A stretch of 49,350 bases of DNA from Opitutaceae bacterium. GTDB taxonomy: Bacteria; Verrucomicrobiota; Verrucomicrobiia; Opitutales; Opitutaceae. The translations under genes were made by a program, and so were the position numbers. The stretch is taken from the NCBI GenBank assembly GCA_017988885.1, contig JAGNQV010000004.1, forward strand, positions 1 to 49,350, given 5' to 3'. Position 1 is the stretch's first letter, and the number at the start of each line of letters is the position of its first letter. Positions 1 through 49,350 of this stretch are shown piece after piece. The notes beneath the pieces were generated by a model, which was not told the origin of the DNA, ran no database searches, and saw nothing but the letters and a program-made list of their open reading frames with translations.

Positions 1-75
1 GAGCCGGGCGGCTACCCTAGCTGCCTTTTGGTCCTCTGGCTTTGCGAGATGGTAGTGCCCTACACCAGGAGGTAA
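1..75 (-). ncRNA. possible cyclic-di-GMP-I (GEMM)-like riboswitch fragment reading out of the window
   Basis: Read on the minus strand this stretch contains, in order, GGGCA, CGCAAAGCC, GGACC and GGGTAGCCG. These follow the order of conserved blocks in the GEMM/cyclic-di-GMP-I aptamer (GGGCAAACC, CGCAAAGCC, GG-CCTA, GGTAGCCGGGTTACC). A short closing hairpin AGCC-GCCC-GGCT lies at the left edge. The GNRA-capped stem normally found between the first two blocks is missing or much reduced, which weakens the call. The controlled gene would lie left of position 1. This is motif recognition by eye; a covariance-model search is needed. Confidence 0.33.
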
Positions 76-533
76 GTGAGCGGAGAAAGGGAAGCGTTTC
101 TTCTGCTCTTTTTTTCCTGTTAAGCGTTTACCGATGCGAACACAGTACCTGTTGAATTTCCGTTCTTGGAATAGATAGATGCCTTTTTTCATAGTATTGG
201 TAGAATACCAGAGGAGCGAATCTCTTTTGGGCCCTTTTTTGTTTCCGAACCCTATCGAACCTAAACCCGTTGCTTTTTTTGGACACCGACTGGTCCACGT
301 GAGAAATCCGCCCCCTAGCGGGCATCATTCGAATCCATGTCGGGCAGCCATTTGACGCGGGGCTCGCGCTGCTCGACCCTTGCTCATGGCCTGCGGCCGG
401 CATACCTGAATGGGATGAACAAGGTAATCGCCGCAGCGCGGCGAAGGGCTCGATCGGAGAATCAATGACCGCCTAAAATCCTCTCCTCAGGGCCGCCAAA
501 CATCTCGCACCCGCGGTCCGGGTCGGAACGGCG
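76..533. other. intergenic region, no gene supported
   Basis: No convincing reading frame is seen. Positions 100-300 are clearly more AT-rich than the rest of the window and contain four poly-T tracts on the plus strand (near 113, 183, 234 and 275), so this could be the leader and promoter of a leftward transcript carrying the candidate riboswitch. Positions 332-351 hold the first copy of the 20-bp direct repeat that flanks the GIY-YIG gene. Confidence 0.5.
332..351. repeat. 20-bp direct repeat, copy 1
   Basis: The sequence AATCCATGTCGGGCAGCCAT occurs here and again at 874-893 in the same orientation, bracketing the small GIY-YIG nuclease gene. The copies match perfectly over 20 bases and diverge immediately outside. 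Confidence 0.85.
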
Positions 534-806
534 GTGGTCTACTTTCTCCGCCTGAAATCCGGGATGATTTATATCGGGTGCTCGGGCGATCTGGAGCAAC
601 GACTGCAGGATCACCAGTCTGGTCAGGCATGCCGCACGACCGCACTCGATTTGCCGATCGCTCTGCTTGGCATCGAAACCTTCGACACCTTCTCCGAGGC
701 CCGGCACCGCGAAGCCCAACTCAAGCGCTGGTCCCGCGCCAAGAAAGAAGCCCTCAGCAGGCGTGACCGGGGTCAGCTCCGAAACCTCAGCCGATCGCGC
801 GATTGA
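534..806 (+). CDS. small GIY-YIG domain nuclease
   Basis: A 90-residue single-domain protein. The N-terminal VYFLRLKSGMIYIGCSGDLEQRL has the GIY-YIG layout (VYFL then IYIG about ten residues later), followed by the conserved Arg (EQRL) and, near residue 58, an ARHREAQLKRWSR segment typical of the UvrC/Slx1-like small GIY-YIG proteins (the usual 'A-E-K-KW-R' helix). Such proteins cut or bind branched DNA, but most short members are uncharacterised. GTG at 534 is used because no ATG lies nearby; a slightly longer N-terminus cannot be excluded. It sits between two perfect 20-bp direct repeats, which suggests it may move or be maintained as a small cassette. The C-terminal tail (QLRNLSRSRD) is low complexity. 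Confidence 0.75.
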   Translation: MVYFLRLKSGMIYIGCSGDLEQRLQDHQSGQACRTTALDLPIALLGIETFDTFSEARHREAQLKRWSRAKKEALSRRDRGQLRNLSRSRD

Positions 807-1103
807 TCCCTCGGCGACGGTAGCGAAGGGGAGCGACCGCAGGTCGAAGGCAAAGCCCTGAGCGAAGCGAATCAATCCATGTCGGGCAGCCATGCGGGGT
901 GGCTCCAAACCCGTGGAGCGATGGGGTTTGGTTTTCATGGGGCGGAGGAAGCCAAGCGTCGTTTGCCCGGACCCGGTTTGGTCGCGTGGACTTCCGGCTA
1001 CACCCGAAACGGCGGGCCAGCGGCCCGCGCTCCCAGCCGCGATCCCTGACGGCATGCTCCCGGTCTTGCTTCGGAGCCGGCGGTCGGCTTTAGAGTCCCG
1101 GTG
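807..1103. other. intergenic region with direct repeat and palindrome
   Basis: No gene is supported. It holds the second copy of the 20-bp direct repeat (874-893) and a perfect 7-bp hairpin, GCGGGCC-AGC-GGCCCGC, at 1012-1028. The segment GGACCCGGTTTGGTCGCGTGG near 969 resembles other REP-like palindromes in the window. Confidence 0.5.
874..893. repeat. 20-bp direct repeat, copy 2
   Basis: Perfect second copy of AATCCATGTCGGGCAGCCAT (first at 332-351), about 70 bp after the stop codon of the GIY-YIG gene. Confidence 0.85.
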
Positions 1104-2195
1104 ATGTCCCCTGCATCCGCCACTTTATCCGCCCCGTCCGCCAGCGGCCCCGCGGCCACTTATGAACCTTTCAAGGTTTCCATCGAACAATTCACGCGGT
1201 TTCGGCGCGATGGCTTTGTCGTCATTCCCGGTCTCGTGCCTCCGGCGGACATCGCGGAACTGCGTGCGCACACCGAGGAGCTGATGCAGGGCCGGCTGCC
1301 AGAGCAGAGGCCCGACACGCCGGAGAAGGACCGGCTGCCTGCGCCGCCCGCGCATCTTTCTCCGGCGGAAAAGGCGCAGTTTGTGGCACGCATCCACATG
1401 CTGCACCGCCAGCTGCCGTTGCACGAGCGCTACCTGTTGCATCCGCGCGTGCTCGACGTTTTGGAAACGTTGATCGGGCCCGATATTCTCGCGTTGCAGA
1501 CGATGTTGTTTTTGAAGCCGCCGGGTTCCGAGGGGCAGGGCTGGCATCAGGACACCTATTACATCCCCACGCACCCAGACACGCTCTGCGGCGCATGGAT
1601 CGCGATCGATGAGGTGGATGAATTCAACGGCGCCATGTGGATGGCGGCGGGCAGCAATGTGGAACCGGTGTTTCCGCCGCGCGTGGAAAAGAACTGGTAT
1701 GGCGACCGGCATTTGCCCGGGGTGCCGGAAGTGGACGCGGTCAGTGTGACCGATGATGCGATCAATCAATTGAGTCCGGTGGCGGAAAAATATCCCCAAC
1801 TGCTGGTGCCGGCCAAACCCGGTGATGTCGTGTTTTTTGGCGGTCACATCCTGCACCGGAGCAAACGCAACGTGAGCACGGATCGGTTCCGGCGCTCGTT
1901 TGTCTCGCACTACTGCAATGCGCGTTCGTTCACGCAATGGGGGGCCGTGACCGAAGGTCCACAGGCGGGACCGCAGAGTTTTGATCCGCTCACCCGCATG
2001 AGCAATGGCTCGCATATCCTGGCGCGCGGCGACACGCACCTGCCGTATGCGCAGCCACGGTTTGGCACGCCCTGCGCGGCGCTGGAGGATCCGGTGACGC
2101 GCCGGGAAAACCACCGGTTTATTTTCAGTGCCATGGGCAACGCCGGGAGCGGCGACATGGAGAAAAAACCGGCGGTGCCGGACGAGAAACACTGA
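1104..2195 (+). CDS. phytanoyl-CoA dioxygenase (PhyH) family protein
   Basis: A 363-residue Fe(II)/2-oxoglutarate-dependent oxygenase of the PhyH family. The iron-binding triad is visible: the HxD pair in GWHQDTYYIP (about residue 148) and the distal His in GGHILHRSKRN (about residue 251), followed by the Arg of FRRSFVSHY, which binds the 2-oxoglutarate carboxylate. Family members hydroxylate fatty acyl-CoAs, ectoine or small metabolites; the substrate cannot be read from the sequence. ATG at 1104 is preferred over an adjacent GTG at 1101; no ribosome binding site is obvious. It is larger than, and only distantly similar to, the two PhyH genes at 11502 and 13308. It stands alone, with an intergenic region rich in palindromes after it. 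Confidence 0.85.
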   Translation: MSPASATLSAPSASGPAATYEPFKVSIEQFTRFRRDGFVVIPGLVPPADIAELRAHTEELMQGRLPEQRPDTPEKDRLPAPPAHLSPAEKAQFVARIHMLHRQLPLHERYLLHPRVLDVLETLIGPDILALQTMLFLKPPGSEGQGWHQDTYYIPTHPDTLCGAWIAIDEVDEFNGAMWMAAGSNVEPVFPPRVEKNWYGDRHLPGVPEVDAVSVTDDAINQLSPVAEKYPQLLVPAKPGDVVFFGGHILHRSKRNVSTDRFRRSFVSHYCNARSFTQWGAVTEGPQAGPQSFDPLTRMSNGSHILARGDTHLPYAQPRFGTPCAALEDPVTRRENHRFIFSAMGNAGSGDMEKKPAVPDEKH

Positions 2196-2670
2196 TTCGG
2201 AATACGGTGGTGAACCACGGATTTCGCAGATCGGCACGGACTCAATCTCGTTCACTGATGATCATCGGTGTTTCGAGCGAAGCGACAGTCCGCCAATCTG
2301 TGGTAAAAGCAGGGCTTTTTACCAAGCGCCTTTTGCGATTGCCACTGGGGTGGACCCGCAGGTCCCACTGCGCGTCGAACCGGCCACACCGGCACAGGGA
2401 CGTGCCGGTCCACCTCAAACCTTAAACCGCCAGCACTCGTTCAAAGGAGCAAAACCAACGGGCGTTTGATATAAGTTTGAGGGTATTCCCAAAAGCCAAG
2501 AGACGCAGGTATAATTTATCAGCCATGAAACCGGGAAGGGGTTTCATGTTCCGAAACTCGCTTGGACTGGTCCGGGAGGCAGGCGCGGCTTTACGCCGTG
2601 ATGCTGGAGGCGGAGGCACGCCGGCAAGCGGCGGCCCTTGTTGCCTAATGGAGCCAATGCACCGGAGCTT
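2196..2670. other. 475-bp intergenic region with several palindromic elements
   Basis: No gene is supported. It holds an imperfect inverted-repeat element at about 2213-2303 (ACCACGGATT... paired with ...CCAATCTGTGGT), a second palindrome at 2349-2414, and a 7-bp hairpin TGAAACC/GGTTTCA at 2525-2545 with no T-run. A plus-strand open frame crossing this region runs antisense into the epimerase and is not convincing. Confidence 0.5.
2349..2414. repeat. REP-like palindromic element (GGTGGACC/GGTCCACC ends), copy 1
   Basis: Perfect 8-bp inverted ends GGTGGACC (2349-2356) and GGTCCACC (2407-2414) enclose CGCAGGTCCC and GGGACGTGCC. A similar element lies at 40780-40837, sharing GCAGGTCCC, CTGCGCG, GGGACGTGCC and GTCCACCTC. 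Both copies are intergenic. Confidence 0.7.
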
Positions 2671-3489
2671 TCAAAGGTCACGCGGCGCCCATCCCGTGTC
2701 GCGGAGCAGGGCACTGCAATCGACGAAACTCGCGAGCGGGAGCGGAGCCTTCACCGGAACCCCCGAGAAAAAGCGCTGGCGCAGGATTTCGACGTTCTCG
2801 TTGATCCGGGGACGCGAGGCCGCCGCGAAGTAGGTGCGGAAGCCTTGGAGCGGCGCGGCGAGCACGGCCTGAATCGCGCGGGCGGCGTCGGCGTGAGTCA
2901 GCCACGTGAACGCTTCGTCCAGCGGCGGGTTCCGCAGTAAACGATCCGTGAGTGCGGGAGGTTCAGCCACGAGCATGGGGAAGCGCAGGGCCACGGCGGT
3001 CAGGCCGGTGTTGCGCACGTAATACCGGAGCTGCTCTTCGCCGAGGCTTTTGCTCAACGCATAGGGGTTGGCGGGCATGGCCGGAAGCGCGCCATCGAGG
3101 GGCAGCCAAGGGAGCGGACTTCGGACGGCGGCGTCGGTGCGCTGGCGTTCGCCTCGCGTGACTTGGATGGAGCTGGCGAAGACAATGAGCCGTGTGGCGG
3201 CGATGCGGGCCGCCTCAAACACATTGAAATTCATCGCGACATTCTCGGCAAAGATGGGGTCGGGCAACCGTTTCGTGCGTTCCGGATGATTGGCGAGGTG
3301 CACGACGGCTTCCGCCCCCGCCAGAGCAGCGACCACACGCGGGCCATTGAGGAGATCAATCTGGCGGCAGCGGAAAACGGTGCGAAAAATTTTGCGGTCG
3401 AGGCCAACGACTTCGTGACCGGCAGCGACGAGCTCGCGCACGACGTGGCGGCCTAATTTTCCGGCGGCACCGGTGACGATGACCTTCAT
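2671..3489 (-). CDS. NAD-dependent epimerase/dehydratase family protein
   Basis: A 272-residue extended short-chain dehydrogenase/reductase. It opens with the Rossmann motif TGAAGKLGRHV and has the catalytic YxxxK in NPYALSKSLGEE, preceded by an ASS segment (VFASSIQV) that would supply the catalytic Ser. Family members act on nucleotide sugars or related substrates. ATG at 3489 fits the start of the Rossmann fold; a GTG at 3504 would add five residues (MPPPA). The gene follows the nucleotidyltransferase-like gene by 13-28 nt on the same strand, so it is probably the last gene of the PqqD-kinase-exporter operon. With two glycosyltransferases upstream, a sugar-modifying role is plausible but is inference. 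Confidence 0.78.
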   Translation of the reverse strand: MKVIVTGAAGKLGRHVVRELVAAGHEVVGLDRKIFRTVFRCRQIDLLNGPRVVAALAGAEAVVHLANHPERTKRLPDPIFAENVAMNFNVFEAARIAATRLIVFASSIQVTRGERQRTDAAVRSPLPWLPLDGALPAMPANPYALSKSLGEEQLRYYVRNTGLTAVALRFPMLVAEPPALTDRLLRNPPLDEAFTWLTHADAARAIQAVLAAPLQGFRTYFAAASRPRINENVEILRQRFFSGVPVKAPLPLASFVDCSALLRDTGWAPRDL

Positions 3490-3517
3490 GGCTGGAGGGG
3501 GCACGGCATGACAAATT

Positions 3518-4702
3518 TCAAGGCGCGACTGAAGCGGAGCGGGTTAGTCTCTGACCGAGGTAGCCCCAGAGGCGGCGCAGCACATCGAGCGGTATTTCCC
3601 AGCGGTGGGCGAGATCCCAACGGGTTTGCAAAAAAATAAAATAGGCCATGAGGCGCGAGCGCGCGGCCATGCCGGGCATGGTGTGGCGAAAGCGATGGAA
3701 GCCATAGCGCAAACGCTGCTGGCGCTGCGCGGATTTGCCGGGCCGGAGCAGCACCGCGAGCTCGGCCTGCTCCCAAGGCGCGGGGGTAATGGCCGCGAGG
3801 CGTTGCAGGACGGATTCCGGCACCGACCCAGCGAAGGTGGTGCGCAAGCAGGTGAGGGCCGCATGCATTACGACCGAAAGTTGGTGGGCTTGGGTTTGCG
3901 TGAGGAGGCGTTCCCAGTCGAGGGTGCGCCGGCGCAGGATCATCGTGGCGTCGGCCAGCCAGCGAATGGAGGCGAGCGGATTGGCGGGAAGACCGTGGGC
4001 ACAGGTGTGCAGCAGGTGATCAGCAGGGTTGAGGGTCAGGCAATCAACCCCGGCGAAGCTGAATTTCTCGGCGGCACGCCAAAACGCGGCGTCTGCATCA
4101 GGCGCAAAGGAAGTCTTGAGCACACGCCAGTGCAGGTCGACGTGACCGCCGGTATGATTTTTGAAGGCCCAAGAATGCCCCCCTAGATAGGGATGCGGCA
4201 CGGGCCGACGAAGACCGGTATATTCCAACGTCCCCAACCATCCGGCGGATTGCAGGACCGCCATGGCGTGGGCGGCCTGATTGTAGGGCACGAGCAGGTC
4301 GAAATCGCTCATGGGCCGGAGTCCGGGGCGGTCGTAGTAAAGCTGTGCGAGCGGCACGCCCTTGAGGAATAAGGTGGGAATCCCGGCCGCGGCGAAGAGC
4401 TGGACGACATCGGCGGCCTGCCGAAACAGCAGTTGGTTCTCATACCAGTATTTTCGCTGGATGCCCTGATAGCGGCCGAGAGCGGCGTCGGCGACGCCGG
4501 CATGACGGAGTCGCTCCAGCAAAAGAGGAATCAGCCGCAGCGAAGCGAGGTCGATGGCGTCGAGCGCTACTTGCTGCTGCCAGGCGCGCCAGGCCGCGAT
4601 ACTGGTGTCGCCCTCCGCCAGACAGGCGCGCAGCAAAAGTATCTGAGCCGGCGGCAGCCAGCGGGTGGCGGCCGTGGCGGGGTTTGGCGCAGTGGGGTTC
4701 AT
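3518..4702 (-). CDS. NTP_transf_5-type nucleotidyltransferase family protein
   Basis: A 394-residue protein with the hallmarks of the PF14907 nucleotidyltransferase family: FLKGVPLAQLYYD (K114-G115), then RPMSDFDLLV (acidic pair about 133-135) and, later, GGHVDLHWRV. The SDxD-like pair plus the third acidic residue in the VDLHW strand would form the metal site of a polymerase-beta-type fold. Members are common beside HPr-kinase-like and PqqD-like genes; in phosphorylated lasso-peptide clusters a protein of this type (for example PsmN of pseudomycoidin) is reported to add sugar to the phosphoserine made by the kinase. Its ATG overlaps the stop of the ABC exporter by 4 nt (ATGA), so translation is coupled. 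The true substrate here is unknown. Confidence 0.75.
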   Translation of the reverse strand: MNPTAPNPATAATRWLPPAQILLLRACLAEGDTSIAAWRAWQQQVALDAIDLASLRLIPLLLERLRHAGVADAALGRYQGIQRKYWYENQLLFRQAADVVQLFAAAGIPTLFLKGVPLAQLYYDRPGLRPMSDFDLLVPYNQAAHAMAVLQSAGWLGTLEYTGLRRPVPHPYLGGHSWAFKNHTGGHVDLHWRVLKTSFAPDADAAFWRAAEKFSFAGVDCLTLNPADHLLHTCAHGLPANPLASIRWLADATMILRRRTLDWERLLTQTQAHQLSVVMHAALTCLRTTFAGSVPESVLQRLAAITPAPWEQAELAVLLRPGKSAQRQQRLRYGFHRFRHTMPGMAARSRLMAYFIFLQTRWDLAHRWEIPLDVLRRLWGYLGQRLTRSASVAP

Positions 4703-6414
4703 GTCGGCAAGTTTTCCGGGGCACTGGCACCGGTCGCCTCGGAAGCTGGCAAACGAATGAGCTGGCCTGCGGTCAACCGGAAATGGGCATCGGCAATATG
4801 GATGAGCGCCGGGTGATGGGTGACGGCCAGAATGGTCGGTGGGGGCGTGAGGGAACGCAGGTTTGCCAGAAGCTGCGTGATGGCTTCGAGGTCGAGATGA
4901 TTGGTGGGTTCATCGAGGACGAGCAGCGCAGGTTGGCGCAGCAAGGCCCGGGCGAGCGTGATGCGCTGGCGCTGGCCACCGGAGAGCAAAGTGCCCGCGT
5001 CACCCACCTTGGTGTCGTAACCGGCGGTCAGGCTGACAATAAATTCATGAGCGGTGGCGAGCCGGGCAGCGTGCACAATGGTGGCTTGGTCCGCAGTGGG
5101 ATCAGCGTAAGCGATGTTGTCGCGGATGGTGCCATCGAAAATCACCGGGTCTTGCATCACCATGCCGATTTGTCGGCGCAAGGCCGGGAGATCGAGGGCG
5201 TCGTAAGTTTGGCCATCGGCCAGCAGTTCGCCGCTTTGCGGTCGGTAAAGTCCGAGCAGCAGATGAAGGAGGGTGCTTTTGCCGGCGCCATTCGCACCGG
5301 AGAGAACGGTGAGTGTGCCGGGAGACAGTTCCAGATTGACCTGGGTGACCAAGGGCGGAGTCGGTGGATCAGAGGGATAGCCGAAGGCCACAGCGCGCAA
5401 ATTTAACTGGCCGGTAAACGTCAATGCTTGTGTGCCGGTGTAGGGTGGGCGAACCGGCAGTTCCTGCAACTGGAGCACGCGTTGCAACGAGTCATAGCCT
5501 TGTAGGGTCTGGCCGAGCGCCGCGCCGATTTCGCGCAGGGAATTGGCCAGCAGGCTCACCACGGTATAAAATGAGAGCAGTGCGCCGAGGCTCATCTGCC
5601 CATGGACGACACTGCGGCCGCCAATGATGAGAATCACCACGGTGAGCACTGCGAGAGTGTATTGCTGCAAACGCACCCGCGCATCGTAGTGCAGGAGCAT
5701 GTTTACGCCCGAATCCCGGGCTTGGTCGAAATGGGCGCGCTGGCGGGATTGCTCCAGCGTCTCGGTGGCGTGGAGGCGCGCCAGTTCGAGCTGGCGCAGC
5801 GCCGAAAAAGCGCCGCGGCTAGAAGCAGAAAAGTCGTGGCGAAAGCGGGTGACGGCGGCCTGTTGATGCCGCTGGGAATAGCGGTTCAGAAAATAGAGGA
5901 CAGGCAGGATGCACGTGGTTACGGCAAAGAGGCGCCAGTTCAAATGGGCGGCCACGGCGCCGAGCACGAGGGTGACGACGGTCGCAGGCAGCAACTGGCC
6001 GAGGATGGCATTGGCGAGGTTGTCCACCCGCTCCATGTCGTTCATGAGGGTGTCATGCAGCGGGAATTTGTCCTGCCGATCATAATAGCTGCGGGGTAGC
6101 AGGTAAAATTTCGCGAAGAGTTCTTCCCGTTGCCGGCTGATGCCGGTCTTGATGGAACGCATGACGACGTAGCGGCCTAGCAGATTGGCGCCGAGGGTGA
6201 AGGCCAGCAGCGCAAGAATAGCCAGCCCACCCAGCACCAAACCGCGCTGATCATGCGTGGGCAGATGGACGTCGAAGATGCGCTGCACAATCCACGCCAC
6301 TGGCAGGGCGGCGAAGGACTGCAGCAGTGACAGCAACAGGCCCAGCGCCACGGCCCGGCGCTGGCCATGGAGGAGGCGGGAAAATCCACGCCAAGTTTCA
6401 GGGAGCGGGCGCAT
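4699..6414 (-). CDS. ABC exporter, fused permease and ATPase
   Basis: A 571-residue half-transporter: an N-terminal six-helix exporter domain (about residues 20-310) followed by an ATPase domain. Walker A is GANGAGKST (373-381), the Q-loop is MVMQDP, the signature is LSGGQ (477-481), and Walker B is LLVLDE (497-502) followed by the D-loop. There is no N-terminal C39 peptidase domain, so it is not a leader-cleaving peptide exporter. A homodimer would export a product from the cytoplasm, probably what the surrounding kinase, glycosyltransferases and nucleotidyltransferase make. The start overlaps the end of the upstream glycosyltransferase by 17 nt, and the stop overlaps the next ATG by 4 nt. 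In lasso-peptide clusters the equivalent gene is the D-type exporter. Confidence 0.9.
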   Translation of the reverse strand: MRPLPETWRGFSRLLHGQRRAVALGLLLSLLQSFAALPVAWIVQRIFDVHLPTHDQRGLVLGGLAILALLAFTLGANLLGRYVVMRSIKTGISRQREELFAKFYLLPRSYYDRQDKFPLHDTLMNDMERVDNLANAILGQLLPATVVTLVLGAVAAHLNWRLFAVTTCILPVLYFLNRYSQRHQQAAVTRFRHDFSASSRGAFSALRQLELARLHATETLEQSRQRAHFDQARDSGVNMLLHYDARVRLQQYTLAVLTVVILIIGGRSVVHGQMSLGALLSFYTVVSLLANSLREIGAALGQTLQGYDSLQRVLQLQELPVRPPYTGTQALTFTGQLNLRAVAFGYPSDPPTPPLVTQVNLELSPGTLTVLSGANGAGKSTLLHLLLGLYRPQSGELLADGQTYDALDLPALRRQIGMVMQDPVIFDGTIRDNIAYADPTADQATIVHAARLATAHEFIVSLTAGYDTKVGDAGTLLSGGQRQRITLARALLRQPALLVLDEPTNHLDLEAITQLLANLRSLTPPPTILAVTHHPALIHIADAHFRLTAGQLIRLPASEATGASAPENLPT

Positions 6415-7126
6415 GCCGGGAAGATGGACGAGAGGTCTTTTGTGCGCGGCGCCGATCGAGCACCAATTTCATGATTTGGGCAAATTCTAACCTGAGCGCG
6501 TTCGCATCACGACTGAGGTTGTGGGCATGCAGACGGCGATACAAGACCACCTCAGGTAGTAATTGGAAGGTGAGGTCGAGATCCTGGGCGCGGGCGAACC
6601 ACTCAATATGCGAACCGATGCGCCACTGCGGGTCGAACGGCCCGATGCGCGCAAAGGTTTCCCGTCGCGCCAGCAGAGTGCCGACAACGTAACCGGCCAG
6701 AGGCGCGGGTGGGCAATGGATGGTCTGACGCAGCTGCGCCGTGAGGTCCGGGCTGTGGAAATTTTGCGCGTGACCCAGCACTAGGTCCGGTGGATTGGGT
6801 ATGCGCAGGGCGGCGAATTGGAGGGCCGATTTGTCAGCGGACCAAAGATCATCGGCGTCGAGAAACGCCAGATATTCCGATGTGGCCCGGGCAATGCCCT
6901 GATTCAGGGCGGTGGCGGTGCCTTGGTTGGCTTGGCGGATGACCTTAATTCCAGAATGAGCGGCGGCGATTTCGGCGCTGCCGTCGGTGGAGCCGTCGTC
7001 CACCACAATAATTTCCGCAACGGGCGCAGTTTGCGCGCGGATGCTTTCAAGTGCGGCTCCAAGATAGTTGGCGCCATTGAAAACCGGGATGATGACACTG
7101 ACGGAACTGGAAGTTATGGCCGTCAT
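6398..7126 (-). CDS. family 2 glycosyltransferase
   Basis: A 242-residue GT-A fold glycosyltransferase. It starts with SVSVIIPVFNGANYL, has IIVVDDGSTDGS (nucleotide-sugar binding), and the DxD-type metal site FLDADDLW. No membrane segment is seen, so it is cytosolic or peripheral. Its ATG overlaps the stop of the HPr-kinase-like gene (ATGA), and its own end overlaps the exporter start by 17 nt, which places it firmly in the operon. It is a paralogue of the other GT2 at 8263 (same VIPVFNGA, DDGSTD and FLD-DD motifs). Donor and acceptor cannot be inferred. The C-terminal part (LYRRLHAHNLSRD) is typical of the same GT2 group. Confidence 0.85.
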   Translation of the reverse strand: MTAITSSSVSVIIPVFNGANYLGAALESIRAQTAPVAEIIVVDDGSTDGSAEIAAAHSGIKVIRQANQGTATALNQGIARATSEYLAFLDADDLWSADKSALQFAALRIPNPPDLVLGHAQNFHSPDLTAQLRQTIHCPPAPLAGYVVGTLLARRETFARIGPFDPQWRIGSHIEWFARAQDLDLTFQLLPEVVLYRRLHAHNLSRDANALRLEFAQIMKLVLDRRRAQKTSRPSSRHAPAP

Positions 7127-8247
7127 GAAAGACTCGCGAGCAAGGAGCGAATGGCCGGAGGGATGGCTGCGAGTTTTGTGCCGAGATTCAGGCGATAGCA
7201 GGGGAGGGAGCGCGCCAGTCGGGCGAGCGATTGAAATGAACCGGGGCCGGCATTGGGCAGTTGAAAGAGCGTGCTGGGTGCCAGGGCGAGGAGGGCCTGC
7301 GCGGCGCTGGTGGGTTCGATGGTGGTGTGGGGCTGTCCGGTGATCACCGGCACAATAATCGCGCGCAGCGGGAGCTGCCGGGTCACGGCATAACCGGCCT
7401 CACGATTAAGGAAAAGGACAGGCTTAGACAAAGGATCGGCCGCGGGATCCACCGCCAGCGTGGTAAGGCGGGGAAATTCCGGAAGCCGGGAGCGCTCGAG
7501 TTTGCCGCTGCAATAGAGGGCAAAGGCGACGGGCTGTGGGGCGTTTTGGACGAGACAGTAATCATCGCTGAGATAACTCAGCCCAGCATCGGCGCAGAGC
7601 AGGCTGGTGGTGGATTTGCCTGCACCCCCCTTGCCGACGAGGAGAACCGCACTGCGCTCATCACCCACGCAACCGGCATGCACGAGCATCAGGTCATGGG
7701 TCATGGCCCATGAAGAAAACAAAGTGAGCAACGGCGCGCCCAGATGATGGGACGGGAGACTTTGGGCGTCGCGCACCCAAAAGATCGCCTGATCCAAATC
7801 AGGCGAAAAGATCACCAGATCACCCGTGTCGGATAGAAATGAAACTTGGACCGAGTGGACCCCAAAGGGACAGAACATCGTTCCCTGCCGCCACTGTGCG
7901 GGCTGGGACCACGGTGGAACGGGCAGGGCGACCCCGGTGGAGGTTTCATCCCAGCAGAGAATGTCCAAACCTTGATGAAACGGTGCAGGCGGCAAATGCG
8001 CGAGAGCTTGGGTTAAAACCGGCACCAGCGTCGGGCTCGCGAAACGCAGCCGGATTTGCCGGCCGGCCAGCACGCACACCCGATCTTCGGCGAAACCGGT
8101 GCGGGAACGCGCTTGGGTGAAAGCGGTGTGCAACTGGGTGAAGTAATGAGCGAGGTGGGCTTTGTTTTTCGGTAAAACAGGCTGACCCTCAGGCTCGGAA
8201 GCCATGGGCATCGGGGACGGCACGGAAACAGGCGCGGGCAAATTCAT
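7123..8247 (-). CDS. HPr-kinase-like P-loop protein (HprK-related)
   Basis: A 374-residue protein whose C-terminal half resembles the kinase domain of HPr(Ser) kinase/phosphorylase: LVHAGCV (about 188-194), Walker A GKGGAGKST (205-213) and LSYLSDDYCLV (223-233), where the paired Asp matches the SDD after the P-loop in HprK. The N-terminal 170 residues are not recognisable and are unlike the HprK receptor domain. Related proteins phosphorylate a Ser near the C-terminus of lasso-peptide precursors (PadeK/ThcoK type) or belong to the 'HPr-rel-A' systems that pair an HprK-like kinase with a PqqD-like protein. It lies 15 nt after the GT2 at 8263 and overlaps the next GT2 by 4 nt. Kinase activity and target are inferred. 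Confidence 0.75.
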   Translation of the reverse strand: MNLPAPVSVPSPMPMASEPEGQPVLPKNKAHLAHYFTQLHTAFTQARSRTGFAEDRVCVLAGRQIRLRFASPTLVPVLTQALAHLPPAPFHQGLDILCWDETSTGVALPVPPWSQPAQWRQGTMFCPFGVHSVQVSFLSDTGDLVIFSPDLDQAIFWVRDAQSLPSHHLGAPLLTLFSSWAMTHDLMLVHAGCVGDERSAVLLVGKGGAGKSTTSLLCADAGLSYLSDDYCLVQNAPQPVAFALYCSGKLERSRLPEFPRLTTLAVDPAADPLSKPVLFLNREAGYAVTRQLPLRAIIVPVITGQPHTTIEPTSAAQALLALAPSTLFQLPNAGPGSFQSLARLARSLPCYRLNLGTKLAAIPPAIRSLLASLS

Positions 8248-8262
8248 GGCGGTGGCAACCGG

Positions 8263-8988
8263 CTAATTGTGCAACGGCCGGGCCAGGCCATCGGTTTGCC
8301 GTCGACGCACCAGCGACGCGTGGAGCACGGCGGCGATCCCGAGATCGGCGATGGATTTGCCGCGGGTCATGTTCCGGTCATGACAGCGCTTGATGAGGCC
8401 GAGGTTGGACTGACAGTAAATCGCCACGCCGCTTTCTCTGGCGCGGATAAACCAATCCAGATCCTCGCTGTAACGTTTGCCGGCATCAAAGCCGCCGACG
8501 CGTGCAAAAACCGTGCGACGGAAAAGCGCGGCCCCGATAAGATAGAAGAGGGGCGGAGCGAAGGTCTCCCCGGGCGCGGACTTACGCAGGGTTTTTTCGG
8601 CCCCGGGCTCTTCGAGCAGCTGGGTCGGGCCAATGACGATGTCGGCGGCGGGTTGACTGGCAAAGCCAGCCAGTTGCACCGCGAACTTGGCGGCGGGCCA
8701 GACATCATCCACATCGAGAAACGCGATGTAGTCGGAGCGAGCGAGTTCCAGTCCACGATTGCGGGCGGCGGCGGGACCGGAGTTTTTCTGGGAGACGTAT
8801 TCGATGCCGGCCCCGAGACCACGTGCGACTTGGGGCGTGGCGTCGGTCGAACCATCATCAACGATGATGATTTGTTGCGGCGGCTGAATTTGGCGGCGCA
8901 CACAAGCCACGGCTTCGGCCAGAAATGCAGCGCCGTTGAAGACGGGGATGACGACGCTGACCGTGGGGGAGGGAGAGGGGACGCTCAT
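8263..8988 (-). CDS. family 2 glycosyltransferase
   Basis: A 241-residue GT-A fold protein. TVSVVIPVFNGAAFL opens the fold, IIIVDDGSTDATP binds the nucleotide, and FLDVDDVWP is the metal-binding DxD-type motif; GGFDAGKRYSEDLDWFIRARE matches the acceptor-side ED-W motif of GT2 enzymes. ATG at 8988 is chosen because it overlaps the stop codon of the PqqD-like gene by one base (TGATG), a classic reinitiation arrangement; a start at 9024 would add twelve residues inside that gene. It is paralogous to the GT2 at 6398, so this cluster probably adds two sugars or works on two acceptors. Confidence 0.85.
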   Translation of the reverse strand: MSVPSPSPTVSVVIPVFNGAAFLAEAVACVRRQIQPPQQIIIVDDGSTDATPQVARGLGAGIEYVSQKNSGPAAARNRGLELARSDYIAFLDVDDVWPAAKFAVQLAGFASQPAADIVIGPTQLLEEPGAEKTLRKSAPGETFAPPLFYLIGAALFRRTVFARVGGFDAGKRYSEDLDWFIRARESGVAIYCQSNLGLIKRCHDRNMTRGKSIADLGIAAVLHASLVRRRQTDGLARPLHN

Positions 8989-9443
8989 CAGCCTTGATCC
9001 GAGGGCGGAGCCTTGCTGGGCCAACCGCTGGCGTCCACTTCATGGATGGGATCCATGAGCAGCAGTTGCTGCATGTCAGTGTAGCGATCGAAAGCCGGCG
9101 GGACAAACGCTGAAGGCAGAGGCACGGTGGACGGGCGCGCCAAGGTGGCTGGTTTCGCTTCGAGCCGGACCAGCAGTGCTTCGGTTTCCAGTTCCTGCAG
9201 CAGACCGCGCACGGCGCTGGCAATCGCCGCTTCATCGGCCTGACAATGGCGCGCAATCAAGCGGCTGATTTCGGCGCTCCCGGTGCCACGGACGGCCAGC
9301 AACCAAATCGGCACGGCGGATTCACGCAGGCTGTAGTAGTTGCCGTTACGCAGATTGATGGCCAGCACCTCCGAGTCAAAAGACTCATAGGTCACATCGG
9401 GTTCATTGACGCGGAAATAAGCGTTCATAAGTGGCGACGACAT
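8988..9443 (-). CDS. PqqD-like (RRE-type) protein with a distinctive C-terminal tail
   Basis: A 151-residue protein. Residues 1-95 have the PqqD-like fold: a VLAINLRNGNYYSLRESAVPIWLL strand-helix unit and a C-terminal winged-helix part (ISRLIARHCQADEAAIASAVRGLLQELETEALL). Such domains bind leader peptides in many RiPP pathways (RiPP recognition element). After a Pro-rich linker (about 98-117) comes a tail, residues 118-151, with DRYTDMQQLLLMDPIHEVD followed by a GWP motif. Its composition and position suggest a conserved functional tail, not a random linker. It is the first gene of the minus-strand operon, overlapping the next gene by one base. It could present a peptide or carrier substrate to the kinase; no separate precursor gene was found next to it. 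Confidence 0.72.
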   Translation of the reverse strand: MSSPLMNAYFRVNEPDVTYESFDSEVLAINLRNGNYYSLRESAVPIWLLAVRGTGSAEISRLIARHCQADEAAIASAVRGLLQELETEALLVRLEAKPATLARPSTVPLPSAFVPPAFDRYTDMQQLLLMDPIHEVDASGWPSKAPPSDQG

Positions 9444-9470
9444 GGCTGGAACCGAGAGCGGAGTGCACAG

Positions 9471-9500
9471 AGTTTATTCCACTGGAAAAGCAGAAGTGAA
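9471..9500 (-). promoter_or_regulatory. weak candidate promoter for the PqqD-kinase-exporter operon
   Basis: On the minus strand TTCACT and TAAACT are separated by 18 bp, each matching the sigma-70 consensus at four of six positions. The predicted transcript would begin about 20 nt before the ATG of the PqqD-like gene. It is the most promoter-like pair in the 116-bp divergent gap, but weak by itself. Confidence 0.22.
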
Positions 9501-9559
9501 TCTAAAACGGCCGACTTGGACTTGCGGTGGGAACGAGGCACCGCGAGCATGATCGCCGC

Positions 9560-9859
9560 ATGCTTATCCACTCCGTTTATTTCTGGCTGAAACCCGAACT
9601 CACCGAAACCCAGCGCGCGGACTTCCGGCGCGGGCTTGATTCCTTGGCGGGCGTCCGGGCGGCGGAAAAAGTTTATGTCGGCACCCCGGCACCGATCCCG
9701 CCGCGACCGGTGGTGGACGCGAGCTACGCCTTCGCCCTCACGGTGGTGTTCAAGGACCTGGCCGGCCATGACAGCTATCAGGTCGATCCTTTGCACAAGG
9801 CGTTTCTCGAAAACTTCCGCACGTTCTGGACGAAGGTGCAGATCTACGACGCGGTTTGA
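9560..9859 (+). CDS. Dabb family (stress-responsive alpha-beta barrel) protein
   Basis: A 99-residue protein of the Dabb family, opening MLIHSVYFWLKPELTETQ, with the central YAFALTVVFKDLAGHDSYQVDPLHKAFLE and the ending WTKVQIYDAV. The 'H-V-FWLK' start and 'Y-HP-H--F' core are family hallmarks. These small dimeric ferredoxin-like barrels are often called stress responsive, but their reaction is usually unknown. ATG at 9560 gives the normal N-terminus; an upstream frame start would add unrelated residues. It is divergent from the PqqD-like operon and its product has no obvious link to it. Confidence 0.85.
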   Translation: MLIHSVYFWLKPELTETQRADFRRGLDSLAGVRAAEKVYVGTPAPIPPRPVVDASYAFALTVVFKDLAGHDSYQVDPLHKAFLENFRTFWTKVQIYDAV

Positions 9860-10017
9860 GGCGGGGGAGCTGGACTGAGGTTCAAGGTGGAACGCAGGAA
9901 GGCAGGAATTGAATTAACCGCAAAGAAAGGAAAGAGCCCGGCGAAGCAGTCAGGCACTCGGCGTCCTGCGCGGGGCCCGCGGTTAAATATGGCTCAATGC
10001 TTGGGATCGAAACCCAA
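9860..10017. repeat. intergenic palindrome with TTAACCGC/GCGGTTAA ends
   Basis: Perfect 8-bp inverted ends TTAACCGC (9914-9921) and GCGGTTAA (9979-9986) enclose CAAAGAAAGG and GCGGGGCCC. A related start (TTAACCGCGAAGAGCGCAAAGG) occurs at about 42738. It sits between two convergent gene ends and could act as a transcription roadblock, but has no T-run. Confidence 0.5.
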
Positions 10018-11310
<1,293 letters not shown>

Positions 11311-11394
11311 CAGGTAGGACGGACAGCAATACCCACGCCGGGGTGCCGGTCAAACTGTGAAACGCGGGTTTAACGCAGGAACGCGGAGGAGGTG

Positions 11395-11495
11395 GCCAGG
11401 AATTTCGTTCTTCGTTCTCCCAATCGTTCTCGTTCTCCACCCAAAGAGAACGATAGAACGAGAAAGATTAAGATTACGAGAATGAGAACGATTTG
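11395..11495. repeat. GAACGA-type degenerate hexamer repeat with inverted symmetry
   Basis: The gap between hflX and the next PhyH gene holds TTCGTTCTTCGTTCTCC, CGTTCTCGTTCTCC and, after an 8-base spacer, GAGAACGATAGAACGAGAAAG and GAGAATGAGAACGA. The two halves are complementary and can form a long hairpin. Another block of the same hexamer is at 37399-37438. This resembles simple-sequence intergenic repeats rather than a terminator. Confidence 0.6.
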
Positions 11496-11501
11496 GCTGG
11501 A

Positions 11502-12320
11502 TCAGGCCGAGTAGATCAGCGGATTGAGGGGAGTCGCGACGACTTCGCCGACTTTCTGGCCGGGCATCCAGGTGTCCCAATCCAATTGATGGTTCTTGTT
11601 CTTCGGCGCAATCAGCCGGATGCCATCCTCCACGTAGATGATCGTCATGACGGCCCGGGGGCGGTCGGAGGTGTTTGGTCCGGCGCGGTGGAAAGTCCAA
11701 CCATAGTGGAAGCTGACCTCGCCAAGCTCAAAGGGCGTGTCGTTGAGCGGATAATTGCGCTCCTTGAGTGAACGGCCGATGATCTTTTCGCTCTCATCAC
11801 TGATGCCGAGTTCGCGGCCGGCCTCGAACTGATGGCTGCCAATGGAGAAGGCGAGGGGGCCGAGTTCCATGGGCGTGGCCTGTAGTGGAATCCAGACCGT
11901 AACCGTGTGGGCGTTGCTCAATGGCCAATAATATTGGTCGGCGTGCCACGGGGTGATGCCGCCGCCCGGTTCCTTGTAGAGCGCCTGATCATGATAGAGG
12001 CGGACCCCTTTGACGCCCATGAGCTCGGCGGCCATGCGGGCGAGTTTTTTGCCAAAGCAAAACTCCCGCACGGTTTCGTGCTTGGTCCAAAGATTCATCA
12101 CCTGCAGGAAGGCCTTTTGATAGGTCGTGCGCTGCTCCATCGGGACGTGGAGCGTGTTGAGCCGGTGCACTTCGGCGGTGATGATCTGACCATAATGCTC
12201 CAGCACGGCGGGCGAAAGCACCTGCTTCAGCTTAATGAAGCCGTCGCGCTGGAAATGCGCGATTTGCTCGGCGGTGAGCGCATAAGGGGAATCAAGGTCG
12301 AGGGCGGGCGTGGATGGCAT
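11502..12320 (-). CDS. phytanoyl-CoA dioxygenase (PhyH) family protein, paralogue A
   Basis: A 272-residue Fe(II)/2-oxoglutarate oxygenase. It has the metal site HxD in TPWHADQYYWPL (about residues 127-138), the distal His in FHYGWTFHRAGPN, and the 2-oxoglutarate Arg in RAVMTIIYVEDG. It is nearly the same length as, and by eye mostly identical to, the PhyH protein at 13308-14132, so the pair came from a recent duplication. It is divergent from the AraC regulator at 12414 across a 93-bp promoter region, which makes it a likely regulatory target. The MELGPLAFSIGSH segment is typical of the ectoine-hydroxylase-like subgroup, but the substrate is unknown. Confidence 0.88.
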   Translation of the reverse strand: MPSTPALDLDSPYALTAEQIAHFQRDGFIKLKQVLSPAVLEHYGQIITAEVHRLNTLHVPMEQRTTYQKAFLQVMNLWTKHETVREFCFGKKLARMAAELMGVKGVRLYHDQALYKEPGGGITPWHADQYYWPLSNAHTVTVWIPLQATPMELGPLAFSIGSHQFEAGRELGISDESEKIIGRSLKERNYPLNDTPFELGEVSFHYGWTFHRAGPNTSDRPRAVMTIIYVEDGIRLIAPKNKNHQLDWDTWMPGQKVGEVVATPLNPLIYSA

Positions 12321-12413
12321 AGGAACAGTCCGGCAGCATAGGACAAAATGAGGCGGCGGGCTACGCCGCGTTTGACCAAGCCTGATACTTAATTAACAAA
12401 AACAGGTCCAAAC
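12321..12413. promoter_or_regulatory. divergent promoter region between PhyH A and the AraC regulator
   Basis: This 93-bp gap contains an AT-rich patch (TGATACTTAATTAACAAAAAC) in an otherwise GC-rich neighbourhood, including the palindrome TTAATTAA, and a TTGACC hexamer at 12372-12377. It must carry both starts of transcription. No exact operator repeat can be defined from a single copy. Confidence 0.4.
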
Positions 12414-13271
12414 ATGCGCGCATTGCTTGAAAAAGTAGCACTCCAGCCGGGGGAGTCATTTGCTTGCCGGGAATTCCGGCTGCCGCGTTTTGACTCGCGC
12501 TGGCATTTTCATCCCGAATGCGAGCTGACGTTGATCGAGCAGAGCCATGGGTTGCGCTTCGTGGGCGATAGCATCGAGCGGTTCGAAGCGGGCGACTTGG
12601 TGCTGCTGGGTTCAAATTTGCCGCACTACTGGACGAATCCACCCGAGTGGCGCGGTCCGGCGCATTCTATTGTTGTGCAATTTCGCGAGGATCTGCTCGG
12701 GCGCGACTGGTTGGAGACGCCGGAGCTGGCCGCGGTGCAGCGCCTGCTGGCGCGGGCGGGGCGCGGCGTGGCCTTTAGCGGCCGAACGGCGACGGTGGCG
12801 GCGGAGCGCTTGCGGGCCATGGCCGGTCTGGCGCCGTTCCCGCGTTTGCAGGCTTTGCTCGAGGTTTTGCATGCCCTGGCGTCGGCACCGGGGGCGCGCT
12901 TGCTGGCGAGCGCGGGTTTTGCGCCGGTTTTGGACTTAGATGACGCGAGCCGGCTCGGCCGGGTCTTGGACTATGTGAACCGGATGGCGGGGGACGGAGT
13001 GCAGCAGCGGGAAGCCGCGCGGCGGGCGGGGCTGAGTCCGGCGGCGTTCAGCCGGTATTTCAGGAAAAAACTGGGACACACCTTCGAGGCGTTCGTCAAC
13101 GAGGTGCGCGTGGGGCGAATCTGCCGGGCGTTGATCGAGGAGCCGGAACGGTCGGTGGCGGAAATCGCCCTGCGGGCTGGCTACAACAATCTGGCCAATT
13201 TCAACCGGCAGTTTCGCCGCCGGGCCGGGTTGGCGCCGCTGGCCTACCGGCGGAAACACGGCCACACCTGA
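12414..13271 (+). CDS. AraC family transcriptional regulator
   Basis: A 285-residue regulator. The N-terminal cupin-like sensor has the metal/sugar-binding pattern WHFHPECELTLIEQSHGLRFVGD and DLVLLGSNLPHYW. The C-terminal AraC domain has two helix-turn-helix units: the first around REAARRAGLSPAAFSRYFRKKLGHTFEAFVNEVR and the second around SVAEIALRAGYNNLANFNRQFRRRAGLAPLAYRR. This architecture is common in regulators of sugar or cell-wall utilisation genes. It is divergent from PhyH A (11502) and convergent with PhyH B (13308), and probably controls one or both. It could be an activator responding to a carbohydrate or to the product of these oxygenases. Confidence 0.92.
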   Translation: MRALLEKVALQPGESFACREFRLPRFDSRWHFHPECELTLIEQSHGLRFVGDSIERFEAGDLVLLGSNLPHYWTNPPEWRGPAHSIVVQFREDLLGRDWLETPELAAVQRLLARAGRGVAFSGRTATVAAERLRAMAGLAPFPRLQALLEVLHALASAPGARLLASAGFAPVLDLDDASRLGRVLDYVNRMAGDGVQQREAARRAGLSPAAFSRYFRKKLGHTFEAFVNEVRVGRICRALIEEPERSVAEIALRAGYNNLANFNRQFRRRAGLAPLAYRRKHGHT

Positions 13272-13307
13272 GCCGGCCACACCGGCCGGTGGAAATTCCG
13301 CGGGGGC

Positions 13308-14132
13308 TTATTTTGCCGTGTAGATGACGGGCGTCATCTGGCCGTTCATCACCCCGCCGATTTCGACATCACCGGCAAATGCGGTGCGGTCGCCCTCGCG
13401 GGCCTTGGTGTGGGGGGCGATGAGCCGCATATCCTCGTCCATGTAAATGATGGTCATCACGGCGCGCGGCTGATTAGAGACATTCGGGCCGGCGCGATGG
13501 AAGGTCCAGCCATAGTGGAAGCTGACTTCGCCGAGCTCGAAGGGCGCATCATCGAGCGGATAGTTCTGCTCCTTCATCGAGCGGCCAATGCGTTCCTCGC
13601 TCTCGTCGCTGATGCCGAGTTCACGGCCGGCCTCGAACTTGTGGCTGCCGCGCGCGAAGGCCAGTGGACCCATTGCCATGGGGGTGGCCTGCAGCGGAAT
13701 CCAAGCGGTGACGGTATTGGCGTTGCTGAGCGGCCAGTAGTATTGGTCCGCATGCCACGGCGTGACGCCGCCACCGGACTCCTTGTAGAGCGCCTGATCA
13801 TGATACATGCGGACCCCGCGCACGCCGAGCAACTCGGCGGCCATGCGGGCGAGGCGCTGGCCCCAGCAAAATTCCTTCACGGTTTCGTTCTTGGTCCAGA
13901 TATTGCCAACTTGGAGGAACGCCTTGTTGTAAGTGTCCCGCTGCTCGATGGGCAGGTGCATCGTGTTGAGGCGATAGACCTCGGATGTGATCACGGGGCC
14001 GTAATGCTGGATGACCTCCGCCGAGAGCACGTTTTTGATTTTCACGTAACCTTCGCGACGAAAATAAGCGATTTGCTCAGCGGTCAAAGGAAACGGGGAG
14101 TCGAGGTCGAGTTGGGCGGGGGATGCAGCCAT
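13308..14132 (-). CDS. phytanoyl-CoA dioxygenase (PhyH) family protein, paralogue B
   Basis: A 274-residue close paralogue of the PhyH protein at 11502-12320. It has the same motifs, TPWHADQYYWPLSNANTV, FHYGWTFHRAGPN and RAVMTIIYMDED, and the same ends, LDLDSPFPLTAEQIAYF and PVIYTAK. Divergence is concentrated in the C-terminal 30 residues, where paralogue A has KNKNHQLDWDTWMPGQK and this one has KAREGDRTAFAGDVE. That difference could reflect different substrates. It converges with the AraC gene (36-bp gap containing the palindrome CACCGGCCGGTG at 13282-13293) and has its own upstream region. Confidence 0.88.
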   Translation of the reverse strand: MAASPAQLDLDSPFPLTAEQIAYFRREGYVKIKNVLSAEVIQHYGPVITSEVYRLNTMHLPIEQRDTYNKAFLQVGNIWTKNETVKEFCWGQRLARMAAELLGVRGVRMYHDQALYKESGGGVTPWHADQYYWPLSNANTVTAWIPLQATPMAMGPLAFARGSHKFEAGRELGISDESEERIGRSMKEQNYPLDDAPFELGEVSFHYGWTFHRAGPNVSNQPRAVMTIIYMDEDMRLIAPHTKAREGDRTAFAGDVEIGGVMNGQMTPVIYTAK

Positions 14133-14335
14133 GGTGAGACGACGCTAAAATGCAGCCGGCGCGGGGCAAGTCGAAGCGTGTGTGGCCTTGGGAATATTCA
14201 GAAAGCTACCTGCAGGGCCTTTAATAAATACGGGGGAAAGCGCAGGAATTTCCCCTGCGCCGGCTGAATTTTACAGCATTTTACCGAGCAGGGACTTGAA
14301 AGCACCCGCCCATTGCCAATCCTGACTCTTAGCTC
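14133..14335. other. divergent intergenic region with a stem-loop
   Basis: No gene is seen. A hairpin with alternative pairings, GCGCAGG-AATTTCC-CCTGCGC, lies at about 14239-14260; it overlaps GGGGAAA/TTTCCCC. It is followed by GCCGGCTGAATTTT on the plus strand. It could be a weak terminator or a leader structure for the receiver gene at 14336. Confidence 0.35.
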
Positions 14336-14731
14336 ATGCCCGCCCGCCACATTCTAGTAGTTGATGATGAACAAAACGTCCGCGATATCACCAAGCTGTT
14401 GCTGGAAATGTCGGGGCACACGGTCGGCTGCGCGGAAGACGGCCAGGAGGCCCTGCGTGAGTTGGCGGAAAACACCTATGATGGGGTCATCGCCGACATG
14501 CTCATGCCCGGCATGGATGGGGTGGAATTACTCAACGAGTTGAAAAACTGGGACGTGCCCTTGCGCGTCGTGGCGATGTCGGGTGGCGGCCATGCGCCGA
14601 AAGAAAGTTATCTCAAGATCGCACAGCTGGCGGGGGCGCATGCGTTGTTGCCCAAGCCCTTCAATCGCGAGCAACTCGATCGCGCCGTGGCCGAGGCTTT
14701 TCGCGAGGCGCCGCCTCCGGTCAAAAACTGA
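14336..14731 (+). CDS. single-domain response regulator (receiver)
   Basis: A 131-residue stand-alone CheY-like receiver. The acidic pair DD is at residues 10-11 (ILVVDDEQN), the phosphoacceptor Asp is D54 in VIADMLMPGMDG, the conserved Thr/Ser is in VVAMSGGG, and the Lys is in LLPKPFNREQ. There is no output domain, so it must act by binding another protein, such as a kinase, phosphotransferase or flagellar/motility target. No sensor kinase is adjacent. It ends 6 bp before the convergent lactonase gene. Confidence 0.92.
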   Translation: MPARHILVVDDEQNVRDITKLLLEMSGHTVGCAEDGQEALRELAENTYDGVIADMLMPGMDGVELLNELKNWDVPLRVVAMSGGGHAPKESYLKIAQLAGAHALLPKPFNREQLDRAVAEAFREAPPPVKN

Positions 14732-14737
14732 GGCCGA

Positions 14738-15850
14738 TCAACGGGCGAACAGCACGCACACCGGCATGGGCACGGTGGCGCTCCCGGCCACGGCCTGGAG
14801 CCGGCCGGTTTGGGCATCGACGCGAAAGACCCGCAGGGAATCGGAATTCTGATTGGCGGCGACCAGCCAGGCGCCATCGGGTGAAAGCGTGAAGTTGCGC
14901 GGGTTTTTTCCGCCGGTCGGCACATGCTCGACGAGGGTGAGTCGGCCGGTGGCGGCGTCGCAGGCGAACACGGCGATGCTGTCGTGTCCGCGGTTGGACC
15001 CATAGACAAAGCGGCCATTGGGATGCACGCGCACCTCGGCGGTGGAGCTCTCGCCTTGGAAATCCGCCGGCAGCGTGGATTGCGTATCGAGCGGGGTCAG
15101 CGCGCCGGTGGCGGCGTCATAGCGGTAGCTTACAAGGGTGCTGCCGAGTTCATTGATGACAAAAACATGCCGCCCATCGGGACTGAAGGCGGCGTGCCGC
15201 GGCCCGGCGCCGGGGGCGCTCGCGACGAAGGGAACGGAAGCCGGGGTCAGCGTGGCGGCGGCAGGGTCGAGCGCGTAGGTGAAAATTTTATCGAGGCCGA
15301 GATCACACACGATGACGAAGCGGTTGTCCGGCGAAAGCGTGACGGAGTGGACGTGAGGTGATTCCTGCCGCGAGGGGTGCACGCTGTGTCCGGCATGCTG
15401 GATGATGGATCCGGCCGGCCCGAGCGTGCCGTCGGCGCGAATGGGCAGACTGGCGACAACGCCGGTGTGATAATTGGCGATGATGAGCGTGCGGCCGGTG
15501 CGGTCCACGACGAGATGACAGGGGACCGTGCCGCCGCTGGCCTGCGGCTGCAGCGGGGTGAGTTGGCCGGTGGCGAGATCCGTGGCGAAGGGCACGGCCA
15601 TCGTGCTTGATTCGCTGACGGCGTAGAGGTGGGTCTGGCCGGGCGCCAGCGCGAGGAACGAAGGATTGGTCGTCGCGGCGGCGAGCTCGGGGGCGCTGAG
15701 CGCGCCGGTCTGCGCATTGAGGCGCACGGCATAAATACCCTGGCTGGTCGAGCGGGTGTAAGTGCCGATAAAAAGCAGATGTTCGGAAGCGGTGGCGGTC
15801 AGGCTCATGATTAAAAACAGGCAAAGACGCATGCGAAACAGACAAGCCAT
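14738..15850 (-). CDS. secreted lactonase family (beta-propeller) protein
   Basis: A 370-residue protein of the 6-phosphogluconolactonase-like beta-propeller family (YkgB/Pgl type). An N-terminal signal-like segment (RMRLCLFLIMSLTATASEH) precedes repeated propeller blades of the form HLLFIGTYT, HLYAVSES, RTLIIANYH, HVHSVTLSPDNRFVIVCDLGLDKIF, PRHAAFSPDGRHVFVINELGS and NFTLSPDGAWLVAANQNSD. Export is thus likely, unlike the cytosolic E. coli enzyme, so its natural substrate may be another lactone or sugar. ATG at 15850 is chosen because it overlaps the stop of thymidine kinase by one base (TGATG). An internal ATG six codons later is an alternative. Confidence 0.82.
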   Translation of the reverse strand: MACLFRMRLCLFLIMSLTATASEHLLFIGTYTRSTSQGIYAVRLNAQTGALSAPELAAATTNPSFLALAPGQTHLYAVSESSTMAVPFATDLATGQLTPLQPQASGGTVPCHLVVDRTGRTLIIANYHTGVVASLPIRADGTLGPAGSIIQHAGHSVHPSRQESPHVHSVTLSPDNRFVIVCDLGLDKIFTYALDPAAATLTPASVPFVASAPGAGPRHAAFSPDGRHVFVINELGSTLVSYRYDAATGALTPLDTQSTLPADFQGESSTAEVRVHPNGRFVYGSNRGHDSIAVFACDAATGRLTLVEHVPTGGKNPRNFTLSPDGAWLVAANQNSDSLRVFRVDAQTGRLQAVAGSATVPMPVCVLFAR

Positions 15851-16431
15851 CAAGCTGAGGCGAGCGCGGCCTTGAAATGCCGGCGGCACATCGGCACATA
15901 GCGCTCGTTGCCGCCGATCTCGATCTGCGCGCCTTCGCGCAGCGCCTTGCCCGCGGCATCGGTGCGCAGGTTCATCGTGGCCTTGCGGCCGCAATGGCAG
16001 ATGGTCTTCAGTTCGATCAGATCATCGGCGATCGCCAGCAGGGCGGCGCTGCCGGGAAAGAGGTTGCCTTGGAAATCCGTGCGCAAGCCGTAGCATAGCA
16101 CGGGAATTTTCAGTCCGTCGGCGATATCGGTGGCCTGCGCCACCTGCTCCGGGGTGAGAAACTGCGCTTCGTCCACCAGCACACAGGCGACCGGCGCAAG
16201 GCCGTGCTCGCGCTGCACGCGGCTGAGGAGGTTATCGGTGGTCGAGAGCACTTCCGCGGGTGCTTCGAGGCCGATGCGCGATTTTACCCGGCCGAGCCCG
16301 GCCCGGTGGTCGATGGCCGGGGCAAAGATGAGCGTGCGCATGCCGCGCTCCTGGTAATTGTAGCTCGACTGCAGCAGCACGGTCGATTTGCCGGCGTTCA
16401 TCGCCGAGTAATAGAAATAAACCTTGGCCAT
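15850..16431 (-). CDS. tdk: thymidine kinase
   Basis: A 193-residue type II thymidine kinase, phosphorylating thymidine to dTMP in the pyrimidine salvage pathway. Walker A is SAMNAGKS (about 9-16), the DEAQF motif is in VLVDEAQFL, and the lid region has the Zn-binding ICHCGRKA with a further Cys near the C-terminus (MCRRHF). The length fits the family. It starts 58 bp after the large PEPCK-like gene and is coupled by one base to the lactonase, so the three may be one transcript, though the products are functionally unrelated. Confidence 0.95.
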
Positions 16432-16489
16432 ACCTTCTGACTAAAGAGGGTGCGGCGCGCCGGGCGAAGCGAAAAAGCGAGGAATTTCC

Positions 16490-19400
16490 TCAACCGGCGG
16501 CGATGGCGGGCTCGGCGCCAATGGTGCCCTGCAAGGCGGCGACGTAACCAGGAACGGCGACTCGTTGGAGCTCACGCTGCGCCATGACGAGGCGGTCCGC
16601 GATGCCGAGCCGGGCAGCCTCGCCGGCATAGTTGGCCTGTTGGAGAAATTTTTCCAAGTAGGCGGCGTGGCGCTGCCAGAGCCCGATGTCCACGGCCTGC
16701 TTGGCTTGCAGCCGGGCACGATACCAGTCGCTGGCCAGCACGGTATTCCGGTCGAAGAGGGCGCGAATCCCGGGGTCGTTGAGCTGCTTCTCTTCGTAGT
16801 GACCGTCGCGCATGAGGTGCAGCAGCGCGCGCAGCGGCGGACACGCCTGGGCGATGCTGCCGTCGTCGAAATAGCGGGCGGCGACACTGGCTTGCGTGGC
16901 AATGATGTTGGCCATGCCGTCGGCGAACTCGCCGAGATCCTGCAATTCGGGCTTCAACATTTCCTCGCTGAAAATCACGTGCGGGTGGTTGAATACCCGG
17001 CCGCAGAAATGCGCGACGAAGCGGCGGGTGATCCGGTAGCCCAGCCGGCTGGCGAGGACATTTTTTCCCTCATACTCAAAGTCGGTGCAACGCTCGAGGA
17101 AGCCCTGTGCGATGAGCGACGCCGGGTCGCGTTCCTCGACGCCCATGCGGCACCACACCTCGGGGACGAGCAGGCTGATGTCGTGATCGACGCGCGCCTT
17201 GGGACCGATGCAACCGGCGGACGACAGAAAACCCGCATAGCCGGTGACGGCATAGGAGACAAAAGCGGCATTCAGATCATAAATCGGCGGCAGCGCATTG
17301 AACGGCCCCTTGGTCAATGCGCCCTCCGAGCCGGCGCCGGTGGTGGAAGGAGATTTGCCGGTGAGGCTGCAGATGAACTCCATGAAAAGCTCGGGCAGCT
17401 CCATGTAATGCAGCGGATTGTGGACGGCGAGGGGACGGACGCCCGCGGCGGGATCGGCGGCGTTGTTGCGGCGGCCGGCGAGCACGGCGTTGACGGGGGT
17501 CAGGACGGGCAGCGGCACGGCGACCTTGCGCATCAGGCGCAGGCCGGCTTCGGCGAGATAGGATTCGCGCGGCTGACGCAGATCGGCGCGCACCTGTAGG
17601 TAGCGCGGATTTTTGGACGGCTTGCCCTGCACCAACCGCGGCTGGGCGGAAGAGACGAAATATTCCGGTGATCCCTCGCGGGCTGCCCGGATCAGGGCCT
17701 GCAACGGAGGCGTAAATTGGTCGAAGCCGATGGCGTCCTCGACCAGGGCGCGCGCCTGGGCCGCGTCCAACGGTTCGTAGTTGGAGAAAAATGTGCCGGG
17801 CTTGGAGAAGTCGGCCTCGGTCTGGTGATCATAGCCGCGATGGATGGCATCGTCGGGCCTTTGGAAGAGCCGGTATTCGCAGTTGTGGACAAATTTCAGC
17901 GAAGGTTCGACGGACGAGGCGCCGAGCCCCGTCAGTTGACCGCGTGGGGCGACGACGGAAGCGGTGATGTCGTCCTCCATCTGGATCTTGAGCGCGGGGT
18001 GAAAATCCTTGCGCAAGCCGAAGGTCCGCCACGAACCATCGGCGCCGAAACCGACCCGGAGAAAACTCGACTCGATGCGCTCGCCCTCGAAACGAAGTTC
18101 GTTGGCCGGGATGCCATTCACGACGTCCACGCCGAAATGCGCACGCCAGTCGGTGCCCCACTCGGCGCGGTAAAAACGCTTCACGACAAACGCGAGCTCC
18201 TTGATGTGCGGCGGGATGGTGGCGAGCCACGCATTGTAGTCGTCGGAATATTCCACACGCGAAGGCGTGAGGAGCTTGATGACCGAGCCCAGCGAGCGCT
18301 CCGGGCTCAGCAGCGGGCGCGGATCGGAGCCGCGTTGCGCGGCCGCAAGGAAGCGCTGCGAAAAATCATGCGCGAGCAGTGCACTGACGGCGTCGAGATC
18401 GGTCTGATAATTGGCCACGAAGACCGGACCGGCGATGATGGCGTCGGAGAGACTCTTGGAAATCTCGGATTTGCCGCCGCCGGAGACGGTGCAGGGCTTG
18501 TGGCAGAGCGTGCACTCGGCATGCGTGCCGACGAGCCGCCAAGTGCGGCTGCCGCGGGGTTTCTCGAGATGCACCTTGTAGCCCGAGGGCAGCACGTAGG
18601 TGTGGTGCAACCGGAGTGGGTGGGTGACGGTGCTGCCATTGTGCGGCCAACTCACGGTCGCGCCGGTGAGTTTGAAATGGGCGTCGGCGGGCACGTAGAT
18701 GATGTCGGGGTAATTCCGGTCGATCGCGCTGCCATCGGCCTGCGGCACGGCATGGTCACCGAGCAAGGCGAGCGCCTCGGCGAAGGTGCGGGGATATTTG
18801 TGCGTGACGCGGGCGGCGGCAAAGTCGGCCGACAAGTCGTAACGGTTGAACAACAATGCGCCGCCGGCGTGCTCCTCCTCGGCGAGGCCGAGCAGATTGG
18901 TGGCGTAGCTGATCTGCGTCTTCACCTCTTTTTTGCAGTAGCCGAAATAATTGTCGGAGATGACGGTGACGATGACGCCGCGGGCATCGCGGCAGGTGGC
19001 CTTGAAGGCGCCGCCATCGTTGTAGCGCTCGGCGGGGTCGCGCCAGCACATGCCGTCGCGGCGCTGGCGGGCCGTGGCGTCGGCCCACGTGGGCAGGCCG
19101 AGTTCCTTTTTCGTGAGCAGGTTGAGGTGCGGGGCGAGCACGACGCAGCCGGTGTGGCCGCTCCAATGCGCGGGATCAAGGGCGGCGTCGTTTTCCGGCA
19201 GGCGGGGATCGCCGGCGTTGCCAAAGATGCTTTCGACGAAGTCGAGGTTGGCGACGAGATTGCCCGGCACGAAGAAGCGGATCTCCATGCTCTTTTCCGG
19301 CGTGAAGCCCGGCACGGCAGGGCACACGACGGGTCGCAGCAGCAACGAGACGAGGCACGCGGCGGGTTCCGGCTGGGTGGAGAGAAACGGCAGTTGCTTG

Positions 19401-19951
19401 AGCTTGGCCGGCGGGGCGAAGGCGTGCGCGAGCAGACGGCCAAACACGGCCTGGGGCACGGCTTTCTTGTCGTCGGGCACGGGCAGGCCGCCCTCGGCGA
19501 CGTGAAAGATGCCCTCGGTGGTGCGCCGGTCGCTGGCGGGATTGTGCAACACACCCTGCCGCACGCGGTAGGAAGTGATGATGTCCGACTTGAACATATC
19601 CTTGTCCGGCGGGAGCGAGAGTGTGCGGGCCAGTCCGTAGCGATCGAGGACGAAGCTGCCCGAAGGCAGGCGGGGGGCGTCGGCGCCGAGATTGGCGTCG
19701 AGAAAATCCTGGATGCGCTGGTCCACCGGGCAGAGATGCCGCGAAAGCAAACGGTCTTTTTCGCGACTGAGCGCGACCAAACCGCTGGTGAGTTGGTCGA
19801 GTCCGCCGCCCTGCGTGAGGGGAAAGGTGGGGAGGCCGAGATAGCGCAGGCGGAGGTTGATGTAGAGCAGGAGCTGCTGTTCGTCCTCGGGCGTCGGCAC
19901 GGAGGCGAGACCGATGCGGCCGAGTTGTTCGGTGGTGAGTTGACCGTTCAT
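16490..19951 (-). CDS. large protein resembling PPi-dependent PEP carboxykinase
   Basis: A 1153-residue protein. Its length and the Gly-rich CTVSGGGKSEISKSL motif (about residue 490) fit the PPi-type phosphoenolpyruvate carboxykinases of Propionibacterium and Entamoeba, which interconvert oxaloacetate + PPi with PEP + Pi + CO2. Other notable blocks are VIVTVISDNYFGYCKKEV, HVIFSEEMLKPELQDLGEFADG and CIGPKARVDHDISLLVPEVW. The motif sits where classical PEPCKs have GLSGTGKT. ATG at 19951 (MNGQLTTEQLG) is preferred; in-frame upstream codons to 20038 encode residues with no family likeness. It could also be an unnamed family. The identification is by recall of motif and length, with no alignment. 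Confidence 0.58.
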   Translation of the reverse strand: MNGQLTTEQLGRIGLASVPTPEDEQQLLLYINLRLRYLGLPTFPLTQGGGLDQLTSGLVALSREKDRLLSRHLCPVDQRIQDFLDANLGADAPRLPSGSFVLDRYGLARTLSLPPDKDMFKSDIITSYRVRQGVLHNPASDRRTTEGIFHVAEGGLPVPDDKKAVPQAVFGRLLAHAFAPPAKLKQLPFLSTQPEPAACLVSLLLRPVVCPAVPGFTPEKSMEIRFFVPGNLVANLDFVESIFGNAGDPRLPENDAALDPAHWSGHTGCVVLAPHLNLLTKKELGLPTWADATARQRRDGMCWRDPAERYNDGGAFKATCRDARGVIVTVISDNYFGYCKKEVKTQISYATNLLGLAEEEHAGGALLFNRYDLSADFAAARVTHKYPRTFAEALALLGDHAVPQADGSAIDRNYPDIIYVPADAHFKLTGATVSWPHNGSTVTHPLRLHHTYVLPSGYKVHLEKPRGSRTWRLVGTHAECTLCHKPCTVSGGGKSEISKSLSDAIIAGPVFVANYQTDLDAVSALLAHDFSQRFLAAAQRGSDPRPLLSPERSLGSVIKLLTPSRVEYSDDYNAWLATIPPHIKELAFVVKRFYRAEWGTDWRAHFGVDVVNGIPANELRFEGERIESSFLRVGFGADGSWRTFGLRKDFHPALKIQMEDDITASVVAPRGQLTGLGASSVEPSLKFVHNCEYRLFQRPDDAIHRGYDHQTEADFSKPGTFFSNYEPLDAAQARALVEDAIGFDQFTPPLQALIRAAREGSPEYFVSSAQPRLVQGKPSKNPRYLQVRADLRQPRESYLAEAGLRLMRKVAVPLPVLTPVNAVLAGRRNNAADPAAGVRPLAVHNPLHYMELPELFMEFICSLTGKSPSTTGAGSEGALTKGPFNALPPIYDLNAAFVSYAVTGYAGFLSSAGCIGPKARVDHDISLLVPEVWCRMGVEERDPASLIAQGFLERCTDFEYEGKNVLASRLGYRITRRFVAHFCGRVFNHPHVIFSEEMLKPELQDLGEFADGMANIIATQASVAARYFDDGSIAQACPPLRALLHLMRDGHYEEKQLNDPGIRALFDRNTVLASDWYRARLQAKQAVDIGLWQRHAAYLEKFLQQANYAGEAARLGIADRLVMAQRELQRVAVPGYVAALQGTIGAEPAIAAG

Positions 19952-20118
19952 GGGATTAAAAGGGAAACGAGTGGTTGGACCCTCGCAAGCATTGCTGATG
20001 CCAGTCACCGGATAGTTGCCGCGTAAAAGGCTTCTCAAGCGTGTGGAATCTTACAAGGTGGGCGCCGTTTGCGCCAAACCGCCTGACTCACCCTCCCCAG
20101 CGATTGTTACCCTTGCCG
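19952..20118. other. divergent region between the PEPCK-like and GH95-like genes
   Basis: This 167-bp gap serves both divergent starts. No clear promoter, operator or ribosome binding site is visible; the sequence just before the GH95 start (CGATTGTTACCCTTGCCG) carries no purine-rich site. Confidence 0.4.
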
Positions 20119-22404
20119 ATGAATCTGAAACTCACCGCCCCGATCAAAACATGGGATGAAGCCGTGCCCTTGGGCAACGGCCTCCAAGGCGCGCTGCTCT
20201 GGGGCGAGGGCGGGCTCCTGCGCTTTTCGCTGGATCGGGGCGATTTGTGGGACGAGCGCCCGAGTCCGGGCAATCCCCTGGCGGGCTTCACCTACGCGCA
20301 AATGACGAAACTCGTCGCGGCGCGGGACAACGATGGGATCAGCAAGATTGTCGATGGCGCGTATTTCACCGATTACCCCACCAAGATTCCGGCGGGCCGC
20401 CTCGAAGTGGACCTCGCGACCGGGCAGACGCTCGAATCGTTCGAACTCGATCTGGCGAGCGCGACCGGCCGTGCCCAACTCGCCGGTGCGGGGGTGGTGG
20501 CAGCGTTTTTCAGCGCCGTGGCGCCGGTGGCGTTGCTGCGCGTGCCGGGAGCCGCGCCCAAGGCGTTGCGCTTGCTGGCACCGGAGTCGGTGAAAAAACT
20601 GGGCTATCCCGATCCGTCACGCGGATCCGAGAAGGACGCGCAGTGGTTCGTGCAGCCCGCGGCGGAGGGCGCGAGTTATTGCATCTATGCCGCGCAGCGC
20701 CGGGTGGGTGACAGCACACTCATCGCCACGACAGTCAGTTATTCTCCCGCGGATGGTGCCGATGTGATTGGCGCGGCGCGGCAACGCGTGGCAGCGGCGC
20801 TGGCCGCCGGCTACGAGTCCATGCACGCAGCGCATGTCGCGTGGTGGGGGAGTTTTTGGGCCAAGTCGGTGATCCAGGTGCCCGACGAGGAAGTGATGCG
20901 GCATTATCACCTCGTGCAGTATTTTTACGGCGCGGCCTCGCGCACGGGTGCGCCGCCGATTCCGTTGCAGGGTGTCTGGACCGCGGACGCGGGTGAGCTG
21001 CCACCGTGGAAAGGCGACTACCACCACGACCTCAACACGCAGATGACCTACATGGGTTATCAGACGGCGGGGCGCATGGATGAGGGCCGTGTGTTTCTCG
21101 ATTTCATGCACGGCTTGCTGCCGGCGTTTAGGAAGTTTGCGCGTGAATACCTTGACCAACCGGGTGCGGCGGTGCCGGCGGTGATGACGCTGGCGGGCTC
21201 CCCGATGGGCGGCTGGGCGCAATACAGCATGGCGCCCGTCAACGGGGGATGGGTCGGGCATCTTTTCTATCTGCACTGGCGCTATACCCGGGATGAAAAT
21301 TTCCTGCGCAGCACGGCCTACCCGTGGTGCCACGAAATCGGCACGGCGCTCCGCGGCCTGTTGCGGCCCGACGCCAACGGCGTGCTGGTGTTGCCGCTTT
21401 CTTCATCGCCCGAGGCGTTCAACAACGACCTGCGCGCGTGGCTCAAGCCCAATAGCAATTACGACCTGATGTGCCTGCGCATGCTTTTTCTCGGCAATGC
21501 GGAGATGGCGGTGGAACTGGGAGAAACCGTCGCGGCCAAGGATTGGCGCCTGCTGGCCGACGGCCTCGGACCGTATCACGTGACGGAGAAGAAAATCCTC
21601 AAGCTCAACGCCGAGGAAGAGCTGTATTTCAGCCACCGGCATTTTGCGACGCTGATGGCGATTTATCCCTTCAATCTGCTGACCATCGAGGGTGAACCGG
21701 CCGACCGCGCGATCATCGCGGCGACAATCCCTGATATTGACCGGCTCGGCGTCCTCGAATGGTGCGGCTATAGCTACACCTGGATGGCAGCGCTCCGGGC
21801 GCGCATCGGCGAACCCGAAGCCGCCTTGTGGCATCTCAAGGCCTACCTGCGGGCCTTTATCTTGCGGAATGGGTTCCACGCCAACGGCGATCAGACGAAG
21901 ACGGGTTTTTCCTCGATGGACTACCGCCCGTTCACCCTCGAGGGCAACTTCCTCGCCTGCGCGACGGTGCACGAGATGCTGCTGCAAAGCTGGGATGCTC
22001 GCCCCGGCGACAACGGATGGGGGCCGATCCGGATTTTCCCGGCGATGCCCTGGCGCTGGCATGAGGCGGCCTTCACGGATCTGGTGGCCGAGGGCGGGCA
22101 CAAGGTCTCGGCGAAGCGCGAACTGAATGCGACGACGTGGCTGCGGGTGACCGCCGGCCGCGACGGCGAATTGCGCATCCGTGATAATTTCGGCGGCCGC
22201 GTGCCGCAATGGCAGCGCCCCGGTGCGAAGCACATCGGAGATGATTATGTGTTCACCGTGCGCACTGGAGACGTGATTGAGACGACCCTGGCTAAACCGG
22301 AACAACTCCCACCAGCGCCCCCGACTCCGGCAGCGCCGTGCGACAGTTGGGACGGCGAAGTGACGGTTGCGCCCAAGGATCCCGGCGTGCCCATGAAATA
22401 CTGA
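20119..22404 (+). CDS. glycoside hydrolase family 95-like protein
   Basis: A 761-residue enzyme of the GH95 (alpha-L-fucosidase / L-galactosidase) type. The N-terminus has WDEAVPLGNGLQGALLWGEGG and LDRGDLWDERP, hallmarks of GH95 (PLGNG and a D-W substrate motif). The (alpha/alpha)6 barrel is seen in PLQGVWTADAGELPPWKGDYHHDLNTQM and NNDLRAWLKPNSNYDLMCL, and a C-terminal beta domain ends the protein. GH95 enzymes use an Asp activated by Asn residues in an inverting mechanism. ATG at 20119 (MNLKLTAPIKTWDE) fits the family start. No signal peptide is visible, which suggests intracellular action on imported oligosaccharides. Verrucomicrobia are known for many such fucosidases. Confidence 0.8.
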   Translation: MNLKLTAPIKTWDEAVPLGNGLQGALLWGEGGLLRFSLDRGDLWDERPSPGNPLAGFTYAQMTKLVAARDNDGISKIVDGAYFTDYPTKIPAGRLEVDLATGQTLESFELDLASATGRAQLAGAGVVAAFFSAVAPVALLRVPGAAPKALRLLAPESVKKLGYPDPSRGSEKDAQWFVQPAAEGASYCIYAAQRRVGDSTLIATTVSYSPADGADVIGAARQRVAAALAAGYESMHAAHVAWWGSFWAKSVIQVPDEEVMRHYHLVQYFYGAASRTGAPPIPLQGVWTADAGELPPWKGDYHHDLNTQMTYMGYQTAGRMDEGRVFLDFMHGLLPAFRKFAREYLDQPGAAVPAVMTLAGSPMGGWAQYSMAPVNGGWVGHLFYLHWRYTRDENFLRSTAYPWCHEIGTALRGLLRPDANGVLVLPLSSSPEAFNNDLRAWLKPNSNYDLMCLRMLFLGNAEMAVELGETVAAKDWRLLADGLGPYHVTEKKILKLNAEEELYFSHRHFATLMAIYPFNLLTIEGEPADRAIIAATIPDIDRLGVLEWCGYSYTWMAALRARIGEPEAALWHLKAYLRAFILRNGFHANGDQTKTGFSSMDYRPFTLEGNFLACATVHEMLLQSWDARPGDNGWGPIRIFPAMPWRWHEAAFTDLVAEGGHKVSAKRELNATTWLRVTAGRDGELRIRDNFGGRVPQWQRPGAKHIGDDYVFTVRTGDVIETTLAKPEQLPPAPPTPAAPCDSWDGEVTVAPKDPGVPMKY

Positions 22405-22488
22405 TGCGCCAACTTACTCTCGAACTTAAAGCCTATCCGAATAACTCCGGCCTGCATTCGCGAGGCCCTTGGGTTTCGTCGCTCGCAC

Positions 22489-22510
22489 GGGCGGTTAGGG
22501 ATAACCGCCC
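22489..22510. repeat. perfect hairpin GGGCGGTTA-GGGA-TAACCGCCC
   Basis: Nine paired bases with a 4-base loop, followed by CTACC. The same CCCTACC ending closes other intergenic palindromes at 39853-39901 and about 42888-42908, so this is probably a REP-like family. There is no T-run, so it is not a canonical terminator. Confidence 0.7.
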
Positions 22511-22540
22511 CTACCAGATCACAGATTTTCGGACGGGTTC

Positions 22541-22710
22541 TTAGCCGGATCCATTCAATTCAACCACGAATGGACACCAATCAACACGAATGGAAAATGA
22601 GGCGAACAGAGCTTCAAACCGAACTTACTGAACGGTGCATCGGCTATGCACTATCCAAGCCCCGGCTTGCTTCGCGATTCGTGTAAATTCGTGTCCATTC
22701 GTGGTTCTCC
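22541..22710. repeat. 170-bp inverted-terminal repeat element, copy 1
   Basis: The element begins GCCGGATCCATTCAAT, continues CCACGAATGGACACC, and ends GTGTCCATTCGTGGTTCT, so its ends are inverted repeats. The interior has GAGGCGAACAGAGCT, CTGAACGG-GCATCGGCTATGCACTA and GGCT-GCTTCGCGATTCGTGT. A second copy of almost the whole sequence lies in opposite orientation at 47354-47524. It has no coding capacity and looks like a MITE- or REP-like dispersed element. Confidence 0.85.
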
Positions 22711-22755
22711 ACTGCATTATTTCGGCTTATCATCCTTGGCCTGATTTCCACCTTT

Positions 22756-23505
22756 ATGAACTCACCTCTTCGCGCCGATCAAAAACCTCCTGTCACCGAG
22801 TCGGACTGGCGGGGCTGGAAACGGCTCGATTTTGTCGTGGCGGGACGCCCGGCGCTGCTGATCTGCCCGAAGGAACCGGCGGCCGGCAATCCGTGGATCT
22901 GGCGAACGGAATTTTTCGGACATTTTCCGCAGGCTGACCTCGCGCTGGTGGCGCTCGGCTGGCACGTGGGCTACATGAACGCCAGCGATATGTATGGCTC
23001 GCCGCCGGCGATGGCGCTGTTCGATGCCTACTATCGGCGGGTGACCAAGGACTACGGACTGGCCGCGCGCATGGTGCTGGAGGGATTCAGTCGCGGGGGA
23101 CTGTATGCCTTTAACTTTGCGGCGGACTATCCGGAGCGGGTGGCGGTGCTCTATCTCGATGCGCCCGGGCTCGACATCCGCATCTGGCCCGGACCCCGGC
23201 ATCCGTTGTGGGCGGAGTGCCTTGCGTGTTACGGTCTGACTCCCGAGCAGGTCGCCACGGCGAAGGTCAGTCCGCTGGATCGCATTGAGCCGGTCGTGCG
23301 TGCAGGCATTCCGATTTTTGGCGTGAGTGGCGATGCGGATGAAGCGGTGGATGTGCAGAAAAATCTGGGCTTGCTGGAGCAACGTTATCGCGCCGCCGGA
23401 GGTCTTATCGAGGTCGTGATCAAACCGGGCGGCAAACACCACCCGCACAGCCTCGAAGATCCCGCACCGATCGTGAATTTCATCCTGCAACACGCGCGGC
23501 AGTGA
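22756..23505 (+). CDS. alpha/beta hydrolase
   Basis: A 249-residue alpha/beta-hydrolase fold protein without a signal peptide. The nucleophile elbow is GFSRGG (Ser about residue 115), the Asp is probably in VSGDADEAVDV, and the His in GGKHHPHSLEDP, all in canonical order. The family includes esterases, peptidases and acyl hydrolases; the WHVGYMNASDMYGSP segment before the elbow resembles enzymes annotated as sialate O-acetylesterase-associated or acetyl xylan esterases, but the substrate is not determined. It follows the GH95-like gene by 351 bp, so an accessory role in glycan deacetylation is possible. It has its own upstream region containing a repeat element. Confidence 0.82.
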   Translation: MNSPLRADQKPPVTESDWRGWKRLDFVVAGRPALLICPKEPAAGNPWIWRTEFFGHFPQADLALVALGWHVGYMNASDMYGSPPAMALFDAYYRRVTKDYGLAARMVLEGFSRGGLYAFNFAADYPERVAVLYLDAPGLDIRIWPGPRHPLWAECLACYGLTPEQVATAKVSPLDRIEPVVRAGIPIFGVSGDADEAVDVQKNLGLLEQRYRAAGGLIEVVIKPGGKHHPHSLEDPAPIVNFILQHARQ

Positions 23506-23691
23506 TGGCGCAGCGAGGGGATGATGAGTGTAATTCAGAAACCATGAAGCCATGCCTTGGTGCTGCCGGCAAAGGTCTGACGAGAAAACATCAGAGCTTG
23601 CTGGATAATGCTTGGTGTCATTTTATAGCGAACGTGCTCCCCACCGCGAAGGCCTTTCGGTGAGACCAAATAACGCTGCTGTCCAAAGACT

Positions 23692-24603
23692 ATGCCTATC
23701 CCTGATTACCAGTCGTGCATGTTGCCTCTCCTCCGTTACGCACGCGATGGTGCAGAGCACGCACTCAAAGAAGTGGTGGCGGCGCTGGCAGAAGAATTTC
23801 ATCTGACCGAAGAAGAGAAAAACGAGTATCTTCCCAGTGGGCAGCAGACGGTTATTCAGAATCGTGTCGCGTGGGCGCGCACATACATGAAAAAGGCTGG
23901 GCTTATTGCTTCACCGCGCCGTGGGTTCATTTCAATCACCGACCGAGGCCGTTCTGTGTTGCGAGAGAATCCACAATCTATCGACGTCGCATACTTAGAA
24001 CGCTTTCCGGAGTTTATCGAATTTAAGGCGCTACGACACGAAAAAGATGAGTCGCCTGCAGTCACTCCAGCTCGCGAGACCGGAAAGACGCCACATGAAG
24101 CGCTCGAATTCGCGTATGACAGGCTTCGGTCGGAACTGGTCGCGGAAATACTTTCAACAATCAAGGTTTCAGAGCCTGCGTTGTTCGAGGAGATCGTCGT
24201 CGATCTACTCGTGAAGATGGGCTACGGAGGTTCACGGAAAGATGCCGGACAGGCGATTGGCCGGCGCGGCGACGAAGGTATTGACGGCATTATCAAAGAA
24301 GATCGTCTGGGGTTAGATATCATTTATATTCAAGCAAAGCGTTGGGAAGCCACAGTTGGGCGGCCTGAGGTTCAGAAGTTTGCTGGAGCTCTGGATGGGC
24401 AACGTGCACGAAAGGGTGTCTTTATCACGACTTCGGATTTTTCCCGTGACGCCGAGGAATACGTTTCTCGGATCGACAAGAAAATTATCCTTATTGATGG
24501 CCAAAAGATGGCGCGCCTGATGATTGATTTCGGAGTAGGCGTGGTCCCTGTTTCGACCTACGAAGTGAAGAAGATCGACTCTGATTATTTCGAGACGTCA
24601 TGA
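23692..24603 (+). CDS. mrr: Mrr-type restriction endonuclease
   Basis: A 303-residue Mrr family protein: a methylation-dependent type IV restriction enzyme. The N-terminal winged-helix Mrr_N domain (about 1-90) has YLPSGQQTVIQNRVAWARTYMKKAGLI and RGFISITDRGRSVL. The C-terminal restriction-endonuclease fold has ALFEEIVVDLLVKMGYGG, the Asp of GRRGDEGIDGII and the QAK catalytic motif in IIYIQAKRWE. Base composition is visibly less GC-rich than the neighbouring genes, with more A/T third positions, which points to acquisition by transfer. There is no adjacent methylase, as expected for a type IV enzyme. The flanking gaps (23506-23691 and 24604-24831) hold no gene. Confidence 0.92.
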   Translation: MPIPDYQSCMLPLLRYARDGAEHALKEVVAALAEEFHLTEEEKNEYLPSGQQTVIQNRVAWARTYMKKAGLIASPRRGFISITDRGRSVLRENPQSIDVAYLERFPEFIEFKALRHEKDESPAVTPARETGKTPHEALEFAYDRLRSELVAEILSTIKVSEPALFEEIVVDLLVKMGYGGSRKDAGQAIGRRGDEGIDGIIKEDRLGLDIIYIQAKRWEATVGRPEVQKFAGALDGQRARKGVFITTSDFSRDAEEYVSRIDKKIILIDGQKMARLMIDFGVGVVPVSTYEVKKIDSDYFETS

Positions 24604-24831
24604 CAAAGATGCCGAACTAAGAGCGTGCTGCATTGCACTAATTGCACGCTGGCTCAACGGACTTATGCCCTCGTCGGGGTTCGTGTAGGCGAGGCGGATC
24701 GCAAGCAAGCCGGCACTTGCGATTAAACTGGGTTATGCACTCTTCGCACGACCGTCTTTCCCTGTTCATTTATGTGCCCGAGCCGCGCGCAGAGCGCACG
24801 GCCCCACCGAATTCAGGCTATTTCGTTAGTC
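24604..24831. other. intergenic region after mrr, no gene supported
   Basis: This 228-bp gap between the convergent mrr and efflux genes contains a 6-bp stem CGCAAG/CTTGCG near 24700 and otherwise unremarkable sequence. No attachment site, tRNA remnant or integrase fragment that would explain arrival of mrr was found. Confidence 0.45.
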
Positions 24832-26280
24832 TCAATGATCCTGCGTTGGCTGTGCGATCTCCCCGGCCTGCCAGCCGCCACCGAGGACGGCGTAAAGCGT
24901 GGTGAGATTGGACAGCCGCGCCAGCCGGACCGAGATGAGCGACTGCTGGGCGGAGAAAAGTTCCTGCTGCGCCAGCAGCACGGAGAGAAAGCTGTCCACC
25001 CCGGCCTTGAAGCGCTGCTCAGACAGATCGTAGCGGCGCTGCACGGCGGCGACCCGGGCTACCTGGGCGTCAATCTGCTCGCCCACGAAGGTGCGCACGG
25101 CCAAGGCGTCGGAAACCTCGCGGAAGGCGGACTGGATGGCTTTCTCGTAATTGGCGACCTCGATGCGTTCTTGGATCTTGGCGACCTTGAGTTGCGCTTT
25201 GTTGCGGCCCGAGGCGAAGATCGGCAGCGTGATGGACGGCGCAAAACGCCAGGCACCCGAGCCGGAATCGAAGAGCCCCGAGAGTTCGGTGCTGGCGGTG
25301 CCGGCGGAGGCGGTGAGTTTTACCAACGGGAAAAACGCGGCACGGGCGATGCCGATGTCGGCGTTGGCCGCCTGCAAGGTGTGTTCGGCGGCGCGGATGT
25401 CAGGCCGGCGCGCCAACAGGTCGGAAGGCAGGCCGACCGGGAGATTCTCGATCAACTGCTGCGTGGCGAGCGAACCCACCGGAGGTAAATCAGGGGGCAG
25501 GGGCGCACCAATCAGGAGCGTGAGTGCATTGGCGGCCTGGGCCTGCTGCTGGGCGAACGCCGCGACGCTGGCGCGGACGGTCTCGCGCTGGCCCTCGGAA
25601 GTTTTCAAATCCAGCTCGGAGGTCACGCCGGCGTCAAAGGACTGGCGGTTGAGATCGTAGGCATGCGCGGTGGCGGCCAGCGTCTGCTGCGCGAGGGCGA
25701 GTTGCTCGTCGCTGGCCAGCAGAGCAAAGTATTGCCGGGCGACGGCGGAGATCAGCCCAATCTGCGCACTGTGGCGGGCTTCGTCAGTGGCGAGGTATTG
25801 TTGCAACACCTCGTCGCGGAGGCTCGCGACCCGGCCGAAGAAATCGAGTTCGTAGGACGGGATTTCGGCGGCAAGGGCATAGCTGCTGGTGATGCGCGAC
25901 TGGCCGGTGCCGTTGATATCGCCGGGTGTGCGCTGGCGCACGGCGTCGCCGGTGGCGTCGAGACTCGGGATGAGGGCGGTGCGCTGAATGTTGTAAAGCG
26001 CACGGACGCGATCGACGCGCAGGTCGGCGACGCGCAGGTCGCGGTTGTTTTCCAACGCGAGGGCGATGAGCCGTTGCAGGCGTGCGTCGCCGAAAAACTG
26101 CGACCACGCGAGATCGGCGGCCCCCTCCTTCGCTGAAGCTTCGGCGGGTGTGTCCTGCGGCAAAGCCACAGGCGCAGGATAGTTCGCGGCGACGGGCGCG
26201 GCGGGGCGTTCGTATTTTGGTGCGAGGGAGCAGCCGGCCAGCAAGGCGAGGCCGAGGAAGGAAGCGGTGAACTTAAACAT
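24832..26280 (-). CDS. RND efflux outer-membrane factor (NodT/OprM family lipoprotein)
   Basis: A 482-residue TolC-like outer-membrane channel. The N-terminus is a lipoprotein signal ([18 protein letters not shown]) with lipobox LAGC. The body has the two OEP repeats, with [32 protein letters not shown] and [31 protein letters not shown], a signature of the NodT subfamily, and [17 protein letters not shown] near the end. It forms the outer part of a tripartite efflux pump with the genes at 26273 and 29470. Its ATG overlaps the end of the pump gene by 8 nt, so the genes are co-translated. Confidence 0.95.
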
Positions 26281-29200
26281 GGCGGGAGTCCTCGGAAGAT
26301 TGGGCGGCGGATTTGACGCGGAAGAGCGAGAGCACGGCGACGAAGAAGAGTGGCACCAGGAGCACGCCGAGAATGGTGGCGGTGATGGTGCCGCCGATCA
26401 CGACGTTGCCGATGGCGTTCTGGCTGCCTGAGCCGGCGCCGGAAGTGAGCGCGAGCGGCAGGACGCCGAGGCCGAACGCGAGTGACGTCATGAGGATGGG
26501 CCGCAGGCGCTGGCGGGCCGCCTGCGTGGCGGCATCGACCAGACTGAGCCCGCGGTCGTAGCCCTCCTTGGCAAACTCGACGATGAGAATGGCGTTCTTG
26601 GCGGAGAGGCCGACGATGGTGAGCAGGCCGACTTGGAAATAAACGTCGTTGGGCAGACCGCGGAACCAGGCGGCGAGCAGCGTGCCGACCACGCCGAGCG
26701 GCACGATCATGATGACCGCCGCGGGAATCGACCAACTCTCATACAGCGCCGCGAGGCACAGGAAAACGATCAGCAGGGAGATGGAATAGAGCGCCGGACC
26801 CTGTGAGCCCGACAGCCGCTCTTCATAGGAGAGGCCCGCCCATTGGAGACCGATGCCGTCGGGCAGCTTGGCGGCGAGATCGATCATGGCCTGCATGGCC
26901 TGGCCCGAACTGTAGCCCGGAGCCGGTTCGCCCGCGATGGCGACGGCGGGCACGCCGTTGAAGCGTTCGAGCTTGGGCGAGCCCTTGGTCCAGCGGCCGG
27001 TCGAGAAACTGGAGAAAGGCACCATCTCGCCGACGTTGTTGCGCACATACCAGCGGTTGACGTCGTCCGGCAGCATGCGGAAAGGCGCATCGGCCTGGAG
27101 GTAAACTTTTTTCACGCGGCCGCGGTCGATGAAATCGTTCACATAGGAAGAGCCCCACGCGGACGAAAGCGTGGTGTTCACGTCGGCGAGCGAAACGCCG
27201 AGGGCGGAGGCCTTTTCCGGATCGATATCGAGCTTGTATTGCGGATTGTCGTCGAGGCCGTTGGGCCGGGCGGTGCCGATGCGTTTGTCGGCGGCGGCAA
27301 GGCCGAGCAACTGGCCGCGGGCGGCGAGCAGGGCATCGTGGCCGAGGGCGGCATTGTCGGTCAGGCGCAGGTCAAAACCGCTGGCGGTGCCGAGTTCGAG
27401 CACGGCGGGCGGTGCGAACGCGAAGGCGAAGGCTTCCTTGAACTGGAGAAATTTGCCCATGGCGCGGCGCTGCACGGCGCGCACGGACTGATCGGGGCGC
27501 TTGCGCTCGGACCAGTCCTTGAGGCGGACAAAGGCGAAGGCCTGATTCTGGCCGAAGCCGGAGAAGCTGAAACCGGTGACGCCGAACATGCCTTCGACGT
27601 TTTCCTTTTCGTCCACGAGGAAGTAATGCTCCATTTTCTTTAACACCTCGAAGGTCTGTGCCGTGGTTGCGCCCGGAGGCAGTTGGGCTTGGGCAAAGAG
27701 AATGCCCTGATCCTCGTCGGGCAGGAAACCGGTGGGAATGCGGCCAAAGAGCCACACGAGACCGCCGATGATGAGCACATAGACGAGGAGCGAGCGGGCC
27801 TTGCGCTTGATGAGGCCGGTGACACCGCGCGTGTATTTGTCAGCCGTGCGATCGAAGACGCGATTAAACCAGCCGAAGAAGCCGGTGTCGTGATAATGAT
27901 GACCCTTCGCGACGGGCTTGAGGATGGTGGCGCAAAGGGCAGGAGTGAGCACCAGAGCCACCAGCACCGACAGCACCATGGCGGAGACGATGGTGATGGA
28001 AAACTGCCGGTAAATCACGCCGGTGGATCCGCCGAAAAAGGCCATTGGCACAAACACGGCGGCGAGCACGAGGGCGATGCCGACGAGGGCACCGGTGATC
28101 TGGTCCATGGATTTGCGGGTCGCTTCCTTGGGCGAGAGGCCTTCCTCGGTCATCACGCGCTCGACGTTTTCGACGACGACGATGGCATCGTCCACGAGCA
28201 GGCCGATGGCGAGCACGACACCGAACAGCGTGAGCGTGTTGATGGAAAATCCCGCGGCGGACATGATGCCGAACGTGCCCAGCAGCACCACCGGGACAGC
28301 GATCGTGGGGATGAGCGTGGCGCGAAAATTCTGCAGGAAAAGATACATCACGAGGAAGACGAGGACAATGGCTTCCAAGAGCGTCTTCACCACTTCCTCG
28401 ATGGAGAGGCGGACGAAGGGCGTCGTATCGAGCGGATAAACCACCTCGAGGCCGGGCGGAAAGAAGGGCTTGAGCTCGTCGATCTTCGCCCGAATGCCGG
28501 CGACGGTATCGAGGGCGTTGGCGCCGGTCGCGGGGCGAATGGCCATGCCGGAGGCGGGCTGGCCGTTGAAGCGGGATTCGCGGGCGTAACTTTCGGTGCC
28601 GAGCTCCACGCGGGCGACGTCGCGCAGGCGCACCTGCGAGCCATCGGCATTGACGCGCAGCAAAATGGCGCCGAACTGTTCCGCGGTTTCCAGCCGCGTC
28701 TGCGCGGTGACGGTGGCGTTGAGGAGCTGGCCGGCGACGGCCGGACTGCCGCCGAGTTCGCCGGCGGAAACCTGGACGTTTTGCGCACGAATGGCCGCGG
28801 TCACATCCGAGGGCATCAGGCGGAAATTGTTCAGTTTACCGGGATCCAGCCAGATGCGCATGGCGTATTGCGCGCCGAAATTCTGGATGTCGCCGACGCC
28901 GGGCACGCGGCTGATGGGGTCCTGGATCTGGCTGACGACAAAATCGCCGATGTCGGTGGCGCTCATGCTGCCGTCCACGGAACGAAAGCCGATCACCATG
29001 AGAAAATTCCGGACTGACTTGGTCACACGCACGCCGAGCTGCTGCACTTCCTGCGGGAGGAGAGGCGTGGCGAGGGCGAGCTTGTTTTGCACCTGCACTT
29101 GGGCGATGTCGGGATCGGCCTCGGCCTCGAAGGTGAGTGTCACCGTGACGTTGCCGGCCGAATCACTGGCCGATTCCATGTAACGCAGATGATCGAGTCC

Positions 29201-29410
29201 GCTCATGCGTTGCTCGATGACTTGCGTCACGGTGTCCTCCAAAGTTTTGGCGGAAGCGCCGGGATAGGTCGCGGCAATGGCGATGACCGGCGGCGCGATC
29301 TTGGGATATTGCGCGATGGGCAGGGTGCGCACGGCGACCGTGCCGGCCACCATGATGACGATGGCGATCACCCAGGCGAAGACGGGACGATCAATGAAAA
29401 AGCGGGCCAT
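26273..29410 (-). CDS. RND efflux pump permease (HAE1, AcrB/MexB-like)
   Basis: A 1045-residue inner-membrane pump, full length for the hydrophobe/amphiphile exporter family. It starts [20 protein letters not shown], contains [17 protein letters not shown] (the proton-relay Asp pair in TM4), [32 protein letters not shown], and the C-terminal repeat [26 protein letters not shown]. The proton-coupled drug efflux role follows from family knowledge. It lies 59 nt after the adaptor gene and overlaps the outer-membrane factor by 8 nt; together they are a complete tripartite pump. No truncation is seen. Confidence 0.97.
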
Positions 29411-29469
29411 AGAGGGAAAGGGCTGAAGCGAAGGGAGAGGAGTTGAGAGATGAGGGCGGGTTCAGTTTT

Positions 29470-30654
29470 TCAGCTCTTCGGTCCTTCAGCCTTTTGTGCG
29501 GCCACCTTCACGGGCGAGCCGGGGCGGATTTTCTGCAGGTGATCAACAATCACCTGATCGCCGGGCTGGAGACCCGCGATGATCAGCCAACGGTTGCCCA
29601 CCGCGCGGGCGGTCTGCACGACGCGTTGCTCCACCTTGCCGTCGGCGCCGACGAGCATGACGAGCGCCTCGCCCTTGCCGTTGCGGGTGAGGACGGACTG
29701 CGGCACGAGGATTGCCGCGGGATTGGTGCCTTCCTGCAATTGGGCGCGCACGAACATGCCGGGCAGGAGGTCGAGATTGGGATTGGGCACGGTGCCGCGC
29801 AGCATGACGCTGCCGGTCGAGCGGTTCACGGTAACATCGGAGAACTGCAGGGAGCCCGCGGTGGCGTAGGACTTGCCGTCATCCAGCGTGAGGGTGAATG
29901 GCACGCCGCCTTCGCCGGTGCGTTGGAGGCGGCCGGACGCGAGCGCCTGTTTCAGCCGCAGCACTTCTTCGGCCGGCTGGCTCAGGTCCACATAAAGAGA
30001 GTCGAGCTGCTGCACAGTGGCGAGCAGGGTGGCGGTGGCTTGTTGCACGTAAGCGCCTTCGGTGACTTCGGCGCGGCCGATCCGGCCGTTGATGGGCGAG
30101 GCGACGCGGGTGTAGCCGAGATTGATCTCGGCGGCCTGCACGGCGGCCTTGGCGGCGGCAATATCGGCCTGAGCCGAAAGCTGGCTGGCGACGGCGTTGT
30201 CGTAGGTTTGCTTGGCGATGGCATTGGTGGCGACGAGGCCCTTGAAGCGTTCCGCCTGAGCTTGCGCGGAAGCGGCGCCGGCCTCGGCGCGGGCGAGATT
30301 GGCGCGCGCGCTGTCGAGAGCAGCCTGATAGGGAGCGGGATCGATTTCAAAGAGCACCTGGCCTTCCTGCACGTCGCTGCCCTCGGTGAACAACCGGTGT
30401 TGGACGATGCCGTTGATGCGGGCGCGGACCTCGGCGACACGTTGCGCAGAAAGGCGGCCGGGCAATTCCTGCGAGAGCGTGAGGGCTTCGGGCTGGATCG
30501 TGAGCACGCCGACTTCCATCGGGGCGGGCGCAGCCGGGGCGGCGGCTTGGCCGGATTTGCCGCAGCCGGCGGTCAGCAGGCTGGCGACAAACACGGTCCC
30601 GGTGAAGAGGGCGGTGGTAAGCCGGAGCGAACGGCGATGAGACGGAGGATTCAT
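29470..30654 (-). CDS. RND efflux periplasmic adaptor (MFP, AcrA/MexA-like)
   Basis: A 394-residue membrane-fusion lipoprotein. The lipobox is in SLLTAGCGKSG. The lipoyl/barrel-sandwich domain begins VAEVRARINGIVQHRLFTEGSDVQEGQVLFEIDP, followed by the alpha-hairpin (YQAALDSARANLARAEAGAASAQAQAERFK) and the second half GYTRVASPINGRIGRAEVTEGAYV. ATG at 30654 is preferred to a TTG at 30672; the stop of the MarR gene lies 16 nt upstream, so the two are co-transcribed. The length is normal for the family. Confidence 0.95.
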   Translation of the reverse strand: MNPPSHRRSLRLTTALFTGTVFVASLLTAGCGKSGQAAAPAAPAPMEVGVLTIQPEALTLSQELPGRLSAQRVAEVRARINGIVQHRLFTEGSDVQEGQVLFEIDPAPYQAALDSARANLARAEAGAASAQAQAERFKGLVATNAIAKQTYDNAVASQLSAQADIAAAKAAVQAAEINLGYTRVASPINGRIGRAEVTEGAYVQQATATLLATVQQLDSLYVDLSQPAEEVLRLKQALASGRLQRTGEGGVPFTLTLDDGKSYATAGSLQFSDVTVNRSTGSVMLRGTVPNPNLDLLPGMFVRAQLQEGTNPAAILVPQSVLTRNGKGEALVMLVGADGKVEQRVVQTARAVGNRWLIIAGLQPGDQVIVDHLQKIRPGSPVKVAAQKAEGPKS

Positions 30655-30668
30655 GGATAAGAACGGTT

Positions 30669-31181
30669 TCAAATTTGGGGAGCGGAGCTGGCGGACTGGC
30701 GCAGCAAGACGCAGGCCGCATCGAGCGTGGCGATATCCCGGGTGGGCAGGACAGACATGTAGCGGACGATGGCCGCGCGACTGTGAGCCACGGCGGCGGC
30801 AAAGAGCTGGCGGCCGGCAGTGGTGACCTTGAGCGTAAAAGTCCGGCGGTCGCCCGGCATGCGTTCGCTGGTAGTCAGGCCGGAAACTTCGAGGCGGCCC
30901 AGAATCGTGGAAACCTGCCGGCGGGGCAGCTCGAGACCGGCGGCGACATCGCCCGGAGTGACGACCGCAGCTTCACCGCCGAGAATCTGGGCCAGCACGC
31001 GAAAGCCATTGACCGTCAGATGCGAGCGGGCGAGTTCGCGACGCAACGCTGCGTCCAACGACTGGCAGGTTTTCATCATTTCGCACAGGGCATGACACTG
31101 CAGCTCCTCCGCCGGCGAGCGGGCGGGCGCGCCGGTGAGGAGCGCGGCGCAGGCGGGATCATGACTGAACGGGACGGACAT
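30669..31181 (-). CDS. MarR family transcriptional regulator
   Basis: A 170-residue winged-helix regulator. The HTH covers VNGFRVLAQILGGEAAVVTPGDVAAGLELPRRQVSTILGRLEVSGLTTSERMPGDRRTFTLKVT, with the MarR wing DRRTFTLKVT. It is the first gene of the efflux operon, and the usual role would be repression of its own operon, relieved by pump substrates. ATG at 31181 (MSVPFSHD) is chosen; an extension to 31208 would run further into the LysR promoter region. It is divergent from a LysR gene, 82 bp away. Confidence 0.88.
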   Translation of the reverse strand: MSVPFSHDPACAALLTGAPARSPAEELQCHALCEMMKTCQSLDAALRRELARSHLTVNGFRVLAQILGGEAAVVTPGDVAAGLELPRRQVSTILGRLEVSGLTTSERMPGDRRTFTLKVTTAGRQLFAAAVAHSRAAIVRYMSVLPTRDIATLDAACVLLRQSASSAPQI

Positions 31182-31263
31182 GCGCTGATAATAACCCCGT
31201 TCCGGCAAGGGGGGTAAGACTTTGTTGTTTGCGCACTGATAACTATTGGGTATCAGGCAGGGG
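31182..31263. promoter_or_regulatory. divergent promoter with a CTGATA-N9-TATCAG dyad
   Basis: An exact inverted repeat, CTGATA (31236-31241) and TATCAG (31251-31256), lies 8 bp before the LysR ATG. A further half-site CTGATAA is at 31185-31191, next to the MarR start. LysR proteins bind T-N11-A dyads, so this is a good candidate for autoregulation by the LysR product and possibly cross-control of the efflux operon. MarR could also use these sites. Confidence 0.5.
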
Positions 31264-32163
31264 ATGGAATTGCGGCACCTGCGTTACTTCGTGGCGGTGG
31301 CGGAAGCCTTGAGCTTTCGCCGGGCGGCGGAGCGGCTGCACGTGGCGCAACCAGCCCTGAGCAAGCAGATCAAGGATCTGGAACAGGTGGTGGGCGCGCA
31401 GTTGCTCAACCGCAATACCGGGGGTGTCATGCTGACCGATGCGGGCGCCATGCTGCTGGATGAGGCGCGGGATATCCTGGAGCGCGTGGACATGGCGGCG
31501 GCCGGAGCCCGGGACGCGGCCGCTGGCCGGGGCGGGCGGTTGACCGTGGGCAATCTGGGCGCGTTGTCGGCGAGTTTTCTGCCCGCCATCCTGGCGGCTT
31601 TCCGCGCGAAGTATCCCTTGGTTGAGGTCAACCTGCACGAGATGAGCCTGCCGGATCAATTGGCCGCGTTGAAAGCGGGCACGATCCACGTGGGCTTTAC
31701 GATCAATCCGGTGGCCACGATTCCACCGGAACTGGAGCGGACGGAAATTCTGGAATCACGCATGGCCGTGGCGATGGGGAAAGACCATCCTTTGGCGGGG
31801 CGCGCCCGGGTTTCGCTGGCGGACCTGGCTGACGAACAGTTTTTATGCATTGGCGAGACGGAGCGCCACGATCTGCACCGGCAGCGCATGCAGGCCATTT
31901 TTGCACAGCGCGGCATCAAGCACCGGCCGCTGCGTCGCGTGAACAGTTTCGAATCCCTGACCGCGCTGGTGGCGGGCAATCACGGCCTCTCGATCCTGCT
32001 GCCCATCCTGCGCAATTCGGAGAATGTCGTCTTCCGCCGCCTCAAGGAGGATGGGGCGGACCTGGTGCTGCGGCTGGCCGCGGTGCGTCGGAAGGGCGGC
32101 GGTTCGCAGTTGGCGGCGAATTTTGTCGAAGTCCTGCGCAGCCTGCATCCGGAGCGAGCGTAA
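31264..32163 (+). CDS. LysR family transcriptional regulator
   Basis: A 299-residue LysR protein. The N-terminal winged helix is typical: MELRHLRYFVAVAEALSFRRAAERLHVAQPALSKQIKDLE. The effector domain (RBD) follows from about residue 90, with GRLTVGNLGALSASFLPAIL. This N-terminus resembles the BenM/CatM/CynR group that senses small aromatic or inorganic ligands. ATG at 31264 is preceded by AGGCAGGGG, a possible ribosome binding site; a TTG at 31246 would overlap the dyad. It is divergent from the MarR-RND efflux operon and may control it. Confidence 0.93.
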   Translation: MELRHLRYFVAVAEALSFRRAAERLHVAQPALSKQIKDLEQVVGAQLLNRNTGGVMLTDAGAMLLDEARDILERVDMAAAGARDAAAGRGGRLTVGNLGALSASFLPAILAAFRAKYPLVEVNLHEMSLPDQLAALKAGTIHVGFTINPVATIPPELERTEILESRMAVAMGKDHPLAGRARVSLADLADEQFLCIGETERHDLHRQRMQAIFAQRGIKHRPLRRVNSFESLTALVAGNHGLSILLPILRNSENVVFRRLKEDGADLVLRLAAVRRKGGGSQLAANFVEVLRSLHPERA

Positions 32164-32190
32164 ACCGGGTTGGGCGACCACGGCGGCGAC

Positions 32191-32769
32191 TCAGCGCAAT
32201 TTCGCGCAAATGGCGTGGCGGCGGCAGGCGACGAGGTGGTCGTTGACCATGCCGCTCGCCTGCATGAACGCATACATGATCGTGGAGCCGACGAATTTGA
32301 AGCCGCGCGCGATCAGGTCCTTGCTCAACGCATCGCTTTCGGGGGTGCGCGCGGGCACATCGGTCATCGCGCGGCGGCGGTTCACGATGGGTTGGCCGCC
32401 GACGAAGGACCAGACGTAGCGGTCGAAGCTGCCAAACTCCTTTTGCACGGCGAGGAAGGCACCGGCATTGCGGATGGCGGCGGCGATTTTCAAGCGGTTG
32501 CGCACGATGCCGGCATCGGCGAGCAACGCGGCGACTTTTTTCTCGTCGTAGCGCGCGACCTTGGCGGCATCGAAATGATCGAACGCGAGGCGGTAGTTTT
32601 CCCGTTTGCTGAGAATGGTGGTCCAGCTCAGGCCGGCCTGCGCGCCCTCGAGGATGAGCAGTTCGAACAGGGCGCGGTCGTCATGCAGCGGCACGCCCCA
32701 CTGGGTGTCGTGGTAGGTGAGGTTGGGCTCGGTCTTGGCCCAGGCGCAGCGGATGACAGTGGTTTTCAT
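32191..32769 (-). CDS. tag: DNA-3-methyladenine glycosylase I
   Basis: A 192-residue base-excision repair enzyme that removes 3-methyladenine from DNA. The zinc-binding residues of the family are all present: Cys8 (RCAWAK), His20 (YHDTQWG), His178 and Cys182 (HLVACRRH). The sequence HDTQWGVPLHDDRALFELLILEGAQAGLSWTTIL is characteristic. It is the last gene of a minus-strand run after the YjdF-like gene (36-nt gap), so the two may be co-transcribed. Confidence 0.96.
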   Translation of the reverse strand: MKTTVIRCAWAKTEPNLTYHDTQWGVPLHDDRALFELLILEGAQAGLSWTTILSKRENYRLAFDHFDAAKVARYDEKKVAALLADAGIVRNRLKIAAAIRNAGAFLAVQKEFGSFDRYVWSFVGGQPIVNRRRAMTDVPARTPESDALSKDLIARGFKFVGSTIMYAFMQASGMVNDHLVACRRHAICAKLR

Positions 32770-32805
32770 CAGGGCATTATGCCATGTCCGGCTGACAACC
32801 CTATG

Positions 32806-33540
32806 TCAGGAGCCTGCCTGATCGCGGCGCATGCGGGCGAGGGCCTCTTCGCCGAGCGGGGCGGTGGGCTTGAGCTTGAGGCTGTCGAGGAACTCGCGGG
32901 CGAAGTCGCGTTGGCAGCGCGCGTTGATGGCCGCGGTGATGAGCATGGCGAGCAGGGCGCCGAGGGAGGCGAGCGCCATGTCCTTGTGCGCATCCCACAC
33001 ATCGCCTTGCGTGCCGAGATACGCCTCGCCGAGTTCGCCGCCGAAGACCACGGCGGCACCCCATTCGATGAGTTCATAGAGCATCGAGGTGCTCATGGTG
33101 AAATCGAGCGGCAGGAAATAGCCCCAGAAGCCGCGGAAATTGCCCACGCGGAGGAAGACTTCGCGGATGGGGTAGGCGAGCAGGAAGCCGTAGGAGAAAT
33201 GCACCAGCCGGTCGAAATGGTTGCGCTGAAAACCGAGGACTTCATTGAGCGTGACGCCGAAGAGCGAGCGCCACCATGCATCGTAGGGCACCTCGGCGTA
33301 GGTCCAATGCGCGCCGATTTCGTGCAGGCAGAGAAAGACGAAAATCAAAGTGTAGCTGAGCCGGGAGAGCGGCAGCACACGATAGGTGGCGATCAGCAGC
33401 ACGAACGCGCCGAGCACGAGGGCGTTTTCAATCAGCCAGTCGCTGGGGTAATGCGCGCCGATGCCCGAGCGGATGACCACGAGCAGCAGCACAATCCCCA
33501 AGGCGGTGACGTAGCGGGCGCGGGGTATGCGGGAAAGCAT
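32806..33540 (-). CDS. DUF2238 (YjdF-like) inner-membrane protein
   Basis: A 244-residue integral membrane protein of the DUF2238/YjdF family. Several hydrophobic helices are seen: YVTALGIVLLLVVIRSG, LVLGAFVLLIATYRV, YTLIFVFLCLHEIGA, and later ISTSM-like and LASLGALLAMLITAAI segments. The family signatures LHEIGAHWTYAEVPYD, FGVTLNEVLGFQRNHFDRLVHFSYGFLL and LYELIEWGAAVVFGG are clear. Function is unknown; the conserved His and Glu residues suggest a metal site in the membrane. It lies 36 nt upstream of tag. A strong terminator lies between it and the upstream VOC gene, so it must have its own promoter. Confidence 0.85.
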   Translation of the reverse strand: MLSRIPRARYVTALGIVLLLVVIRSGIGAHYPSDWLIENALVLGAFVLLIATYRVLPLSRLSYTLIFVFLCLHEIGAHWTYAEVPYDAWWRSLFGVTLNEVLGFQRNHFDRLVHFSYGFLLAYPIREVFLRVGNFRGFWGYFLPLDFTMSTSMLYELIEWGAAVVFGGELGEAYLGTQGDVWDAHKDMALASLGALLAMLITAAINARCQRDFAREFLDSLKLKPTAPLGEEALARMRRDQAGS

Positions 33541-33579
33541 CGGCCCAAAGTGACGGCGCAGGTCGATGAGTCGAACCGG

Positions 33580-33606
33580 AAAAAACCGCGACCTAGTCGG
33601 TCGCGG
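33580..33606 (-). terminator. rho-independent terminator overlapping the VOC stop codon
   Basis: On the minus strand CCGCGACC-GACTA-GGTCGCGG (8 perfect base pairs, 5-base loop) is followed by TTTTTT. The stop codon of the VOC gene lies within the loop/stem, so the hairpin begins in the last codons of that gene. It would end the VOC transcript before the YjdF-like gene. Confidence 0.85.
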
Positions 33607-34090
33607 CCAGCAGGCTGTGCAGGTCGAGCGGCGCTGTGATCATCGCCAGACCGGCGTCCGGAGTGAGGGGCCATTTTTCCTTGGGCCGATCCCAATACAG
33701 CTCGACGCCGTTCTCGTCCGGATCGCGCAGATAAAGTGCCTCGCTCACGCCGTGGTCGGAGGCGCCGTCGAGCGGAATTTTCGCGGCCCGCAGCCGGCGC
33801 AGCGCATCGGCCAGCGCAGCGCGCGTCGGATAGAGAATGGCGGTATGGAAAAGTCCCGTATGACCGGGAGGAGGCGGGGTGGCGCCGAGGCTTTCCCAAG
33901 TGTTGAGTCCGATGTGATGATGATAGCCGCCGGCGGAAATGAAGGCGGCCTGCGAACCGTATTTTTGCATCAGTTCGAAACCCAGCACGCCGCAATAAAA
34001 GCCGAGGGCGCGATTGAGATCCGCGACTTTGAGATGCACGTGGCCGATGCGAACGCCGGGGGCGATGGGAGCGGGGGAGGAAGTGGACAT
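33593..34090 (-). CDS. VOC family (glyoxalase/extradiol dioxygenase-like) protein
   Basis: A 165-residue vicinal-oxygen-chelate fold protein. It has GHVHLKVADLNRALGFYCGVLGFEL, AAFISAGGYHHHIGLNTWES, and the second module HTGLFHTAILYPTRAALADALRRL ending LYLRDPDENGVELYWDRP. The metal ligands (His in GHVHLKV, His in HHIGLN, Glu in GVELYWD) fit the catechol-2,3-dioxygenase-like CatE group. Ring-cleavage or a related small-molecule reaction is possible, but no aromatic pathway is near. The transcript ends in a terminator that overlaps the stop codon, so it is monocistronic. Confidence 0.87.
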   Translation of the reverse strand: MSTSSPAPIAPGVRIGHVHLKVADLNRALGFYCGVLGFELMQKYGSQAAFISAGGYHHHIGLNTWESLGATPPPPGHTGLFHTAILYPTRAALADALRRLRAAKIPLDGASDHGVSEALYLRDPDENGVELYWDRPKEKWPLTPDAGLAMITAPLDLHSLLAATD

Positions 34091-34264
34091 GACGCAGAGG
34101 ATGGGCCGGTTGAGTGAAAATGCAAAAATACGGCGGTTAAGGCGTAACCTTTGTGAATTTTAGATGGAAGCGACCGCTCTGGCCTGCGCTTAGGTGAGTC
34201 ACCCAGCCAAAGGCTTGACCGAAGTGAGCGCCAAATCATGTTCCCCGATCGATTGCAGCCTAAG
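34091..34264. other. leader region upstream of the c-di-AMP riboswitch
   Basis: Divergent gap between the VOC and potassium-transporter genes. Two complementary pairs are visible, CTTAGG (about 34188) with CCTAAG (about 34257), and GCGCCAA with TTGGCGC. These could form alternative helices just 5' of the aptamer. No reading frame is convincing. Confidence 0.45.
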
Positions 34265-34400
34265 TTGGCGCCGCTTCCTCGGTGTCAGCGCGGGGGACCC
34301 AACTTCCCGGTTTAGCCGGGATGGGGCGAACGGCACCGGGTAACCGGAGCCAAGGCCACCTTCAGGCCGAGCCCGTCAGCTAACCTCGTCGGCATTGGGA
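34265..34400 (+). ncRNA. ydaO/yuaA (cyclic-di-AMP) riboswitch aptamer
   Basis: The conserved blocks occur in order: GCCGCTTCC, then GCGGGGGACCCAACTTCCC (about 34288-34307), GGGGCGAACGG (34323-34333), and the hallmark CCGTCAGCTAACCTCGTCGGC (34373-34393). These match the ydaO/yuaA family, in which GCGGGGGACCC, GGGGTGAA and CCGACAGCTAACCTCG are near invariant. Closing pairs GCCG...CGGC join the two ends. The family binds cyclic-di-AMP and generally lowers expression of K+ uptake or osmoprotection genes. The next gene is a TrkH/KtrB potassium transporter, the expected target. Confidence 0.93.
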
Positions 34401-34430
34401 AGGGCGATCCGCTGTCAACCCGCTTGGGCG

Positions 34431-34518
34431 GGAGGACAAGGTCACCCCACAGTCCAACTGCGTGCGTGGTGACGGACGGGCAACCGGCCGGCGGCGCGTG
34501 CGCGCACCTTGTCTCCTC
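34431..34518 (+). promoter_or_regulatory. candidate expression platform of the c-di-AMP riboswitch
   Basis: GGAGGACAAGGT (34431-34442) is complementary to ACCTTGTCTCCTC (34506-34518), which ends one base before the ATG at 34520. GTCACC/GGTGAC add an inner stem. This long helix would place the region just upstream of the start codon in a duplex. No T-run follows, so control is probably of translation initiation rather than termination. This is inference from pairing alone. Confidence 0.4.
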
Positions 34519-34519
34519 G

Positions 34520-35875
34520 ATGAAAAAATATTGTGCGACCCTCTGGCGCCGGCTGGTCCTGCGCCTTGAACGGATGGATATCATCCGTCTCGTTATCCTC
34601 GGCTACGCTTCCTATGTCCTGCTCGGCTGGTTGCTGCTCTGCCTGCCGATTAGCCAGAAACTGCCCGGCACCGGTGCCTTGAACCACCTCTTCACCGCGA
34701 CCTCCGCCATCTCGACCACGGGATTGGTGACTGTCAGCACTTCCGGCGCGTATTCAGGTTTCGGGCAGGGAGTGATTGCCCTGCTGATCCAACTGGGCGG
34801 GCTCGGTTATATGACCATCGGTTCCTTCACCGTGCTTTCACTTTCCGGAAAACTTTCCCCTTTGCGGCAACGCGTCGGTGCGACGGCGCTCAGTTTGCCC
34901 GAGGGCTTTCAGATTGTGGCCTTTGTCCGGCTGGTCGTGGGCTTCACACTGGCGATCGAGGCGGTGGGGGCGGTGGCGTTGTATTTTGTCTTTTTGGCGC
35001 ACGGGACACCGCAGCCCGGTTGGTCGGCCGTGTTTCACAGTATCTCGGCTTTCTGCACCGCGGGTTTTGGACTGCATGATGACAGCTTCGAATCCTACCG
35101 CGGGGATGTGGCGCTCAATGTCATCCTCACCGGCCTGAGCTATCTGGGGGCCATCGGTTTCATCGTGTTGAGTGATGCCTGGGATTTTCTCCGCGGCCGC
35201 AAGGCGTGGCTGACACTGACCTCGAAGATCATTCTCGCGAGCACCCTCTGGATCGCGGTGATCGGCACGGTGCTATTCTTCGTGGACGAGCCGGCGGTGG
35301 CCGGACTGCCGGCGGGTGAACGCTGGATGGCGTCGCTCTTTCAGGTGATGACCGCCAGCACGACGGTGGGCTTTGATACCGTGCCGATCGGCCATCTCTC
35401 GATGAGCTCACTTTTCCTCATCACCCTGGTGATGATGATTGGTGCCTCACCCTCCGGCACGGGTGGCGGCATCAAGACCACGAGCTTCACCGCGCTGTGG
35501 GCCGTGATGATGTCGGTCATCCGCCGGCGGGAAGAGGTGACCTTTCTCGGCCGCGTCATTCCGGAGAACCGGCTGCGGGCGGCGACGGCGAATTTCCTGT
35601 TTTACTGCATCACGCTCGCGGCCGGATTGTATGCGTTGACCCTGGTTGAGGCCGCGCCACTGGCGGACCAGATGTTTGAATGCGCTTCGGCGATCGGCAC
35701 AGTGGGGTTGAGCCGCGGCATCACCGCGGGGCTATCCGACCCGGGCAAGCTGATCATCATTGCGCTCATGTTTGTGGGGCGCGTCGGGCCGGCGGTGCTG
35801 GGCATGGCGTTCTTTGAGCCGTCACGGGATTTTGGGAAAGACGAACCAATCCAATCGGAGGATGTGGCCATGTAG
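34520..35875 (+). CDS. TrkH/KtrB family potassium uptake protein
   Basis: A 451-residue integral membrane K+ transporter of the Trk/Ktr superfamily. The four pore-loop repeats are visible: ATSAISTTGLVTVST, HSISAFCTAGFGLHD, VMTASTTVGFDTVPIG, and CASAIGTVGLSRGIT, each with the selectivity-filter Gly (T-G). The size fits KtrB-type (KtrA partner expected elsewhere). ATG at 34520 is chosen; upstream in-frame codons lie in the riboswitch leader. Control by cyclic-di-AMP through the aptamer 120 bp upstream fits the established role of this nucleotide in limiting K+ uptake. Confidence 0.92.
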   Translation: MKKYCATLWRRLVLRLERMDIIRLVILGYASYVLLGWLLLCLPISQKLPGTGALNHLFTATSAISTTGLVTVSTSGAYSGFGQGVIALLIQLGGLGYMTIGSFTVLSLSGKLSPLRQRVGATALSLPEGFQIVAFVRLVVGFTLAIEAVGAVALYFVFLAHGTPQPGWSAVFHSISAFCTAGFGLHDDSFESYRGDVALNVILTGLSYLGAIGFIVLSDAWDFLRGRKAWLTLTSKIILASTLWIAVIGTVLFFVDEPAVAGLPAGERWMASLFQVMTASTTVGFDTVPIGHLSMSSLFLITLVMMIGASPSGTGGGIKTTSFTALWAVMMSVIRRREEVTFLGRVIPENRLRAATANFLFYCITLAAGLYALTLVEAAPLADQMFECASAIGTVGLSRGITAGLSDPGKLIIIALMFVGRVGPAVLGMAFFEPSRDFGKDEPIQSEDVAM

Positions 35876-35931
35876 TGCGATGCTCGACAATCGTATGGCT
35901 CGGGGGCAGTCTGAGCGCATTCTCCAACCCC

Positions 35932-36351
35932 ATGAAATTCCTGCAATTCAACTTTATCCCCCGCAGCGCGGATCTGGCGCTGCTTGTCCTGCGTGTCTGG
36001 CTCGGTCTCACCATGCTGATCAACCATGGTTATGTGAAGCTGATGGCTTTCGACAAGCTCAGCTCGATTTTTCCCGATCCGATCGGCTTGGGCCAGAAGG
36101 CCAGTCTCACGCTGGCCATATCCGGTGAGATCGTGGGTTCGATCCTGCTCGTGCTTGGACTCTGGACGCGTTTTGGCGCGCTGGTGTTGATGATCGTGAT
36201 GTCGGTCGCGTTCTTTATCACGCATGGCATGGCGCTGAGCGGACCGAAGAGCGGGGAGCCGGCATTCCTGTTTCTGGCGGGCTTTGTGGCGCTCTTCCTC
36301 GCAGGCGGTGGACGGTTCGCCCTGGATCGCAAGCTCGGTGGCGGCGCTTGA
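35932..36351 (+). CDS. DoxX family membrane protein
   Basis: A 139-residue four-helix DoxX-like protein. Helices are at ALLVLRVWLGLTMLINHGYVK, LAISGEIVGSILLVLGLW, ALVLMIVMSVAFFIT, and PAFLFLAGFVALFLAGG. Members are implicated in redox or membrane stress functions, but many are uncharacterised. ATG at 35932 gives the family start; it lies 56 nt after the K+ transporter stop and is probably on the same riboswitch-controlled transcript. Confidence 0.85.
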   Translation: MKFLQFNFIPRSADLALLVLRVWLGLTMLINHGYVKLMAFDKLSSIFPDPIGLGQKASLTLAISGEIVGSILLVLGLWTRFGALVLMIVMSVAFFITHGMALSGPKSGEPAFLFLAGFVALFLAGGGRFALDRKLGGGA

Positions 36352-36400
36352 GCGTTAAAAACGCATTGGCAGGGGAACGGCGGGCGGCATCGTCACGGCG

Positions 36401-37354
36401 ATGAACCGCACGGATCGGCTGGTCGCAATGGTGATGCAACTCCAAGGGAGGCGGGTCGTGCGCGCCTCCGAGCTGGCCGCACATTTCGAGGTGACCGAGC
36501 GGACGATTTACCGCGATATCTCCGCGCTGAGCGAGGCGGGCGTGCCGATTTCGGGCGAAGCAGGCGTCGGCTACAGCCTGATGAAAGGCTACCAGTTGCC
36601 GCCCGTGATGTTCACGGCGGAGGAGGCGGCGGCGCTTTTTGTCGGCGGCGAGCTGGTCAAACAATTCACCGATGCCTCACTGCAAGGCCCGATGGGCACG
36701 GCACTCGAAAAGCTCCGCGCGGTGCTGCCGCGCGACCGGCAGGATCATGTGGAGCGACTGGTCAGCCGCACCTTGGTGTTTGGCCGGCCGGGGCGGTCAT
36801 CCCCCGAGGCCGCGGGGCAACGGTGGTTCGTGACCGTGCAGCAAGGGGTGGTGCTGCGGAGGCTGTTGCGCATGACCTATTGCGGACGCGACCGGGCGGA
36901 AGAGACGCAGCGCGAGGTCGAACCGCATGGCGTCGTGTTTTATGGCGGCGCCTGGTATCTCGTGGCTTGGTGCCGGTTGCGGCAGGATTTCCGGCATTTT
37001 CGCATCGACCGCATTCGCCGGCTTGAGCTGCTGTCGACGACCTTCCCGCCCCGCGAGGGTTTTTCGCTGGCGAAACACATGGAGCAGTCGGAGGCGCGTG
37101 AGCAAAGCCAGAAGGTGCGCGTGTGGTTCAACCGGCGCACGCAGGAGCGGGCACATCGCGAGAGTTACGCTACGCTCATCGAGGGCACGGCGCGCGACGG
37201 TGGCACGGAGTTCACGCTCTACACCTATTCGCTGGATTGGATGGCGCAGTGGCTTTTGTCATTTGGTGCCGGGGCCGAGGCCGTGGCGCCCGCGAAACTG
37301 CGGCAGAAATTGCGGGCCTTGGCTGGTGAAGTGGTGGACCGGCATAAAGGATAG
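36401..37354 (+). CDS. WYL-domain transcriptional regulator (YafY-like)
   Basis: A 317-residue regulator with an N-terminal HTH_11 winged helix (RVVRASELAAHFEVTERTIYRDISALSEAGVPISGEAGVGYSL) and a central WYL domain with MTYCGRDRAEETQREVEPHGVVFYGGAWYLVAWCRLRQDFRHFRIDRIRRLE. A C-terminal WCX domain follows (KVRVWFNRRTQERAH to the end). WYL proteins sense nucleotides or small ligands and often regulate DNA-damage or defence genes; here no such system is adjacent. It is followed by a VOC gene, commonly paired with YafY-like regulators. Confidence 0.92.
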   Translation: MNRTDRLVAMVMQLQGRRVVRASELAAHFEVTERTIYRDISALSEAGVPISGEAGVGYSLMKGYQLPPVMFTAEEAAALFVGGELVKQFTDASLQGPMGTALEKLRAVLPRDRQDHVERLVSRTLVFGRPGRSSPEAAGQRWFVTVQQGVVLRRLLRMTYCGRDRAEETQREVEPHGVVFYGGAWYLVAWCRLRQDFRHFRIDRIRRLELLSTTFPPREGFSLAKHMEQSEAREQSQKVRVWFNRRTQERAHRESYATLIEGTARDGGTEFTLYTYSLDWMAQWLLSFGAGAEAVAPAKLRQKLRALAGEVVDRHKG

Positions 37355-37398
37355 GACCTGCGCTGGTTCGAGCATCTCGTAGACGGGCAGTTGTTCCC

Positions 37399-37440
37399 TA
37401 TGAGGAGAACGAGAACGAATACGAGAACGAGGAACGATTT
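37399..37440. repeat. GAGAACGA hexamer repeat block
   Basis: Reads GAGGAGAACGAGAACG followed by AATACGAGAACGAGGAACGA. Same motif as the longer block at 11395-11495. It lies between the WYL regulator and the VOC gene and shows no coding frame. Confidence 0.6.
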
Positions 37441-37497
37441 TCAGACCCAAAACACTCCTGACATAAGGCTGTCAGGGCGGCGGGGTAGGATGGCGGC

Positions 37498-37944
37498 ATG
37501 AACCCTGATGACTTCCCCCTTTTCCCCTCGCCGTTCTTTGCGGGACTGGTCACGCACCGGTTTTTTTCGACCTGGGATTTTTACACGGAGCGGCTGGGTT
37601 TTCGCACCGTCGCTGAAAGCGGCGCCGGCGTGAGGTTGTTGCATCCCTGTGGCGCGCAGCTTGGCCTGATGCCGGCCGAGACCGGTGAGACTCCGGCAGA
37701 GCTGGTCAGCGGAACGAATGGCCGCGGTTTCTGGCTGACCTTGGAGGTAGCCGACGCCGCCGCGGAGCGGATGCGGCTAGCGGTCGAGGGCGTGCCGGCG
37801 CAAATCCTGCCCGAAACTACCTGTTGGCCGCGCGGTGCCTTTGCCGTCAGCGATCCCAACGGGGTGCTTGTTGTCATTGTTCAGCGGGCTTCGCTGGTGA
37901 AACGCGTCGCCGCGGTTGCTGCGCCCGTCACGGCCACGGCGTGA
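37498..37944 (+). CDS. VOC family protein (glyoxalase/bleomycin-resistance-like)
   Basis: A 148-residue one-to-two-module VOC protein: FFSTWDFYTERLGFRTVAESGAGVRLLHPCGAQLGLMPAETG and later NGRGFWLTLEVADAAAERMRL and WPRGAFAVSDPNGVLVVIVQ. The 'DPNGVLVVIVQ' ending is the usual VOC closing strand. The first-module metal His is not clear (FFSTWDF), so it may be a binding rather than a catalytic member. It lies about 145 bp after the WYL regulator, which may regulate it. Confidence 0.82.
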   Translation: MNPDDFPLFPSPFFAGLVTHRFFSTWDFYTERLGFRTVAESGAGVRLLHPCGAQLGLMPAETGETPAELVSGTNGRGFWLTLEVADAAAERMRLAVEGVPAQILPETTCWPRGAFAVSDPNGVLVVIVQRASLVKRVAAVAAPVTATA

Positions 37945-38004
37945 AGAATCTTTTGAGGCAGATGCTTGCCACATAGGCAGCCCGCGGTTCACGTTGGGGC
38001 GCTT

Positions 38005-39819
38005 ATGGCGTTGCTCAGTCTGCTCGATATCAATCTCAGCTTCGGTGGTCCCACGGTCCTGGAAAACTTGAATTTTCAGGTCGATCCGGGCGAACGCGTC
38101 TGCCTGCTCGGGCGCAATGGCGCGGGCAAGACCACCCTGATGCGGGTCATCGCCGGCGAGATGCAGCCGGACACGGGCGACGTCTTCCGGCCCAATGGCG
38201 CGGTGTATACGCGGCTGACGCAGGAAATTCCCACCGACCTGACCGGCAGCGTGCATGACATTGTTTACAGCGGCCTGCGGCCCAACGCCGACCATCACGA
38301 GGAGGAATGGGAGCGCGACGTGCGGGTCGAGGATCTCATCGCCCACGTGGCGCTGTCGCCGACGGCGCAGTTCGAGGCGCTTTCGGGTGGACTCAAGCGC
38401 CGGGCGTTGCTGGCGCGCGCGCTCGCCGGCCAGCCGGACCTGTTGCTGCTCGACGAGCCGACCAACCATCTCGACCTCGAATCCATTCTCTGGCTCGAAG
38501 ATTTTCTGCTCACGGAAAAGCTCTCGCTGTTTTTTGTGACCCATGACCGTGCCTTTCTGCGCCGGCTGGCCACGCGCATCGTCGAACTCGACCGCGGCCG
38601 GCTGGCGAGCTGGGCGTGCGACTACGACACCTACCTCGTCCGTAAGGAAGAGGTGATGCTCGCCGAGGAGACGCAACAGGCGGCCTTCGACAAAAAGCTC
38701 TCGCAGGAGGAGGCGTGGTCACGCCGCAAGCCCGGCGCCCAGCGCAAGCGCTCCGGCGCGCGGCTCAAGGCCTTGCAAGCGATGCGCGACGACCGGGCCG
38801 CCCGTCGTTCCCGCACGGGTAACGTCACCATGAAGCTGGCCGAGGCCGAGCGCGCGGGCGTGAAGGTGATCGAGGCGGAAAATCTCAGCTTCGGCTATCC
38901 CGGTTGTCCGTTGCTGGTGCGCGACTTCACCACGACGCTCACCCGCGGTGACAAGCTCGGGCTCATCGGGCCCAACGGCGCGGGCAAGACCACGTTCATC
39001 AAACTCCTGCTCGGCCAACTGGAACCCACCGGCGGCACGTTGAAGCAAGGCACGAAGCTGGAGGTGACCTACTTCGACCAGATGCGGGCGCAGATCGACG
39101 ACAACAAGACCGTCGCCGACAACATCGCCGACGGCAACGAGACCGTGACCATCAACGGCCGCACGCGGCACGTCATCAGTTATCTGCAGGATTTTCTCTT
39201 CGAGCCGGCCCGTGCCCGCACGCCGGCGCGCGTGCTTTCCGGCGGCGAGCGCAACCGGCTGCTGCTCGCGCGACTTTTCACGAAGCCCGCCAATGTGCTG
39301 GTGCTCGACGAGCCAACCAACGATCTCGATGCCGAGACGCTCGATCTGCTCGAGGATCTGCTGGTCGAATATCAGGGCACGCTGCTCGTGGTCAGCCATG
39401 ACCGCGACTTTTTGGACAACGTCGTCACCAGCACGCTGGTCTTCGAAGGCGACGGCCGGATCGGCGAATACATCGGCGGTTATTCGGATTGGAAACGCGA
39501 GGTGGAGAAGCGCGTCAAGCTGCAGGCGGATGAAGCGGCCCGGGCCGTGGTCAGCGCAGCACCCGCGACCTCTGCGCGGGAAACCGCGGAGCGTCGGCGG
39601 AAGCTTTCCAACAAGGAACAGCGGGAGCTGGAAACGCTGCCAGCGACCATTGAGGCACTGGAAAAGGAGCAGGCGGAACTTACCGCCAAGCTGGCCGATC
39701 CCGATTTCTACAAAAACGAGTCCGCGCTATTCACCCAGGTGAAGGCGCGGCTCGAGGCGCTGGAAGCGGAGCACGCCACGGCGTTTGCGCGCTGGGAAGA
39801 GTTGGAAGCGACGAAGTAG
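38005..39819 (+). CDS. ABC-F family ATPase (Uup-like)
   Basis: A 604-residue cytosolic protein with two ATPase domains and no membrane segment: Walker A GRNGAGKTT and GPNGAGKTT, signatures LSGGLKRRALLARAL and LSGGERNRLLLARLF, and Walker B LLLLDEPTNHLD and VLVLDEPTNDLD. The linker between the domains and the C-terminal coiled coil (KLSNKEQRELETLPATIEALEKEQAEL) match Uup-type ABC-F proteins, which act on ribosomes or on DNA branch structures. ATG at 38005 is chosen; a longer frame from 37966 adds an unrelated leader. Confidence 0.93.
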   Translation: MALLSLLDINLSFGGPTVLENLNFQVDPGERVCLLGRNGAGKTTLMRVIAGEMQPDTGDVFRPNGAVYTRLTQEIPTDLTGSVHDIVYSGLRPNADHHEEEWERDVRVEDLIAHVALSPTAQFEALSGGLKRRALLARALAGQPDLLLLDEPTNHLDLESILWLEDFLLTEKLSLFFVTHDRAFLRRLATRIVELDRGRLASWACDYDTYLVRKEEVMLAEETQQAAFDKKLSQEEAWSRRKPGAQRKRSGARLKALQAMRDDRAARRSRTGNVTMKLAEAERAGVKVIEAENLSFGYPGCPLLVRDFTTTLTRGDKLGLIGPNGAGKTTFIKLLLGQLEPTGGTLKQGTKLEVTYFDQMRAQIDDNKTVADNIADGNETVTINGRTRHVISYLQDFLFEPARARTPARVLSGGERNRLLLARLFTKPANVLVLDEPTNDLDAETLDLLEDLLVEYQGTLLVVSHDRDFLDNVVTSTLVFEGDGRIGEYIGGYSDWKREVEKRVKLQADEAARAVVSAAPATSARETAERRRKLSNKEQRELETLPATIEALEKEQAELTAKLADPDFYKNESALFTQVKARLEALEAEHATAFARWEELEATK

Positions 39820-39852
39820 AGGGACTGCTGCCGATTGGCTGGTGCAGGAAAG

Positions 39853-39901
39853 AGGTAGGGGCCGATCTCCGAGCGGCCCGTCCGGAGACCGGGCCCTACC
39901 T
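39853..39901. repeat. palindromic element ending in CCCTACC
   Basis: AGGTAGGG (39853-39860) pairs with CCCTACCT (39894-39901), and CTCCG with CGGAG inside. It lies between the convergent ABC-F and lipoprotein genes. Related palindromes with a CCCTACC end occur near 22489 and 42888, giving a small REP-like family. Confidence 0.65.
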
Positions 39902-40665
39902 TAAGGCGCGGCTACGGCCGGCGGCGGGAGCGGAGACATTTGTTTCAACACCAGCACCTGTTTTTCGATGCGGCCTTCGAAGTGGAGGCGCACGGTGAGC
40001 GGGACTTCATCCGCCGGGACGCCGAGGCTTGAATTCATCGGGTCGGCCTCGACCGATTCGCCGGGCGGCACGGTGAGCTTGTCCGGCTGCACCACGAAAT
40101 TACCGATGGCGGAATTGAAATCGAGCACCTCGACGATGGCCGGGGCCGTGCCGTGGTTCGTCAGGCGCAGCCGCAATTGCACCGGCGGCAGATGACTGGC
40201 GTGCATCGAGGAGCGCGGACCTTCGCTGGCTTCGCCCTCTCCGCCACGTGAACCGCCGCGATGACGTCCACCGCCCATGCCGCCACTCCGCTCCCCTTCG
40301 CCGCGCATGCTGAAGCCGCCGCCGAGTTCACCGCCGCGCGGGTTGCGCCGGCCCTCGCCCTCGCGCGGGCTCCAGCGCATGCCGCCCGGCGCCAGCAGGC
40401 ATTCCACTTCGATCTGGCCGGCAAAAAACTGTCCACGTGCTTCCATGCGTGCGCTGGGCGGCGCAGGGCTTTCCGGGTCGTCGTTGCGCGACCCCATTGC
40501 ACCGTGCGGAGGGTGCGGCAGCGCTGAGTCGCCGCAGCCACTGAGCGCCAGGCCCAGGCAGGATGAAAGGACGATGCACCAAGCCAGAGGGCGCGGCGCA
40601 GAACGGGGGGATAGGCAGGGAGGCACGCCCCTATGACGCCGCGCCGGTGAAAAGGTTGCGAGCAA
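39901..40665 (-). CDS. lipoprotein with Gly/Arg-rich central segment
   Basis: A 254-residue protein. Its N-terminal lipobox LALSGCGDS makes it a lipoprotein; the exact start is uncertain because the Arg/Pro-rich first 28 residues precede the hydrophobic core (WCIVLSSCLGLALSGC). A low-complexity Gly/Arg/Glu-rich region (about residues 95-155; GGGFSMRGEGERSGGMGGGRHRGG) separates this from a C-terminal beta-type domain (VQLRLRLTNHGTAPAIVEVLDFNSAIGNF, PDKLTVPPGESVEADPM). No enzyme signature is seen. Function is unknown; export to the periplasm or outer membrane is inferred. Confidence 0.68.
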   Translation of the reverse strand: MLATFSPARRHRGVPPCLSPRSAPRPLAWCIVLSSCLGLALSGCGDSALPHPPHGAMGSRNDDPESPAPPSARMEARGQFFAGQIEVECLLAPGGMRWSPREGEGRRNPRGGELGGGFSMRGEGERSGGMGGGRHRGGSRGGEGEASEGPRSSMHASHLPPVQLRLRLTNHGTAPAIVEVLDFNSAIGNFVVQPDKLTVPPGESVEADPMNSSLGVPADEVPLTVRLHFEGRIEKQVLVLKQMSPLPPPAVAAP

Positions 40666-40684
40666 TGAAATTTACCGCGGCGCT

Positions 40685-40770
40685 CATTCCGAGCGAAGCG
40701 AGGAATTCGATGAATGCCACGCAGGTGGCGGCGCGTAGCTCGCTGTGGATTCTTCGCTTCGCTCAGAATG
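40685..40770. repeat. inverted repeat element with CATTCYGAGCGAAGCG ends
   Basis: CATTCCGAGCGAAGCGAGGA (from 40685) pairs imperfectly with TCTTCGCTTCGCTCAGAATG (40751-40770). Elements with this end (TCATTCTGAGCGAAGCGAAGAAT) are widespread in bacteria. No gene lies between the ends. Confidence 0.7.
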
Positions 40771-40779
40771 ACAGCTCAA

Positions 40780-40837
40780 GGTGGGCGCGCAGGTCCCGCT
40801 GCGCGCCAAGACGGGCACCGGGACGTGCCCGTCCACC
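40780..40837. repeat. REP-like palindromic element, copy 2
   Basis: Shares GCAGGTCCC, CTGCGCG, GGGACGTGCC and GTCCACCTC with the element at 2349-2414; ends GGTGGGCG and CGTCCACC are near-inverted. It sits between the lipoprotein and MFS genes, immediately next to the preceding repeat. Confidence 0.65.
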
Positions 40838-40947
40838 TCGTGAGCGTATACCGTCATCGTGCGACTGCTTTTGACCGGCGATTGATTGCAAATGTCGCTT
40901 GCGCTTCGCGTTGGCATGCGAATCCGTGATGGTTGGTTTTTCGCCCC

Positions 40948-42156
40948 ATGACTTCCACTGCTCTCCGTCCTCTCCCGCCCCTACGGTGGCTCGTGTTGTT
41001 GCTGGGGTCGCTCGCGGCGTTTGCGCCCTTGAGCATCGACATGTATCTGCCGGCGTTTCCGCAGATCGCAGCGGACTTCGGGGTGGAACTCGGCCGCGTG
41101 CAACTCACGCTATCGGTGTTCCTCGTGGGCTTGGCGGTGGGGCAGGCGTTTTACGGGCCGCTGGCCGACCGCTGGGGCCGGCGCGCGCCGCTGCTTTTCG
41201 GCATCACGCTGTTTGTGTTGTCTTCCATGGGCTGCGCTTTGGCCGGCAGCATGGGGGCGCTGACGGTGAGCCGGCTGTGCATGGCGTTGGGTGGTTCGGT
41301 GGGCATGGTCGTCACCCGGGCGGTGGTTCGCGACAGCTGCAATGAAACCGAATCGGCGCACCTCTATTCGTTGCTGATGCTGGTGATGGGCGTGGCACCG
41401 ATCCTGGCGCCGCTGCTCGGCGGACAAATGCTATTGGTGAGCAGCTGGCGGGCGATTTTCTGGCTGGTGGCGGTGTTTGGCGCAGTGAGCCTGGTGGCGG
41501 TCTTCCGCTGGTTGCCCGATACGCTGCCCCGTGAGCGCCGCACCCGGCACGGCGTGGTCGATGCGTTGCGCATCTATGGGCGATTGGCGCTGAACACCCG
41601 TTTTCTCGGCTATGTGCTGGCGGTGAGTTGCACGTCTGGCGTGCTGTTCGGCTATATCGCGGGTGCGCCGATCGTGTTCATCGAGCAGCATGGCATTTCG
41701 CCCCAGTGGTTTGGACTTTTCTTTGGGGCCAACGCGGGTGGCCTGATCGCCGCGTCCCAGCTCAACCGCTGGTTGCTGCGCCGGTGGTCGACCCGCCGCG
41801 TCTTGGATGTTGCTTACGCGCTGCACACGATCGCGGCGGTGTTGCTGCTGGTGCAGGTGCTGTCGGGTTGGGGTGGCTTTGCGGCGCTGGTGGGCGTGCT
41901 GTTCATCTGCATCGCTTCCGCCGGGGTGATTTTCCCCAACATCCCGGCGCTGGCGATGACGCCGTTCGGCGCGGTGGCGGGCAGTGCCTCGGCTTTCATG
42001 GGCACGCTGCAATATGGGTTGGGCGGCGTGGCGGGCACATTGGTCGGGCTGTTGCACGACGGCACCGCACGACCCTTGGCGTTCGTCGTGGCGGGGTGCA
42101 GCCTGGCGGGTTGGATGATGTTGCGCTGGATGGCGCCGGACGTCGGCAAAGCTTAA
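40948..42156 (+). CDS. Bcr/CflA family MFS drug transporter
   Basis: A 402-residue 12-helix major facilitator of the Bcr/CflA subfamily, a proton-linked efflux pump. The signature opening LGSLAAFAPLSIDMYLPAFPQIAADF, QLTLSVFLVGLAVGQAFYGPLADRWGRRAPLLFG (motif A) and RAVVRDSCNETESAHLYSLLMLVMGVAPILAPLLGG (motif C-like) are strong. ATG at 40948 is used; a TTG at 40933 adds five residues. It is transcribed alone; substrates are unknown. Confidence 0.94.
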   Translation: MTSTALRPLPPLRWLVLLLGSLAAFAPLSIDMYLPAFPQIAADFGVELGRVQLTLSVFLVGLAVGQAFYGPLADRWGRRAPLLFGITLFVLSSMGCALAGSMGALTVSRLCMALGGSVGMVVTRAVVRDSCNETESAHLYSLLMLVMGVAPILAPLLGGQMLLVSSWRAIFWLVAVFGAVSLVAVFRWLPDTLPRERRTRHGVVDALRIYGRLALNTRFLGYVLAVSCTSGVLFGYIAGAPIVFIEQHGISPQWFGLFFGANAGGLIAASQLNRWLLRRWSTRRVLDVAYALHTIAAVLLLVQVLSGWGGFAALVGVLFICIASAGVIFPNIPALAMTPFGAVAGSASAFMGTLQYGLGGVAGTLVGLLHDGTARPLAFVVAGCSLAGWMMLRWMAPDVGKA

Positions 42157-42254
42157 ATCGGCAGGCCGCGGCTGCGCTGGCATGCCGAACGCTCAACGTC
42201 GAACATCCAACGTCCAACGAGTCAGGAGGGGCGGCGGCGGATGATCGTTTGGGC

Positions 42255-42470
42255 TCACCGCACGAGGAAGTCGTGGGCGCTGTCGCCGTGCGGGGCTTGG
42301 TGCACGGGGATGCGCGTTGCCGACGTTTTGAGCAGCCGGAAAAAAAGACTGCCGGCCGCACAGTCGGGGACACGCGGGTGGGCGGTCGAGTCGGCGGCTG
42401 GCGCGGATTTTGGATCAGGCGCCGGCATCAGAAACAGCGGCGGGTGTTCGAACATTTCATTTGGGTGCAT
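42255..42470 (-). CDS. possible small hypothetical protein (71 aa)
   Basis: An open frame of 71 codons that reads MHPNEMFEHPPLFLMPAP and ends SAHDFLVR. Codon third positions are mostly G/C, as in the genes around it. It lies downstream of a terminator on the same strand, so it would need its own promoter in under 60 bp. No homologue or motif is recognised. It could be a chance frame in GC-rich DNA. Confidence 0.25.
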   Translation of the reverse strand: MHPNEMFEHPPLFLMPAPDPKSAPAADSTAHPRVPDCAAGSLFFRLLKTSATRIPVHQAPHGDSAHDFLVR

Positions 42471-42526
42471 GGGTGGCGTGGGTTTGGAGAAACCCGCCCT
42501 GCCTGTGCCGGTCACCGCGGAGCCAC

Positions 42527-42559
42527 AAAAAAGCCCCTCCGGTGTGGCACCGGAGGGGC
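42527..42559 (-). terminator. strong rho-independent terminator
   Basis: On the minus strand the perfect 12-bp stem GCCCCTCCGGTG/CACCGGAGGGGC with a 3-base loop is followed by TTTTTT. It lies 17 bp after the stop codon of the 35-residue peptide gene, so it would end that transcript. It is the strongest terminator in the window. Confidence 0.9.
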
Positions 42560-42576
42560 GAGAGTCGTTGGGACGA

Positions 42577-42684
42577 TCAAGCTGCCTGCGGCGCGCCGGT
42601 AACGGCGGAAATAACGACGACGGATGCGACCACGGCGGAAACACCGAGGATGGAAGCGAGCATCGTTTTGCCGGTGAGGATCAT
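42577..42684 (-). CDS. small hydrophobic peptide (35 aa)
   Basis: Minus-strand frame from an ATG at 42684 to a TGA at 42577. The product starts MILTGKTMLASILG and has a continuous hydrophobic core (about residues 8-28, rich in V, A, S and I) that could span a membrane, ending TGAPQAA. Third codon positions are mostly G/C, as in neighbouring genes, and a very strong terminator follows 17 bp later. No ribosome binding site is visible. It could be a small membrane protein, a signal-less toxin-like peptide or a stress peptide; no family is recognised. Confidence 0.55.
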   Translation of the reverse strand: MILTGKTMLASILGVSAVVASVVVISAVTGAPQAA

Positions 42685-42976
42685 GAAAGGAAGGCGAAGA
42701 AAGAAGAAATCAGCGGACGCTGTCGAGTGGGATTTTTAACCGCGAAGAGCGCAAAGGACGCGAAGTGCAGTAAAGGTGCGGCGGAAAGTCTTGGCCGCAA
42801 AGAGGCGCAAGAGGCGCAAAAAATCGGAGCACTTTTAGATTATGGGCCCGTAATTTCGGGCGCCGTTAGTTGTTCGCGGTCGGCCCGGCGGTCCGACCCT
42901 ACCGGCGCTGCCGCGCCAAAGTCCAAAGTCGGGGGCGTTTGGTATTAACGCTTAAACCTTACGGCTGATCGTTTCC

Positions 42977-43894
42977 TCAACACACGCGGCCGCGCTTGCC
43001 GGCGCGGGTGTTGGCGATGGGACTTTCTCCGATCCAGCGTTCGTCGATCGGCTGGCTGGCGCGTTGATAGCGCGTGTCGGACGAAAGGCGCAAGCGGTCG
43101 GTGTGGTTGTCGAGGCCGGCGTGCACGAGGGTCATGCCAAAGGTGATGAAGTCGCCGGCTTTCCATTCAGGCGCGGTGAGCCAGCGGCCGCCGAGTTTTT
43201 CGCGCAGGGTCGCGGGATTTTTGCTGAGAAAACCGGGGTGACTCCAACCGCCCTTGGTGATGACGGCCTCGACTTCCTCCGGGCGGTTTTCGCAGTAGGC
43301 GTCCACATCCACCTCTAGGTAGGAGTTGATGCGGTCGGATTTTTTATGCGAACCCTCGAGCAGCATGACGCCGCCCATTTCCAACGGGGTGTCGCCGTAG
43401 GGAATCCAGCAGGTGAGGAGCTGGTGGGTGCCGCGCCCCATGTAAACAAGATCGCAGTGCGGCGTGGAACCCTGGCCGCGGCTCAAGGCGCGAAACCAGG
43501 TATAATCGAAATGCCGGACGGGTTCGCCAAAAAGATTGGCGTAGAAACCGAGCAGCTCGGGTCCGTAAACCACCCGTTCCACCGCGACATTGTTTTTGGC
43601 GAGGTCGCCGCGATAGTTGGTGGTTTTTCCGGTGCACCCAACGCCCTCGATCGCCGGATACGCCGGGTCGAGCCAACCGTCGGCGGCGAGGCGGTCGCAC
43701 ACCGAGGCGCGCGCGGTGCGGATGAGCGCAGGATCGAAAAAACCGGGAACGTAAAGGTAACCGTCCTCCTCCAGCCGTCGGCGGAGCTCGGCCGGTTGAT
43801 CAAGGCAGTCGGCTGAACTGCGGACGAAGCCAAAGGCCGCGTCGGAGGGGTCGAGCTCATGGCCGCAGGAGGAAACAGGGAAGGTGACAGGCAT
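42977..43894 (-). CDS. phytanoyl-CoA dioxygenase (PhyH) family protein
   Basis: A 305-residue Fe(II)/2-oxoglutarate oxygenase, distinct from the 11502/13308 pair. The iron site is HxD in GSTPHCDLVYMG and the distal His in MTLVHAGLDNHTD; the Arg for 2-oxoglutarate is in RLRLSSDTRYQ. It also has LEEDGYLYVPGFFDPALIRTARASV, a typical PhyH N-terminus. ATG at 43894 (MPVTFPVSS) is preferred; an upstream ATG at 43963 would add Ser/Leu-rich residues. The substrate is unknown. It is divergent from a GNAT gene across about 150 bp. Confidence 0.85.
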   Translation of the reverse strand: MPVTFPVSSCGHELDPSDAAFGFVRSSADCLDQPAELRRRLEEDGYLYVPGFFDPALIRTARASVCDRLAADGWLDPAYPAIEGVGCTGKTTNYRGDLAKNNVAVERVVYGPELLGFYANLFGEPVRHFDYTWFRALSRGQGSTPHCDLVYMGRGTHQLLTCWIPYGDTPLEMGGVMLLEGSHKKSDRINSYLEVDVDAYCENRPEEVEAVITKGGWSHPGFLSKNPATLREKLGGRWLTAPEWKAGDFITFGMTLVHAGLDNHTDRLRLSSDTRYQRASQPIDERWIGESPIANTRAGKRGRVC

Positions 43895-44043
43895 GAGGGG
43901 AAAGGAGGAAGCGAAAGAAAGCGAAAGGCTGAGTGGATCCGACTGGGGGGATAAATCGAACAAACGGGGAACGGGACGAAAGACGAGCAGGATTTGGCGG
44001 TGGCGGTTGCAAGGAACGCAGGGAAGGATAAACCAACTTTGCC

Positions 44044-44550
44044 ATGAATCTCATCGAGACTGAACGCCTCAGGCTGAGGCCATTTACGGAGGACGATGCG
44101 GCTTTTGCCCTGGAGTTGGTCAATGATCCGGCGTGGGTGCGTTTTATCGGCGACCGCGGTGTGCGGACGTTGGCCGACGCACGCGGTTATATCGGGAAAA
44201 CTCTGACGCATTATGCGCAGCACGGATTTGGTGCCTACGTGGTCGAACGGAAGAGCACCGGCGAACTGGTCGGCAATTGCGGGTTGTTCAAGCGCGAGGG
44301 ACTGACAGGGGTGGACCTGGGTTTCGCGTTTTTGGAACGGTTTCGCGGCCAGGGTTACGCGTTGGAAGCGGCCACGGCGGTGCTGGCGCTGGCGCGGGAC
44401 CGGTTTGGCTTGAAGCGGATCGAGGCCTACACCGTGGCGTATAACCTCCGCTCGATCGGATTGCTGGAAAAACTGGGGCTGAAACTGGAAAGGACCATCC
44501 GCATGCCCGGGGACCGTGAAGATGTGAGCCAGTATACGTTGGAGTTTTGA
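44044..44550 (+). CDS. GNAT family N-acetyltransferase (RimJ/RimL-like)
   Basis: A 168-residue acetyltransferase. ETERLRLRPFTEDDAAFALELVNDPAWVRFIGDRGV is the RimJ/RimL-type opening, and the acetyl-CoA binding segment is around VDLGFAFLERFRGQGYALEAATAVLALA (with Q/R-x-x-G-x-A). VAYNLRSIGLLEKLGLKLERTIRMPGDREDV closes the fold. Targets could be ribosomal protein N-termini or small molecules. It converges with the histidine kinase gene (7-bp gap). Confidence 0.9.
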   Translation: MNLIETERLRLRPFTEDDAAFALELVNDPAWVRFIGDRGVRTLADARGYIGKTLTHYAQHGFGAYVVERKSTGELVGNCGLFKREGLTGVDLGFAFLERFRGQGYALEAATAVLALARDRFGLKRIEAYTVAYNLRSIGLLEKLGLKLERTIRMPGDREDVSQYTLEF

Positions 44551-44557
44551 GCAAAAC

Positions 44558-47248
44558 TTAAGCCAGTCTGGCCAAGCTTAGCAGGACGGCGCGCCCCGCC
44601 GCGGCAAAAGCGGAGGGGTCGGAGCGTGCGGCCGCCTCGCTGGCGAGACCACACTGTGCCGCCAGGGCGGCGTCGCCAAGAAACAGGGCACTGGTGTGGA
44701 GATAATGAATCAGCCGGCGTGCGGCGGCGGTGTGGCCGGCATCGAGCGCCGCGGCGAGGTCGTGACCGATGCCCGGAAATTCCTTGCGGACGAGGGCGCA
44801 CACGTCCACCGCGGGGGTGCTGGAGCGCAGCACCGTGAAGACATCGGTCGTTGCCTTGGGCGCCAGCGCGGTGACGAGCGCATGTAACGACACGGGCTTT
44901 TCCAGGAAAAGTTCCATGCCGGCGGCGAGGGCGGCGGCGCGGGTGGCAGGAATCACCTCGGCGGAGCAGCCGATGAGCCGGGGCGGGTTGATGCCGGCGC
45001 TGAATTCGCGAGCGAGGGCGATGCCGTCGATGCCCGGCAGGTTGACATCGAGCACAACGACATCGAAGCGCTGCTGGGCGTGGGCGGCGCGGGCGGCAAG
45101 GCCATCGGCGACGGCCGTGACGTGGTGTCCAGCCTGACGGAGGGCTTCGGCGAGCACTTCACGCGCGGCGGTGTTGTCCTCGGCCAGAAGGATGGCGAGG
45201 CTCGCGACCGGCACGGCGGCAGGGGCGATCGCCGGTGTGACCGCGGGCGCGGGCGCCCGGGCGAGAGGGAAAGGCAGTTGCACGGTGAAGGTGGAGCCAC
45301 CGCCCGCCCGGTTCGCGGCGGCCACGTTGCCACCCATGAGTTCGCACAACCGGTGGACGAGGGCGAGACCGACGCCGGTGCCTTCGCGGGTAAAGGTATC
45401 GCCGGCGTCAAGCCGCGTAAAGAGCGTGAAGAGCCGGGAGATTTTTTCGGGAGGCAGGCCCGGCCCGGTGTCCTGCACACAGAAAGTGAATTGCGCCTGG
45501 CCGGGGGCGGTGGCACTGGCGGTGACATCCAAACGCACTGCGCCGGCGGTGGTATACTTGATGGCGTTGCCGAGGAGGTTGCCGAGGATTTGCCGCAGCC
45601 GGGCCTCGTCGCCGTGCAAACCGTCGGGCGTGCCGGGAGTGACGTTGAGGTGCAAGGCCAGGTGCTTGGCTGCGGCGAGCGGGCGCATGTTGTCCTCGAC
45701 GCAGGCGAGGGCGGTCGCGAGCGAAAAAGCCTGCGGCCGCAGACTGAAGTGGCCGGCCTCGATGGTGCCGAGGTCCAACAGGTCGTTGACGAGCCGGAGG
45801 AGCAGCCGGCCTTGCGCATCAATGGCGGCCGCGTGACGGGCGGCGACCGGTTCGGTGTGCAGGAGCTCGGCGCGGCCCAGAATGGTCTGCAGCGGCGTGC
45901 GCATTTCGTGGCTGAGAAAAGCAAGGAACTCGGTCTTGGCCCGGTTGGCCGCCTCGGTGCGCTCAATCTGCAGGGTCCGCCCGGCGTCCACGGCCTGTTG
46001 CCAGGACAAGACCAGGCCGCCGGCAATGAAGATGGAAAAGATGACGCTGATCCAGGCGGTGGCGCGGCGTGCGGCATCGAGCCGGTCGTGCCACCAAGCC
46101 AGGGAATATTCCAATCCGACCCAAACGGAGGGTGCGCTGGCTCCCTCCGCATTGACCGGTGCGACGGCGGTCACCAGCGGCCATTGGTCGGCCGCCGTGC
46201 CCACGGCAAAAAAAGCGCGGCCCAAAGGAATTTGCCTGAGCTCATCCGCGGTGGCCGGGCGGTGGTAGCGAATCTGGTTTTCAGCGGTCTCAGGCGCTTC
46301 GGGTCTGCCGCGGGCGAGTGAGTAAATGTGGCCGTCCTGCAAGCGCCAGACTTGGACGACGCGCAGCCCCGCATCCGTGGCAAACTCGGCCAGCAGCCGC
46401 GTGCGGAGTTGATGGCTGGCTTCGGTCGAGAGCGTTTCGCCACGGGCGAGCGCGAGGACGGCGGGATGAAGGGCGAGTTTTGCGGCCCGCTGACCCAGGC
46501 GCTGGTGCCAGGTTTGTTCGGTGCGGCGGATGTTGGCCTCTGCGATGCGTGGATTGAACAGAGGAATCATGATGAGCAGCACGGCAAAGCCCAGCGTCAG
46601 CCGGCTGCGCGCGGCGGTTGCCCACATCCCGGCGACGGCCAATCCGATCACGATCAACCAAGGCACGGCGGTGCGCAGCGGATCCCACTCCGGCGCGACC
46701 GGTCGTGGGCCGAAGAGCCAGCCCGTCAGCATCAGCGCCACGGCCATAATTTGCAGGGTGAGCCGCGCAAACCAAGGCCGGTGGGGGGAGCGCCGGATCC
46801 AGCACCAGAGCTGCCAGCCGGCCGTCACGCTGATCAGCACGGGCACCACGCTGCCGCCCCACAAGACAATGGCTGAGCAGATCGTCGCGCTGACGCCAGC
46901 GGGCAGAAACGGGCCCATGATCATGCCACCCAAGGTAACGAGGAAAGGGAGATGGGTTGTCACCGGCCAGCGGCGGCCGTGCAGGGCGGCGTGCAGGGCG
47001 CGCGCACTTTCCCACAAAGCGGCGAATTTGACGAAGGCGAGCAGTGCGAGCACCTGTGCGCTGGTTGCACTGCCATCGACAAAAAAACGGCTGAGGGCCT
47101 CGAAGGCCGATTGCACTGCACCGAACAGCACCAGCATCATGGCCGCGCGCCGGTTCAGGGCGCCGGGCAGCCCCGCGCCCAGCCAGCCGATCATGGCGTT
47201 CACGATCCAGCCGAGACCGGTGAGGAAAACGAGATATTCGTGCTGCAT
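44558..47248 (-). CDS. hybrid sensor histidine kinase (7-TM-like sensor, HisKA, REC, Hpt)
   Basis: An 896-residue hybrid kinase. About seven hydrophobic helices occupy residues 1-235, followed by a periplasmic-type segment (about 236-395) and another helix (398-416). HisKA has H447 in FLAFLSHEMRTP; HATPase has the N-box NLLGNAIKYT (557-566) and G-boxes DTGPGLP and GTGVGLAL. A receiver follows: LLAEDN (687-692), phosphoacceptor D734 in VVLDVNLPGIDG and K784 in FLEKPVSL. The C-terminus is an Hpt-like domain with H848 in HYLHTSALFLG. The complete phosphorelay (H-D-H) would feed the NarL/FixJ-type regulator at 47521, the next gene on the same strand. Confidence 0.92.
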   Translation of the reverse strand: MQHEYLVFLTGLGWIVNAMIGWLGAGLPGALNRRAAMMLVLFGAVQSAFEALSRFFVDGSATSAQVLALLAFVKFAALWESARALHAALHGRRWPVTTHLPFLVTLGGMIMGPFLPAGVSATICSAIVLWGGSVVPVLISVTAGWQLWCWIRRSPHRPWFARLTLQIMAVALMLTGWLFGPRPVAPEWDPLRTAVPWLIVIGLAVAGMWATAARSRLTLGFAVLLIMIPLFNPRIAEANIRRTEQTWHQRLGQRAAKLALHPAVLALARGETLSTEASHQLRTRLLAEFATDAGLRVVQVWRLQDGHIYSLARGRPEAPETAENQIRYHRPATADELRQIPLGRAFFAVGTAADQWPLVTAVAPVNAEGASAPSVWVGLEYSLAWWHDRLDAARRATAWISVIFSIFIAGGLVLSWQQAVDAGRTLQIERTEAANRAKTEFLAFLSHEMRTPLQTILGRAELLHTEPVAARHAAAIDAQGRLLLRLVNDLLDLGTIEAGHFSLRPQAFSLATALACVEDNMRPLAAAKHLALHLNVTPGTPDGLHGDEARLRQILGNLLGNAIKYTTAGAVRLDVTASATAPGQAQFTFCVQDTGPGLPPEKISRLFTLFTRLDAGDTFTREGTGVGLALVHRLCELMGGNVAAANRAGGGSTFTVQLPFPLARAPAPAVTPAIAPAAVPVASLAILLAEDNTAAREVLAEALRQAGHHVTAVADGLAARAAHAQQRFDVVVLDVNLPGIDGIALAREFSAGINPPRLIGCSAEVIPATRAAALAAGMELFLEKPVSLHALVTALAPKATTDVFTVLRSSTPAVDVCALVRKEFPGIGHDLAAALDAGHTAAARRLIHYLHTSALFLGDAALAAQCGLASEAAARSDPSAFAAAGRAVLLSLARLA

Positions 47249-47520
47249 CGAGGAAGTGGCGGCAGGCGGATATTACCTTAATCGCGACCGTCGCGCGTCA
47301 GGCGGGTGCCCTGATCCGGGCTTAGGGGCAGCCCTTAGCCGGAACCATGCAGCGAAGAACCACGAATGGACACGAATGGACACGAATCGCGAAGCGAGCC
47401 GGGGGCTTGGCTAGTGCATAGCCGATGCGCCGTTCAGTGAGTTCGGTTGGCAGCTCTGTTCGCCTCATTTCCATTCAGGTTCATTGGGGTCCATGCGTGG
47501 TGGGATTGAATGGATCCGGC
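47249..47520. other. intergenic region with operator-like dyad and repeat element
   Basis: A 272-bp gap between regulator and kinase. It holds the near-palindrome at 47321-47338, 73 bp upstream of the kinase ATG, and the second copy of the 170-bp repeat (47354-47524). Confidence 0.7.
47321..47338. promoter_or_regulatory. candidate response-regulator binding site, copy 1
   Basis: CTTAGGGGCAGCCCTTAG is a near-palindrome upstream of the histidine kinase. Its reverse complement begins CTAAGGGCTGCCC, matching the site at 48261-48276. Spacing to the start codon (about 73 bp) is almost the same at both genes. Confidence 0.6.
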
Positions 47521-47524
47521 TTAG
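47354..47524. repeat. 170-bp inverted-terminal repeat element, copy 2
   Basis: Reverse orientation to the copy at 22541-22710. Conserved runs include GATTCGTGTCCATTCGTG (as read on the minus strand), GAGGCGAACAGAGCT, GCATCGGCTATGCACTA and GCCGGATCCATTCAAT. It runs into the last codon of the response regulator gene, so insertion occurred at its very end. Confidence 0.85.
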
Positions 47525-48195
47525 CCAGTGGCCGACTCCTGTGCCCAAGTGGCGGCCCGGGCGACCAGCTCGGTATGGGTTTGGAGCCCGAGCTTGTTTT
47601 TGATGTTTTCGCGGTGGGTCTCGATGGTCTTGAAGCTGACGTTAAGTTTCTCGGCGATATCGCGGGTGGCGAGACCGAGGCCGACCAGGCGAAACACCTG
47701 TAACTCGCGGTCGGTCAGCCGGGTTTCAGCACCGGCTGGCTGGCGGGCATGGCCGGTGAGACCGCCAATCACGGTGGCGGCGATGCGCGGCGACACGGCA
47801 ATCCCGCCGGCGGCCACATCGCGCACGGCCCGGAAAAGCGTGTCCACCGGCTCCCGTTTCATGACGTAGCCATGCGCACCGGCGCGCAGGCAGCGTTCGG
47901 CGTAAATATCCTCGGGTTGCAGCGAAAACACGACGATGCGCAGGGCCGGCACGAGGGTGACGAGGTCCTTGATGAGGGCCAGGCCGTCGTCTTCTTGCAT
48001 CATGAGGTCCATCAGCAGCAAGTCCGGCGGTTGTCGCTCGATGGCGGTGCGGGTTTCACGGGCGGAAGCCGCGCCGCCGATGACGACAAAATCCGGTTGC
48101 TGCTCCAGCAGGGTGACCAAGCCTTCGCGCATCACCGGATGATCCTCGGCTACGAGCACGGTCAGACGGGGCGGAACGTTGGACGGTTCGATCAT
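47521..48195 (-). CDS. NarL/FixJ family response regulator
   Basis: A 224-residue regulator. The receiver has the acidic pair in LVAEDHPVMREG (17-18), D63 in LLLMDLMMQEDDG and the Lys in GYVMKREPVDTL. The C-terminal LuxR-type HTH is LTDRELQVFRLVGLGLATRDIAEKLNVSFKTIETHRENIKNKLGL. It is expected to receive phosphate from the kinase at 44558. Both genes have the same near-palindromic sequence about 70 bp upstream, so it may autoregulate both. The gene ends within the repeat element at 47354. Confidence 0.93.
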   Translation of the reverse strand: MIEPSNVPPRLTVLVAEDHPVMREGLVTLLEQQPDFVVIGGAASARETRTAIERQPPDLLLMDLMMQEDDGLALIKDLVTLVPALRIVVFSLQPEDIYAERCLRAGAHGYVMKREPVDTLFRAVRDVAAGGIAVSPRIAATVIGGLTGHARQPAGAETRLTDRELQVFRLVGLGLATRDIAEKLNVSFKTIETHRENIKNKLGLQTHTELVARAATWAQESATG

Positions 48196-48260
48196 TGCTG
48201 GCGGGGTAAGTGCAGCAAGTCGGTTGCATTGACGGGTCGCAAGTTTTTATCCGGCCTAAG

Positions 48261-48276
48261 CTAAGGGCTGCCCTTA
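48261..48276. promoter_or_regulatory. candidate response-regulator binding site, copy 2
   Basis: CTAAGGGCTGCCCTTA contains the perfect dyad TAAGGGC-T-GCCCTTA (7-bp arms). It lies 66 bp upstream of the regulator ATG and about 89 bp upstream of the secreted protein at 48365. Flanking CCTAAG and ACTAAGG repeats add further half-sites. LuxR-type regulators often use such inverted repeats. Confidence 0.62.
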
Positions 48277-48364
48277 CTAAGGTTTAAGGGTCTGCACCCG
48301 ATGCCGATGGCGGCCGATCTGCTAGACTGGGCATCGCATAGCAACTGCCGGCCGGGTATTTATC

Positions 48365-49350
48365 ATGAAAAACATTCTCCACGGTTCACTGGTCTCCGCA
48401 ATCTTCACCCTGGCCCTTGTTTGTCCCCCGGTCCGGGCGGCCATCGTAGTCACCACCGACTATCGGGATAGCGCGCCGGCCTATGCGGTGGCTCAAGATG
48501 ATTTGTTTCAAACGCACTTAAAGGGACTGGAGCTCGAGGGGGATTTATTCGATCGCCATATGGACATCAATGAACTGGTGGACGGCCAGTTTGGCGATTT
48601 GGGGGCGGGCTCTACTGCGGGCACCGCAGCCGTGGCCGCAGGCGGGGTGTTGATCTTCGTCTTGAATTTGGATGAGAGTCCGGAGGGTTATGACCTGACG
48701 GCGCTGCGCTCCTTTGCCGGATGGGACAGTAGCGGGGATGGACAGGAATACACCGTCGAATACGCCACCGTTGATACTCCCAAAGACTTCCAGACCTTGA
48801 TAACCGTGGGGCCATTCAATCCCGGCTATACAAACAACAACAGTAGCACGCGCGTGACGTTGACCGACAGCGAGGGAATGCTCATGCACCGCGCGGCGGT
48901 CATCCGGATCACCTTCACTGCATTTGAGAATGGAGCGACTTATTACCGCGAGTTCGATGCCATTGGGGCCCCGGCTTCGGCGGCCACCGCCCAGGTGCCG
49001 CAATTGCTCAACTACCAGGGTCGCGTAGTGGTTGGCTCGAGTAATTTCAACGGCACCGGACAGTTCAAATTTTCGCTGGTGGATGGCGGAGGCAAGATGA
49101 CCTATTGGAGCAACGACGGCAGCGGGCTGGGCGGTGAACCGCCGGATACCGCCGTTGCACTACCAGTGGTGAACGGGCTTTATTCCGTCCTGCTCGGTGA
49201 TACCGCGTTGGGCAATATGCTGGGCATTCCGGCGCAGGTTTTCACCCATGCCGACGTGCGCTTGCGTGTGTGGTTCAACGATGGCGTCAACGATTTTCAA
49301 TTACTCTCGCCCGATCAGCGCATCGCCGCCGTGGGCTACGCGATGGTGGC
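48365..49350 (+). CDS. secreted surface-type protein, C-terminally cut by the window end
   Basis: An open frame of at least 328 codons running off the right edge. A signal peptide (MKNILHGSLVSAIFTLALV, cleavage probably after VRA) is followed by a beta-rich domain with VLNLDESPEGYDLTALRSFAGWDSSGDG and YYREFDAIGAP. After residue 215 comes PQLLNYQGRVVVGSSNFNGTGQFKFSLVD, and later VNGLYSVLLGD and RIAAVGYAMVA. The latter segments match the 'NYQGR...FSL...G-Y-VLLG...AVPYA' module of tail-fibre-like or collagen-like surface proteins in Verrucomicrobia and Planctomycetes. Function is probably cell-surface structure; this is inference. It is divergent from the response regulator and may be under its control. 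Confidence 0.75.
   Translation, partial: MKNILHGSLVSAIFTLALVCPPVRAAIVVTTDYRDSAPAYAVAQDDLFQTHLKGLELEGDLFDRHMDINELVDGQFGDLGAGSTAGTAAVAAGGVLIFVLNLDESPEGYDLTALRSFAGWDSSGDGQEYTVEYATVDTPKDFQTLITVGPFNPGYTNNNSSTRVTLTDSEGMLMHRAAVIRITFTAFENGATYYREFDAIGAPASAATAQVPQLLNYQGRVVVGSSNFNGTGQFKFSLVDGGGKMTYWSNDGSGLGGEPPDTAVALPVVNGLYSVLLGDTALGNMLGIPAQVFTHADVRLRVWFNDGVNDFQLLSPDQRIAAVGYAMV

Follow-up and report, generated by a model that had tools for sequence, protein, structure and literature searches.

Two-component loci that are autoregulated through inverted-repeat operators form a general class. In the Escherichia coli NarX/NarL system, the activating positions of NarL at the ogt promoter include -67.5 as well as -44.5 and -77.5 (PMC7419079). 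A further protein that bears on the present locus is SCO4226, a nickel-binding protein of Streptomyces that belongs to PF14026 (PMC4186839).

The locus described here lies at the end of a 49,350-nucleotide stretch of DNA from an Opitutaceae bacterium (the window), where a minus-strand gene for a hybrid histidine kinase of 896 amino acids with HisKA, HATPase_c and receiver domains (44558–47248) is followed along the contig by a response regulator gene (47521–48195, minus strand) and by a plus-strand gene for a secreted protein that is cut by the contig end (48365–49350). The regulator, presumed from its domains and co-occurrence to be the binder of the operator, is of the NarL/FixJ (LuxR) type, with a receiver (Response_reg, 3e-23) followed by a GerE domain (2.9e-15), and scores 123.7 bits against the NarL orthologue model NF007935, under the curated equivalog cut-off of 250. 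The window also contains a c-di-AMP riboswitch (34247–34409, plus strand; RF00379, 59.9 bits).

The resemblance to E. coli NarL at ogt (PMC7419079) extends from the receiver and GerE architecture to a pair of sites that precede the -10 box, one of them near -44 and the other farther upstream; the centres, however, lie here at about -43 and -67, the half-sites read TAGGG/TCAGG, and the sites stay within the regulator's cassette, whereas those of NarL are genome-wide. As in autoregulated two-component loci, the sites assigned to the regulator lie within its locus and are directed at its kinase, but the predicted conserved targets here are the kinase plus a variable cargo, and a distinct conserved element lies upstream of the regulator gene itself. 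A literature search, with most subscription journals outside its scope, found no such operator described for this bacterial group.

A double palindrome upstream of two promoters

The first-pass annotation pointed to a near-palindrome in two copies, each about 70 bp upstream of one of the two-component genes, with the second copy also facing the secreted protein gene at 48365. Both copies are present, 1–2 bp away from where they had been placed: the dyad core reads TAGGGGCAGCCCTTA at 47323–47337 on the plus strand and TAAGGGCTGCCCTTA at 48262–48276 (plus), and a 17-mer is common to the two (47323–47339, minus; 48260–48276, plus). The distances agree with the earlier description, the kinase start (47248) being 75 bp from its copy, and the starts of the regulator (48195) and secreted protein (48365) genes 67 and 89 bp, respectively, from the second copy. 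In the proposed genome-wide search, TAAGGGCNGCCCTTA occurred with no more than one mismatch only at these two sites in the whole 3.17 Mb genome; a scan of the 49 kb window alone with three mismatches is unremarkable (2 sites against 1.15 expected). Exact-motif scans of 200 family genomes and of a collection of genome contigs gave scattered, chance-like matches and were set aside; a strict 15-mer demands too close a match, and the paralogue has diverged from it.

Each palindrome is the distal half of an element larger than first described, i.e. a 45-bp double palindrome with the consensus CTAGGGGnnnCCCCTA-n8-TCAGGGn6CCCGATGC, followed 18–19 bp downstream by a TANNNT -10 box. In the kinase promoter, read on the minus strand, the distal palindrome TAAGGGCTGCCCCTA (47323–47337), which is kept in the orthologues, is followed by the proximal palindrome TCAGGGCACCCGCCTGA (47298–47314), centred near -43, and by the -10 box TAATAT (47270–47275), 19 bp past the element. 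In the secreted-protein promoter, on the plus strand, the corresponding features are the distal palindrome TAAGGGCTGCCCTTA at the position given above, the proximal palindrome TAAGGGTCTGCACCCGA (48285–48301) and the -10 box TAGACT (48323–48328). The two promoters of the window point at the kinase and at the secreted protein, and the direction of the second -10 box bears out the earlier suggestion that the surface protein gene is faced by the element.

The genome encodes a second such cassette on another contig, with a regulator paralogue (G000:C186) 73% identical to the window regulator, followed by a kinase and preceded by a secreted protein of 1198 amino acids with Kelch repeats; the double palindrome occupies the two equivalent positions. 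Taken together, the promoter regions of the two cassettes, four in all, align without gaps from the operator through the -10 box, with TARGGGnnnnnCCCYTA as the distal palindrome, TCAGG...CCYGA as the proximal one and then the TANNNT box. Across 24 sites, the proximal palindrome is invariant at T26, G29, C39, G41, A42 and G44 and the distal one at G6 and C14; a TANNNT box lies at offset 18 or 19 in 20 of the 24, compared with a background of 0.28% per position. Provided that TANNNT spans -12 to -7, the palindrome centres fall at about -43 and -67; with the start inferred in this manner, the proximal centre, the fixed spacing of the box and the lack of a good -35 box are those of an activator-dependent (class II-like) promoter.

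The reading preferred here, with a probability of roughly 85%, is that the element is the double operator of the neighbouring NarL-type regulator and activates the kinase and secreted-protein promoters. The regulator encoded between the two reported palindromes would, once phosphorylated, recognize double operators of which each palindrome forms the distal half; two regulator dimers would bind, at about -67 (TAGGGGnnnCCCCTA) and at about -43 (TCAGGG...CCCGA), and would recruit RNA polymerase to promoters that possess a -10 box and no good -35 box. In the window, the cognate hybrid kinase, the predicted target of the first operator, would be activated, with positive feedback on signalling, together with the secreted protein. 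The identity of the binder, activation as opposed to repression and the dependence on phosphorylation are what we infer, and a single protein is assumed to bind both palindromes despite their different spacing (15 and 17 bp). Activation is read from promoter geometry, and a repressor could sit at the same place. The regulator, phosphorylated or not, would then block RNA polymerase at both promoters, and the proximal palindrome, which extends to about -35, could indeed occlude sigma region 4; we consider this unlikely, given that the double site, ending upstream of -32, in every case leaves the -10 box and the start free, and that the absence of a good -35 box is usual in activator-dependent promoters.

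Linkage of the element to one regulator subfamily

A profile built from the four sites of the two cassettes finds only those four as significant matches in the own genome (E-values between 4e-17 and 3e-15, the runner-up being at 0.15), which is about 82% complete, so that additional sites may lie in the missing part. Regulators of the same subfamily (51–73% identity) are encoded in 17 other genomes of the family; they form a supported clade of their own (100/100) apart from other LuxR-type regulators, and hardly vary in their recognition-helix region, KT[VI]E[AT]HRENIKNKL, in which the outgroup regulators differ. The comparison with related genomes that had been suggested at the outset was made on 19 orthologous loci (L160–L178; 8–16 kb each) and came out in favour of the operator: in 18 of the 19, the best match of the 45-column matrix derived from the four own-genome sites only lies no farther than about 235 bp from the regulator gene (binomial p about 7e-25), compared with 0–1 of 19 for column-shuffled matrices. 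Conversely, a matrix trained without the own genome assigns scores of 39.3 and 29.3 to the window sites, the next best score in the window being 5.7.

When a profile of 24 sites (model R2) is run against 252 genomes of the family, matches with E<1e-6 appear in exactly the 18 genomes that encode the regulator subfamily, always beside the regulator; this agreement is partly circular, the R2 sites having been taken from those loci, which is not the case for the four-site matrix test. No additional strong match was found in a class-wide sample of 384 genomes, and the weak R2 matches in other genomes (E 3e-4 to 0.01) are at chance level. One match in another genome (G014; E 5e-6), 41 bp past a 44%-identical regulator, is suggestive of a true outlier. 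With strong matches confined to the vicinity of this subfamily across the 252 genomes, the operator is local to its cassette. The element itself, its spacing, orientation and conservation and its strict linkage to the regulator are direct readings of the sequences, and on these grounds it behaves as the cognate, cassette-local operator of the regulator.

Alternatively, some other transcription factor might use the sites to co-regulate the cassette, with the neighbouring regulator a mere passenger. Binding of the regulator to the sites is predicted from sequence, and the kinase is unlinked in about half of the 21 loci examined, such that the regulator–kinase pairing is not universal, as might be expected under that explanation. 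Exact co-occurrence of site and subfamily across 252 genomes argues against it, and so does the lack of any strong site away from the regulator, where another factor should have more, leaving it very improbable.

The adjoining dispersed repeat

Between the stop codon of the regulator gene and the kinase operator, outside the latter, lies a 183-bp dispersed repeat with CCGG-type ends (47338–47520; ACCACGAATGGACACGAAT...). It has four further long copies (window 22544–22726; G000:C45, C97 and C62), and the genome holds about 30 matches to it, full-length or partial. The copy next to the operator has a 7-bp direct repeat, CTTAGCC, on both sides; target-site duplications were also looked for at the other copies and were inconsistent. 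The repeat seems to have been inserted at the edge of the operator, sparing both the operator and the regulator stop codon, because removal of one 186-bp unit in silico makes the stop codon TAA part of the operator, in the same columns as the stop codon TAG of the paralogue.

The palindrome is absent from the other copies of this repeat, which speaks against its origin in a dispersed repeat; the observation that the first-pass annotation had named as fatal to its reading, a motif scattered over the genome or belonging to a repeat family, was accordingly not made, the adjoining repeat being separate from the palindrome. It is hardly credible that the palindromes act at the RNA level, as a terminator of the regulator gene or as attenuator hairpins, or that they come from a repeat family, even though one copy lies just past the regulator gene, is G+C-rich and palindromic and adjoins the repeat, considering that there is no T-run, that the elements, with fixed bases and spacing, lie upstream of a -10 box and occur either way round with respect to the regulator, and that the other repeat copies lack the palindrome.

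Predicted targets of the operator and control of the regulator gene

The genes that the operator faces vary among the loci, with start codons typically 30–75 bp past the element. Sites behind the regulator gene face the kinase directly in the window, its paralogue, L162 and L163, and face a membrane protein, mostly of about 440 amino acids, with the kinase further on, in L160, L161, L169, L170 and L172; in L168, the first frame behind the operator resembles a methyltransferase by eye. The membrane protein gene is the first gene behind the operator in the loci that have it. Members of this family, mostly of 410–690 amino acids, are encoded between regulator and kinase in L160, L161, L169, L170, L172 and L174, and the one member scanned had no Pfam match.

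In front of the regulator, the site is directed at a secreted protein in the window, the paralogue, L162 and probably L163, and at a lipoprotein-like protein in L167. The N-terminal and middle domains of the secreted protein (window 48365–49350; L085 9225–12821) are found separately in other family members. The secreted protein was considered as a conserved partner and rejected, its two halves occurring apart elsewhere, unlinked to regulators of this subfamily.

In nine loci (L164–L166, L171, L173, L175–L178), none of which has a linked kinase, the operator faces a gene for a 91-amino-acid protein; the two of these proteins that were scanned are both similar to the Streptomyces protein SCO4226 (PF14026/DUF4242; 1e-24 and 6e-28). 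The gene is absent from both cassettes of the window's genome. A second, exported SCO4226-like paralogue follows in several of these loci.

We lean towards the view that the regulator and its double operator make up a portable, cassette-local switch, in which one dedicated operator-promoter keeps to within about 235 bp of the regulator gene, on one side of it or the other, and controls an interchangeable cargo, i.e. the kinase, the membrane protein, secreted proteins or SCO4226-like proteins.

The original proposal of an operator of the LuxR-type regulator within an autoregulated circuit is supported for the operator role, given the strict co-occurrence, but the sequences lend no support to control of the regulator's own gene: there is no -10 box at a conserved distance on the regulator side, and in six or seven of the orthologous cassettes the regulator lacks an upstream site. 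In 18 of 21 loci, a conserved (G/A)CTTG(C/T) element is found about 25–75 bp before the regulator start (about 48216–48250 in the window), wherever the operator lies and even where the sole operator sits behind the regulator gene. The conserved circuit is read as feedback via the kinase, with the regulator gene probably transcribed from a promoter of its own; the divergent operator could affect the regulator gene as well.

The locus offers a concrete regulator–operator pair, open to testing, in a family for which no such operator was found described. One regulator subfamily ties together an unstudied kinase, large secreted proteins and SCO4226-like proteins, and provides an example of a local operator that is retained while the genes it would control are swapped.
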